Shown piece by piece: positions 1 to 45,328 of a stretch of 45,328 nucleotides of DNA. The number at the start of each line of letters is the position of its first letter. Position 1 is the stretch's first letter. The position numbers were made by a program, and so were the translations under genes. The notes below the pieces were generated by a model. That model made no database searches. It saw nothing but the letters and a program-made list of their open reading frames with translations, and was not told the DNA's origin. This stretch comes from Candidatus Gastranaerophilales bacterium (GTDB lineage: Bacteria > Cyanobacteriota > Vampirovibrionia > Gastranaerophilales > Gastranaerophilaceae). The stretch lies in NCBI GenBank assembly GCA_944323705.1, contig CALUTM010000010.1, forward strand, positions 1 to 45,328, read 5' to 3'.

Positions 1-308
1 AGCTTAAATTCTCTTGCCATTTCTTCCAATGCTTTATATACCTTGCGTAAAAACGGAGTATCAGTATCTTTTTTTATCTGCATAATTCGCATTGTCTTGG
101 GATGCGTAAGCTGAATATCCAGATAATCCGCAGCCTGACTTCCCCAAGCAGAAGATGATTCATAGATATTAATATTGAACTTCTTATCTCTCAAATAATT
201 TTCCATTACACCTTTAGCCTGATTTAACTGCTCCTTATATGGAGAGTTTACATTTGGGGATATTCTAACATTACCAAAAAGTTTTTTAGTCGGTTTAAAT
301 ATCTTCAT
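1..308 (-). CDS. Unknown protein, N-terminal part (truncated by window edge)
   Basis: An open frame starts with ATG at 308-306 and runs off the left edge, giving about 102 residues beginning MKIFKPTKKLFGNVRISPNV. It is basic and mixed alpha/beta in character, with no motif I recognise. Its ATG overlaps the TGA of the upstream oxidoreductase gamma subunit (ATGA, 4 nt), so it is almost certainly translated by coupling as the next gene of that operon. No signal peptide or membrane segment is visible. The length is unknown because the 3' end lies outside the window. I cannot assign a function; a role tied to the oxidoreductase is only a guess from position. Confidence 0.6.
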   Translation of the reverse strand, partial: MKIFKPTKKLFGNVRISPNVNSPYKEQLNQAKGVMENYLRDKKFNINIYESSSAWGSQAADYLDIQLTHPKTMRIMQIKKDTDTPFLRKVYKALEEMAREFK

Positions 309-847
309 ACCAAAGCACCTTCATTACTCGCAATATTCAAGGCTTTTATATTTAAAGGAATTAAATCTTTTTTCTTCTCTCCCAGAACTTTTTCAATTCC
401 TTTTGCAAGGAATTCTTTTTTTACAATCCCGCAGGCGGAAGCTAAAACTCCAAGAGAAACAACGTTTGTGACTTTGCTTGTACCCAAATCATTCGCAAGT
501 TTCGTCATCGGAACAAAAACATATTTAATATCATTCCGCGGTCTTGCTTCAGCCACAAGAGTAGAATTTGCAACAATTGTTCCGCCTGACTTAACTCTTG
601 TTATAAATCTGTCAAAAGACTGTTGATTAAGAACAATTGCATAATCAGTATCTTGTTTATGTACAGAGCTTACCTCCGAATCCGAAACAACAATTTCGCA
701 ATTAACGGTTCCTCCTCTCATTTCGGCACCGTAACAAGGATACCAGGTTACATTTTTACCCTCAAGCATAAAGGCGTTAGCTAAAATTGTTCCTGCAAGC
801 AATATTCCCTGCCCGCCAAATCCCGCAAATATAAAATTAGTTTCCAT
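305..847 (-). CDS. korC: 2-oxoacid:ferredoxin oxidoreductase, gamma subunit
   Basis: This 180-residue protein is the gamma (C) subunit of a CoA-acylating, ferredoxin-dependent 2-oxoacid oxidoreductase, which decarboxylates 2-oxoacids to acyl-CoA in the cytoplasm. The family hallmark is the N-terminal FAGFGGQGILLAGTILANA, a glycine-rich nucleotide-fold start, followed by a WYPCYGAEMRGGT segment typical of the KorC/VorC group. Length is normal for the family. It is the last recognisable subunit of a four-gene run, delta-alpha-beta-gamma, all on the minus strand. Its stop overlaps the start of the following unknown gene by 4 nt. Sequence alone does not fix whether the substrate is 2-oxoglutarate or branched-chain oxoacids, so the symbol is provisional. 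Confidence 0.88.
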   Translation of the reverse strand: METNFIFAGFGGQGILLAGTILANAFMLEGKNVTWYPCYGAEMRGGTVNCEIVVSDSEVSSVHKQDTDYAIVLNQQSFDRFITRVKSGGTIVANSTLVAEARPRNDIKYVFVPMTKLANDLGTSKVTNVVSLGVLASACGIVKKEFLAKGIEKVLGEKKKDLIPLNIKALNIASNEGALV

Positions 848-901
848 TAATTAACCTCCTTGAACGTACCCGCAACGATTGTAACTTCACTCCAAGCAAC
901 C

Positions 902-1642
902 TTATCCGATATCCTTGAATACACCGAGCGGAAATACTTTTGTCATCTCATTTCTAACTCTTTCATGTGCTTCTTCCGGAGTCATGTGCCAATTTGTAGG
1001 GCAGGAGGACAGTATTTCAACAAACCCGAATCCTTTGCCGTCCAATTGAGTCTGAAAAGCCTTTTTTATTGCCTGTTTTGCCTGATTAATATGCGGAACG
1101 GTATCCAAAGCCACACGTGCGGAATAAGCCGTACCGTCACAGAGAGCAATATGTTCGGCAATCTTTATCGGATAACCGAAATACTCTGCATTTCTTCCCG
1201 TAGGAGATGTCGTCGTTACCTGTCCCATAAGGGTGGTAGGTCCGAGTTGTCCGCCCGTCATTCCGTACGTCGTATTATTAATACATATTGCAGAGATTTT
1301 TTCTCCCCTGAGAGCCGAATGCAAAGATTCCGCAATCCCTATTGAGGCAAAATCGCCGTCACCTGAGTATGTAAAAACAAATTTATCAGGTCTTGCTCTT
1401 TTTACACCCGTTGCCGAAGCTAACGCCCGTCCGTGCGGAGCTTCTACACAATCAATATCAAGAAAATCATACAAAAACACGGAACACCCGACAGAAGTTG
1501 ATGAAATTATATTTTCTCTGATACCCAACTCATCAATAACTTCTGCCACAAGCCTTATTGCAATCCCGTGGTCACAGCCGGGGCAGAAAGTGTATTTAAA
1601 GTCTTTTTTCATTGATTTAGGTATACCAAAAACCTGTTGCAT
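902..1642 (-). CDS. korB: 2-oxoacid:ferredoxin oxidoreductase, beta subunit (TPP-binding)
   Basis: This 246-residue beta subunit binds thiamine pyrophosphate. Visible motifs are FCPGCDHGI near residue 20, with cysteines of the type used to ligate an Fe-S cluster in this family, and the TPP signature GDGD near residue 95 followed about 25 residues later by NNTTYGMTGGQ. The length matches KorB/VorA-type beta chains, which lack the larger domains of single-chain pyruvate:ferredoxin oxidoreductase. It lies 30 nt downstream of the alpha subunit and 54 nt upstream of gamma, so the subunits are probably co-transcribed. In a fermentative anaerobe such an enzyme would supply acyl-CoA and reduced ferredoxin. 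Substrate choice (2-oxoglutarate or 3-methyl-2-oxobutanoate) is unresolved. Confidence 0.9.
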   Translation of the reverse strand: MQQVFGIPKSMKKDFKYTFCPGCDHGIAIRLVAEVIDELGIRENIISSTSVGCSVFLYDFLDIDCVEAPHGRALASATGVKRARPDKFVFTYSGDGDFASIGIAESLHSALRGEKISAICINNTTYGMTGGQLGPTTLMGQVTTTSPTGRNAEYFGYPIKIAEHIALCDGTAYSARVALDTVPHINQAKQAIKKAFQTQLDGKGFGFVEILSSCPTNWHMTPEEAHERVRNEMTKVFPLGVFKDIG

Positions 1643-1672
1643 ATTATTTTCTCCTATCTGCTCCTTTTATAT

Positions 1673-2761
1673 CTACAAACTTGCAGTCAATTGTCTGCTG
1701 CCCTTTAGAATATTTTCCACCGAAGCAACTATCTCTTCTACGCTCAGCCACTCGCCGCAAGCCCTGTTTATGAGACTTACCCTTGAAAGTCCTTCGACTG
1801 CATACTTAACATCTTTAAACATCTGTCCCATGTTCATTTCCACAACGGCAAACTCTTTCCCCCGGCGAGCCAACTCGTAAATTTGTTTATGCGGGAAGGG
1901 GTTAAGCGTTACGGGTCTGAAGCAACCTGCTTTTACGCCATTTTCACGCAAGACTTTCATTGCCGCCTTAATGTTTCTTGTCATCGAACCAAAGGCTACA
2001 AGAACAATATCGGCATCATCCGTTTCAAACTCTTCATAAGTTGTTTCGTTTTCTGCAATAGCTTCAAATTTTCGGTGTAAATCACAAATATGCTGAATTT
2101 GTTTCTTTTCGTCAGTTGCAACCGAATAAATCTTTCTTGCCTCTCTACCCTTTGCTCCGGTTAATGCCCAGGAAGACACATCTATTTCGGGATAAGGATA
2201 TTCACCAAAGCTTGCGGGTTCCATCATTTGTCCCAAAAGCCCGTCAGCAAGGAGCATAACAGGATTTCTGTATTTTTGAGCCAAATAAAATGCCCTGTAT
2301 GTCAAATCAACACATTCCTGAACGGTGGAAGGTGCAAGCACTATCAAGTTATAATCGCCGTTTCCTCCGCCGTAGACAGCTTGGTTATAATCTCCTTGAG
2401 CAGGATAAATATACCCCAAACCCGGTCCCGTTCTCATAACATTTACAACTACAACGGGGAGTTCATCCGATGCGGCATAAGATAAGGCTTCCTGCATTAA
2501 TGATATGGCACAAGATGAAGAGGAGGTCATAGCCTTAACCCCGGTCGCGACAGCACCCATTACCATGTTTATGGCACCGAGTTCACTCTCCGCACAAACA
2601 TACGCTCTTCCAAGCTCCTGCATTTTTCCGCTTAAATACTCGCCAATCTCTGTCTGCGGCGTAATCGGATACCCGAAATAGCACTGACAACCCGCATTCA
2701 CTGCCGCTTGTGCTATTGCATAATTACCTTTAATTAAAACTTTTTCGTTGTTATTTGTCAT
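1673..2761 (-). CDS. korA: 2-oxoacid:ferredoxin oxidoreductase, alpha subunit
   Basis: This 362-residue alpha subunit has the pyrimidine-binding domain of the enzyme. The N-terminal GNYAIAQAAVNAGCQCYFGYP followed by ITPQTEI is the standard opening of KorA/VorB alpha chains. The segment CAESELGAINMVMGA supplies the conserved glutamate region, and the C-terminal part (FRPVTLNPFPHKQIYELA) is the transketolase-C-like domain. Length is typical. It sits between the delta ferredoxin (113 nt upstream, with a short-repeat spacer) and beta (30 nt downstream). Annotation pipelines often call this type VorB; I keep a general name because substrate residues cannot be judged by eye. Confidence 0.9.
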   Translation of the reverse strand: MTNNNEKVLIKGNYAIAQAAVNAGCQCYFGYPITPQTEIGEYLSGKMQELGRAYVCAESELGAINMVMGAVATGVKAMTSSSSCAISLMQEALSYAASDELPVVVVNVMRTGPGLGYIYPAQGDYNQAVYGGGNGDYNLIVLAPSTVQECVDLTYRAFYLAQKYRNPVMLLADGLLGQMMEPASFGEYPYPEIDVSSWALTGAKGREARKIYSVATDEKKQIQHICDLHRKFEAIAENETTYEEFETDDADIVLVAFGSMTRNIKAAMKVLRENGVKAGCFRPVTLNPFPHKQIYELARRGKEFAVVEMNMGQMFKDVKYAVEGLSRVSLINRACGEWLSVEEIVASVENILKGSRQLTASL

Positions 2762-2848
2762 GTTGTCTCCATTTTAAGCTTTTTCCCGATAATATTACTC
2801 ACTTGCGGCATTTGCACAGGACAAGAATCCTGAATTTATTATCCTAGC

Positions 2849-2877
2849 CACTCAGTCACTTAATCACTCAGTCACTA
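2849..2877. repeat. TCACT-type short repeat cluster
   Basis: The spacer contains CACTCAGTCACT, TTAAT, then CACTCAGTCACTA, so a 12-bp unit occurs twice with a 4-5 nt gap. The same lexicon recurs at 11048-11070 and 11167-11194. The minus-strand stop codon of the ferredoxin gene (2877-2875) lies inside this repeat. Confidence 0.6.
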
Positions 2878-3081
2878 TCTAAAGACCTCAATCGCCAAAT
2901 CCGGGCATCTCTTTGCACACATTGCACAAGCAATGCACTCTCCGTTTTTATCGTCAAACTCCACCATATAATCGCCAAGCCTGTTTGTCTTGTCACTCTT
3001 TTTGATAAGCCCTTTCGGGCAGGTTGTTGTGCAAATATAACAAGATTTACAACGATTATTATTAATAACTATCTTTCCCAT
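2875..3081 (-). CDS. korD: 2-oxoacid:ferredoxin oxidoreductase, delta subunit (2x[4Fe-4S] ferredoxin)
   Basis: This 68-residue bacterial-type ferredoxin has two complete CxxCxxCxxxCP motifs, CKSCYICTTTCP near residues 13-24 and CIACAMCAKRCP near residues 50-61, which bind two [4Fe-4S] clusters. It is the first gene of the oxidoreductase operon and probably serves as the integral delta subunit that takes electrons from the beta-chain cluster. An AGGAG-type ribosome site precedes the ATG at 3081. Its 3' end falls in a TCACT repeat cluster that contributes the stop codon, suggesting the repeat arose in or beside the gene's end. An independent soluble ferredoxin is possible but less likely given the neighbours. 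Confidence 0.9.
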   Translation of the reverse strand: MGKIVINNNRCKSCYICTTTCPKGLIKKSDKTNRLGDYMVEFDDKNGECIACAMCAKRCPDLAIEVFR

Positions 3082-3257
3082 AACTACTCCTGTTCAATTA
3101 AAAATTATAGCACTAACAACATTTTCAGACCTTTTTTGTAAAGATTTGTAAAAAATCTTTCTAAAAGCGTTATTAAATTTTTAAGTGTGGAATTAAAGAG
3201 ATATGTGACAAATGCAAGGACGCATTCGTAGGATGTGACGCCAGAAAGGAGTAAAAA

Positions 3258-4151
3258 ATGGCAATTACGATTAACACAAACATTTCATCCCTCATCGTTC
3301 AATCAAATTTGAACAAAGCAACCAATTCACTGAACAGTGCAATTGAAAGAATGACCACAGGTTACAAAATTAACCACGCCGCAGACAACGCAGCAGGTTA
3401 TTCTATTGCAACAAACTGGGAAACTCAGTTGGGTTCTTTGGATGTTGCGGCAGACAACGCTGCAACCGGTGCAGACATGTTGACAACATTGGAAGACACT
3501 TATTCACTTGTATCTTCTCACTTACAGCGTGTCAGAGACTTGACAGAACAAGCTGCAAACGGCACTTACGGTTCTGATTCTTTGAAAGCAATTCAATCAG
3601 AAATTACCGCAAGACTTGAAGAAATTGACCGTATTGCTGCAAACTGTGAATTTAACGGTTTGAACATGATGGATGGTTCAATGAATAATGACATCTCTCT
3701 TCAAGTCGGTTTATACAGTGATGAATCAAGCCAAATTGCACTTGACGCTTCTTTATTCAAAGCAGGTGATGTTGCAACGCTATTCACCGATTATGGAGAG
3801 ACTCCAGATGCTACTATTGAAGAAGTCGCAAAATTGTGTTCCGGTTATGATAGTGATGCTAGCAAAATTGTAGGCGGTCAGGCTGAAATGCTTGATAAAA
3901 TTGATAAAGTAATAAATGAAATATCTGCTCGTACTACTACATTAGGTTCTGCTCAGAACAGAATTGAATCTGCAATAGAATCTATTGAAGTTCAATCAGA
4001 AAACATTACATCATCTCTATCAACCCTCAGAGACGCCGATGTAGCCGAAGAATCTTCAAACTATATAAAAGCACAAATATTACAACAGGCTTCAGCAACA
4101 TTGCTTGCTACAGCAAACCAAACACCAAGTATCGCATTGAACCTGTTATAA
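3258..4151 (+). CDS. Flagellin
   Basis: This 297-residue protein has both conserved flagellin ends. The N-terminal D0/D1 helix reads AITINTNISSLIVQSNLNKA and continues with ERMTTGYKINHAADNAAGYSI. The C-terminal helix includes RDADVAEESSNYIKAQILQQ and ends in a hydrophobic leucine-rich tail. The central region (about residues 135-195) is short and is the variable, surface-exposed part, so this is a small flagellin. A strong AAAGGAG site lies 7 nt before the ATG. No other structural flagellar gene adjoins it, although a FliA-like sigma gene and an FlhA C-domain homologue occur elsewhere in the window. I could not find a clear sigma-28 promoter in the 176-bp upstream spacer. Confidence 0.93.
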   Translation: MAITINTNISSLIVQSNLNKATNSLNSAIERMTTGYKINHAADNAAGYSIATNWETQLGSLDVAADNAATGADMLTTLEDTYSLVSSHLQRVRDLTEQAANGTYGSDSLKAIQSEITARLEEIDRIAANCEFNGLNMMDGSMNNDISLQVGLYSDESSQIALDASLFKAGDVATLFTDYGETPDATIEEVAKLCSGYDSDASKIVGGQAEMLDKIDKVINEISARTTTLGSAQNRIESAIESIEVQSENITSSLSTLRDADVAEESSNYIKAQILQQASATLLATANQTPSIALNLL

Positions 4152-4179
4152 TGATTTTGGGGATATATTTACCCTGTGA

Positions 4180-4210
4180 AAAAGCAAGGACTTGTTTAGT
4201 CCTTGCTTTT
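4180..4210 (+). terminator. Rho-independent terminator after flagellin
   Basis: A perfect 12-bp stem (AAAAGCAAGGAC / GTCCTTGCTTTT) encloses a 7-nt loop, with the T-rich arm at the 3' side. It lies 28 nt after the flagellin stop and makes that gene monocistronic. Confidence 0.9.
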
Positions 4211-4287
4211 ATGTTTCCCAAAGAAGCAAAATTTACCCTGTTCAAAAATATACGGATTATATGTTACAATAAAAGAAGAATAGCTTT

Positions 4288-6594
4288 ATGAGGTTTTTTA
4301 TGTACAGTTTTCCCTTTGAACTTGATGATTTTCAAAAAGAAGCATGTAAATGTATATCCGACGGAAAAAGTGTTGTTGTTTGTGCACCAACAGGAGCCGG
4401 AAAGACAGTAATAGCACAACATGCAATCCACTGTGCTTTGGAAGAAGGGAAAAAAGTATTCTACACAACCCCGCTTAAGGCACTTTCTAACCAAAAATAC
4501 AATGACTTTTCAGAAAAATACGGCTCTGATAAAGTCGGACTTTTAACAGGTGATACGTCCATTAACCGTTCGGGACAGATTGTTGTTATGACAACGGAAG
4601 TTTTCAGAAATATGCTCTATGGCACAAACTTCGGCTCGGTTACCGACAACCTCAAGGACGTAAAGTATGTAATATTGGATGAAGTCCATTATATGAACGA
4701 TGAACAAAGAGGTACTGTCTGGGAAGAAAGTATTATCTACTGCCCGACAAATGTTCAAATAATTGCACTTTCAGCAACCGTTGCAAATGCCGACAAACTC
4801 ACGGAATGGATTAATACGGTGCACTCCAGAACAGAGCTCATAAACACAGATTTCCGCCCTGTCCCTTTAAGGTTTTATTATTTTGACTCGTCGCAGCCCA
4901 ACACGCTGCTTCCGCTTTTGACACCCAGCGGGGCTTTGAATAAAAAAATTAAACCAGAAAAAAAAGTATTCAAAAGAGGAAAAACGGTACAAAAACGGAA
5001 CACTGTAAAAGATGTTGTAAGAAATCTTCAGGCACAAAACATGCTTCCGGCAATCTACTTTACGTTTTCAAGAAAAAAATGTGATGAGCAAATGGAAAGT
5101 TGTGCTTCTCTCTGCCTTGTAACCCCAAAAGAACAGGAAGAAATAAGACAAATAATCGATGAATATATAGCGGAAAATCCCTACCTGTATAAGAACAAGC
5201 ATATAGAATACCTGCTTTTGGGTGTTGCATCACATCATGCGGGACTTCTTCCGGGATGGAAAGTTCTTGTTGAAAAGCTTTTTCAAAAGGGGTTAATAAA
5301 AGTTGTTTTTGCTACAGAGACATTGGCAGCAGGAATTAACATGCCTGCCCGCTCTACAGTTATAAGCTCGATTAGCAAAAGGACCGACAGCGGGCATAGG
5401 ACACTCACGCCAAGCGAATTTTTACAAATGTCGGGAAGAGCAGGAAGAAGAGGAATGGACGAAATTGGATACGTGGTTATTGTGGGTTCCCCATTCCAAA
5501 CACCGGAAGAGGTGGCAGAGTTGGTACTGAGTGACGCAAATCCGCTCGAAAGCAAGTTTTCTCCAAGCTATTCAATGGTCTTGAACCTTTTACAAAGATT
5601 CTCTCTTGAAGAGGCAAAAGAACTTGTTTTAAAAAGTTTCGGCTACTATTCCTCTAACACCAGATTAGAGCCGCTATTAAAGCTTCAGGAATTAAACAAC
5701 GAAAAAATAGAAGAATGTAACTCTTTTAAGTGTTTTTGCAAAAAAACTAATGAAGATTTGTTGGAATATAATAAAATCCGTGAAATTTATGTCCAAAACA
5801 GAAGGGTTTTCAAAACAATTCAAAAACAAGAAAAGAAAAAAAACAGACCGCTTTCCGCAGAAGCTCAGGAATTTGGCAGGCAGACAAAGCAAATGTTACA
5901 TAAAATGCATTCCTACGAATGTGATACATGCAAACTTTTCAAAAAGCACATGAAAATTTTGGATGTTCTTAACAGATACCAGGCAAAACAAAAAGAGCTG
6001 AATAAAGAAATCGAAAAACAGAAGGATATTTTTTGGAATAAATTCCTCTCACATAAAGCAGTGTTGGAAGAATACGGCTACTTAAAAGACAACTATCCGA
6101 CAGAACAAGGCGTTACAATATCTCAGATACGCTCAGAAAACGAACTCTTTCTTGCAAGAATTATATTCTCCGACGTGCTTTTGGGGCTTACTCCCGCAGA
6201 GCTTGCTTCCGTAATTTGTGCTATTACGACAGAAGATATGAGAGCTGATTTATACTCACAGCTGCCTCTGTCTCCAAATGTCCGTAAACGTCTTAATAAA
6301 ATCAAAGACATTAGACGTGATTTAGACAAAAAACAAAAAAATCACGATGTCGAAGACCCGATGTATATCAACGGTTTTTATTCTCCGTTGATTGAAATGT
6401 GGGCTAACGGCTCCGAATGGGACGATATTATTGACCAGGTAGATATGGGAGAAGGAGATATCGTCAGATGTTTTAAACGCGTAATTGATGTATTAAGGCA
6501 ATTCTGTACAATATCAAACATTCCCGAAGAACTTGCATTCACAGCAAGAGAAGCTATTGAACTTATACAAAGAAGCCCGATTGATATCGATTAA
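4288..6594 (+). CDS. Ski2/Mtr4-like DEVH-box helicase
   Basis: This 768-residue superfamily 2 helicase resembles the Ski2/Mtr4/DOB1 group of RNA helicases. The order of motifs is: Q-region FELDDFQKEA, Walker A APTGAGKT (about 33-40), Walker B DEVHYMND (about 131), SATVAN motif III, and motif VI QMSGRAGRRGMDE (about 380-392). The long C-terminal part is helical and lysine-rich, with a Cys-x2-Cys pair (CDTCKLF) near residue 550. Two starts are possible: ATG 4288, or ATG 4300, which has AGG 6 nt upstream. A TACAAT -10-like box lies at 4265-4270. Proteins of this type occur in cyanobacteria, where RNA processing is assumed; function here is inferred from family only. Confidence 0.88.
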   Translation: MRFFMYSFPFELDDFQKEACKCISDGKSVVVCAPTGAGKTVIAQHAIHCALEEGKKVFYTTPLKALSNQKYNDFSEKYGSDKVGLLTGDTSINRSGQIVVMTTEVFRNMLYGTNFGSVTDNLKDVKYVILDEVHYMNDEQRGTVWEESIIYCPTNVQIIALSATVANADKLTEWINTVHSRTELINTDFRPVPLRFYYFDSSQPNTLLPLLTPSGALNKKIKPEKKVFKRGKTVQKRNTVKDVVRNLQAQNMLPAIYFTFSRKKCDEQMESCASLCLVTPKEQEEIRQIIDEYIAENPYLYKNKHIEYLLLGVASHHAGLLPGWKVLVEKLFQKGLIKVVFATETLAAGINMPARSTVISSISKRTDSGHRTLTPSEFLQMSGRAGRRGMDEIGYVVIVGSPFQTPEEVAELVLSDANPLESKFSPSYSMVLNLLQRFSLEEAKELVLKSFGYYSSNTRLEPLLKLQELNNEKIEECNSFKCFCKKTNEDLLEYNKIREIYVQNRRVFKTIQKQEKKKNRPLSAEAQEFGRQTKQMLHKMHSYECDTCKLFKKHMKILDVLNRYQAKQKELNKEIEKQKDIFWNKFLSHKAVLEEYGYLKDNYPTEQGVTISQIRSENELFLARIIFSDVLLGLTPAELASVICAITTEDMRADLYSQLPLSPNVRKRLNKIKDIRRDLDKKQKNHDVEDPMYINGFYSPLIEMWANGSEWDDIIDQVDMGEGDIVRCFKRVIDVLRQFCTISNIPEELAFTAREAIELIQRSPIDID

Positions 6595-6595
6595 T

Positions 6596-6745
6596 TTATC
6601 TGGGGAAAACAATCTTTACAACACGGTCACCGACTTTAAAAAAACCTTTCTCCTCACCTGACAAATCAAACTTTGGCTGTTTCGGAAGCGGTTTGGTCGG
6701 TTTTTTAGGCGGAGTAACCGCTACCTTGGGAGTAATTTTTATCAT
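6596..6745 (-). CDS. Small Pro/Lys-rich protein (49 aa)
   Basis: An ATG at 6745 opens a 49-residue frame beginning MIKITPKVAVTPPKKPTKPL and ending GFFKVGDRVVKIVFPR. The N-terminal half is a basic, proline-rich tail, and the C-terminal half (FFKVGDRVVKIVF) looks like one short beta-hairpin of SH3-like character. It converges with the helicase gene, their stop codons being almost adjacent (6594/6596). The ribosome site is weak (GTGAG). Support comes from the coherent low-complexity tail plus hydrophobic beta pattern, not from homology, so it may be a chance frame. I do not recognise it. Confidence 0.45.
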   Translation of the reverse strand: MIKITPKVAVTPPKKPTKPLPKQPKFDLSGEEKGFFKVGDRVVKIVFPR

Positions 6746-6802
6746 AATTAATCTCACTATTAAGTACTAACAGTAATTAAAAACCTGTAAAAATAAAATT
6801 TG

Positions 6803-7201
6803 CTACTCTTCAGGAACTTCTATCTCAACATCATCAACGTTATCCTGATCTTCTTTTTTAATGATGTCAATGACATTTTTTGCCATTTCCTTGGCAATTA
6901 CGCTCCTTGTCGAATCAGGACAATTTTGCAGAAGACTTATTGCGGTCCTTAACGTTCCGTCCAAATCATACCAACGCCCATGCTTTGAATCATCCAAAAC
7001 ATCCTCTGTTGCTGATACTATGTCTTCTACAGATTCATATTCAGTACTTGATAAATGGTGCTCCGTAATAATTTTAATTAAATTTAACGCAACTTTAATC
7101 TGAGTCTCGTCATCAGACTCTTCAAGGGTTTTCATTGCAGAAGATAAAACCGGATCCTTATCGTACCAACGTCTGGCATTTGTTGAAAACTCTTCCTTCA
7201 T
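6803..7201 (-). CDS. Unknown acidic protein with duplicated RWYD module
   Basis: From the ATG at 7201, which has AGGAGG 5 nt upstream, this gives 132 residues; an earlier ATG at 7216 lacks that site. The protein is two copies of one helical module of about 55 residues. The first begins ARRWYDKDPVLSSAMKTLEE and the second begins GRWYDLDGTLRTAISLLQNC. Each is followed by a helix ending in ...LIKII or ...VIDII, and a strongly acidic tail closes the chain. No signal peptide or membrane segment is seen. I do not know the family; the shape suggests a small helical protein-protein interaction module. Confidence 0.8.
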   Translation of the reverse strand: MKEEFSTNARRWYDKDPVLSSAMKTLEESDDETQIKVALNLIKIITEHHLSSTEYESVEDIVSATEDVLDDSKHGRWYDLDGTLRTAISLLQNCPDSTRSVIAKEMAKNVIDIIKKEDQDNVDDVEIEVPEE

Positions 7202-7247
7202 AAAACCCTCCTGCATATATTAACTAGACCATTATACAATATAATTC

Positions 7248-8069
7248 TTAATTTGTAAAACCGTTTAACATCAGATTGTATAAAAACCTTTTTCTTATTG
7301 TTATCGGCAGAACTTGTGACTTCATATTATTATTTGTTTGTTTTGAGGAAGTTCTCTTTAGAATGATTGCATAATTAGTATTATTAGACTTAACAGACTT
7401 AAATAAATTTGATGTAATCGTGTCCAAATTATTCTCTGATAAATCCGGCTTTTTTAACATAATATTATTAGCATAACTTTCCTCTTCTACATTTATTGTT
7501 TCATAACCTGAAACAATTTCCGTAGATACATATCCTTCTTCATCAAAACTATTGTTTACATGAGTCTCATGACCAATATTATCTATTATCGTATAAGAGG
7601 CAACGCCATTACCTTTGCCAATATCTGCTATCTTAATCACCTGATTGTCATCTTTGTATTCGACAACTCTACCAAGTTTATCATATACATAAAACTGAGT
7701 TGATACCGCTAATTTATTAATAAAACTTTTTATCATAATAATTCTGTTTGATTTATCGTATTCGTAAGTAACGGATAACTCATTATCACCATACTTTATA
7801 ACATTTTGTATTCTGTTTTTTTTATCATAATCTATACGATAAGTAACTCCTCCATGCTTATTGTATAAAATTTTAGATGCTGCACCTTCTTTAAATTCCT
7901 CGGTTTTATACAGCACCTCGTCTTTATAATAATTAATCTTTGCAATAGATTTGCCCATATAAAAAACTTCTTTTATCAAGCTATTATCATCTTTAGAATA
8001 ATAATTTTCAGATACTGTTCTTCCCCAATGATCCTTATTCTCAAGTACAACAAAATTATTTTTTATCAT
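7248..8069 (-). CDS. YD-repeat-like protein of unknown function
   Basis: The best start is ATG 8069, with GGAGAG 6 nt upstream, giving 273 residues; 8072 is adjacent. The chain is a series of short beta-repeat units with Tyr-Asp pairs, such as YRIDYDKKNRIQNVIKYGD, YEYDKSNRIIMIKSF and VYDKLGRVVEYKDD. These resemble the YD repeats of RHS/teneurin-type proteins, though only about five units are present and there is no toxin or RHS core domain. No signal peptide is visible. The C-terminus becomes Asn/Ser/Lys-rich and basic. It lies between the RWYD protein and a response regulator on the same strand. Function unknown. Confidence 0.72.
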   Translation of the reverse strand: MIKNNFVVLENKDHWGRTVSENYYSKDDNSLIKEVFYMGKSIAKINYYKDEVLYKTEEFKEGAASKILYNKHGGVTYRIDYDKKNRIQNVIKYGDNELSVTYEYDKSNRIIMIKSFINKLAVSTQFYVYDKLGRVVEYKDDNQVIKIADIGKGNGVASYTIIDNIGHETHVNNSFDEEGYVSTEIVSGYETINVEEESYANNIMLKKPDLSENNLDTITSNLFKSVKSNNTNYAIILKRTSSKQTNNNMKSQVLPITIRKRFLYNLMLNGFTN

Positions 8070-8162
8070 CATATGCTCTCCGATTGATTTAAACATATCC
8101 TATATTATATATAAAGTATATACTTTGCATGAAATTGCCTTTTCGTTACAAAACGTTACATC

Positions 8163-8858
8163 TTAAAGGTTGAGCTTATAGCCTCCACCGTAAATCGTTT
8201 CTATATATTTTTTACCATTGGATATTTTGTCAATTTTACTCCTCAGATGACGAATGTGCACTCTTATTGTTTCAACATTATCGTCAGGTTCGTACCCCCA
8301 AATTTCTTTTAAGAGACGAGCACCCGAGACCATATTTCCATGGTTTTGAAACAATAGATTAAATATATCATATTCTATGGGGGTAAGTTTTTGTATCTTG
8401 TCATTTATTTGGACACTATATGTCTCAGGAAGCAGAGTTATTTCTTTATAAGTCAAGAGTTCTCTGGTCGCTGACGACTTTGGAATCTGATGTGTTCTCT
8501 TTAGCAGAGCTCTTACACGAACAAGTAATTCATCAATTTCAAACGGTTTTGTCAAATAATCATCCACTCCGAGATTAAAGCCATTTACCTTGTTTTGGAG
8601 CTCAGAAAGTGCCGTAAGCATTATTATAGGAGTTTCCGATATTTCAGGACATTGTCTTATTCTCTGTGCAACAGTAAAACCGTCAACTTCCGGCATCATA
8701 ACGTCCAAAACTATAAGCGAAGGTTCTTCCTGTTTTGCAAGAGCAAAACCTTCTATCCCGTCAAAAGCCTGCACAACCTCATAGCCGTTCAATTCAAGGT
8801 TAATTTTTATCAACTCATTAATTGCTTTATCATCGTCAATCACAAGTATTTTAGTCAT
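8163..8858 (-). CDS. OmpR-type response regulator, RpaA-like
   Basis: This 231-residue regulator has an N-terminal receiver with the acidic pair DDD (about 8-10), the phospho-acceptor in LIVLDVMMPEVDG (D about 52), LTAL and the conserved lysine in YLTKPFE (about 103). A C-terminal winged-helix DNA-binding domain follows. The end, WGYEPDDNVETIRVHIRHLR and then KKYIETIYGGGYKLNL, recalls from memory the C-terminus of cyanobacterial RpaA (ETIRVHVRHLRTK ... YIKTVYGAGY), so a shared origin is inferred. No histidine kinase gene is adjacent, so its partner is unknown. It overlaps the 3' end of rmuC by 8 nt and is probably co-transcribed with it. Confidence 0.9.
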   Translation of the reverse strand: MTKILVIDDDKAINELIKINLELNGYEVVQAFDGIEGFALAKQEEPSLIVLDVMMPEVDGFTVAQRIRQCPEISETPIIMLTALSELQNKVNGFNLGVDDYLTKPFEIDELLVRVRALLKRTHQIPKSSATRELLTYKEITLLPETYSVQINDKIQKLTPIEYDIFNLLFQNHGNMVSGARLLKEIWGYEPDDNVETIRVHIRHLRSKIDKISNGKKYIETIYGGGYKLNL

Positions 8859-10041
8859 TAGCCAAAACCCCTTCTAAAATATCCGTCTCCTCAGCTTCCA
8901 GCAATTTATCGGGAATTGCTTTGGGTGTATTTATACCGTAATCTTTAAGAGCCTCCACCTGAGAGAACAGGCTCGGTTTGTTTTTATTTCCGCGGCGAAA
9001 ACGATTTATTGTTGTATTTAACTTTTTAGAAACATCTTCAAAGCGTTTTTGGACGTCTACCAAATCTTCACAGAACTGCACGAAAGTCTCATACAAATTA
9101 GTCCCCGCCGAAACTATTTGCCCGACGCTCTCACACTGTTTTTGTTGAGCAAACAGCTGATTTACAAGTCTTATGGTCGCAAGAAGAGAGGCAGTACCCA
9201 CAATTATAATTTTTGATTTATAAGCATTATTAATTAATTCAGAATCCTCATATAACAAGCTCAGAGAAGATTCTATCGGCATATACATCAAAACAAAATC
9301 AGGCTGCCACAACTTTTCCGCCCCCTGATAATTCTTGTCTGCCAAGTCAGAAATTCTTTTTTTAACTTCCGTTTTAAACTCCTTTAATTTTGAAGAATCC
9401 TCAATATAGTCCAAATAACTTGTCAACGTAACTTTTGAATCTATTACAACATGTCTGTCACCGGGGAGATTAATAACGATATCGGGTCTTATAATATGTT
9501 CCTCGTCATCTTTTAAACTAGCAGAAGTCGTCACAAACTGTTTGTAATAATGCACACCTTCCTGCATACCGCAAGATTGTAAAACCGTATCCAACAAATT
9601 CTCACCATAAGCCCCCTTAATATTTTGATTTTTTGTCAATGCCTCCGTAAGATTTTTAGCTTCCTGTGCAATAATTTTATTATTCTTCTCCAGATTTAAA
9701 ATTTGTTCAATTATTTTAGTAGTATTTTCTACTCCTGAGATATTGAACTTTTCGACTTTTTCTTTGAATGCTCCCAATTCTGCCTTTAAAGGTAAAATTT
9801 TCTCTTCCAGAGCCTCTCTGTTTTGTTTCCTCAAATCTTCCTGTTCGCTTTTTATGGTCTCATTTGCAAGCTGAACAAAATCCTTTTTTATAATCTCCTG
9901 CAAGCTTCCCGTCGTTTCTAACTTTGTCCTTAGCGTAACCAGTTCATCCCGCATGGAAGTTTCTTTTTTTGTAAAGACAAAATATAAAAGAATTCCACCG
10001 GCAAAAAAACCAGATAAAAACGAAAATAAGCCCGTCAGCAT
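8851..10041 (-). CDS. rmuC: RmuC family protein
   Basis: The frame opens at 10047, but GGGAGG lies 7 nt before the ATG at 10041, so I place the start there (396 residues). The order is an N-terminal membrane anchor (LTGLFSFLSGFFAGGILLYF), a coiled-coil stalk (about 30-140), then the RmuC nuclease-fold core with GAYGENLLDTVLQSCGMQEG, RPDIVINLPGDRHVVIDSKV and ADKNYQGAEKLWQPDFVLMY. The family limits DNA rearrangement in E. coli; its biochemical activity is inferred from a PD-(D/E)xK-like fold. The gene ends 8 nt inside the response-regulator start, an operon arrangement with no obvious functional link. Confidence 0.93.
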   Translation of the reverse strand: MLTGLFSFLSGFFAGGILLYFVFTKKETSMRDELVTLRTKLETTGSLQEIIKKDFVQLANETIKSEQEDLRKQNREALEEKILPLKAELGAFKEKVEKFNISGVENTTKIIEQILNLEKNNKIIAQEAKNLTEALTKNQNIKGAYGENLLDTVLQSCGMQEGVHYYKQFVTTSASLKDDEEHIIRPDIVINLPGDRHVVIDSKVTLTSYLDYIEDSSKLKEFKTEVKKRISDLADKNYQGAEKLWQPDFVLMYMPIESSLSLLYEDSELINNAYKSKIIIVGTASLLATIRLVNQLFAQQKQCESVGQIVSAGTNLYETFVQFCEDLVDVQKRFEDVSKKLNTTINRFRRGNKNKPSLFSQVEALKDYGINTPKAIPDKLLEAEETDILEGVLAND

Positions 10042-10061
10042 CAACATACCTCCCTATAAAA

Positions 10062-10092
10062 TTAAGCTTCTTTTATTATAAAAGAAGCTTAA
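10062..10092 (-). terminator. Hairpin between the Bax-inhibitor-like gene and rmuC
   Basis: A 14-bp perfect inverted repeat, TTAAGCTTCTTTTA / TAAAAGAAGCTTAA, has a 3-nt loop. It follows the stop of the minus-strand gene at 10109 and precedes rmuC. The AT-rich arm and trailing TTTT suit a terminator, though the stem is GC-poor. Confidence 0.7.
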
Positions 10093-10108
10093 CAAAAAAT
10101 CTATCCGC

Positions 10109-10834
10109 TTATCTGCGATCCTGTAACTTTGCCAAAAGTCTGAGAATTTCAAGATAAAGCCAAACAATAGTTACCATCAGACCAAAAGCTCCGTACCACT
10201 CATAATCCTTAGGCAGCATGTTCTGAGCACCGCGTTCTATAAAATCAAAATCTATAATCAGGTTTAATGCAGCAATCACCACTACTACAACACTAAAGCC
10301 GATACCAAAAGAAGTTGATGTATTAATCATCGGCACAGCAAAGTTAAAAAAGTGTCCGATGAAATCCACCAGATAAATAACGGCAATAGAGGCTGTTGCA
10401 ATAAAAATAACGCTTCTGAATTTATCAGAACACCTTATAACATTTGTCCTATAAAGAATAAGCATCGAAAACAGAGCAGCAAAAGTACCTGCTACAGCCT
10501 GTGACACTATACCCGGATAAGAAGCCTCAAATGTAGCGGAAATTCCACCGAGAAACAAACCTTCACAAACCGCATACACGGGCACCAAAAATTTTGTACG
10601 GAAAAAAGCAACTATCAAAGCTGTTATAAATCCGACTATCGCCCCTGCCCCGGTAAGCATAACCGCCTGATCCGTATACCCTAATGTGTACCTTGACCAT
10701 GTAAAAGCGGCTGCCGCTATTAATAATATTCCTAAAAATGCCGTAATTTGGACTGTACCGTTTACGGTCATCGGTTCTCCCTGCAAAACTCTTTCTTGCT
10801 CGGAAAACTTTTCATTCAAAATAGGGTTTGACAT
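10109..10834 (-). CDS. Bax inhibitor-1/YccA family membrane protein
   Basis: This 241-residue protein has about seven hydrophobic segments, for example ITAFLGILLIAAAAFTW, AGAIVGFITALIVAFF, IFIATASIAVIYLVDFIGHF and VVVVIAALNLIIDFDFIE. The C-terminal loop DFDFIERGAQNMLPKDYEWY, with a final EILRLLAKLQDRR, is the recognisable signature of the bacterial YccA/BI-1-like branch (Bax1-I). Members are inner-membrane proteins with calcium-leak or protease-regulating roles in studied homologues; the role here is unknown. A strong AGGAGG site precedes the ATG. It appears to be a single-gene unit bounded by the hairpin at 10062-10092 and a 680-bp gene-free region upstream. Confidence 0.88.
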   Translation of the reverse strand: MSNPILNEKFSEQERVLQGEPMTVNGTVQITAFLGILLIAAAAFTWSRYTLGYTDQAVMLTGAGAIVGFITALIVAFFRTKFLVPVYAVCEGLFLGGISATFEASYPGIVSQAVAGTFAALFSMLILYRTNVIRCSDKFRSVIFIATASIAVIYLVDFIGHFFNFAVPMINTSTSFGIGFSVVVVVIAALNLIIDFDFIERGAQNMLPKDYEWYGAFGLMVTIVWLYLEILRLLAKLQDRR

Positions 10835-11096
10835 AAAACCTCCTCTTCACTAATGCTAATATTGTAGCATAAATTTTTAATTATTACATGGGAATGCGAA
10901 AATGTATATTAATTCTTGGGCATTTACCCAATCATATACGCACGCTTTTGTTCGCTAAGGCTCACACGCGTGCGGTTTTATAAATTTGTAGGTCGTGGCA
11001 TTGCCCGACATTAACTACTGATGAATCTTTTAAATGTAACCTTCTTATTCACTTAATCACTCCGTCACTAACTTGTAGATTGACACCTCACCCTAC

Positions 11097-11117
11097 CCCT
11101 CTCCTTACAGGAGAGGG
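11097..11117. repeat. CCCTCTCCT palindromic repeat
   Basis: A 9-bp perfect stem (CCCTCTCCT / AGGAGAGGG) with a 3-nt loop is preceded by CCTCACCCTACC. A close relative of this element lies inside the LD-carboxypeptidase gene at 44741-44780. Confidence 0.75.
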
Positions 11118-11166
11118 AACGCTTACATTTGCTTTACAAGGTCTTGGTACTGCCTGACAAAAATCT

Positions 11167-11194
11167 ATTCACTAGTCACTATTCACTAGTCACT
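11167..11194. repeat. Perfect 14-bp tandem repeat
   Basis: ATTCACTAGTCACT occurs twice, head to tail, without interruption. It belongs to the TCACT repeat lexicon also present at 2849-2877 and 11048-11070. Confidence 0.75.
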
Positions 11195-11429
11195 TTTTTA
11201 ACTTCTACTCACGAATTACAAAAATCAAAGTTTATAAAAAGCTGGATTGCTTCGACTTAATCAGTCTCGCAATGACAAAAATAGAGATTCATCGGGCTTG
11301 ATATGATACTTTAACGTCCAACCGTTTTTATTTTCCCTGCCATCTGGATGACGTAAGATTTGTAACTATAACTACTAACAATTATATTTACCCCTGAATG
11401 ACGTGAAATTAGTATATATAACTTGATTA

Positions 11430-11486
11430 CATTTACCCCTTACCTCCCTTTACCCCTTTACCCCTTTACCCCTCCCCCTCTTTACC
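11430..11486. repeat. TTTACCCC tandem repeats / predicted G-quadruplex (minus strand)
   Basis: The plus strand reads CCCC tracts at 11436-11439, 11453-11456, 11461-11464, 11469-11472 and 11474-11478, most separated by TTTA. The minus strand therefore has at least four GGGG runs with 1-4 nt loops, a textbook quadruplex pattern. It abuts the -35 box of the following gene. Confidence 0.65.
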
Positions 11487-11509
11487 ATAAATGGTTTTTA
11501 ATGTAGTAT
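11481..11509 (+). promoter_or_regulatory. Promoter of ABC transporter gene (leaderless type)
   Basis: TTTACC, a 17-bp spacer, then TAGTAT at 11504-11509. The ATG begins 6 nt after the -10 box, so transcription would start at or very near the ATG. No Shine-Dalgarno sequence is present. Confidence 0.5.
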
Positions 11510-11515
11510 ATTTCT

Positions 11516-13219
11516 ATGCTTTATCGCTTTTTTAAGTATTTTGGAAATAATAAAAACGCTTTTTTAAAGTATTCTCTGTTATCCTTTATTGCAGGCATTT
11601 TAGAACTTTTTGGCGTCGCACTGACATACCCTTTTGTTCTAAAGCTATTGTCCAAAGAGGATTATGCTGCCTCAATAATTTCGGGCTTGACGATTGTAGC
11701 ACTGTTCATTGCGAAAAACATTTTTATGATTTTTTATACGTCATTACAGGCAAAATTCACTAAGAACGTAGAAGCCGAACTCAATTTGAATTTTATGAAA
11801 TATTTTATTTGTGCCCCTTACCCCAAAACAGTAAGAATATCATTCGCACAAAAATCCAATATTCTCAACTTCCTCATACCTAACGTTATAAATAATTTTA
11901 TCCTCAGACTGTTAAATCTTAGTGTCAACTTTTTCATATTTATCCTAATATCAGCCTTTCTTGCCATAAAATTCCCGTTCGCAACACTTTTAACAATCGG
12001 TTGTGCCATTTTGTTGATTTTTATTCAAAACAAAATCTTTAAGCCCAAACTGAACGAAATTGCTCAAAAAATCACCAAAGCATCAGCACTGTATACTCAA
12101 AAATCCAACGAAGCATTGCTTAATCTGAAAAGCGTCAAAGTTTCAAATAATGAAAAATTCTTCTTTGATAATTACAAATCCGCAGTCGCAGATTTCTATC
12201 AGTTGGGGAAAAAGACTCTTTTCTACAACGCAATTCCGCCTTACATAACAGAACCGTTTATTATTATACTTTTATTTATATTACTTGTGATAATTTCAAT
12301 ACAAAACTATGCACAACCCGAAAATCTTGTAGCATCATTTGCGGTTATAGTAACGGCAGTATTCAGACTTGCTCCGACAATATCAAGGATACAGGTTAAC
12401 TTAAACGGAATTAATGCGGCAAAACCGATAACCAAAGAACTGTTGGATATATATGAAACCTTTGACATCCCGCAAGAACCAGAAGAAAAAAGTTTTTACA
12501 AACTTCAAAATTCAATAGAATTAAAGGGCGTTTCGTATTCTTATCCGCAAAATAAATTGGCACTTAAAGACATCAATCTGACAATAAACAAAGGAGAGTT
12601 TATCGGGATTGCAGGCCTGTCGGGTGCGGGAAAATCGACGCTTGCGGATATGATTGCGGGATTAATAAAACCTGACAGAGGAGAGATACTTATTGACGGT
12701 AAAATTGTGAATTTGCCGCTAAAAGTCGGATATATTACCCAAGAATACAATATTATAAATGCCAATATCCGTGATAATGTGATTTTCGGACAACAAAATA
12801 TTAACGACAATGCGGTAATTGAAGCCTTAAAGAAAGCCTGTCTGTACGATTTTATCGAGCACAATTATAAAGAGGGAATATACGCAAATCCTTTTATTGA
12901 TGCGACAGGATTTTCGCAGGGTCAAAAGCAAAGACTTGCCATTGCAAGAGCATTATATTCAGACCCCGATATATTAATTCTGGACGAAGCAACCGCTTCT
13001 TTGGACTTAAAAACCGAGGATGAAATATGTCACGTATTAAACGGTTTAAAGGGTGAAAAGACAATCATAGCGATTGCACACAGACTTTCTACAATAAAAT
13101 CAGCAGACAAGATTATCTTTATAAAAGATGCACAAATAGACGGAATTGCTCCTTTTAATGAGCTTGTTAATACAAACCCTAATTTCCGAGAACTTGTAAA
13201 ACTTGCATCGCTTAACTAA
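11516..13219 (+). CDS. ABC transporter, fused permease and ATPase (exporter type)
   Basis: This 567-residue half-transporter has an N-terminal transmembrane domain with about six helices (1-310) and a C-terminal ATPase. ATPase motifs are Walker A GLSGAGKST (about 366), signature FSQGQKQRL (SQGQ instead of the usual SGGQ), Walker B ILILDEATASLD and the switch histidine in AIAHRLST. The layout and the opening, FFKYFGNNKNAFLKYSLLSF, recall the PglK/HepA-like lipid-linked oligosaccharide or exopolysaccharide exporters, but no glycosyltransferase lies nearby. It would act as a homodimer in the inner membrane. The gene appears leaderless. Its stop overlaps a convergent 50-residue frame by 8 nt. Confidence 0.9.
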   Translation: MLYRFFKYFGNNKNAFLKYSLLSFIAGILELFGVALTYPFVLKLLSKEDYAASIISGLTIVALFIAKNIFMIFYTSLQAKFTKNVEAELNLNFMKYFICAPYPKTVRISFAQKSNILNFLIPNVINNFILRLLNLSVNFFIFILISAFLAIKFPFATLLTIGCAILLIFIQNKIFKPKLNEIAQKITKASALYTQKSNEALLNLKSVKVSNNEKFFFDNYKSAVADFYQLGKKTLFYNAIPPYITEPFIIILLFILLVIISIQNYAQPENLVASFAVIVTAVFRLAPTISRIQVNLNGINAAKPITKELLDIYETFDIPQEPEEKSFYKLQNSIELKGVSYSYPQNKLALKDINLTINKGEFIGIAGLSGAGKSTLADMIAGLIKPDRGEILIDGKIVNLPLKVGYITQEYNIINANIRDNVIFGQQNINDNAVIEALKKACLYDFIEHNYKEGIYANPFIDATGFSQGQKQRLAIARALYSDPDILILDEATASLDLKTEDEICHVLNGLKGEKTIIAIAHRLSTIKSADKIIFIKDAQIDGIAPFNELVNTNPNFRELVKLASLN

Positions 13220-13364
13220 ACTTAACCTGAGCGATTAATTTCGTTATTTTACTTCTCAATTCCAAGTCACCTGGAGCAGTAACATAACCGCTGAGTTTTG
13301 CCGCCTCTTCCCGTTGCTGTAAGCTTTTTTCCAGCATAGCCAATTTTCTCAAAGCAATATTCAT
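13212..13364 (-). CDS. Small helical protein (50 aa)
   Basis: An ATG at 13364, with an excellent GGAGG site 6 nt upstream, opens a 50-residue frame starting MNIALRKLAMLEKSLQQREE and ending KITKLIAQVKFS. It is predicted to be a helical hairpin: two amphipathic helices separated by a SGYVTAPGD turn. The ribosome site and amphipathic pattern make it a good candidate for a real gene missed by length cut-offs. It converges on the ABC transporter and overlaps its last 8 nt. No homologue is known to me. The upstream hairpin at 13399-13432 separates it from glyoxalase I, so it must have its own promoter or depend on read-through. Confidence 0.65.
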   Translation of the reverse strand: MNIALRKLAMLEKSLQQREEAAKLSGYVTAPGDLELRSKITKLIAQVKFS

Positions 13365-13398
13365 AAATTCCTCCAAAATACCTTTATCTTACATATAT

Positions 13399-13432
13399 AA
13401 AAAGTCAATTTTTTTTCAAAAATTGACTTTTT
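13399..13432 (-). terminator. Rho-independent terminator after glyoxalase I
   Basis: A perfect 15-bp inverted repeat (AAAAAGTCAATTTTT / AAAAATTGACTTTTT) with a 4-nt loop lies 60 nt after the glyoxalase stop, with T-rich arms on both strands. Confidence 0.8.
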
Positions 13433-13492
13433 ATTAAGAAATATTAAGAAAATTCGCATTTATTCCCTTAGAAAAATTAGCCGATAAATAAT

Positions 13493-13876
13493 TTACCATA
13501 CAACTTTTTCGATAAGTTCTATTTCATATCCGTCAGGATCACTTATAAAGGCTATCTTAGACCCTTTGCCGTTTAAATCAAACGGGGGATAAAGATATGA
13601 ATATCCGAGTTTATTAATTTTTTCCGTAAATTCTTCAAGCGAGTCAACCGAAAAAGCAAAGTGACCGAACCCGCTCCCCAAATCATACCCCGCCTCCGGC
13701 GTCTCATCATTAACAGTCAGTTCTATTTGACAAGTATTTTCTTCGTCGGACAAAAAGTAGAGCCAACAATCTTCCAACCTCTTTTTATGATCAAATTTCA
13801 TATTCAAAACTTCTGTGTAAAACTTTAAAGACTTTTCAATATCTTTAACTCTAATCATTGTGTGTAAAAATTTCAT
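13493..13876 (-). CDS. gloA: Lactoylglutathione lyase (glyoxalase I)
   Basis: This 127-residue vicinal-oxygen-chelate protein closely follows E. coli GloA. The N-terminus is KFLHTMIRVKDIEKSLKFYT, with metal-ligand positions visible as H5, E in QIELT (about 74), H in GFGHFAFSV (about 93) and E in GYEIELIE (about 122). It converts the hemithioacetal of methylglyoxal and a thiol to the S-lactoyl thioester in the cytosol. The length is normal. It is a single-gene unit, divergent from the thioesterase gene with only 45 bp between their start codons, and closed by a strong hairpin. Thiol specificity (glutathione or another thiol) is not readable. Confidence 0.9.
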   Translation of the reverse strand: MKFLHTMIRVKDIEKSLKFYTEVLNMKFDHKKRLEDCWLYFLSDEENTCQIELTVNDETPEAGYDLGSGFGHFAFSVDSLEEFTEKINKLGYSYLYPPFDLNGKGSKIAFISDPDGYEIELIEKVVW

Positions 13877-13886
13877 ATCACCCTCC

Positions 13887-13915
13887 TTACATTCTCAAGT
13901 ATATCATGGTAAGAT
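13887..13915 (+). promoter_or_regulatory. Promoter of thioesterase operon (leaderless type)
   Basis: TTACAT, a 17-bp spacer, and TAAGAT at 13910-13915, with ATG 6 nt further on. No ribosome-binding site lies between, so the first gene is predicted to be leaderless. Confidence 0.55.
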
Positions 13916-13921
13916 ATTTTT

Positions 13922-14338
13922 ATGAAACACACTATAGAACAAAAAGTATATTATTCTGATACCGACTCTTTTGGTATTGTATGGCACGGTTCCTATTTGA
14001 GATGGCTTGAAATGGGCAGAGTGGAGCTGTGCGAATCAATGGGACTCAATATGGTCGAGTTGGAACAACAGGACATAGTCCTTCCCGTGACAAATATGAA
14101 TATCAGATATAAAGCCTCGGGGAAACTTAACGATATTGTAGTTATAGAAACCGATATAAAAAAGCTGACGCCTGTTACAATCGTGTTTGAGCAAACCATC
14201 AGGAACAAAGAGAGCGGTAAATTATTTTTGCAGGCGGAATTTGAAGTAGTTGCCGTACACAATGACGGTTCACTTCACAGACGCATGCCTGAAGTTATAA
14301 AAAAAGCTCTGGAAAAGACTCCCGTATGCCAAGACTAA
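13922..14338 (+). CDS. Acyl-CoA thioesterase, YbgC/4HBT hot-dog family
   Basis: This 138-residue hot-dog fold protein has the YbgC/4-hydroxybenzoyl-CoA thioesterase signature YYSDTDSFGIVWHGSYLRWL, where the first Asp of SDTD is the catalytic candidate (about D13-D15), followed by the central helix EMGRVELCESMGLN. It is expected to hydrolyse acyl-CoA or acyl-ACP thioesters. It begins a three-gene run with a pseudouridine synthase (13-nt overlap) and dephospho-CoA kinase (26-nt overlap). The link to CoA metabolism through coaE is suggestive but may be coincidental. In proteobacteria YbgC is tied to the Tol-Pal locus; no tol genes are seen here. Confidence 0.87.
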   Translation: MKHTIEQKVYYSDTDSFGIVWHGSYLRWLEMGRVELCESMGLNMVELEQQDIVLPVTNMNIRYKASGKLNDIVVIETDIKKLTPVTIVFEQTIRNKESGKLFLQAEFEVVAVHNDGSLHRRMPEVIKKALEKTPVCQD

Positions 14339-15087
14339 ATAAATATATAGCTTCAACAGGTATTTGCTCCAGAAGAAAAGCGGATGAGCTTATTCTTCAA
14401 GGTCGTGTGCGTGTTAATGACAAGGTTATTAGTGAGCTCGGATTCTATGTAAGAGAAAAGGACAGGGTTTATGTGGACAATAAGCCTGTCAAGCCTCAAA
14501 AAACGGAGTATTACAAATTCTATAAACCCGCAGGATATATTACCACAACAGAAGATGAAAAGGGACGGAAAACGATTTATGACTTAATTCCTCAAGAGCT
14601 TCATCATCTAAAGCCCGTAGGAAGGTTGGATAAAGAGTCAACCGGACTTATTATACTGACAAATGACGGCGATTTTATAAACGAAATGACCCATCCTTCA
14701 ATTAAGGTGCCAAAGGTTTATATAGTTACAATAAACGGAAAATTTACCAAAGATGATGCGGAAAAGATGCTCAACGGAATTGAAATAGAAACAGACTCGG
14801 GCGAAAAGAAAATTGCATACGCAGAGAGTCTGCCGATAGAGATTAAGCCTAAAACGTCAATAATACAGGTGGTACTTTATCAGGGAATTAACCGACAAAT
14901 TCGTAAAATGTTTGCAAAACTCGGATTTGAGGTCGAGCATCTGAAACGTATTCAGCATGCAACTTTAACAATTGAAGGGCTAAAAAAGGGACAAATAAAA
15001 GCTCTTAAACCCAAACAGGTTAAAGAATTGAAAACTTATATTGCAAAGATTAAGAGGGAATATGCTCAAAATAGCAATAACGGGTAA
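14326..15087 (+). CDS. 16S/23S rRNA pseudouridine synthase (RsuA/RluB family)
   Basis: The 253-residue protein starts with an S4 RNA-binding domain (RLNKYIASTGICSRRKADEL and the RVRVNDKVI strand, residues 3-60), then the catalytic domain with GRLDKESTGLIILTNDG, where the Asp is the nucleophile (about D105). Conserved GINRQIRKMF follows near residue 190. This architecture defines RsuA/RluB/RluE/RluF-type enzymes that convert a single uridine in rRNA. The lysine-rich tail (after 225) is typical of RluB-like members. It overlaps the thioesterase stop by 13 nt and its own 3' end overlaps coaE, so all three are translationally coupled. The target uridine cannot be decided. Confidence 0.9.
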   Translation: MPRLNKYIASTGICSRRKADELILQGRVRVNDKVISELGFYVREKDRVYVDNKPVKPQKTEYYKFYKPAGYITTTEDEKGRKTIYDLIPQELHHLKPVGRLDKESTGLIILTNDGDFINEMTHPSIKVPKVYIVTINGKFTKDDAEKMLNGIEIETDSGEKKIAYAESLPIEIKPKTSIIQVVLYQGINRQIRKMFAKLGFEVEHLKRIQHATLTIEGLKKGQIKALKPKQVKELKTYIAKIKREYAQNSNNG

Positions 15088-15607
15088 TATCGCTTCAGGA
15101 AAGTCGGAAGTTGAAAAAATTCTTGCAAAAAAATTTCCTGTCTTTGATACCGATAAAATGGCACACGAAATACTCGGCAACATTGACAGAAAAAAACTCG
15201 GCGACGAAGTCTTCAGAAATCCTGCAAAGAAAAAAGAGTTGGAAGAATATATACACCCCAAGATAAAAGAAAAAATTAAAGATATTTTTGAACAAGAGTA
15301 TGAAGTTGTTTTCATATCAGTACCGCTCCTTTTTGAAACGGATTTTTACAAGCTTTTTGATAAAATACTACTTATTGCCTGCGATGAAGAATTGAGGCTC
15401 AAACGCCTTATGAAAAGAAATAATTATACAAAAGAAGATGCTATGCTGCGAATAAAATCACAAATTCCGCAGGAAGAAAAAATTCAAAAGTCAGACTACA
15501 TAATTTATAACAATTCTACCAAAGAAGATTTGGAAAAAGAGGTCTTAATATTTATTGGAAAGCTTCATAGCCTTATACATTTCAAAAAGGCTGAGCAGGA
15601 AAAATAA
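15062..15607 (+). CDS. coaE: Dephospho-CoA kinase
   Basis: The ATG at 15062 fits the family N-terminus MLKIAITGNIASGKSEVEKI and has AGAGGGA just upstream, so the protein has 181 residues. The P-loop is GNIASGKS (about 8-15). FDTDKMAHEIL carries the conserved Asp, and the lid region RLKRLMKRNNYTKEDAMLRI has the expected arginines. It catalyses the last step of coenzyme A synthesis, phosphorylating the 3' hydroxyl of dephospho-CoA. It overlaps the pseudouridine synthase by 26 nt. Its last 63 nt overlap the convergent MFS gene, an unusually long 3'-3' overlap. Confidence 0.92.
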   Translation: MLKIAITGNIASGKSEVEKILAKKFPVFDTDKMAHEILGNIDRKKLGDEVFRNPAKKKELEEYIHPKIKEKIKDIFEQEYEVVFISVPLLFETDFYKLFDKILLIACDEELRLKRLMKRNNYTKEDAMLRIKSQIPQEEKIQKSDYIIYNNSTKEDLEKEVLIFIGKLHSLIHFKKAEQEK

Positions 15608-16783
15608 ACCGAAAACGGCAAGATATGACATATTGGAATAAACCATTATATTACCCTGTTTTTGCGGTTCAAACAAATTAAGCAAAAACCCCGTTGCCGT
15701 CCCTAATAATCCGACCATCATAAAGAAGCAAAAGTTCATTATGCTGACAGCCGTTCCCGAGACCATTTTTCTGTTAGTCAGATGTAAAACAGGCACCAAA
15801 AGCGAAGTTAGACTTGCATTTGCAGCTAGCACAAAGAAAATTACGGCTATAAAATCCGTCCTTATTTTAAATATCAGGCAGATACAAATAATTAAAAGGC
15901 TTAAAAAAGTTATGACTGAAGCATTTTTGAGAAAAATAACTCTGTGATTATGGCATATTTTACACAAAGAAGCATTAACTATATTAAATACCGCAGCAAT
16001 AACAGCCATCGCAGACAGTACCATTGCAGACTTAGAAGACGGCATCAGACAAAAATCCTCAAGAAACTTTTTGCCGATAATTGCCTGAATTGCGTATGAT
16101 ATTCCGAAATTACAACACGCAAAACTGAAAAGATTTCTGTTATGTTTTTTATGCAGCACCAGCCTAAAAGGTAAAAGTCTCATTTTGACACTTTTATTAA
16201 TCGGCGGAATTTGCACTTGTCTTGTCAATAAATAAAAAATCAATGCACCAAATGCTATAACACCTGCCAAAATAAACAAGACTTCACGCCAAGACATATA
16301 TTGCATGGCAAATACAAACGGAGCATTCGCAGCAATACCGCCCGCATACCCTATAAACAACATTATTGAAATCGCAATCCCAAAATCTTTTTCCGGCACA
16401 CAGGCTTTAATTTCTCTAATAAGGCTCAAATAAAACATACTTCCGCCAAAACCGACTAATGCCCTTGAAAAATACATTAATATCAGGTTTGATGAAATCG
16501 GGAAAAGAATCGTCCCTAAAGCCAAAATAACAGCACCTGCAAGAATAACCCTCAATCCGCCGAAGCGTTCGACCATAACCCCTATAACCAACTGATTAAA
16601 TGCATATATGTACATAAATATTGCACCAAACGCCGTTATATAAGGAGCACTCAATTTAAGTTCATGTTGAAGTACGTCAAAAACCGCACCGGGGATTGCT
16701 ATTCTATGGAAGTTTGCAAAAAAGTAAAACATACTTCCCAAAAGAATTAATAATAATGATACCCAAGCCTTCTTTTCTTTCAT
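15545..16783 (-). CDS. Major facilitator superfamily transporter
   Basis: This 412-residue inner-membrane transporter has twelve hydrophobic segments. The first is WVSLLLILLGSMFYFFANF. The loop 2-3 motif region reads GVMVERFGGLRVILAGAV, a fair match to the MFS motif A pattern (G-x3-D/E-R-x-G-x-R). The C-terminus is short and cytoplasmic. Substrate is unknown; the general appearance is of a nitrate/oxalate-formate or sugar-phosphate-like MFS permease, but I would not choose. A TTGACA box with a 17-bp spacer lies upstream (16793-16821), 9 nt from the ATG. The 3' end overlaps coaE by 63 nt. Confidence 0.87.
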   Translation of the reverse strand: MKEKKAWVSLLLILLGSMFYFFANFHRIAIPGAVFDVLQHELKLSAPYITAFGAIFMYIYAFNQLVIGVMVERFGGLRVILAGAVILALGTILFPISSNLILMYFSRALVGFGGSMFYLSLIREIKACVPEKDFGIAISIMLFIGYAGGIAANAPFVFAMQYMSWREVLFILAGVIAFGALIFYLLTRQVQIPPINKSVKMRLLPFRLVLHKKHNRNLFSFACCNFGISYAIQAIIGKKFLEDFCLMPSSKSAMVLSAMAVIAAVFNIVNASLCKICHNHRVIFLKNASVITFLSLLIICICLIFKIRTDFIAVIFFVLAANASLTSLLVPVLHLTNRKMVSGTAVSIMNFCFFMMVGLLGTATGFLLNLFEPQKQGNIMVYSNMSYLAVFGLFFLLSLFEMYKAMKLSNKY

Positions 16784-16792
16784 ACTCCAGTA

Positions 16793-16821
16793 AGAGTACC
16801 GCTAACAGAATGCATTGTCAA
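16793..16821 (-). promoter_or_regulatory. Possible promoter of the MFS gene
   Basis: On the minus strand TTGACA (16821-16816), a 17-bp spacer and a poor -10 (TACTCT, 16798-16793) lie 9 nt before the ATG. The -35 is perfect but the -10 is weak. Confidence 0.4.
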
Positions 16822-16949
16822 TAAATCCATCCGATGCCTGCTAATTCTATTAGCAAACAAAAGCATAAAAAAAAGGAATCCTTATGCAGAATTCCTATGG
16901 TTGTTTTTACCTCATGTTTTTTCTTTTTTACTCTGTCTTAACTCGTGTT

Positions 16950-16988
16950 AAAAAAAATCCCCTCCGGCTTACCGATTTACGGCGAGCC
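16950..16988 (-). terminator. Probable terminator after the RHH gene
   Basis: On the minus strand a stem GGCT..CCG/CGG..AGCC with a TAAAT loop (16988-16966) is followed 8 nt later by a run of eight T (16957-16950). It begins 7 nt after the RHH stop codon. Confidence 0.55.
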
Positions 16989-16995
16989 CTTCCCA

Positions 16996-17184
16996 CTAAT
17001 CCAGTAGTGCCTCTAAAATTCTGGCATTTTTATCTGCCAACGTGTTGTTACGAACCTGTGAACGTGTGATGTAGCTTCTCAAAGCTTCTCTGATAAGTTC
17101 CGAACGTGATCTGCTTTCGTTTTCTGCTACTTCGTCAATTTTGCCCAAAAAACTTTCCGGCATTGAAATCAATACTCTTGCCAT
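16996..17184 (-). CDS. Ribbon-helix-helix (CopG-like) DNA-binding protein
   Basis: This 62-residue protein has a clear ribbon-helix-helix pattern: beta strand ARVLISMPESF, helix LGKIDEVAENE, turn SRSRSEL, helix IREALRSYITRS. Basic residues and the SRSRSELIREAL signature match CopG/MetJ/NikR-fold regulators and many type II antitoxins. It has an AAGGAG site 6 nt before the ATG. No toxin-like gene adjoins: the next minus-strand gene upstream is the PurD-like protein, and downstream is only a hairpin. It is therefore probably a stand-alone, autoregulating repressor, and an orphan antitoxin remains possible. Confidence 0.85.
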   Translation of the reverse strand: MARVLISMPESFLGKIDEVAENESRSRSELIREALRSYITRSQVRNNTLADKNARILEALLD

Positions 17185-17294
17185 AATGTACTCCTTTTAT
17201 CTTTATTATACTTTTTTTATCACTCGTATATATATAAAGTATTTCTTAAATAAAAAATTGCCTTTTTTAACAAATTATATTAAGAAATGTAAAG

Positions 17295-18527
17295 TTAGAT
17301 TTTACAAATGTCTTTCCTGTACGTTAGTCCGGCAAAAGAAATTTCATCCATTTCAGAATACACGTTTTTTAATGCTCTTGACAGAGTTGACGCAGTCGCA
17401 GTAATTGATAAAACCGCCCCAGAGCCCGCTTCATATTCCAAATACTTATTTTTATTAACAGACGGGAAAAAGGAAATTAAAGAATTCTCATCAAGCATAT
17501 CTAAGCCCTGAATTACATTCCCGTTGTTATTTATATTTTTACATCTTGCCACAAGTGAGACGGCATAGACATTTTTAATCCTGATTTCTTCCGCCTCATC
17601 ACTAAAAGAGCCTATAATACAGGATTCAAAGAGTCTGTACAAATCTTCATCCAAAACACTTAATATTGCATCGGCGTCACAATCCTGCATAAAATTTTGC
17701 CAACCCAAAACGTATATTCTGCCATCATCGGTTAAAATACCGTTTACTCCTAAAATTCCTACATAAGGATTGCCCTCTATCTCCAGATAATCCAACGTGG
17801 GATATATAACATTATCCGTCAAGAAATACTCTTGTTCCAATGAGAGTTTATAATTGGGAGCACAAGCACCCATGCCGCTTGTCAACTGTCCCCCGTCACC
17901 TTCCAGGGCATGTTTGTATGTTATGGATGACCCCAATGGTAGGGCCTTGTATCCGTCTGTTACCGTATAAAAAGAAAACGGAGTTCCGTAAATATAATCT
18001 TCTATTATAATACCCTTATTTTTTTCTATAAAGAAGGTATCCACATAACTTTTAGCTGATTGATATGACGTAAAAACAACTGCACTGTTATTTTCATTCC
18101 CCTTCAAAACAAACGGATATTTCAGGTTTTTTATGTAATCCAAAGCCATATTCTGTTTTTCAAAAATCCCAAACTTAGGCGTCGGAATTCTTAATTTATA
18201 CAGGACTTTTTTAGCCAAAGCCTTATCATAAATAAGCCTGGAAGCTCCCTTACACGGACCGAAAACCGCCTGATTATTCTGAGTAAACAATGCAACCAAA
18301 TCCGAATTCAAAGCCCGGGTTGAAACAGGTATTGTCATATCTATACCGTTTTCCATAACAAATTCAAGAAGCTCTTTTGTACTGTCTTCTCTTATATCCA
18401 AACACTGGGCAAATTCTTTCAGTGTATCCGTTGCAGGCGTAATAAAAACTTCATGTTTTTCTGATAATTTTTTTGCAAGAGCGTACTCTTTGGCTCCGTT
18501 TCCTATAATAAGAATTTTCTTTCTCAT
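17295..18527 (-). CDS. Degenerate PurD-like (ATP-grasp) protein
   Basis: This 410-residue protein follows GAR synthetase (PurD) throughout. N-terminal KILIIGNGAKEYALAKKLSE matches the GNGGREHAL start. FGPCKGASRLIYDKALAKK, EGDGGQLTSGMGACAPN and DNVIYPTLDYLEIEGNPYVG match the ATP-grasp core. Key elements have eroded: the ATP-loop normally KADGLAAGKGV reads VLKGNENNSAVV (about 140-151), and the metal-binding EFN.RFGDPE segment reads VLGWQNFMQDCD (about 273-284), losing the Glu-x-Asn pair. It may be an inactive paralogue with a binding role, or an enzyme with altered substrate. An extended -10 (TGCTATAAT) ends 7 nt before the ATG, so it is likely leaderless. Confidence 0.8.
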   Translation of the reverse strand: MRKKILIIGNGAKEYALAKKLSEKHEVFITPATDTLKEFAQCLDIREDSTKELLEFVMENGIDMTIPVSTRALNSDLVALFTQNNQAVFGPCKGASRLIYDKALAKKVLYKLRIPTPKFGIFEKQNMALDYIKNLKYPFVLKGNENNSAVVFTSYQSAKSYVDTFFIEKNKGIIIEDYIYGTPFSFYTVTDGYKALPLGSSITYKHALEGDGGQLTSGMGACAPNYKLSLEQEYFLTDNVIYPTLDYLEIEGNPYVGILGVNGILTDDGRIYVLGWQNFMQDCDADAILSVLDEDLYRLFESCIIGSFSDEAEEIRIKNVYAVSLVARCKNINNNGNVIQGLDMLDENSLISFFPSVNKNKYLEYEAGSGAVLSITATASTLSRALKNVYSEMDEISFAGLTYRKDICKI

Positions 18528-18534
18528 AGTTCCA

Positions 18535-18543
18535 ATTATAGCA
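18535..18543 (-). promoter_or_regulatory. Extended -10 promoter of PurD-like gene (leaderless type)
   Basis: The minus strand reads TGCTATAAT, a perfect extended -10, then 7 nt (TGGAACT) to the ATG at 18527. No convincing -35 lies 17 bp upstream, which extended -10 promoters do not require. Confidence 0.55.
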
Positions 18544-18551
18544 TAAAAAGA

Positions 18552-18579
18552 GCGGACATAAACATTTGTTTGTGTCCGC
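18552..18579 (-). terminator. Rho-independent terminator after fba
   Basis: An 11-bp stem (GCGGACATAAA / TTTGTGTCCGC, one G-T pair) with a 6-nt loop lies 112 nt after the aldolase stop. On the minus strand it is followed by TCTTTTTA. Confidence 0.75.
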
Positions 18580-18691
18580 CATATATTACTATTCGTCTGT
18601 AATCACGCTATTGTGGTATCTTTGGAGTCTCTATACCAATCGGTAACTATCATCTGAAAGCCGACAGATATATTTACCCCTACATTTACCC

Positions 18692-19651
18692 CTAGTCGTC
18701 AGCGTGACCAGCAGTTCCTAATACGTCACGCATTTTGTGCATAACCATTTCTTTAACTGCTGTTCTACCAGGTCCCATGTATTCACGCGGGTCGAATTTT
18801 TCAGGATGTTCAATAAAGAATTCTCTGATTGTAGCTGTCATTGCTAATCTTAAGTCAGTATCAATGTTAATCTTAGCAACACCGTGCTTAGAAGCATAAT
18901 TAAGCATTTCTTCGGGAACACCTTGAGCATCCGGCAATTTACCACCGAATTGGTTACATTTAGCAACAAATTCTTTCGGTACAGAAGATGATCCGTGAAG
19001 AACAAGCGGATAATCAAAGCCAACAATTTCGTTTACGGCTTTTTTGATTTCGGCAAGTCTCTCAAAGTCTAATTTAGCTTCGCCTTTGAATTTGTAAGCA
19101 CCATGAGATGTTCCGATAGCAACTGCCAAAGAATCGCAGCCTGTTTCTTTAACAAATCTTGCAGCTTCTTCTGGGTCGGTATAAGTTGAATCTTTAGCGT
19201 GAACTTTAACATCATCTTCAACACCTGCTAATTTACCTAATTCAGCTTCTACTGAAACTCCGCGGGGATGAGCATAATCTACAACCTGCTTAGTTAATTT
19301 AATATTCTCTTCTAACGGGAATCTACTTCCGTCAATCATAACAGAAGAGAAACCACCGTCAATACAAGCCTTACAAATATCAAAATCTGCACCGTGGTCT
19401 AAGTGTAATGCAATAGGTACAGTAGTTGTAGCCAAAGCTGCTTCAACTAATTTGATTAAGTAAGTTTGATTAGCATACTTTCTTGCACCGGCAGAAACCT
19501 GAAGAATAATTGGTGATCTTGTTTCTTCAGCAGCTTCTGCAATAGCCTGCAAAATTTCCATGTTGTTAACGTTGTAAGCACCGATAGCGTAACCGCCAGC
19601 TAATGCTTTTTTGAACATTTCGCCTGTTCCGACTAATCTTCTTTCACTCAT
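18692..19651 (-). CDS. fba: Class II fructose-1,6-bisphosphate aldolase
   Basis: This 319-residue zinc-dependent TIM-barrel aldolase is unmistakable. It opens with GTGEMFKKALAGGYAIGAYN and contains zinc and catalytic motifs LHLDHGADFD (about 83), the VSVEAELGKLAGVED loop with glutamate ligands, SHGAYKF, LVLHGSSSVP and KINIDTDLRLA. It catalyses the reversible cleavage of fructose 1,6-bisphosphate in glycolysis and gluconeogenesis. Codon use is visibly more biased than in neighbouring genes, as expected for high expression. AGGAG lies 8 nt before the ATG. It is monocistronic, with a terminator at 18552-18579. With ppdK in the same window it fits a sugar-fermenting, PPi-linked central metabolism. 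Confidence 0.96.
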   Translation of the reverse strand: MSERRLVGTGEMFKKALAGGYAIGAYNVNNMEILQAIAEAAEETRSPIILQVSAGARKYANQTYLIKLVEAALATTTVPIALHLDHGADFDICKACIDGGFSSVMIDGSRFPLEENIKLTKQVVDYAHPRGVSVEAELGKLAGVEDDVKVHAKDSTYTDPEEAARFVKETGCDSLAVAIGTSHGAYKFKGEAKLDFERLAEIKKAVNEIVGFDYPLVLHGSSSVPKEFVAKCNQFGGKLPDAQGVPEEMLNYASKHGVAKINIDTDLRLAMTATIREFFIEHPEKFDPREYMGPGRTAVKEMVMHKMRDVLGTAGHADD

Positions 19652-19783
19652 TTGAGTTCTCCTTCTTTCTTTTACATAGAGGCTAAAACCTCTCTACATG
19701 CTATTTATTACTACAAAAGGGGGGAAATGTAAAGAGGGAATATCTAAAAAGCGTGGATAAGGTTTTGGGAGAATATCGTGCTA

Positions 19784-20146
19784 CTAAACCGCCTTGTCAG
19801 GAAGTGATTGTTTGATAAATTTTAGCTGCACCTGAGTGTTTACGCTTTCTCCGGGGAATTTATCCGGCAGCGGCTTATATGGTGCACCTGCTTTTACGGC
19901 ATCAAGAACGGATTTATTAGCTTTCTCCTCTGTTGAGTTAATAATTTTAGGTTCGGAAATTTCACCATTCTTCTTTACACGGAATTGAACGGTTACTTCA
20001 TAATCCTTATCCGCTTTATAGGGAGTCCAATTATTATGAACCGCGTTCGGCAGATAATTAAAATACTGCGTGAGATTTTCAAACGGACTTTCCTCCGCCA
20101 TAGCCGGAAGAGATAACAATGCCAGCAAAACCAAAAACTTTTTCAT
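19784..20146 (-). CDS. Exported TonB-C-domain protein
   Basis: This 120-residue protein has a clean signal peptide (MKKFLVLLALLSLPAMAEE, cleavage after AMA). A TonB C-terminal-like fold follows: YEVTVQFRVKKNGEISEPKI, then a helix SVLDAVKAGAPYKPLP and a final strand VNTQVQLKFIKQ. It lacks the N-terminal membrane anchor and proline-rich linker of true TonB, so it is a periplasmic TonB-C domain and not an energy transducer by itself. AGGAG precedes the ATG. It starts 8 nt after the alanine racemase stop and is likely co-transcribed with it, hinting at an envelope role. Confidence 0.8.
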   Translation of the reverse strand: MKKFLVLLALLSLPAMAEESPFENLTQYFNYLPNAVHNNWTPYKADKDYEVTVQFRVKKNGEISEPKIINSTEEKANKSVLDAVKAGAPYKPLPDKFPGESVNTQVQLKFIKQSLPDKAV

Positions 20147-20154
20147 AACCGCTC

Positions 20155-21276
20155 CTATCTTACATAAATTCTCGGCAGACGAACCTTAAGTCTGCAAGTT
20201 AATTCGTAATTAATAGTATCCAATATTTCCGCCCAACTATCAAGAGAAAGTTCCTTATCATCAAGAAGAGTTATCACGTCTCCCGGTTTAGCGTCTATAT
20301 CGCCAATATCAAACATCATCTGATCCATTGTAATATTCCCGATTTGACGAACTTTTTTGCCGTTTAAAATACCATAAATTTTATTGGAAAGATTTCTCGA
20401 GACACCGTCAGCGTAACCAATCGGAATAGTCGCGACTTTTGTCGGTTCGTACGCTATAAACTTGTGAGAATAACTTACACCCTCACCCTCTTTGACTTCA
20501 TGTATATTCGTAATACGACCTTTGAGTCCCATAACTTGTTTTAAAGCCGGTTTATAATTAACATGCGGCGGTAAATCAGGATAAAGTCCGTAAAGCGAAA
20601 TTCCGACCCTTACCATATTAGATTTAATTTCATAAGCAAAGGTTGCCGCCGTGTTTTGAATATGCAAAAGAAGTCCCGTAGTATCAATGTTATCAATAAC
20701 ACTGTTCCACCTGTCCACTTGCTTTTGGGTTTCATTTTCTTCCTCCGCACTTGCAAGGTGAGTGAATATACCTTCAAAAATTAAGTAATCGGCACTTTTT
20801 ACCTTCTCAATATATTCTAATGCGTTTTCCCAACGCACTCCGATTCTGTTCATACCAGTATCAATTTTTACGTGCACTTTGGGCTTAAGCCCCGTTCTTT
20901 CGTAAACATCCCTGCAGGCTCTTAAGTGCTCCTCATTAAAAACAGAAAACGCAATATCGTTTTGTGCCGCCGATTCTATTGCCCAAAGAGGAATTGCTCC
21001 GACAACCAAAACAGGAGCTTTTATTTTTACTCTCCTTAAATCCAAACCCTCATCTACGGAAGAAACCCCAAATGCGTCAACACCGGAAGCCAACATTGTT
21101 TGGGCAAGCATTGAGGCACCATGTCCGTATGCATCCGCCTTTACAATAGCCATAAACTTTTTATCAGCAGGAATACCTTTTTTAATCTCTATAATATTCT
21201 GAGCCAAAGATTCAAGGTTAATCTCTACCCAGGCATCTTTGTGAATATTTACGTTTGATTGTCTTACGTTTTTCAT
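20155..21276 (-). CDS. alr: Alanine racemase
   Basis: This 373-residue fold-type III PLP enzyme interconverts L- and D-alanine for peptidoglycan. The PLP lysine is in MAIVKADAYGHGA (K46). The second catalytic residue is the Tyr of GEGVSYSHKF (about 266). Supporting motifs are HVKIDTGMNRIG, VRVGISLYGLYPD, IPIGYADGVSRNLSNK and ITMDQMMFDIG. Length is normal. It heads a two-gene unit with the TonB-C protein. Its start codon is 83 bp from the divergent HExxH gene, so the two promoters share this spacer. Confidence 0.95.
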   Translation of the reverse strand: MKNVRQSNVNIHKDAWVEINLESLAQNIIEIKKGIPADKKFMAIVKADAYGHGASMLAQTMLASGVDAFGVSSVDEGLDLRRVKIKAPVLVVGAIPLWAIESAAQNDIAFSVFNEEHLRACRDVYERTGLKPKVHVKIDTGMNRIGVRWENALEYIEKVKSADYLIFEGIFTHLASAEEENETQKQVDRWNSVIDNIDTTGLLLHIQNTAATFAYEIKSNMVRVGISLYGLYPDLPPHVNYKPALKQVMGLKGRITNIHEVKEGEGVSYSHKFIAYEPTKVATIPIGYADGVSRNLSNKIYGILNGKKVRQIGNITMDQMMFDIGDIDAKPGDVITLLDDKELSLDSWAEILDTINYELTCRLKVRLPRIYVR

Positions 21277-21325
21277 TTTTTAACTTCCGTACTATTACAT
21301 TATGTAAAAATTATCTATCAAAAAT

Positions 21326-21352
21326 TAAAGTTTTCAAGAAAAATGCCGATAA
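21326..21352 (+). promoter_or_regulatory. Perfect sigma-28 (FliA)-type promoter
   Basis: TAAA at 21326-21329, a 15-bp spacer, then GCCGATAA at 21345-21352. This matches the enterobacterial FliA consensus TAAA-N15-GCCGATAA at all 12 positions. It drives the HExxH gene, whose ATG lies 7 nt downstream. No ribosome site is present. Confidence 0.75.
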
Positions 21353-21359
21353 TAAGAAT

Positions 21360-22088
21360 ATGGCAAATATTAAGTTAAATTTGAACAAATTTAATGCCTA
21401 TCTTCAGAAAAATAAGATAGATTTTTCTGCTGAACAGGCTAATTTTGATACAATTTTTAAAGAATGTAATACCATAACTCCTGATGACGGAGAGCTTAAA
21501 GACGACGAGATGAAAAATTTTCTCGGCAAAATCAGCGGAAGCCTCGCCAGTGTTATCAACAAATATATTAACGGAAATCAAACAAATGCAATCCAACAGG
21601 TAGCACCATGGCGGAATGATGCCGAGCAGAGGGAATATAACGAGATTTTGCAAGAAGCTATAAAAACGATTGAAGACAATCAAGAACTTTTAGGCTTAAG
21701 TGATGAAGAAATTGAATATATTAAGAATGGTAAAATAGAATCAATTGAACAGGGTTCCGCAAGATACGATAAGGGCGATGACCGATTAAAATTCAATATA
21801 AATGACTTAAACAAGCCCGATAAAGGAAACTTTATAAAAGTTCTTATACACGAAGCAACGCACGCAAGTATAAAAAGCGGTAACAACACCCAAGATGAAG
21901 AGCGAAAATGTGAAACCAGGGCAATACAGGGAGCTTTAAAACTCTATAAAGCGGGAGAAATCGATAATTTCCCTATAATTAATAAGATGTTGAGTGAATT
22001 GGAAGATGAAAACACCCTAAACCAATTCATAGAGGAGTGGTTAACAAAATGCGGATATGGCGACTACCCAGAGTCCTCCGTTCGTTAA
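21360..22088 (+). CDS. Putative zinc metallopeptidase (HExxH), sigma-28-linked
   Basis: The frame is open further upstream, but the ATG at 21360 directly follows the sigma-28-like box, giving 242 residues. The zinc site is LIHEATHASI (H164, E165, H168), followed 16-17 residues later by EERKCETRAIQGAL, where E181 or E185 could be the third ligand (gluzincin-like). The N-terminal 110 residues are helical and charged; there is no signal peptide or membrane segment. The family is unknown to me. Its promoter and the FliA-like sigma gene in this window suggest a link with motility or a flagellum-timed programme. That is inference, and the substrate is unknown. Confidence 0.78.
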   Translation: MANIKLNLNKFNAYLQKNKIDFSAEQANFDTIFKECNTITPDDGELKDDEMKNFLGKISGSLASVINKYINGNQTNAIQQVAPWRNDAEQREYNEILQEAIKTIEDNQELLGLSDEEIEYIKNGKIESIEQGSARYDKGDDRLKFNINDLNKPDKGNFIKVLIHEATHASIKSGNNTQDEERKCETRAIQGALKLYKAGEIDNFPIINKMLSELEDENTLNQFIEEWLTKCGYGDYPESSVR

Positions 22089-22313
22089 ACACTTTTTAAC
22101 AGTGATTTTGTTATGCAAGGATGCAAATTGACAAATTATAGTGAATTATTAACTTTTGTAAACACGAGTTTAGAGGCTAAAACCCAGTAAAATCAAAAAA
22201 AATATATAAACGCTTCACTACAAAAATTAAGCAATTTTCTGTTATTAAATGTTTTTATACTTATGTGTAGTACAAACGATTATAACAAATTTTTATGAAA
22301 GGACGTACAGATT

Positions 22314-22541
22314 ATGACAACAATTAATCCGATAGTAACTCCACAAACACAAGCACCTGCGTTTAAAGGAGGCAAGAAAAAGGCTCTTAAAATTTTAGAC
22401 AAGGCAGCTTTTGAAATCCCTGAAAAATTTATTAACAAAAACAGACCAAAAGCTGAAATTCAAGAAAAAGCTATGCGTGAAGTGTTGCTGAATTTCCCTC
22501 AAACCTTAAAAGATTTTATTGCAAAAATCGTAAAGAAATAA
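22314..22541 (+). CDS. Small PAFKG-motif protein (75 aa)
   Basis: This 75-residue basic protein begins MTTINPIVTPQTQAPAFKGG and then forms amphipathic lysine-rich helices (ALKILDKAAFEIPEKF, AMREVLLNFPQTLKDFIAKI). The opening is almost the same as in the proteins at 43051 and 43362, at nucleotide level too. GAAAGGA lies 13 nt before the ATG. No catalytic motif or membrane segment is present. The conserved TINP.xTP..xAPAFK(G) segment followed by a variable helical body looks like a shared N-terminal signal or anchor. Function unknown. Confidence 0.8.
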   Translation: MTTINPIVTPQTQAPAFKGGKKKALKILDKAAFEIPEKFINKNRPKAEIQEKAMREVLLNFPQTLKDFIAKIVKK

Positions 22542-22563
22542 CATTTTAAGTAATGCAGTAATA

Positions 22564-22578
22564 TCGGGCAATGCCCGA
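22564..22578. repeat. TCGGGCAATGCCCGA palindrome
   Basis: Seven-base arms about a central A. Related copies are at 10992-11009 (imperfect) and 22905-22919 (C-to-T and G-to-A changes that keep the pairing). Confidence 0.65.
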
Positions 22579-22658
22579 CATTAACTAACAATTATATTTA
22601 CCCCTCCCCTTGAAAGACGTAAAACTCGGAACTTAAACTACTAACAATTATATTTTTT

Positions 22659-22776
22659 GTCATGCTGAACTTGGTTCAGCATCTTATCGGCTTGGCGTTA
22701 TACTTGAGGTTTGGTAAGATCCTGAACAGATTGAAAAACTACACTATCGTTAGTTTTTCTAATCTTTCAGGATGAC
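22659..22776. repeat. MITE-like palindromic element, copy 1
   Basis: Ends are GTCATGCTGAA and TTCAGGATGAC, inverted at 10 of 11 positions. The interior has a hairpin ATGCTGAAC-TTG-GTTCAGCAT (22662-22682), then CTTATCGGCTTGGCGTTATA, and a long hairpin built on GATTGAAAAACTA / TAGTTTTTCTAATC. A related copy with a partly inverted core is at 43805-43887. No open frame is inside. Confidence 0.65.
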
Positions 22777-22904
22777 ATTGTGAGAATGTATGACGGATGA
22801 AACCCGCTTTTTTTTAGATATTTATTGGGGGTTTTTAGCCAGTAGATTGGTGTAATTTTGATGATAAATACCATATTAAGAGTTTGAATTTAGAATAGTT
22901 TTTG

Positions 22905-22919
22905 TCAGGCAATGCCTGA
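22905..22919. repeat. TCAGGCAATGCCTGA palindrome
   Basis: Same architecture as 22564-22578 with compensatory base changes in both arms. The flank TTTTTGTCAGGCA also occurs, inverted and with one change, at 11151-11163. Confidence 0.6.
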
Positions 22920-22973
22920 TCTGCTATTATAGGGTGCAAAAATTCTCCTTACTGGACATTTATGCTTGAGTTT

Positions 22974-23270
22974 TTATGCTACCTGAACGGTATAGCCTAA
23001 TTCTTTAATAATTTTTAGTGCAGTAGCTAGTTGAGGCTGTTGTTCTCCGTTAAAAATCGCATAAAGGTTGCTTCTTGAAATACCTGTTTTTTTAGAAATA
23101 CCTAAGATAGAGTCCTTGGCTCGTACTGCATATTCTAAAGCCTTTACAAACGCGTTTAAATCATTGTTTTGCAAAAATTCTTCAAACCCAATATTTATCC
23201 ATTCTTTTATATCTTCATCTGTTTTTAAATCACTTAAAATATATTCACTGAAAGGTTTTGATTTCGTCAT
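22974..23270 (-). CDS. HTH antitoxin of HI1420 type
   Basis: This 98-residue protein has a C-terminal helix-turn-helix (LGISKKTGISRSNLYAIFNG, about 57-76, then EQQPQLATALKIIKELGY) of the HI1420-like 'addiction module antidote' family. The N-terminal half (SEYILSDLKTDEDIKEWINI) is the toxin-contact part. Its ATG overlaps the TGA of the upstream toxin frame (ATGA), the standard toxin-first order of HI1419/HI1420 modules. The toxin is broken, so this antitoxin now stands alone and may persist as an autoregulator or immunity factor. Confidence 0.85.
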   Translation of the reverse strand: MTKSKPFSEYILSDLKTDEDIKEWINIGFEEFLQNNDLNAFVKALEYAVRAKDSILGISKKTGISRSNLYAIFNGEQQPQLATALKIIKELGYTVQVA

Positions 23271-23589
23271 TTTTTAAGCCTCCATTGTTCAAGAAGTTCT
23301 TGTGCTTTTTCTATATCTTTTGATTGTTTTGACTTATCACCGCCATTGATTAATAAGATTATTTTATTATTTCTTGTGCATAATAAATCCTATATCCTTT
23401 GCCAAAAGTAAAACGTAATTCTGAGCTATCCTCAGATAACTTTTTAGAATCATCAAAATTTCCGTCCTCAATTCTAAGTATTCTTTGGTTTATTCGTTTC
23501 CTGATGATGCTATCCTATGAATTTAGCTCTTCTATAATTGGAGCCTTACCGTTTGGTAATATCAGATACTCAATATCGTAATTATCCAT
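23267..23589 (-). pseudogene. Broken RelE/HI1419-type toxin gene
   Basis: Reading from ATG 23589 gives MDNYDIEYLILPNGKAPIIE and ELNS, then an in-frame TAG. It continues as DSIIRKRINQRILRIEDG up to FGKGYRIYY. After this a frame change is needed to reach NKIILLINGGDKSKQSKDIE and a terminal EQWRLKK that stops on the antitoxin ATG. The pieces together match a full-length HI1419/RelE-like toxin of about 107 residues, including the KGYRIYY and ILLINGGDKS strands. One nonsense codon plus one frameshift (323 nt, not a multiple of 3) inactivate it. Sequencing error could explain one lesion but hardly both. Confidence 0.85.
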
Positions 23590-23601
23590 AATTATACCGT
23601 A

Positions 23602-23611
23602 CTGTATACAG
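23602..23611 (-). promoter_or_regulatory. Possible operator upstream of the toxin-antitoxin locus
   Basis: CTGTATACAG is a perfect 10-bp palindrome 13 nt before the toxin ATG. A TTGACA box (minus strand, 23624-23619) and a TATAAT (23596-23591) flank it, but with a 22-bp gap, so the exact promoter is uncertain. Confidence 0.35.
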
Positions 23612-23654
23612 GACACACTGTCAAGATACGACTATTTTTATTCCTATAGACTTA

Positions 23655-23712
23655 TATAATAAGCAAAGCCTCTTACAGTGCTTATTATACGTAAAATCAT
23701 GGTTTTACGTAT
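23655..23712 (-). terminator. Two consecutive hairpins downstream of miaB
   Basis: First stem: TATAATAAGCA (23655-23665) with TGCTTATTATA (23679-23689). Second stem: ATACGTAAAA (23687-23696) with TTTTACGTAT (23703-23712). They share three bases, so only one can form fully at a time. They may end the miaB transcript, but no T-tract follows on the minus strand. Confidence 0.45.
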
Positions 23713-23756
23713 CCGTCGAAATTAATTTAAAAAGGCGTCAATTGTTATAAAAATAA

Positions 23757-25130
23757 CTAATTTATCATTTCGCCTCTCAAATACCACGTGCGGGCGGAGG
23801 TTATTTTTACATTCACGAATTCGCCTGTAATATCCTCATCATACGGTATATGGACAATCTTATTATTTCTGGTTCTGCCGGAGATAATATTGGCACCTCT
23901 GCCGCTTCCCCCTGCTTCCTCATACTTTTCAATAAGAACTTCCATTTCACGCCCTATGTATTTTTGGTTGGATTTTAGGCAGCACTCCCTGTTATGTTCG
24001 TTCAGGCGTGCAAGTCTTTCCGTTTTAACTTCTTCGGGAACGTATAAATCGACCCATTTCGCAGCAACGGTTTTCTCTCTCGGAGAATATGCGGCGGTAT
24101 TTGAGTAATCAAGTTCTAATTCAGTCATCGCTTTCAATGTATTTTGGAATTGTTCTTCGGTTTCCCCCGGAAAACCCGCAATAAAATCGCTTGTAATAGT
24201 AACATCGGGTATTCTTGAGCGGATATTTTCACATATCCTTTTATATGTTGCATAATCATATCTTCTGTTCATTTTCTTTAAGACATAATCATCACCTGAT
24301 TGCATCGGAATATGAAAATATTCACATACCTTATCAAGCTCTATCACTGTATCAATAAGTTCTTCCGTAATATCAGTCGGGTAAGAGGTCACAAATCGGA
24401 TTCTGAATTTACCATCCAAAGCATTTACCCTCCTCAATAACCACGCAAGATTAATAACTTTCCCCTCTTCATCTTTTGTATATCCCCAAGGGTTTTCTTC
24501 CGTCTTTTCAGCAAGCCATTTGCCGTAACTGTCTACATTTTGCCCGAGAAGAGTAATCTCTTTAAAGCCCTCTTGCAGAGCCTTTTTGACTTCATTAAGT
24601 ATAAGTTCAGGTTTCCTTGAACGTTCTCGCCCTCTGGTATAAGGTACAATACAGTAAGAACAAAAATTATTACACCCCTCCATAATAGGCACCCAGGCGT
24701 TAACGCTTTTTACGCGGTTAATTTGGATATCGGATTCTTCATAAGGTTTTTCTTCGGTTGAAACAACCCTCTCTCCGGCTTCAATCCTTTTGACAAGATT
24801 AGGAAGCTCGTAAAGCCTTTGTGTTCCTATAACTAAATCAACATACGGAGCACGCTTAAAGAGCTTTTCCCCCGCCTGTTGTGCAACACAGCCTGCAAAA
24901 ACTATCTTCAAATCAGGTTTCTTTTTCTTCCATTTTCCCCAAACCCCGATTGCACTATATGCCTTATCTTCAGACAATTGTCTTATAGAGCAGGTGTTTA
25001 TTATAAGCATATCCGCTTCTTTTGGGTTCTCTGTCTGCGTATAACCGCAATGTTCAAGCATTCCGTACATACGCTCCGCGTCTGATTTATTCATCTGGCA
25101 GCCTAATGTTTCTATATATACCTTTTTCAT
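23757..25130 (-). CDS. miaB: tRNA-2-methylthio-N6-dimethylallyladenosine synthase
   Basis: This 457-residue radical-SAM methylthiotransferase modifies A37 of tRNAs reading UNN codons. The N-terminal UPF0004 domain has three cysteines for the auxiliary cluster: ETLGCQMNKS (C11), INTCSIRQ (C47) and FAGCVAQQ (C81). The radical-SAM cluster motif is GCNNFCSYCIVPYTRGRE (CxxxCxxC, about 153-160). It continues with LLGQNVDSYG and SDFIAGFPGETEEQF, and ends in a TRAM domain. Length is normal for MiaB, as opposed to RimO or MtaB. GGAGG precedes the ATG closely. It stands alone. Confidence 0.95.
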   Translation of the reverse strand: MKKVYIETLGCQMNKSDAERMYGMLEHCGYTQTENPKEADMLIINTCSIRQLSEDKAYSAIGVWGKWKKKKPDLKIVFAGCVAQQAGEKLFKRAPYVDLVIGTQRLYELPNLVKRIEAGERVVSTEEKPYEESDIQINRVKSVNAWVPIMEGCNNFCSYCIVPYTRGRERSRKPELILNEVKKALQEGFKEITLLGQNVDSYGKWLAEKTEENPWGYTKDEEGKVINLAWLLRRVNALDGKFRIRFVTSYPTDITEELIDTVIELDKVCEYFHIPMQSGDDYVLKKMNRRYDYATYKRICENIRSRIPDVTITSDFIAGFPGETEEQFQNTLKAMTELELDYSNTAAYSPREKTVAAKWVDLYVPEEVKTERLARLNEHNRECCLKSNQKYIGREMEVLIEKYEEAGGSGRGANIISGRTRNNKIVHIPYDEDITGEFVNVKITSARTWYLRGEMIN

Positions 25131-25196
25131 TTTTCCTCCGGTTTCTTTATTTTATTACAAACAAAACTAAAATATCGAGTGGCATGTATAGCTTAA

Positions 25197-25225
25197 TTGA
25201 CAGTTTTTTGTGTTATTGTTAAGAT
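25197..25225 (+). promoter_or_regulatory. Sigma-70-type promoter of uridine phosphorylase
   Basis: TTGACA (25197-25202), a 17-bp spacer and TAAGAT (25220-25225). The gene then has a normal leader with AAGGAG before ATG 25251. Confidence 0.75.
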
Positions 25226-25250
25226 AAGTTTTTCTGATAAGGAGATTTAT

Positions 25251-26009
25251 ATGAAATATTCAACAGACGGAACACAGTATCATATTGGTTTAAGAGAAGG
25301 TGACATCGGAGAATATGTAATTTTACCGGGCGACCCGAAGAGGTGCGAAAAAATAGCTGCATACTTTGATGACGCCAAGCTTATTGCGGATAGACGCGAA
25401 TTTACAACATATACAGGCAGCTTGAACGGCATCAGGGTTAGTGTAACCTCTACAGGCATCGGCGGACCTTCTGCTGCAATTGCCTTGGAAGAACTTGTTA
25501 AAGTAGGGGGCAAATATTTTATAAGAGTCGGAACCTGCGGCGGAATGGATTTGGACGTCAAAAGCGGCGATTTGGTAATTGCAACAGGAGCAATCAGGAT
25601 GGAGGGAACAAGTAAAGAGTACGCCCCCATAGAATTCCCCGCCGTTGCAAATTATGATATCGTAACTTCTTTAATACAAGCCTCAAAAAAACTCAATATG
25701 CCATACCACGTCGGTGTGGTAGAATGTAAAGACTCGTTTTACGGGCAGCACAGTCCCGATTTAATGCCCGTAAGCTATGAACTCAATAATAAATGGAATG
25801 CTTGGCTGAAACTCGGATGCCTGGCTTCCGAAATGGAATCGGCGGCTCTGTTCACGGTGGGCAGCTATTTGAAAGTCAAAGTCGGCTCAATTTTTCTCAC
25901 CGTCGCTAATCAGGAGAGAGAAAAACTCGGAATGGAAAATCCTGTGGTGCATGATACGGATTCCGCAATAAAAACAGCGATTGAGGCTATAAAAATACTA
26001 ATAGCTTGA
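25251..26009 (+). CDS. udp: Uridine phosphorylase
   Basis: The ATG at 25251, with AAGGAG 8 nt upstream, gives 252 residues. The NP-1 fold features are [20 protein letters not shown] (phosphate-binding glycine and the GDP motif), RVGTCGGM, and [12 protein letters not shown] with the tail [11 protein letters not shown], where the Glu-Met-Glu segment binds ribose. These define the uridine phosphorylase branch of nucleoside phosphorylases. It splits uridine to uracil and ribose-1-phosphate in salvage. A pyrimidine/thymidine phosphorylase gene lies at 35670, so this genome segment has two pyrimidine nucleoside salvage enzymes. Confidence 0.92.
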
Positions 26010-26034
26010 CAAACATTATTATGTACGTTATACT
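26006..26034 (+). promoter_or_regulatory. Near-consensus sigma-70 promoter
   Basis: TTGACA (26006-26011), exactly 17 bp, TATACT (26029-26034). It overlaps the last codons of udp and is the strongest promoter in the window by eye. The expected start is near 26041, inside the palindrome that follows. Confidence 0.85.
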
Positions 26035-26065
26035 TTCCTTGTATCGATATATCGATACAAGGAAA
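26034..26065. promoter_or_regulatory. 32-bp perfect palindrome over the transcription start (operator candidate)
   Basis: TTTCCTTGTATCGATA is followed directly by its reverse complement, with no loop. It begins at the last base of the -10 box and ends within the Shine-Dalgarno of the leader peptide. This position is ideal for repression by a dimeric regulator. It lacks a T-tract, so it is not a typical terminator for udp. Confidence 0.75.
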
Positions 26066-26071
26066 TGTTTT

Positions 26072-26128
26072 ATGCAAAATAACTCAATCGTAAATTTAAA
26101 CAGAAGTTGGTGGCGTCGGTCAGTTTAA
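26072..26128 (+). CDS. Trp-Trp leader peptide (18 aa)
   Basis: ATG 26072, with AAGGA 7 nt upstream, opens the peptide MQNNSIVNLNRSWWRRSV and stops at TAA 26126-26128. Tandem Trp codons followed by Arg resemble known trp operon leader peptides, such as the ...GWWRTS end in E. coli. Its codons cover the 5' arm of a 14-bp stem and its stop lies in the arm of a second stem, so translation would decide which RNA fold forms. No trp biosynthesis gene follows; the downstream gene is an unknown membrane protein. That the peptide senses charged tRNA-Trp is inference from its form. Confidence 0.6.
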   Translation: MQNNSIVNLNRSWWRRSV

Positions 26129-26173
26129 CTGCCCGAATATTTCACTGTTCTGTTTAAATTTTGGGTAGTTAAA
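26092..26173 (+). ncRNA. Pseudoknot-capable leader RNA (candidate attenuator or riboregulator)
   Basis: Stem 1 pairs 26092-26105 (AAATTTAAACAGAA) with 26148-26161, 14 of 14 bases. Stem 2 pairs 26124-26134 (TTTAACTGCCC) with 26163-26173 (GGGTAGTTAAA), 11 bp with one G-U. Stem 2's first arm lies in the loop of stem 1 and its second arm starts 1 nt after stem 1, the geometry of an H-type pseudoknot. A third, exclusive option is AAAACC (26171-26176) with GGTTTT (26183-26188). A small local hairpin (CGGTCAGT/ACTGCCCG, 26117-26135) also competes. Confidence 0.6.
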
Positions 26174-26282
26174 ACCTCAAACGGTTTTGTCTGCTCTCTA
26201 TTTACTTGTGTTAACGATTGTAAACAAAACCGCCGGGGTCAGGCAATTTTCAAGTTTCACAAGTTTTAGGAATACAGACGTC

Positions 26283-27476
26283 ATGACAAAAGTTAACAAC
26301 GACAATTTAATTAACAAGTTACCCAAAAGCCTCAAACCTGCCGCAAAATTTGTACGGCATCAGGAACAGGCTTCGGGACTTTCTACCACCCGTTTTATAC
26401 AGGACGTATCCACCTGTTTAATTCCGAAAGCTGTTTTTTCACGCAGTTTAGCAGACTTAACCGAGAATACTTTTCTTGAGACTTCGGAGGAAACACTTAT
26501 TTACCTCGTTCCCGCTGTTTTGGGCGAAAAAGTTTCAAGAAAAATTTTTTCCAAAGGGCTTGATAATAATTTAAAAAAGGAGGTTGCGACGACCGGGGTC
26601 GAACTCCTTGAAAAGGGAGGGAAAAACAACAAAAAAGTATTACCCGTAAAAGCGGCTATCGCTCTTGCTGCAATGCTTATACCGCTTACTGAATTTTCAT
26701 TGAATTATATAAAAAATCTTATGACACTAAAACTTTTCAAAAAAAGTGATTTCAGAAATATTGCCTCCTTAGAAAATACTCAAGAAGACCTTAATCATCA
26801 GGATAAAGTGAGAAAAAGTGCCAAAAAACATATCGGAATAGCAGGAGGACTCTATGCGGGATGTCTTGGGCTAGCTGCACTTCTTGCAACAAAAGGTAAG
26901 AACTCCAAAATTCTTCAAAATATTTCGGAGTTTATTGTAGCCCCCGGAAACAAACTCTTCAAAAAATCACCCAAAGCTAAAAATTTTGTAAATAAGTATT
27001 TTTGTATGGATTTTGCAAGCGAAAACGGTAAATTATGTTTGAGCAAAGGGCAGCTTACGACCTGTGTTCTGACAGGCGGTGCTGGATACTTCGGAGCTTC
27101 TGCTGACAGGGGCAAGGAGAATTTAAAAGAAACCGCAACAAGATTTCCACTGGTAGCACTGTACGTTATTACAGGAAGTGAACTGGTTGAAAAAGGTTTT
27201 ACCAGACTTTTACAAAAAATGGGTAAATGCAAGGATTTAATCGGAAAAGATTTAAAGGTTCCAAAATTTGATGAACTGAAAAAATTGGCAGAAGAACTTG
27301 CGAAAAAAAGAAATACTTCTATTGAAAATGAGTATAAATCACTTGTTAAACAAAAAATCATGATAAAAGGGCTTCCGTACCTGTTTGCAATAGGTGTAAT
27401 GGGATTTTTCGTCGCCGGAATGACAGTACACTTTACGAAAAAGAGATACGAAAATGCTCAAAAAAAAGAGGCATAG
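26283..27476 (+). CDS. Unknown multi-pass membrane protein under a structured leader
   Basis: I chose ATG 26283 (397 residues; AGGA 11 nt upstream). The frame is open from TTG 26187 or GTG 26208, so up to 32 more residues are possible. Likely membrane segments are AAIALAAMLIPLTEFSL, IGIAGGLYAGCLGLAALLA, VALYVITGSELV and LPYLFAIGVMGFFVAGMTV near the C-terminus. A conserved-looking block is TTRFIQDVSTCLIPKAVFSR and the following TENTFLETSEETLIYLVPAV. Between the helices it is lysine-rich. I recognise no family. The stop codon sits in the loop of the terminator hairpin. Its upstream palindrome, leader peptide and RNA fold suggest tight, conditional expression. Confidence 0.75.
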   Translation: MTKVNNDNLINKLPKSLKPAAKFVRHQEQASGLSTTRFIQDVSTCLIPKAVFSRSLADLTENTFLETSEETLIYLVPAVLGEKVSRKIFSKGLDNNLKKEVATTGVELLEKGGKNNKKVLPVKAAIALAAMLIPLTEFSLNYIKNLMTLKLFKKSDFRNIASLENTQEDLNHQDKVRKSAKKHIGIAGGLYAGCLGLAALLATKGKNSKILQNISEFIVAPGNKLFKKSPKAKNFVNKYFCMDFASENGKLCLSKGQLTTCVLTGGAGYFGASADRGKENLKETATRFPLVALYVITGSELVEKGFTRLLQKMGKCKDLIGKDLKVPKFDELKKLAEELAKKRNTSIENEYKSLVKQKIMIKGLPYLFAIGVMGFFVAGMTVHFTKKRYENAQKKEA

Positions 27477-27488
27477 CCTCTTTTTTTT
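27461..27488. terminator. Bidirectional Rho-independent terminator
   Basis: AAAAAAAGAGGC / GCCTCTTTTTTT forms a 12-bp stem with a 3-nt loop and T-tracts on both strands. It serves the plus-strand membrane protein, whose stop codon is in the loop, and the minus-strand rubrerythrin operon, whose stop is inside the T-tract. Confidence 0.92.
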
Positions 27489-28026
27489 AATAATTCTTTG
27501 CTTTTACCATAAAGTAGCTTTTAGGATGTTTGCACACCGGACAAATCTCTACGGCAGAAGTTCCGCTATATGAGAAACCGCAATTAGCACACTCCCAAAC
27601 CACCGATTCTGATTTTTTGAAAACTTCATCCTTTTTTATATTTTCCAAAAGTTTTCTGTATCTTTCTTCATGCTCTTTTTCTATCTTTGCGACATTTTCA
27701 AATAAAAGAGCTATGTCATCAAACCCCTCTTCTCTAGCCTCTTTAGCAAATGTAGCGTACATATCGGTCCACTCATAATTTTCACCTGCAGCAGCATCTT
27801 CCAAATTTTCCAAAGTTGAACCTACAGAACCGCCGTGGAGTAATTTGAACCATATTTTTGCGTGCTCCTTTTCATTATTTGCGGTTTCTTCAAAAATCTT
27901 TGCTATGTGGACATAGCCGTCTTTCTTTGCCTGCGATGCATAATAAGTATACTTATTTCTTGCCTGCGATTCGCCGGAGAATGCTTCCATTAAATTTTTC
28001 TCTGTTTTTGAGCCTCTTAATTCCAT
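27487..28026 (-). CDS. Rubrerythrin
   Basis: The ATG at 28026, with AAAGG about 9 nt upstream, gives 179 residues. The ferritin-like domain has the di-iron motifs [17 protein letters not shown] and [14 protein letters not shown], then [20 protein letters not shown] with EKEHEERY. The C-terminal rubredoxin-like domain is [12 protein letters not shown] and [12 protein letters not shown] (two CxxC). Rubrerythrin reduces hydrogen peroxide in anaerobes. It starts 17 nt after the GH57 gene, so it is the last member of a three-gene operon closed by a strong terminator. Confidence 0.94.
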
Positions 28027-28043
28027 CCAAAACAACCTTTCTT

Positions 28044-30572
28044 TTAACTTTTTCCTACCAGTGCCCTGTTAAACATCTGTTTATAATAATCCATATTTAT
28101 ATTTAAATTCTCACCGATTTCAAACAGCATAACCAATAAATCTCTATCCGCCTGACAAGAAATTTTTTGAATAAGCTCTTCTATGTTGGTAACAATTTTT
28201 GAAAAATAATAACTTTGAGCCTCTGCAATATCAACCTTAATTTCAAGCTTTGATATACAATCCAAAAGTTCCAAAGTTGCATCAACCTGCTGCAAGTCTA
28301 AAGCGTATGACAGCCTGTTGATATTTTGGGCAATTTTTCTGCTAAAAATCTTTGAAGTCGGAGTCTTATCGATTTCTATACCTATTCTTTTTGCCTCAAA
28401 GTTTATATCGGATGCTTGCTGAATAATATCTTGATCCAAAAATCCCCTTGAATCCATAAACAAATCATTAAATTGTTTTGTCAAAACGTACTGTGCAGAG
28501 ATTTTAAACTCTTTCGGTATATCAAGCCCCAATGTCTGCATCTGATATATAGACCCCTTACCCTCGTTATACATCGACTCATAAGTATTTGCAAACAATT
28601 GTAATTTACCCTTAAGCATCGTTTGTAGAATTTTACGTCTTTCTTCAATAAATATATCTTTAAGAGTAAAGTATTCCGCTCCAAAATAACTGTCAATGGT
28701 TCTAATAATTTCCGTAAGCGGAGAAACAAGATAGGTGCGGACCAGTTCTTTTTGTATATCCAAAAATTCTTCATCCGTCGAATATTCCTTGATAGCACAT
28801 TGGAAATCTCCGCCGGAGAATTGGAGCAATACAAATATCATGTTGGATTTTTCCAACGTAACTTTGGATTCCACCTCTATATGACCTGTCACTAGCTTTG
28901 AGTTACCTTTTGTGACACTTTTGTATGAATGTTTTCGGATTGTATAACAATAAACATTTTCCTCATCCTCAACATCAGAATACAAAGACGAAATCGCCCA
29001 CAGACTTACTATTTGCTTTGCCGTAACGACCGAAGGCTTAACAAATTTTTCATAAACATCTTTTCCGGTCCCGAATTCCGGAATATTACTTTTGGCTTCC
29101 TTTAATATTTCCAAAAACGGAGTTTCCAAATCTTTCTTTAAGAACGATTTTGCCAACTGCATTACTCTGGCAGCATATTTCATAATCTGTACGGTTTCTA
29201 TACCCGAGATTTCCGAGAAAAACCAACCGCAGCTTGTGTACATAAGCATTGCCTGACGCTGAATTTCAAGAAGTTCCATTGCACGAACTTTTTGTTCGTC
29301 TTCAAGTTCCGGCAAAAAATACTCTTCTTGGAAATTTTTTACGCTTATATCGCTTCTGTCCATGATGACCGTAATATAGTTATCTCTGGCTTCTTGCGGA
29401 TTTTTAAAATATTTCTTTCCCTGTTTATGATAAAGGGCTGTCATCTCATCTCTTAAAAAGTCAAGAGCATTTCTCAGTGGTTTTCTCCATTTTTGGTTCC
29501 ACCCCGGATGTCCGCCCGTAGAGCAGCCGCAATCGTCACACCATCTGCCCACACCGTGGAAGCAACTCCAGGAAGAAACGGGCTTTATCTCAACTTCCCA
29601 ATCACTTCTGTATTTTTCAAGGTACTCACCGTAATTTGTTATTGTAAAGCCTTCTTCCTTTACCTTAACCTTTAATGCATACGCAAGTGCCATATCACCA
29701 AATTTTGTATGGTGACCGTAACTTTCACCATCAGTTGCAATATGTACAAGCTGAGGATAATTTCTCAAGTCGGAAATCCCATCCTTAAGCCTGCTGACAA
29801 ACTTATTTCCATCGGTTAAGAGTTCATCAAACGCGACCGAGCGTGAAATTGCACCGTCATAAAAGAAAAGATCTATATATTTTCCCGGGGCGGATTTTAT
29901 ATTGTATCTGTATGAACGTGCAGGGTCAATATTACCCCAACTGACATCCTGCCATGTGCTCTCACCTTGTTTTCTTATTTTTTGTGCCTGATACGGTGAA
30001 AGAATGGTAAATTTTATACCGTTTTCAACAAGTACACGCAATGTATCATCATCAACAGCGGTCTCAGCAAGCCATATACCCTCAGGTTTTCTGCCAAAAC
30101 GGTATTCAAAATCCTTTATTCCCCATTTTACCTGAGTTTGCTTATCTCTTTCATTTGCAAGAGGCATTATCATGTGGTTATAGACCTGTGCTATTGCATT
30201 ACCATGCCCGGAGTGCATACGTCTGGAATTTATATCGGCCTTAATAATTCGCTCGTACGCAAGCGGAGCAAACTCCTCCATCCAGGAGAGGAGTGTCGGA
30301 CCAAAGTTATAGCTTATATATTCATAGTTATTAACAACATTCAGGATTTGATTTTTTGAATTTACAATTTTTGAAACGGAATTGGGATTATAACATTCCG
30401 CATTAATCCTTTCATTCCAATCGTGGTAAGGCTGAGCACTGTCCTGCTGCTCTATAGCTTCTAACCAGGGATTTTCTCTCGGCGGCTGATAGAAGTGACC
30501 GTGTATGGTTAAAAATACTTTCTTTTTCTCTTTATCCTTTTCTTGCTTTAATTCCGTTTTATTATCTGCCAT
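28044..30572 (-). CDS. Glycoside hydrolase family 57 protein with DUF3536-type C-terminus
   Basis: This 842-residue protein starts its catalytic barrel with [20 protein letters not shown], the GH57 His-rich opening. [20 protein letters not shown] and [20 protein letters not shown] carry the likely nucleophile Glu of motif 3, and [16 protein letters not shown] is another conserved block. The second half (about 420-842) is a long alpha-helical region of the DUF3536 kind. There is no signal peptide, so it acts in the cytoplasm, probably on alpha-glucans such as glycogen; the exact reaction (amylase, branching enzyme or other) is unknown. It begins 1 nt after the stop of the secreted unknown gene. 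Confidence 0.88.
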
Positions 30573-30573
30573 A

Positions 30574-31074
30574 TTATTTAACTCCGTTATCGTCAGCCGC
30601 TTTCTTTGTAACGGTAAGCTGCTTTACATCAACCCAGGCATCACCCAGAGCATCCGAAAAAACAACCCCCTTTATTTCAATCTCATCATCCGTTTTTAGG
30701 TCAATAAATTTTTCGGCTTCGGTTCTTTGCATAAATAATTTCATCTCTGATAAAGGAATGTCATGAGTAGTGTCATCCCTCTTTATCAAAAAAGAAATGT
30801 AATCGTCCGAGGACTTGAATGCAGGTTTGTAATCCAAGCCCAAAGTCGAAAATTTATCAAACTTTGCCTTCATCAAAACAGTCTTATTCAAATAAGATGA
30901 AGGAGAATTAACAACCGTAAGCGGAGCTACCTGAAAAACCTGAGTCTTTTCTACTGTCGAGGCTGACGGTGCGGGTTGTGCTGATACTTTATCCAAACAC
31001 ACGGCACTTGTGGTAAAAACAGCCGCACTTAACATAACCAACATGGCAGATTTTATATATTTAAAATATCTCAT
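30574..31074 (-). CDS. Exported protein of unknown function
   Basis: The start at 31074 has GAGAGG 7 nt upstream and gives 166 residues with a signal peptide (SAMLVMLSAAVFTTSAVCLD). The mature part is a beta-rich domain: NKTVLMKAKFDKFSTLGLDY, DDYISFLIKRDD, and DDEIEIKGVVFSDALGDAWV with a final strand VDVKQLTVTK. The pattern looks like an OB-fold in which a permissive 'moving a bound' strand follows the D/N-K-T-V motif, as in DUF4920/bacterial OB proteins. A Cys just after the hydrophobic run could also be lipidated. It leads an operon with GH57 and rubrerythrin. Role unknown. Confidence 0.75.
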   Translation of the reverse strand: MRYFKYIKSAMLVMLSAAVFTTSAVCLDKVSAQPAPSASTVEKTQVFQVAPLTVVNSPSSYLNKTVLMKAKFDKFSTLGLDYKPAFKSSDDYISFLIKRDDTTHDIPLSEMKLFMQRTEAEKFIDLKTDDEIEIKGVVFSDALGDAWVDVKQLTVTKKAADDNGVK

Positions 31075-31139
31075 ATAATACCCTCTCTTTACCCAACATT
31101 GTAACATGCTTTAAATTAATTGTAAATTTGGAACTCTTC

Positions 31140-31169
31140 TTGCATTTGTATATTACTTTCTGATATATT
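31140..31169 (+). promoter_or_regulatory. Promoter of the sigma-factor gene (leaderless type)
   Basis: TTGCAT (31140-31145), an 18-bp spacer, TATATT (31164-31169) preceded by TGA. ATG 31177 lies 7 nt beyond, with no Shine-Dalgarno sequence. Confidence 0.5.
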
Positions 31170-31176
31170 ATATTAT

Positions 31177-31815
31177 ATGAAAGATATCAATACCATAAAC
31201 AGAGAGCGTAAAGGACGGGATAATCTTATCCGTTATAAAGATTTAATTGAAACTATATCAAAGGTTGAGTTTAAGAAGTTTTCATCCCTTGGTTTGATTG
31301 AGCTTTCAGAAGTAATAAGTCTTGCAAATTATACGGTTTATTATCTGGTTAATAATTCCAGATCAGAAGATTTGTACAATACGGCATACTTAACAAAAGC
31401 CGTCAAGTGGGCTATCAGAAACGAAATGAGAAGACGCTACAAATGGTATGTGATGAAAAATCAGGAAGCCTCCGAACAGGAAAAGATAAAAGATGCCGTG
31501 TACAAAACAATTCTTTCAATAGAAGAAATGGCTGATGCAGAGAATCCTACACTCATCAAAGATTCTCACAGAACGCCCGAGGAGAAGGCTGAAATCGTAG
31601 AATTAAAAAACAGAATCTGCGAAATTATGAAAAAACTTTCACAAAGAGAACAAGATTTAATTGAAGCCAAGTATTTCTATGATAAAAAGCTCAAAGACAT
31701 TTCTGCGGAATTTAATATATCGCAATCACGCATTTCAAGGATTATACAAAATGCTTTGGACAAAATAAAAAAAGAATTATTAAAACAGGAAGAAATAGAT
31801 GAAAACAATATTTGA
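31177..31815 (+). CDS. Sigma-70 family factor, FliA-like
   Basis: This 212-residue alternative sigma factor has region 2 at about 45-95 (SLANYTVYYLVNNSRSEDLY, then LTKAVKWAIRNEMRRRYKWY). Region 4 lies at about 150-205: KLSQREQDLIEAKYFYDKKL, then the helix-turn-helix DISAEFNISQSRISRIIQNA. Region 1.1 is absent and region 3 is short, as in the FliA/SigD/group 3 sigma factors. A perfect sigma-28-type promoter stands in the same window at 21326, and a flagellin gene at 3258. The gene seems leaderless. Its last 17 nt overlap the start of gcvPB, an odd partner. General-stress group 3 function is the main alternative. Confidence 0.85.
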   Translation: MKDINTINRERKGRDNLIRYKDLIETISKVEFKKFSSLGLIELSEVISLANYTVYYLVNNSRSEDLYNTAYLTKAVKWAIRNEMRRRYKWYVMKNQEASEQEKIKDAVYKTILSIEEMADAENPTLIKDSHRTPEEKAEIVELKNRICEIMKKLSQREQDLIEAKYFYDKKLKDISAEFNISQSRISRIIQNALDKIKKELLKQEEIDENNI

Positions 31816-33220
31816 AAAAAGTAACGGGGCAGAAGGTATCGGAGTTGGGGAGTACAAGCTTGGAGATTTTTTACCTGAAGATTTTTTGCGAAAGGAAACA
31901 ATCGGGCTTCCTCAATTAAGTGAATTGGAAGTTATGAGACATTATAAAGAGCTCAGCGACAGAAATTTTTGCATTGAAAAAGGCTTTTACCCTCTAGGAT
32001 CCTGCACGATGAAATATAACCCTAAAGTCAACGAACTTTTAGCTTCGCTCGACGGGTTTACCAATCTCCATCCGCTTCAGTCTGACGAAGATGCCCAAGG
32101 AGCTTTGGAATTAATGTTTAATTTACAGGAAGCTTTGAAGAAAATAACGGGCATGGATGCGGTTACATTGCAACCTGCGGCAGGTGCACACGGTGAACTT
32201 ACCGGAATGATGATTATCAAAAAGTATTTTGAGACCAAAGGAGAATTAAACAGAACAAAAGTTATAGTCCCGGATTCCGCACACGGTACAAACCCCGCAA
32301 GTGCAAAAATGTGCGGATTTGATATTGTTGAAGTAAAATCAAATTCAAAAGGGCAGGTTGATATTGAAGCTTTAAAACAACTGTTAGACAAAGATGTTGC
32401 TGCTATCATGATGACTAATCCGAATACGTTGGGAATTTTTGAAGAAAAGGTTTTGGAAATCTCTGAATTAATGCACCAAAACGGTTCATTGCTTTATTAT
32501 GACGGTGCAAATTTTAACGCGGTTATGGGTTGGACAAATCCTGCTTTAATGGGATTTGACGTTGTTCACTTAAACTTGCACAAGACATTTGCAACACCTC
32601 ACGGGGGCGGCGGGCCCGGTGCGGGACCTGTGTGCGTAACGGAAAAACTCAAGGATTATTTGCCCGTTCCGACGATTGAATACAACGGGGGAATGTATAA
32701 AAGAAATTATGACGTTAAACACTCCATAGGAAAAGTCAGAAGCTTTTTCGGAAACTTCGGCGTATTGGTAAGAGCTTACGCTTATATTTTAATGATGGGG
32801 AACAACCTGAAGCTTGCAAGCGGAGATGCCGTGTTGAACGCAAATTATCTGAAAGAAAAATTGAAGGGCAAGTATGAACTTCCTTATGATGTACCTTGCA
32901 TGCACGAATTTGTATTATCGGGAGAAAAGCAGCATCAGCAGGGTGTTTCTACATTAGGAATAGCAAAAAGACTTATGGATTCAAACTTCCACCCGCCCAC
33001 GGTTTACTTCCCTCTTATTGTGCACGAAGCTATTATGATTGAACCGACAGAGTCCGAGTCAAAAAAAGTTTTGGACGATTTTGCGGATACGATGATTAAA
33101 ATTGCGGAAGAGATTGAGAACAATCCAGAAGACGTTTTGAAATCGCCTAAAACTACGCCTATTAAAAAGGTTGATGAAACTTTGGCGGCAAGACATCCTG
33201 ATTTGACTTTTAAATTTTAA
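31799..33220 (+). CDS. gcvPB: Glycine dehydrogenase (decarboxylating), subunit 2
   Basis: This 473-residue PLP protein is the C-terminal half-type subunit of two-chain glycine decarboxylase. The PLP lysine is K262 in HLNLHKTFATPHGGGGPGAG. Other landmarks are EKGFYPLGSCTMKYNPKVNE near the start, LQPAAGAHGELTG and FHPPTVYFPLIVHEAIMIEP. It works with GcvPA, GcvH and GcvT to break down glycine to CO2, ammonia and methylene-THF. None of these partners is in this window, so they must be elsewhere. It overlaps the sigma factor by 17 nt and is likely coupled to it. Confidence 0.95.
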   Translation: MKTIFEKSNGAEGIGVGEYKLGDFLPEDFLRKETIGLPQLSELEVMRHYKELSDRNFCIEKGFYPLGSCTMKYNPKVNELLASLDGFTNLHPLQSDEDAQGALELMFNLQEALKKITGMDAVTLQPAAGAHGELTGMMIIKKYFETKGELNRTKVIVPDSAHGTNPASAKMCGFDIVEVKSNSKGQVDIEALKQLLDKDVAAIMMTNPNTLGIFEEKVLEISELMHQNGSLLYYDGANFNAVMGWTNPALMGFDVVHLNLHKTFATPHGGGGPGAGPVCVTEKLKDYLPVPTIEYNGGMYKRNYDVKHSIGKVRSFFGNFGVLVRAYAYILMMGNNLKLASGDAVLNANYLKEKLKGKYELPYDVPCMHEFVLSGEKQHQQGVSTLGIAKRLMDSNFHPPTVYFPLIVHEAIMIEPTESESKKVLDDFADTMIKIAEEIENNPEDVLKSPKTTPIKKVDETLAARHPDLTFKF

Positions 33221-33284
33221 AAACTGATACACTTATTTGCGTATTTGTGATACTATTATAAATATAACGCTGTGGAGTGGATAG

Positions 33285-35183
33285 TTGATTAGTCTGTCAG
33301 TTTTATATAAAAAAATAATCATATTTTTACTGGTGTTGGGAGCTTTAACAGCCCCCAGTTATGTTTACTCCGCAGAAGAAACAGATGAAGAACTGGATTA
33401 TATTGAAGAATCAGCTTACGACAGCAACACGGCCTACATTAACGATATTGAAATTCTCGGTTCAAATATTATAAAACCTGAATACATAATCTCCAAAATG
33501 TCACTCCAAAAAGGAGATTTATATGATAAAGATGCAATGCAGCAGGATTTGAGAACAATATATAAGTTGGGATATTTCACGGAAAAAATGAAAGCAATCC
33601 CCGTTAAAAATCCTAATGGTACAATCTCTTTAAAAATCATATTAGAGGAAAATATTCCCGTTACCGATTTTACAATTGAGGGAAATACCGTCGTCTCCAG
33701 TGACGAAATTATGAGATACCTGCTTCCGCTGAAAGGAAAACCCCAAAATATTGCAGCCATAAATCAGGCTATGGAACAGATAAACGAATGCTACTATTCA
33801 AAAGGCTATATACTTTCAAAGATAGACTCCATTTATGATGACCCCGACGGAACACTAAATTTAAGTATTACCGAGGGAAAAATCAACAAAATAATGATAA
33901 CGGGAAATGAAAAAACAAAAGAATATATCATTGAACGAAACATCATGACAGAACCCGGCACCGTTTACAATGAAAATCAGGTTAAACAGGATCTGGTCAG
34001 GCTATACTCCACACAAGCGTTTAAAGATGTTAACCGAACAATAGAAGTCTCGGAAGAAGATCCTGATTTATTTGATATAACAATTGAGCTTAAAGAACAG
34101 AGAACAGCTTCCGTTTCGGTCGGTGGCGGTTTGGATTCCGCAACGGGTGCTTTTGGTTCGCTCGGAATTTCAGACAACAACTTCAGAGGGATGAATCAGA
34201 GGGTATCACTTACGGGTATGGTCGGTTCAGGTATCCTGATGAGCGATTCCTCCATCAAAAACCACATGAATTATCAGGCTGAATTGAGCTTTTTTGAACC
34301 GCATTTCCTAAATTCCGATAACTCCCTTATGAGCCGTATTTATTTCAGAGATTTGGGAAGTTATCAGATACCTCTTGCCATTGAAAGAAGAATTGGTATT
34401 GAAGGCACTGTTGCACACAGATTGCGGTTCAACAAACGTCTTTCTACCACGTTTACCGTCGGAGGAGAATATATCAATCTGTCGGAAGGCGATATTCATA
34501 ATATCACTAATCTTTACAAACAACACAACCTTGATATTGCTGACAGAGCAAAACAATTGGAAGGCGGTTATTTCTTAAGATTTGCTCCGGGCTTGGCGTA
34601 TGATTCAAGAGACTCCGCAGTACTTCCCCGCCACGGAGCTTTAGCATCGGTAAGATTTGAAGAAGCTTTCGGACTGGACGGTTTCGGAAAAACGAACGGA
34701 CGTTTAACCGGTATGGCTAAAAAATACTTCCCGATTGCAAAGAAATCTTCTTTAACATTGACAGGAAGAGGCGGCATCAAAATTCACGGTTCGGATATGC
34801 CTGAAGTTATGGCATATCGTTTGGGTGGTCCTTATACCATCAGAGGATACAAGGTTAACGGCGTCGGTACTGGTACATCGTTTATCATGGGTTCTGTAGA
34901 GCTTGCTACTCCGATACCGTTTGTTGACAGGTTAAAAGTTAATTTCCTGCAAAACCTCAGGTTGACATTCTGGGTTGATGCCGGACGTGTATTTGATCCT
35001 ACAATTTCAAGCGTTTTGTATGACAGACCCATCCAGGCAATTACTGCAGGTATCGGCTTAAAGATAAATATGCCGGGTATCGGACCGTTGTCTGTTGATT
35101 ACGGTTTCCCGCTTACAAACCCCGGACCGAACGGTTCGCCTAACGGATACTTTACGTTTGGGGTAGGTGACATGATGTACTAA
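33285..35183 (+). CDS. bamA: Omp85/BamA outer-membrane assembly factor
   Basis: Translation starts at TTG 33285 (GGAG 8 nt upstream); the next Met is too far inside. The 632-residue chain has a signal peptide (IIIFLLVLGALTAPSYVYSA). Three POTRA domains follow, recognised by repeats of the type YINDIEILGSNIIKPEYIIS, FTIEGNTVVSSDEIMRYL and IMITGNEKTKEYIIERNI. A 16-strand barrel begins near residue 275 (SVSVGGGLDSATGAFG) and contains the lid-lock motif YTIRGYKVNG. BamA of E. coli has five POTRAs; three is typical of cyanobacterial Omp85. It inserts beta-barrel proteins in the outer membrane. ompH follows directly. Confidence 0.92.
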   Translation: MISLSVLYKKIIIFLLVLGALTAPSYVYSAEETDEELDYIEESAYDSNTAYINDIEILGSNIIKPEYIISKMSLQKGDLYDKDAMQQDLRTIYKLGYFTEKMKAIPVKNPNGTISLKIILEENIPVTDFTIEGNTVVSSDEIMRYLLPLKGKPQNIAAINQAMEQINECYYSKGYILSKIDSIYDDPDGTLNLSITEGKINKIMITGNEKTKEYIIERNIMTEPGTVYNENQVKQDLVRLYSTQAFKDVNRTIEVSEEDPDLFDITIELKEQRTASVSVGGGLDSATGAFGSLGISDNNFRGMNQRVSLTGMVGSGILMSDSSIKNHMNYQAELSFFEPHFLNSDNSLMSRIYFRDLGSYQIPLAIERRIGIEGTVAHRLRFNKRLSTTFTVGGEYINLSEGDIHNITNLYKQHNLDIADRAKQLEGGYFLRFAPGLAYDSRDSAVLPRHGALASVRFEEAFGLDGFGKTNGRLTGMAKKYFPIAKKSSLTLTGRGGIKIHGSDMPEVMAYRLGGPYTIRGYKVNGVGTGTSFIMGSVELATPIPFVDRLKVNFLQNLRLTFWVDAGRVFDPTISSVLYDRPIQAITAGIGLKINMPGIGPLSVDYGFPLTNPGPNGSPNGYFTFGVGDMMY

Positions 35184-35196
35184 GATAGTGTATAAT
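35167..35196 (+). promoter_or_regulatory. Internal promoter for ompH
   Basis: GTGACA (35167-35172), an 18-bp spacer and TATAAT (35191-35196), inside and just past the end of bamA. This would allow ompH expression beyond bamA read-through. Confidence 0.5.
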
Positions 35197-35220
35197 GTAA
35201 AATTATATAGGAGGATTTGT

Positions 35221-35670
35221 ATGAAAAAATTTAAATTAGGAATTGTGGCGTTAGCAATGATAGCCTTTACAGGAATAGCAAATGCCGGAGGCGTCGGATA
35301 TATTGATTATGCTAAAGTAATTGATAATTACGATTATGCCAAACAGGTTACCAAAGAAATTGATGCCAAAGGACTCGAAATGCAACAATTTCTTGTTGAT
35401 AAAGAAAAAGAGTATAAATCATTGGACACTCCTTTGAAAAAACAAACATTTGAAGAAAAAGTAGCACAGGAATTTAAAACCAAAGAAGCTGCATACGTTT
35501 CTTTAAAGACAAAAAGAGAACAAGAAGTTTTTACCAAAATCAAAGATGCGGCAAAAGCAGTAATGGTTGAACAAAAGCTTGATGCCGTCATGGATGTTCG
35601 CGGAGTTTTTGTCGGCGGAGTTGATATCACCGATAGTGTTATTGCTAAATTGAAGGGTGCTAAAAAATAA
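35221..35670 (+). CDS. OmpH/Skp-like periplasmic chaperone
   Basis: ATG 35221, with AGGAGG 8 nt before it, gives 149 residues. A signal peptide (MKKFKLGIVALAMIAFTGIA, cut after NAG) is followed by GVGYIDYAKVIDNYDYAKQV, a long coiled-coil (about 45-110, KEKEYKSLDTPLKKQTFEEK), and a closing strand AVMDVRGVFVGGVDITDSVI. This is the Skp/OmpH fold, which holds unfolded outer-membrane proteins for BamA. The gene lies 37 nt after bamA, the same neighbourhood as in many Gram-negative bacteria. Its stop shares a base with the start of the nucleoside phosphorylase (TAATG). Confidence 0.92.
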   Translation: MKKFKLGIVALAMIAFTGIANAGGVGYIDYAKVIDNYDYAKQVTKEIDAKGLEMQQFLVDKEKEYKSLDTPLKKQTFEEKVAQEFKTKEAAYVSLKTKREQEVFTKIKDAAKAVMVEQKLDAVMDVRGVFVGGVDITDSVIAKLKGAKK

Positions 35671-37001
35671 TGAATGTGATAGACCTGATTGAAAAGAAAA
35701 AGCAGGGCAAAACTCATTCAAAGGAAGAAATCAACTTTATCGTTAAATCACTTATGAATGGGACCGCTCTGGATTCTCAAATTTCTGCCTGGCTAATGGC
35801 AGTTTGTTTCAAAGGTCTGACGGAAGAAGAAACAGCAAACCTTACCGAAGCTCTTGCGTCTTCCGGTAAGGTTGTTGATTTTGGAGAACTCAGTAATCTG
35901 GTTGTTGATAAACATTCAACGGGCGGGGTCGGAGATAAGGTTACTATCACATTAATTCCGCTGCTTGCAGCCGCAGGAATTCCCGTAGCCAAATTGGCGG
36001 ATAGAGGGTTGGGTATCGCAGCAGGCACGGTTGATAAACTGGAATCAATACCCCACCTAAACACCAACTTATCCACAGAAACAATTGTTAATCAGGTTAA
36101 AAATATAAATGCAGTAATCGCATCTCAGGCGGATGACTTGGCTCCGGCTGATAAAAAGCTCTATTCACTGAGAAATCTTACAGGTACGGCTGACAGTGAG
36201 GTGTTAATAGCCTCCTCAATAATTTCAAAAAAAATTGCCTCAGGTGCTGCTAACATTATATTAGATGTAAAATACGGTGCGGGAGCTTTTATGAAAACGC
36301 CGGAGGAAGCAGTTCACCTTTCCAAATTAATGGTAAATATCGGGAAAATGGTCAACAAATCCGTTACGGCAATTATTACCTCTATGGAGGAACCTCTGGG
36401 AAGAGCAGTCGGAAATTCACTGGAAGTTATTGAAGCAATTGAATTTCTTAAAGGTAGAATTGAAACAGGAGATTTGGCTCTGCTTACATACTCAATAGCC
36501 TCTATGACACTTATGCAGTTAGATTTATATGACGATAAAGAAGAAGCTATAAGATATCTGAAAGATTTGGTTCATACAGGAAAGGCTCTTGAAAAATTCA
36601 GAGAACTTATTATCGCACAGGGCGGGGCGGTAGAAGTTATTGATAACTACGACAAATTTGACTTGCCGTCCTTTAAAGTAGAATGTGAGTCAAAAAAGAG
36701 CGGATATGTACAAAACGTAAATGCTTACCACATCGCTCAAGCGGCTAAAATACTCGGTACAGGAAGGGATGATAATTCTAAAAAAATTGATTTCAGTGTC
36801 GGCATATATCTCAATAAAAAAAGCGGCGAATATGTGAATAAAGGAGAAACTTTATACACAATATATTCAAATGATGAAGACAAAACAAAAATAGCTCAAA
36901 AGTATTGCGACGAAGCATTCTCTATAAACGAAAGCAAACCCTTACGCAATAATTTGATTTATAAAATTATAGGAAACAAAGACGAGGATAACAATGTTTA
37001 A
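35670..37001 (+). CDS. Pyrimidine-nucleoside / thymidine phosphorylase
   Basis: This 443-residue protein belongs to nucleoside phosphorylase family II. Signature segments are VVDKHSTGGVGDKVTITLIP, AKLADRGLGIAAGTVDKLES, SLRNLTGTADS and the phosphate-binding DVKYGAGAFMKTPEEA. It splits thymidine or uridine to base plus (deoxy)ribose-1-phosphate. Together with udp at 25251 it indicates pyrimidine salvage. One base overlaps the ompH stop and 8 nt overlap the following FlhA-like gene, so it is translated in series. DeoA and Pdp cannot be told apart by eye. Confidence 0.93.
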   Translation: MNVIDLIEKKKQGKTHSKEEINFIVKSLMNGTALDSQISAWLMAVCFKGLTEEETANLTEALASSGKVVDFGELSNLVVDKHSTGGVGDKVTITLIPLLAAAGIPVAKLADRGLGIAAGTVDKLESIPHLNTNLSTETIVNQVKNINAVIASQADDLAPADKKLYSLRNLTGTADSEVLIASSIISKKIASGAANIILDVKYGAGAFMKTPEEAVHLSKLMVNIGKMVNKSVTAIITSMEEPLGRAVGNSLEVIEAIEFLKGRIETGDLALLTYSIASMTLMQLDLYDDKEEAIRYLKDLVHTGKALEKFRELIIAQGGAVEVIDNYDKFDLPSFKVECESKKSGYVQNVNAYHIAQAAKILGTGRDDNSKKIDFSVGIYLNKKSGEYVNKGETLYTIYSNDEDKTKIAQKYCDEAFSINESKPLRNNLIYKIIGNKDEDNNV

Positions 37002-38454
37002 CAAAAAGATGCAGTACGTAATAAAATCAGTACCTACCGATGACAAACAGGCTTTGGAAAATCTGTTGAACGAAATGTCCGATGCCGGGTGGGACTTGTA
37101 TACTATGCATGAGATTGAAACAGATTCATCTTTTGATTTTAACTGTATTTTTATGCGTGAAAAACAGGAAGAAGATCTGCCTGATTTGGACGACATTGTT
37201 AACATCACAAGCTTTAAGTATAGGATGGAAAAAATGCTTGCTGCTCCTTCCAGTCCTTACGCTTCGTGTAAAGAAATCCAATTAAAAATTTCGAACCAAA
37301 AAGAGCGTATAAGAAGAATAAAATCACAATTGGAAAGCGAAAATCTTTCGCCCGAGAAAAAAAATCAACTTAACAATCAGATGTCGGATGAATTGAGACA
37401 GTTGGATTCTCTAAAACAACAACTGGTCAATGAAATTTCGCCGGAGACAATGTATTCAAACATTAAAGAAGAAAAGTTTGTCGTCAACCTATCGGAAGAA
37501 ATTCTGGAAGTTATCTCTATGGATGAAACTGATAACCTTTTGGCAGAAACCGTAAAAATCCGACAAAATTTAACAGAAAAACTCGGATATGTTATTCCGC
37601 ATATTCATTTCCATAACAGCGATGAACTGTTGCAAAACGAGTTCAGCATAAAACTTCATGATATCGAAGTTTTCCGCACGGTAGTTTTTCCGGGATATCT
37701 GGCTTTTTACAAAGATGATTTGAAGGGATACAAGACAGATGAAGATGATTATGTATTAAATGATGATATTACGGGACGAAAAATTATATGGATACAAAAA
37801 GACAAAGTTAAGGATTTTTGGATTAGGGGACTTTCCGCTGCCGAATACATCGCGAAAGCAATTGAGTATATCTCAATAAGAGAAGTATCAGACATTATGG
37901 ATTACAACGATATTAATAAATACGTAGAAATCGTAATGGAGAGCAACTCTTTTCTTGTCGATAATATAATACCCGATTTTATCACAGCTTCGGACTTAAA
38001 ATATCTGCTGACCTGTCTGATAAGAGAAGGGGTTTCCGTAAAAAATATTGTCTATATATTTGAAAAAATAAATGACTATGCAAATGAACCGACAAAAGAA
38101 GATTTATTGGACAAGGTGCGTTTAGCTCTGTCAAAACATATTATTAAAGATTTGGTCGAAGACGAAGAATTAAAAGTCATAGAGTTTTCTGACGAAACTC
38201 TTGATAAAATATATTCATTCTTCAAAGAGGACGATGATGTCATACGCATTGAAGCAAACGACGTGCAAGATATTATCAACAAACTTAACAAATTTATGAA
38301 AACAAAGAAAATAAGAAAACCGATTCTTGTTACACCGATGGATATAAGGCATATGGTGTTCGTTATCCTCTCGGAATTTGCACAAAATATCACGGTTCTT
38401 GCTCAAGAAGAGCTTGTAAGTGACTATAACATAAAATTTATAGGTAAAATATAA
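36994..38454 (+). CDS. Soluble FlhA C-domain-like protein with DUF4177-like N-terminus
   Basis: This 486-residue protein has no membrane segment. Residues 5-55 (KMQYVIKSVPTDDKQALENL ... GWDLYTMHEIE ... FNCIFMRE) look like a DUF4177-type domain, then a coiled-coil (about 90-140). From about 155 on it tracks the cytoplasmic domain of the flagellar export-gate protein FlhA: TVKIRQNLTEKLGYVIPHIH, VFPGYLAFYK, IIWIQKDKVKDFWIRGLSAA, NIIPDFITASDLKYLLTCLI, REGVSVKNIVYIFEKINDYA, and the end KPILVTPMDIRHMVFVILSE ... NITVLAQEELVSD. The roughly 300-residue gate-forming membrane part of FlhA is missing. It overlaps the phosphorylase by 8 nt. Role unknown; a cytosolic docking platform is conceivable. Confidence 0.82.
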   Translation: MFNKKMQYVIKSVPTDDKQALENLLNEMSDAGWDLYTMHEIETDSSFDFNCIFMREKQEEDLPDLDDIVNITSFKYRMEKMLAAPSSPYASCKEIQLKISNQKERIRRIKSQLESENLSPEKKNQLNNQMSDELRQLDSLKQQLVNEISPETMYSNIKEEKFVVNLSEEILEVISMDETDNLLAETVKIRQNLTEKLGYVIPHIHFHNSDELLQNEFSIKLHDIEVFRTVVFPGYLAFYKDDLKGYKTDEDDYVLNDDITGRKIIWIQKDKVKDFWIRGLSAAEYIAKAIEYISIREVSDIMDYNDINKYVEIVMESNSFLVDNIIPDFITASDLKYLLTCLIREGVSVKNIVYIFEKINDYANEPTKEDLLDKVRLALSKHIIKDLVEDEELKVIEFSDETLDKIYSFFKEDDDVIRIEANDVQDIINKLNKFMKTKKIRKPILVTPMDIRHMVFVILSEFAQNITVLAQEELVSDYNIKFIGKI

Positions 38455-38559
38455 AAAAACTTTTTCCCAATTTTTATAGGTAAAAAGTACTAATCCACAT
38501 GGATAGGGTGCTGACTATTTTGACGGTTAGTATTTGTTACTAAAATGAAAGGAAAAAGT

Positions 38560-39102
38560 ATGAATATTGTAGATCCAATCAGGGAAAAAGAATGTATTAA
38601 CGCAGTAAAGAGAATTTTACGGGAAAGCGGTTCAAGAAATCTGCTTCTGTTTTTATTAGGAATCAATACCGGATTAAGAGTATCAGACTTGCTCAGACTA
38701 AGGGTTAAAGATGTAAAAAACAAGGATTCTTTACAAATAAGAGAAAAAAAGACCCACAAAATAAAAAAATTTCCGATTTCTAAAGAAATTCAAATATTTA
38801 TAGATGAATATGTCGAAAGAAAAGCACTAACAAGGTATCTGTTCAAAAGCAAAAAGACCAATAAACCCATAACACGTATTCAGGCTTACCGTATAATAAA
38901 AGATGCCTGCGATACAATCGGGATTGAACATACAGGGACACATTCACTAAGAAAGACATTCGGCTACCATCTTTATAAACAAACCAAAGATATAGCACTT
39001 CTTCAAAAAGTTCTCAACCATTCGTCTCAGGACATTACCCTGCGTTACATCGGTGTTACACAGGAAATTATAGATGACAAATTAAAAATGTTTGCTTTAT
39101 AA
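38560..39102 (+). CDS. Minimal tyrosine recombinase (catalytic domain only)
   Basis: The ATG at 38560 follows AAAGGA and gives 180 residues; ATG 38545 precedes that site. Catalytic residues of the phage-integrase family are visible: R in GINTGLRVSDLLRL (about 47), the K region in REKKTHKIKKFPI, HSLRKTFG (H-x-x-R, about 137-140), H in LNHSSQD (about 160) and Y in ITLRYIG (about 170). The usual N-terminal SAM-like core-binding domain is nearly absent, so it is a short-form recombinase. No phage or transposon genes flank it. Eight consecutive C follow 10 nt after the stop. It may be a domesticated Xer-like enzyme or a mobile-element relic. Confidence 0.88.
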   Translation: MNIVDPIREKECINAVKRILRESGSRNLLLFLLGINTGLRVSDLLRLRVKDVKNKDSLQIREKKTHKIKKFPISKEIQIFIDEYVERKALTRYLFKSKKTNKPITRIQAYRIIKDACDTIGIEHTGTHSLRKTFGYHLYKQTKDIALLQKVLNHSSQDITLRYIGVTQEIIDDKLKMFAL

Positions 39103-39182
39103 AATTCTAACGCCCCCCCCACTACAATACGTTTCTTTGTACAGAAAGCGTATATAACAACATTTCAATCTCAGGTAAAAAA

Positions 39183-39215
39183 ATTGCGGCGGAAGGCTTT
39201 GCCTTCCGCCGCAAT
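39183..39215 (-). terminator. GC-rich terminator after ppdK
   Basis: A perfect 15-bp stem, ATTGCGGCGGAAGGC / GCCTTCCGCCGCAAT, with a TTT loop. On the minus strand a run of T (39182-39174) follows directly. It is 24 nt past the ppdK stop and may also stop transcripts coming from the recombinase. Confidence 0.92.
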
Positions 39216-39239
39216 CATTTTATGTATTCCAAGATTTCC

Positions 39240-41900
39240 CTATCTGCCTTCGACAACAGCTTGAGCTGCAGCAAGTTTTGCTTGAGGAATACGGAACGGT
39301 GAGCAAGATACATAGTCAAGTCCGATTCTGTAAGAGAATTTAACAGAATCCGGGTCGCCGCCGTGTTCACCGCAAACACCGCCGATAAGTTTCGGATTTA
39401 CGGATTTACCCTTTTCCATAGCCATTTCCATCAACTTACCAACACCTTTTGTATCAAGTGTTTCAAACGGGTTAGCAGGAAGTATCTTCTGTTCAACATA
39501 ACGTTTCAGGAACTTACCTTCCGCATCATCTCTTGAATAGCCAAATGTCATCTGAGTCAGGTCGTTTGTACCGAATGAGAAGAACTCGGCGTATTCGGCA
39601 ACTTCATCGGCAGTCAATGCTGCACGAGGAATTTCTATCATAGTACCGAATTTGTATTCAAGTTTAATTCCTTTTTCGTTCATTACATCTTCGGCAACTC
39701 TTTCAAGAATTTCTTTTGCAACCTTTAACTCGTTTACGTGACCGATAAGAGGTATCATAACGTAAGGAATTACGTCAACACCTTCTTTTTTAGCATCACA
39801 AGCAGCTTCAAAGATTGCTCTTACCTGCATTTCATTAATTTCAGGATAAGTTAAACCTAACCTGCATCCTCTCAAGCCCATCATCGGGTTAGATTCGGAC
39901 AAGCTTTCAACTATATGAAGCAATTCTTCTTTTTCTTTAGCGTCTTTACCTTGAGCCTTAAGAGTAGCAACTTCTGCAATCAAATCCTCTTTAGAAGGTA
40001 AGAATTCGTGAAGCGGCGGGTCTAAAAGACGGACAGTCATCGGTTTTCCTGAGCCTAATGCCTTGAACATTGCATAGAAATCAGAGTATTGCATCGGGAG
40101 CAAGTGATCTAAAGCTTCTTTTCTTGCTTCAGGAGTTCCTGCAATAATCATTTTCTGAACCGAAGGTAATCTGTCAGGATCCATGAACATGTGTTCCGTT
40201 CTGCAAAGACCAACACCCTCAGCTCCGAATTTTAGAGCATTTGCAATGTCTTTCGGAGTATCTGCGTTAGCTTCAACTTTCATTGTCTTAATTTCATCAA
40301 CCCAATTAAAGAATGTAGTAAAGTTATCATCAATTTGGGCATCTGCCAACTTAACAGCACCTTCCATAACAAGACCTTTACCACCATCAAGAGAAATTAC
40401 ATCATCTTTGTGGTAAACAGTACCGTCAGCACCTGTTAAAGTTCCGTTATCAAGGTCAATCTTCATATCTTCGCAGCCTGCAACACAGGGTTTACCCATA
40501 CCTTTTGCAACAACTGCTGCGTGGGATGTAGCACCGCCTCTGAGTGTTAAAACACCTTGAGCAACTGCCATACCGTGGATATCATCAGGACAGGTCTCTA
40601 TTCTTACAAGAATAACTTTTTCACCTGCTGCACCTCTTTGTGCTGCTTCTTCCGTATCAAATACAATCTTACCTACAGCAGCTCCCGGAGAAGCGTTTAC
40701 ACCGTGTGCAATCTTGTGAGCTTCTTCCATTGCCTTAGAGTCAAAGCAAGGTAATAAGATTTGGTTAACCGTATAAGGATCTACCAATTGAATTGCTCTC
40801 TCTTTTGTAATAATACCTTCTTTGCACATTTCAACGGCAATTCTTACGGCTGCAGTAGCAGTTCTTTTACCGTTACGAGTTTGCAGGATGTACAATTTAC
40901 CTCTTTCAATAGTAAATTCCATATCTTGAACGTCTTTGTATCCGAGTTCAAGTTTTTTTGCTATATCAACGTATTGTCTGTATAAATCAGGCATTTCATG
41001 CTCTAATTCCGCAATCGGTTTTGGAGTTCTGATACCAGCAACAACGTCTTCACCCTGAGCGTTTGTTAAATATTCACCGTAGAATTTATTTTCACCTGTT
41101 GCAGGGTTACGAGTGAATGAAACACCTGTTGCACAATCGTCGCCCATATTACCGAATACCATTGTTTGAACGTTAACCGCAGTACCGTAGTTGTGGTCGA
41201 TTTTGTTCATGTTTCTGTAAGCAACCGCACGGGGAATATTCCAAGAACGGAATACAGCTTCAATAGCTTCCTGAAGTTGAACGTACGGATCTTGCGGAAA
41301 ATCTTTTCCTGTAACTTCTTTAATTGTTTTTTTGTAGATAGGAATAAGAGATTTCCAACCTTCTGCCGATACTTCCGTATCAGATTTTACGCCTTCTCTT
41401 TCTTTAACCTTTTCAACTTCGGATTCGAAGTATTTTTGTCTGTCCATTTCCCAAGCAACAGAACCAAACATTGTTAAAAATCTTCTGTAAGAGTCATAGC
41501 AGAATCTCGGGTTATTTGTTAATTTAACCATAGCTTCCACTGTTTCATCATTAAGACCTAAGTTAAGAATGGTTTCCATCATACCGGGCATGGAAATTCT
41601 TGCACCTGAACGAACAGATACTAATAAAGGATTTGAAGTATCGCCGAATTTCTTTCCTGCTTGTTCTTCAACATCCTTTAAAGCTAATTTAACTTCATCC
41701 ATCAAACCTTCAGGCATTTTGTTGCCGTTGTTGATGTAATCCATACAAGTTTCTGTTGTGATAGTAAGTCCCGGAGGTACCGGCAACCCCAAATTTGTCA
41801 TTTCAGCGAGGTTTGCACCTTTGCCGCCCAAAAGGTTACGCATGTTTGCATTACCTTGACGGAAAAGCCACACTCTCTTTTCTTTCGTACCTTGCATCAT
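39240..41900 (-). CDS. ppdK: Pyruvate phosphate dikinase
   Basis: GGAG lies 6 nt before ATG 41900, giving 886 residues; the longer frame to 41981 has no such site. The N-terminal ATP-grasp domain opens KRVWLFRQGNANMRNLLGGK and GANLAEMTNLGLPVPPG. The phosphohistidine domain has LTLRGGATSHAAVVAKGMGK with the catalytic His. The C-terminal PEP-binding barrel includes GLCRTEHMF, SFGTNDLTQMTFGYSRDDAE and GGVCGEHGGDPDSV with the catalytic Cys. It interconverts pyruvate, ATP and Pi with PEP, AMP and PPi. Strong codon bias suggests high expression. A 5' remnant of a second ppdK lies 840 bp upstream. Confidence 0.97.
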   Translation of the reverse strand: MMQGTKEKRVWLFRQGNANMRNLLGGKGANLAEMTNLGLPVPPGLTITTETCMDYINNGNKMPEGLMDEVKLALKDVEEQAGKKFGDTSNPLLVSVRSGARISMPGMMETILNLGLNDETVEAMVKLTNNPRFCYDSYRRFLTMFGSVAWEMDRQKYFESEVEKVKEREGVKSDTEVSAEGWKSLIPIYKKTIKEVTGKDFPQDPYVQLQEAIEAVFRSWNIPRAVAYRNMNKIDHNYGTAVNVQTMVFGNMGDDCATGVSFTRNPATGENKFYGEYLTNAQGEDVVAGIRTPKPIAELEHEMPDLYRQYVDIAKKLELGYKDVQDMEFTIERGKLYILQTRNGKRTATAAVRIAVEMCKEGIITKERAIQLVDPYTVNQILLPCFDSKAMEEAHKIAHGVNASPGAAVGKIVFDTEEAAQRGAAGEKVILVRIETCPDDIHGMAVAQGVLTLRGGATSHAAVVAKGMGKPCVAGCEDMKIDLDNGTLTGADGTVYHKDDVISLDGGKGLVMEGAVKLADAQIDDNFTTFFNWVDEIKTMKVEANADTPKDIANALKFGAEGVGLCRTEHMFMDPDRLPSVQKMIIAGTPEARKEALDHLLPMQYSDFYAMFKALGSGKPMTVRLLDPPLHEFLPSKEDLIAEVATLKAQGKDAKEKEELLHIVESLSESNPMMGLRGCRLGLTYPEINEMQVRAIFEAACDAKKEGVDVIPYVMIPLIGHVNELKVAKEILERVAEDVMNEKGIKLEYKFGTMIEIPRAALTADEVAEYAEFFSFGTNDLTQMTFGYSRDDAEGKFLKRYVEQKILPANPFETLDTKGVGKLMEMAMEKGKSVNPKLIGGVCGEHGGDPDSVKFSYRIGLDYVSCSPFRIPQAKLAAAQAVVEGR

Positions 41901-42000
41901 ACATTTCTCCTTCTTTTTTATATGATCTATATAACATCCTAGCACCTGCATTCTACCACAAACACAGTTCATTGTATACAAGATTTTTTTTAATTTATGC

Positions 42001-42006
42001 TAAAAT
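42001..42006 (+). promoter_or_regulatory. Extended -10 of the ABC ATPase gene (leaderless type)
   Basis: TGCTAAAAT with its hexamer at 42001-42006; the ATG is 6 nt downstream. No Shine-Dalgarno and no good -35 at 17 bp (TACAAG lies at 18 bp). Confidence 0.5.
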
Positions 42007-42012
42007 ATCAGT

Positions 42013-42744
42013 ATGGTACCGTTGATTGAAATTAAAAATGTTGTAAAAACTTATAAAAGCGAAGATGAGAGTTTTAACGCATTAAACGGGGTATCTTTTT
42101 CCATTAATAAGGGCGAATTCGTCGCAATAATGGGTACTTCCGGCTCCGGCAAATCAACCTGCATGAATATGTTGGGAACCCTCGACAAGCCAACAAGCGG
42201 AAGCTATCACCTTGAAGGAATTGACGTATTTTCTCTTAATCCCGACGAGTTATCACACATAAGAAACCAAAAAATCGGATTTGTATTTCAGGGATTCAAC
42301 CTTATTTCAAGAACATCGGCTCTTGAAAATGTAGAATTACCAATGATTTATAAAGGAATTCCTGAAGAAGAACGTCACAGGCGTGCAAAAGAAGCTCTGG
42401 AGATTGTAGGCTTAAAAAACAGAGAATCACACATGCCAAACCAGATGTCCGGCGGTCAGCAGCAAAGAGTTGCAATTGCAAGAGCACTTGTGAATGATGC
42501 TCCGCTTATACTTGCCGATGAACCTACAGGAAATCTTGATACAAAAACCAGCATTGAGGTTATGGAGTTTTTTGTAAGATTAAATAAAGGATTCAACGGA
42601 AAAGAAGGAAAAACAATAGTACTTGTAACTCATGAACCCGATATTGCGGAATATTGTTCCAGAGTAATAAAATTCAAAGACGGTAACATAGTCTCAGATC
42701 TTCCCAAGGAAGAATGGATGAAAACCCGAAACAGGGAAACATAA
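42013..42744 (+). CDS. ABC transporter ATP-binding protein (LolD/MacB type)
   Basis: This 243-residue ATPase has Walker A MGTSGSGKST (about 41-48), Q-loop GFVFQGFNLIS, signature MSGGQQQRVAIARAL (about 143), Walker B LILADEPTGNLD and the H-loop VLVTHEPD. The ADEPTGNLD form and the MLGTLDKPTSGSYHLEGIDV segment place it in the LolD/MacB/FtsE-like group, which partner FtsX/MacB-type permeases. No permease gene is adjacent, so it is an orphan ATPase here. The gene looks leaderless. A remnant of ppdK begins exactly at its stop codon on the other strand. Confidence 0.92.
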   Translation: MVPLIEIKNVVKTYKSEDESFNALNGVSFSINKGEFVAIMGTSGSGKSTCMNMLGTLDKPTSGSYHLEGIDVFSLNPDELSHIRNQKIGFVFQGFNLISRTSALENVELPMIYKGIPEEERHRRAKEALEIVGLKNRESHMPNQMSGGQQQRVAIARALVNDAPLILADEPTGNLDTKTSIEVMEFFVRLNKGFNGKEGKTIVLVTHEPDIAEYCSRVIKFKDGNIVSDLPKEEWMKTRNRET

Positions 42745-42840
42745 ATTAGTCATTTCTGCTAAGTTTGCGCCTTTACCACCTAGTAGGTTACGCATATCAG
42801 CGTTACCTTCTCTAAATAGCCATACTCTTTTATCAGCCAT
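42745..42840 (-). pseudogene. 5' remnant of a second ppdK gene
   Basis: The minus strand reads MADKRVWLFREGNADMRNLL then GGKGANLAEMTN from ATG 42840, nearly the same as residues 8-38 of the intact ppdK. It even keeps an AGGAG ribosome site 6 nt upstream. Homology ends at 42745, directly at the stop codon of the ABC ATPase gene. The frame runs on for 17 unrelated residues to a stop at 42694. It is thus a 32-codon stub. DNA differences from the intact gene are spread and mostly silent, so this is an old or horizontally diverged copy, not a recent duplication. Confidence 0.85.
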
Positions 42841-43050
42841 TTGTTTCTCCTTTTTTCAAATAATAGTAATACGCTCTTAAATTTTATAATTTCAAGTATT
42901 ATAAGCTTATCATGAAGATAGTATGATGTATAGAGAATTATTGTAAAGGATTGTTACAAAGAGGAATTGCATTAAGCAATTTTAGGAATTCATTTGTTTT
43001 ATAATATATGTAAATGTGAAGATGAAAAAATAAAGTGTGAGGTAGAAATT

Positions 43051-43299
43051 ATGTCAACAACAATTAATCCGGTACAAACTCCTGTTGTTAAGGCTCCTGC
43101 GTTTAAAGCTAGAAAAATTAATTCTCAAAAATTTGTGAATTCTGTTGATAAGGCAACTCGTCAGTTTCAGTTGAAAGAGTTAGCTAAAACAGATCCTGAA
43201 AAAGCAAAAATATTAATGGTAAATGATGCCATCTCTCGAATGCTTATGAATGACGATAGGTTTGTAAAAAAAGTAATGAAGTTCTTAGGTAGGGGATAA
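43051..43299 (+). CDS. Small PAFK-motif protein (82 aa)
   Basis: ATG 43051, after GAGGTAGAAATT, gives 82 residues beginning MSTTINPVQTPVVKAPAFKA, followed by a basic amphipathic helical body (KFVNSVDKATRQFQLKELAK, MLMNDDRFVKKVMKFLGRG). The glycine after PAFK is alanine here. It is paired in tandem with the gene at 43362, the two sharing about 40 identical bases from the ribosome site through codon 10. TATAAT lies about 45 bp upstream. No motif beyond the shared N-terminus is recognised. Confidence 0.8.
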   Translation: MSTTINPVQTPVVKAPAFKARKINSQKFVNSVDKATRQFQLKELAKTDPEKAKILMVNDAISRMLMNDDRFVKKVMKFLGRG

Positions 43300-43361
43300 T
43301 TCTAGACAGTAAATAATTACGATAATGAGACTTTTATAAGAAAACAAGAAAGGTAGAAATT

Positions 43362-43592
43362 ATGTCAACAACAATTAATCCGGTACAAACTCCAGTAGCT
43401 CAAGCACCTGCGTTTAAGGGTAAAAAAGCTCCAAAAGATGTTTTAAAAACAATCGATAAATTGGGCTTTCAAGCTGTAGACCAATTAAAGTTAAGTAATT
43501 TAGCTAAAACAAATCCTACAGAAGCTAAAGAAGTTATTTTTAGAGATTCTTTAAAGAAATTAACAGGAATTTTTTCGAAAATCTTTAAATAA
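43362..43592 (+). CDS. Small PAFKG-motif protein (76 aa)
   Basis: This 76-residue protein begins MSTTINPVQTPVAQAPAFKG and continues with KKAPKDVLKTIDKLGFQAVD and a Lys/Phe-rich C-terminus (LTGIFSKIFK). GAAAGGTAGAAATT precedes the ATG, the last eleven bases matching those before the paralogue 62 bp upstream. After the N-terminal block, similarity falls to a pattern (NLAKTNPTEAKE versus ELAKTDPEKAKI), so the bodies have diverged while the start has stayed fixed. A strong terminator follows at 43614. Function unknown. Confidence 0.8.
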   Translation: MSTTINPVQTPVAQAPAFKGKKAPKDVLKTIDKLGFQAVDQLKLSNLAKTNPTEAKEVIFRDSLKKLTGIFSKIFK

Positions 43593-43613
43593 ATTAGTGT
43601 AAGTATAAAATTT

Positions 43614-43646
43614 AAAAAGAGTTGAGAAAATATCTCAACTCTTTTT
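43614..43646 (+). terminator. Rho-independent terminator of the PAFKG gene pair
   Basis: AAAAAGAGTTGAGA / TCTCAACTCTTTTT, 14 bp, loop AAATA, starting 22 nt after the stop codon. Confidence 0.9.
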
Positions 43647-43804
43647 AATATATAAACTTTTTATATTTGTGGTATTGTCTGTCATTGTGCTTACGTAATC
43701 CATCTTGCTGATATCCAGTTAATAGGTCGTATTTTAATTCGACAAAAACTTCTTTATAGACTTATCCTCTTTTTAATCCATCTCTTATGTTTCACACACT
43801 TTTT

Positions 43805-43887
43805 GTCATTCCGAATTTATTTCGAAATCTTACCGGCTTTAAGTACAACGCTAAGTTTGTAAGACCCTGAAACGAGTTCAGGGTGAC
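43805..43887. repeat. MITE-like palindromic element, copy 2
   Basis: It begins GTCATTCCGAATTT and ends TTCAGGGTGAC, with ATCTTACCGGCTT and TTTGTAAGACCCTGAA inside, like copy 1 at 22659-22776. The core CTTGGCGTTATACTT of copy 1 appears here as the reverse complement of AAGTACAACGCTAAG (two changes). Confidence 0.6.
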
Positions 43888-43969
43888 GTGTTTGTTGATT
43901 TGTTTTTAATGCGGTAAATCCAAGATTTACCGCATCCTACGAACTACGAACTTTCTTTAAAGAAAGTCT

Positions 43970-44242
43970 TTATGCAATAAACATATTATTTATACCTTTA
44001 AAAGCCATTTCTGCTTGACTCATATGTTTTAAGCCATTTCCATCTTGTCCCATTGCTATATTATTGCCAAATCCATCCGTGGTATAAGCATAGTTTTGGG
44101 GAATAGAAATACCGTACTCGCTACCATTTGATGTAGTCGGGGTGACACGCGGCGATACGGTAAGCCCGCCAAACGGTACACTTCCGCCTTGTGCATATTG
44201 ACCGTATAAATAATTTTGTTCTAATCCTGGTACACCGCCCAT
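43970..44242 (-). CDS. Gly/Tyr/Asn-rich small protein with AFKG near C-terminus
   Basis: ATG 44242, 8 nt after GAGG, gives 90 residues; ATG 44248 is too close to that site. The chain is rich in Gly, Tyr, Asn and Ser (GLEQNYLYGQYAQGGSVPFG, YAYTTDGFGNNIAMGQDGNG) and lacks hydrophobic helices, suggesting an extended or disordered surface-type segment. The end, SQAEMAFKGINNMFIA, contains the same AFKG tetrapeptide seen at the N-termini of the small proteins just downstream in this window. No signal peptide is present. Family unknown. Confidence 0.65.
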   Translation of the reverse strand: MGGVPGLEQNYLYGQYAQGGSVPFGGLTVSPRVTPTTSNGSEYGISIPQNYAYTTDGFGNNIAMGQDGNGLKHMSQAEMAFKGINNMFIA

Positions 44243-44317
44243 AATCATGTCCTCTTATTTTCTGTATATATATAATAACGTTTCAAATTTTCAAAAATTG
44301 CTCTTTTTTAATAAAAT

Positions 44318-44346
44318 TTTACAAAATTTAACAAATCATTTATAAT
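44318..44346 (+). promoter_or_regulatory. Promoter of LD-carboxypeptidase (leaderless type)
   Basis: TTTACA (44318-44323), 17-bp spacer, perfect TATAAT (44341-44346), ATG 6 nt later. No Shine-Dalgarno sequence. Confidence 0.65.
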
Positions 44347-44352
44347 CAGACT

Positions 44353-45231
44353 ATGAAAACAATAGGAATCTTGGCACCATCCGGCGGGATAAATAAAAAT
44401 AAGCTTGATATCGCGGTCAACAACCTCAAAAATTTAGGGTACAAGATTAAGCTTTCAAAAAATATTTATGACACAAACCGCTACCTTGCGGGAAACGATG
44501 AAGATAAAATTGAAGAATTACACAAATTCTTTGAAGATTCCGATATTGATATGATTATGTGTGCAAGAGGCGGGTATGGTGCAATCAGGCTCATTAACAA
44601 AATTGACTATGATTTAATAAAAAATAATCCCAAGCCGTTTATAGGATTTTCTGACGTTACCGCACTTCTTTTAATGATTTATAAGAAAACCGGCATGGTG
44701 ACTTATCACGGACCTATGGCTTGTTCTGATTTTGGGGATTTGCCCCCTCCCCCTGACCCTCTACTCAAAGGAGAGGGAATGATGTTTTCCTGGTGTAATC
44801 TTTTGAAAGCTTTAGAAGAAGAAAAATTGGAGTTTGAGGGTAAAAAAATATACAAAGGTGGCAAAGCTCAAGGTATAATTTGGGGCGGAAACCTTGCAAC
44901 GGTTGTTTCTCTTTGCGGTATTGATTTTATTCCGAACGAGGATTTTATATTCTTTGCCGAGGATTTGAACGAACCTGTTTATAAAATAGACAGAATGTTT
45001 CAACAGCTAATTAATATCGAAGAATTTAGAGATAAATGTAAAGCCATCGTTTTCGGTGACTTTTTAGATACAGATAGAGAAGATTGGCTTGAAGAATATT
45101 TTGAAGAGTTGGCTTTTAGATTGGATATACCCGTAGTCAGCGGATTTAAAATCACTCATAACAAAGAGAAAATAACAATACCAATCGGAAAGAAAAGCTC
45201 TTTGCATGACAACATTCTTGTAATCGGTTAG
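44353..45231 (+). CDS. ldcA: LD-carboxypeptidase (peptidase S66 family) with repeat-derived insert
   Basis: This 292-residue enzyme removes the terminal D-Ala from L,D-tetrapeptides in murein recycling, or acts like MccF. It opens KTIGILAPSGGINKNKLDIA. MCARGGYGAIRLI is followed by the nucleophile serine in FIGFSDVTALLLMI (about S103); the triad is completed by E in FFAEDLNEPVYKIDR (about 205) and H in FKITHNKEKITIPIG (about 275). Residues 131-142 (PPPPDPLLKGEG) are out of place between GPMACSDFGD and FSWCNLLKAL. They are encoded by a copy of the CCCTCTCC palindromic repeat. The insert keeps the frame, so the enzyme may still work. Confidence 0.9.
   Translation: MKTIGILAPSGGINKNKLDIAVNNLKNLGYKIKLSKNIYDTNRYLAGNDEDKIEELHKFFEDSDIDMIMCARGGYGAIRLINKIDYDLIKNNPKPFIGFSDVTALLLMIYKKTGMVTYHGPMACSDFGDLPPPPDPLLKGEGMMFSWCNLLKALEEEKLEFEGKKIYKGGKAQGIIWGGNLATVVSLCGIDFIPNEDFIFFAEDLNEPVYKIDRMFQQLINIEEFRDKCKAIVFGDFLDTDREDWLEEYFEELAFRLDIPVVSGFKITHNKEKITIPIGKKSSLHDNILVIG
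44741..44780. repeat. Palindromic repeat inside ldcA
   Basis: The bases CCCTCCCCCTGACCCTCTAC, then TCAAAGGAGAGGGAAT, correspond to the intergenic repeat at 11088-11120 (CCTCACCCTACCCCTCTCCT, then TACAGGAGAGGGAA). One arm position has changed (A for C). Reading through it adds 12-13 residues to the protein. Confidence 0.75.
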
Positions 45232-45246
45232 AATTTGTGTTACAAT
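45218..45246 (+). promoter_or_regulatory. Sigma-70 promoter of the SRP RNA
   Basis: TTGTAA (45218-45223), 17-bp spacer, TACAAT (45241-45246). The -35 overlaps the last codons of ldcA. The RNA would begin about 45252-45254. Confidence 0.75.
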
Positions 45247-45251
45247 TACCT

Positions 45252-45328
45252 CTGCCGTACTCCACGGGGACGTAGCGTTCTCTCGACCCGAAGCGATTGC
45301 GGGGTGCAGAGCCTGCTGTGAGGGGTAC
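45252..45328 (+). ncRNA. ffs: Signal recognition particle RNA, long type, 5' part (truncated by window edge)
   Basis: The sequence CTGCCGTACTCCACGGGGAC followed by GTAGCG, a CTCT.GACCCG...CGGGGT.CAGAG hairpin and GCC resembles, from memory, the 5' Alu-domain end of the Bacillus-type SRP RNA (TGCCGTGCTAAGCGGGGAGG then TAGCGG). It is also far more GC-rich than the surrounding DNA and is preceded by a good promoter, as expected for a stable RNA. Only about 77 nt are in the window. The diagnostic GGTCAGGTCCGGAAGGAAGC loop would lie beyond the edge. Other structured RNAs are possible but fit less well. Confidence 0.7.

Follow-up and report, generated by a model that had tools for sequence, protein, structure and literature searches.

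The open reading frame at positions 36994-38454 (+ strand, ATG start, 486 aa) encodes a true FlhA cytoplasmic domain without its membrane gate, hereafter free FlhA-C. It lies in a 45,328-nucleotide stretch of contig CALUTM010000010.1 of a Candidatus Gastranaerophilales bacterium (GCA_944323705.1), a member of a gut group related to cyanobacteria, and this whole stretch is referred to as the window. The protein has about an even chance of being a soluble, neofunctionalised accessory export-platform subunit of a second flagellar-type export system (system B), distinct from the true flagellum (system A). The gene, its parts and its upstream neighbours, all on the + strand of the window, are as follows:

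33285..35183 (+), BamA/Omp85, upstream neighbour (Pfam)
35188..35670 (+), OmpH/Skp, upstream neighbour (Pfam)
35670..37001 (+), pyrimidine nucleoside phosphorylase, its end overlapping the start of free FlhA-C (Pfam)
36994..38454 (+), soluble FlhA-C paralogue, entire gene, 486 aa
36994..37161 (+), DUF4177-like beta-alpha-beta-beta domain, residues 1-56 (weak PF13783 matches in orthologues and modelled fold)
37252..37443 (+), helical hairpin, residues 87-150 (model; helix 2 aligns with the FlhA2 post-membrane linker)
37444..38451 (+), FlhA-C domains D1-D4, residues 151-486 (Pfam match and fold)

Residues 130-477 match positions 321-655 of the 657 in the Pfam profile FHIPEP (PF00771; 2e-45); the score of 155.9 bits exceeds the cut-off of 29.1, and profile positions 1-320 are unmatched. 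The same curated cut-off is passed by all 23 of the 23 orthologues. The top PDB match by phmmer is FlhA-C of B. subtilis (3mix, 7.8e-19). The AF2 model of the protein (mean pLDDT 79) gave exclusively FlhA-C and SctV-C as top matches in Foldseek (6ch2 at 3e-20, TMt 0.84), and its alignment with 6ch2 in VIA-align reached Z 29.6 over 321 residues, on a scale where full-length FlhA-C/SctV-C chains score Z ≥ 22.7 and unrelated chains Z ≤ 9. The assignment of the C-terminal part to FlhA-C in the preliminary description is thus confirmed by both profile and structure searches. On the NCBIfam equivalog models the protein scores 134.9 bits for FlhA, far under the cut-off of 772.1, and 88.3 bits for SctV against a cut-off of 692.25. 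No transmembrane segment is present: the maximum hydropathy over 19 residues is 1.33 and no segment reaches 1.6, as had been claimed from the translation, and the same scan finds 7-9 segments at ≥ 1.6 in full-length FlhA proteins.

In the model, a helical hairpin and, ahead of it, a DUF4177-like domain take the place of the membrane half. The N-terminal domain is conserved among the orthologues, and 31 of 32 orthologue N-domains match PF13783 (DUF4177), weakly, with a best value of 6.6e-5; the window protein itself gives E 0.077 and 13.7 bits against a gathering score of 25. Taken on its own, the N-domain had no sequence match in PDB and no significant match in Foldseek. The DUF4177-like domain of the preliminary description is therefore supported weakly and consistently, and the coiled coil described with it is modelled as a hairpin (residues 88-148). 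Alignment puts the second hairpin helix opposite the FlhA2 segment that comes after the final membrane helix, so the point of replacement is placed at the end of the membrane domain. Since only the C-terminal part of the FHIPEP profile is matched, a pseudogene, a split gene or a mis-assembled full-length flhA was considered. The probability of such an artefact is negligible: the same architecture with its conserved N-domain recurs throughout the order, dN/dS is about 0.03, and separate full-length flhA copies exist in the same genome; on these grounds a pseudogene or split gene was rejected.

Free FlhA-C is present in 141 of the 146 genomes of the window's family by a listing count, the exceptions being G002, G003, G031, G079 and G089. 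It was found in 41 of 42 close relatives, among them all 17 genomes that represent six other families of the order. Most named records are Candidatus Gastranaerophilales or Melainabacteria assemblies. Among the genomes checked, families of the class outside the order have full-length FlhA only, or none; G189, from a family outside the order, carries short FlhA pieces. No relatives were detected in the viral contigs searched. Purifying selection is strong, with a median dN/dS of 0.027 from four unsaturated pairs only.

The start codon of free FlhA-C lies inside the 3' end of the phosphorylase gene, and Pfam identified the neighbours as Omp85, OmpH/Skp and pyrimidine phosphorylase, in line with the Omp85 and nucleoside salvage genes of the preliminary description. 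Genes for bamA and skp precede free FlhA-C in 12 of the 20 family loci examined; the bamA-skp-phosphorylase neighbourhood is not common in other families, and housekeeping genes are the neighbours at most loci. This context says little about function. Which nucleoside phosphorylase is encoded between skp and the FlhA-C gene depends on the genus: the pyrimidine enzyme gives way to a purine-type one in several other genera (window 33285-37001, L042-L048). A flagellin gene is located in the window at 3258-4151 (+), about 33 kb from free FlhA-C (Flagellin_N 2.2e-31, Flagellin_C 1.7e-23); it is one of several Flagellin_N matches in the genome. On a short contig of G165 (L065 2975-7428, -), a single recombinase gene separates the FlhA-C gene from flhA1, an arrangement that is either a rearrangement or a mis-assembly.

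The check for full-length flhA elsewhere in the genome returned two, FlhA1 in a fliPQR-flhB-flhA1 locus and FlhA2 in a fliE-fliF-x-fliH-flhA2 locus. Gene x occupies the fliG position of system B and is not called FliG, because it has no FliG match in Pfam. A second FliO-FliP-FliQ-FliR set is found at a separate locus together with a FliM/N-domain protein, and two FliP were counted in most of the 42 relatives. In trees of the cytoplasmic domain all free copies form one clade (support 100/100), on a long branch, and this clade falls on the FlhA2 side, away from FlhA1 (support 100/100). By these trees free FlhA-C is a paralogue of FlhA2 and not of FlhA1, and an origin from the flagellar FlhA1 finds no support in them. 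The comparison of a duplication before with one after the split of the order from its sister families gave an AU p of 0.163.

Co-occurrence was followed in 55 genomes of 36 genera, 23 with and 32 without flagellin. The 23 genomes with flagellin are exactly those that have FlhA1 and FliF-A; FlhA2 and FliF-B are present in 54. Every one of the 32 flagellin-less genomes has exactly one FliP. These 32 encode zero to three Flg_bbr_C proteins, mostly two, with lengths near 150 and 240 residues, and proteins as large as those of the hook or its associated parts are absent; six to eight Flg_bbr_C proteins were counted in the flagellated genomes tested. In one flagellin-less genome the genes flgF-flgG-flgB-flgC-slt-fliE-fliF-x-fliH-flhA2-fliI stand in a row. 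The search for a system B FliJ yielded candidates of about 160-170 aa, all below threshold. Judged from gene content, these data point to a second rod-type export system, flagellin-less and hook-less, that is kept without flagella:

L074 8490-18860 and 32 flagellin-less genomes, second flagellar-type export system with rod genes, no hook or flagellin

Two proteins that start with MGMAASQAR and belong to no Pfam family (L058 8026-9126, +; L056 11780-13087, +) are possible export substrates, from the look of the N-terminus only; one of them shares a contig with flhA2.

Two flhA are among 13 flagellar genes shared by Melainabacteria (Di Rienzi 2013, PMC3787301), and four Melainabacteria genomes, one of them without a full flagellum, have in common two flhA along with fliF, fliH, fliI, fliPQR, flhB, flgC and flgG (PMC3787301). 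Such genes were taken as partial flagellar sets (Soo 2014, PMC4040986; PMC5877343; PMC3787301). The 'incomplete flagellar gene sets' of Melainabacteria (PMC3787301, PMC4040986) comprise the same kinds of genes as system B; however, those reports describe one flagellum partly lost, whereas here a second system stands beside a complete flagellar set in the flagellated genomes.

Free FlhA-C occurs in 53 of the 55 genomes, that is in all 23 flagellated and in 30 of the 32 non-flagellated ones, and flagellation changes six times on the tree of the free protein itself (44 genomes). Because it is kept with FlhA2 and FliF-B when flagella are absent, the gene tracks system B; the co-occurrence raised in the preliminary description is borne out as a link to a second, non-flagellar export system and not to the flagellum. 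Since both the gene and system B are near-universal in the family, co-occurrence has little variation to test. Three genomes, all drafts, depart from the pattern: in G002 and G003 system B is present but no free copy was found, and G045 has a free copy and FliP and no FlhA2/FliF locus. At none of the loci examined is free FlhA-C inside the system B operon. In the genus g47 it is placed directly upstream of fliJ-fliK-flgD-flgE. This cluster was considered as part of system B and rejected; it belongs to the flagellum, because strong FliJ matches and hook-sized proteins are confined to flagellated genomes. That the free protein might instead be an export factor of the true flagellum is highly improbable: the g47 cluster of flagellated genomes speaks for such a role, but this context is seen in one genus only, the gene is kept in 30 of the 32 genomes that lack flagellin, FlhA1 and FliF-A, and the trees derive it from the FlhA2 side.

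In Salmonella FlhA, D456, F459 and T490 line the chaperone-binding dimple, and G368 in the GYXLI motif has a role in switching (PMC10965912). The corresponding positions were read from a MAFFT alignment of distant proteins (63 free copies, 21 full-length), in which G368 is Ser in 58 of 63 free copies and Gly in one, compared with Gly in 21 of 21 full-length proteins. At position F459, 58 of 63 free copies have Thr or Ser; at T490, 47 of 63 carry Arg or Lys, against Thr in 19 of 21 full-length proteins; the aligned FlhA2 has Tyr at F459 and retains T490. D456 is retained in 60, R391 in 63 and E559 in 62 of the 63 free copies. As read from this alignment, the scaffold is kept in the free copies and the docking and switch sites are rebuilt. 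The 'adaptor' role proposed in the preliminary description was based on a free chaperone-docking ring; because the dimple is altered in most orthologues, a simple ring of this kind is unlikely.

The loss of the docking and switch residues would also suit a scaffold outside secretion, in which the FlhA-C fold was recruited to another cytosolic task, perhaps linked to the adjacent envelope or nucleoside genes. This is unlikely: housekeeping neighbours at most loci and the retention of the gene in G045 without an FlhA2/FliF locus agree with it, but the neighbours vary between families and the link to the system B gate is nearly constant. Quite unlikely is an inhibitor or decoy of system B that blocks assembly of the FlhA2 ring or holds FliJ via the hairpin and so times export. 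Descent from FlhA2, the shared linker and the lost switch motif are compatible with such a protein; nothing, however, is specific to inhibition, and the conserved extra N-terminal domain suggests more.

An accessory export-platform subunit of system B is the reading preferred here, because of the fold, the conservation, the selection, the placement of the trees on the FlhA2 side and the shared linker, and likewise because of the phyletic pattern, the single FliP, the six changes of flagellation and the rebuilt dimple and GYXLI with R391/E559 kept. Against this reading are the operon location, which was never seen, the flagellar neighbours in g47 and the exceptions G002, G003 and G045. For the partner and mechanism within system B we infer the following course. 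The cytoplasmic half of FlhA2, including the post-membrane linker, would have been duplicated close to the base of the order, and in the copy a DUF4177-like domain plus one additional helix would have taken the place of the membrane gate. The FlhA-C body would have kept its ability to fold and may associate with FlhA2 or with further copies of itself; as dimple and switch motif are rebuilt, the usual chaperones would probably not be docked by it. At the FlhA2 ring, free FlhA-C could then help with docking or sorting as an accessory subunit, leaving its N-terminal domain and its own conserved surfaces to receive another cargo or regulator.

As currently understood, FlhA and SctV form nonamers anchored in the membrane. 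Free FlhA-C resembles FlhA/SctV (PF00771) in the four-domain FlhA-C fold and the kept R391/E559, but differs in lacking the membrane gate, in carrying the DUF4177-like domain and helix, and in the rebuilt GYXLI and dimple. FlhA2 is similar in being the nearest relative in the trees, in the shared linker and in a near-identical range within the family; unlike free FlhA-C, it has retained its membrane domain, and proteins of the FlhA2 type are found beyond the order as well, where free FlhA-C was not seen in the genomes checked. Helicobacter HP1575/FlhX, which we take to be a free homologue of the FlhB C-terminus, would likewise be a soluble counterpart of an export gate's cytoplasmic part, but from a different gate protein. 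Somewhat short of an even chance is given to the wider proposal that Gastranaerophilales possess a dedicated hook-less, flagellin-less secretion machine of flagellar type, with a platform made of two parts, a ring of FlhA2 in the membrane and a soluble FlhA-C paralogue. To our knowledge, a two-component membrane/soluble sorting platform is known from no type III system. If the proposal holds, the so-called flagellar remnants would amount to a functional secretion system in a major gut bacterial group. With a soluble paralogue kept throughout the order and its motifs rebuilt, nature provides a way to ask what FlhA-C can do only when attached to the membrane gate. The same protein draws attention to a second export system, conserved in gut Melainabacteria without flagellin and so far classed as an incomplete flagellum. 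Free FlhA-C was found unreported in the open-access literature searched; as far as that literature shows, the architecture, the order-wide conservation and the tie to the second system are undescribed, and the fold family is known.

Judging from further proteins, the FlhA-C domain has been reused several times in the order Gastranaerophilales. In G156, from the same genus, a 995-aa protein (L062 5697-8684, +) unites in a single chain a stretch like the product of gene x, a pair of hydrophobic segments, an FlhA-C domain and a type III ATPase domain (FHIPEP 8.5e-56, ATP-synt_ab 1.9e-38, T3SS_ATPase_C 7.4e-14), with the domains in the gene order of system B. A 593-aa protein (L242 4042-5823, -) consists of a fliG-position-like stretch, membrane helices and FlhA-C. 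Other FlhA-C fragments are encoded at L254 2972-3979 (+), L243 3146-4036 (+), L244 3567-4424 (+) and L245 5804-6520 (+); including L242, the fragment proteins are 238-593 aa long, and membrane helices are present in some. FlhA-C also occurs in miniature proteins of about 210-225 aa, at L063 848-1489 (-) and L245 4037-4684 (-) and in L247, L248, L249, L250, L251, L252 and L253. The miniatures skip D2 and the C-terminal part and are patchy in genus and family; in G128 and G150 they adjoin gyrB and flagellar filament genes.
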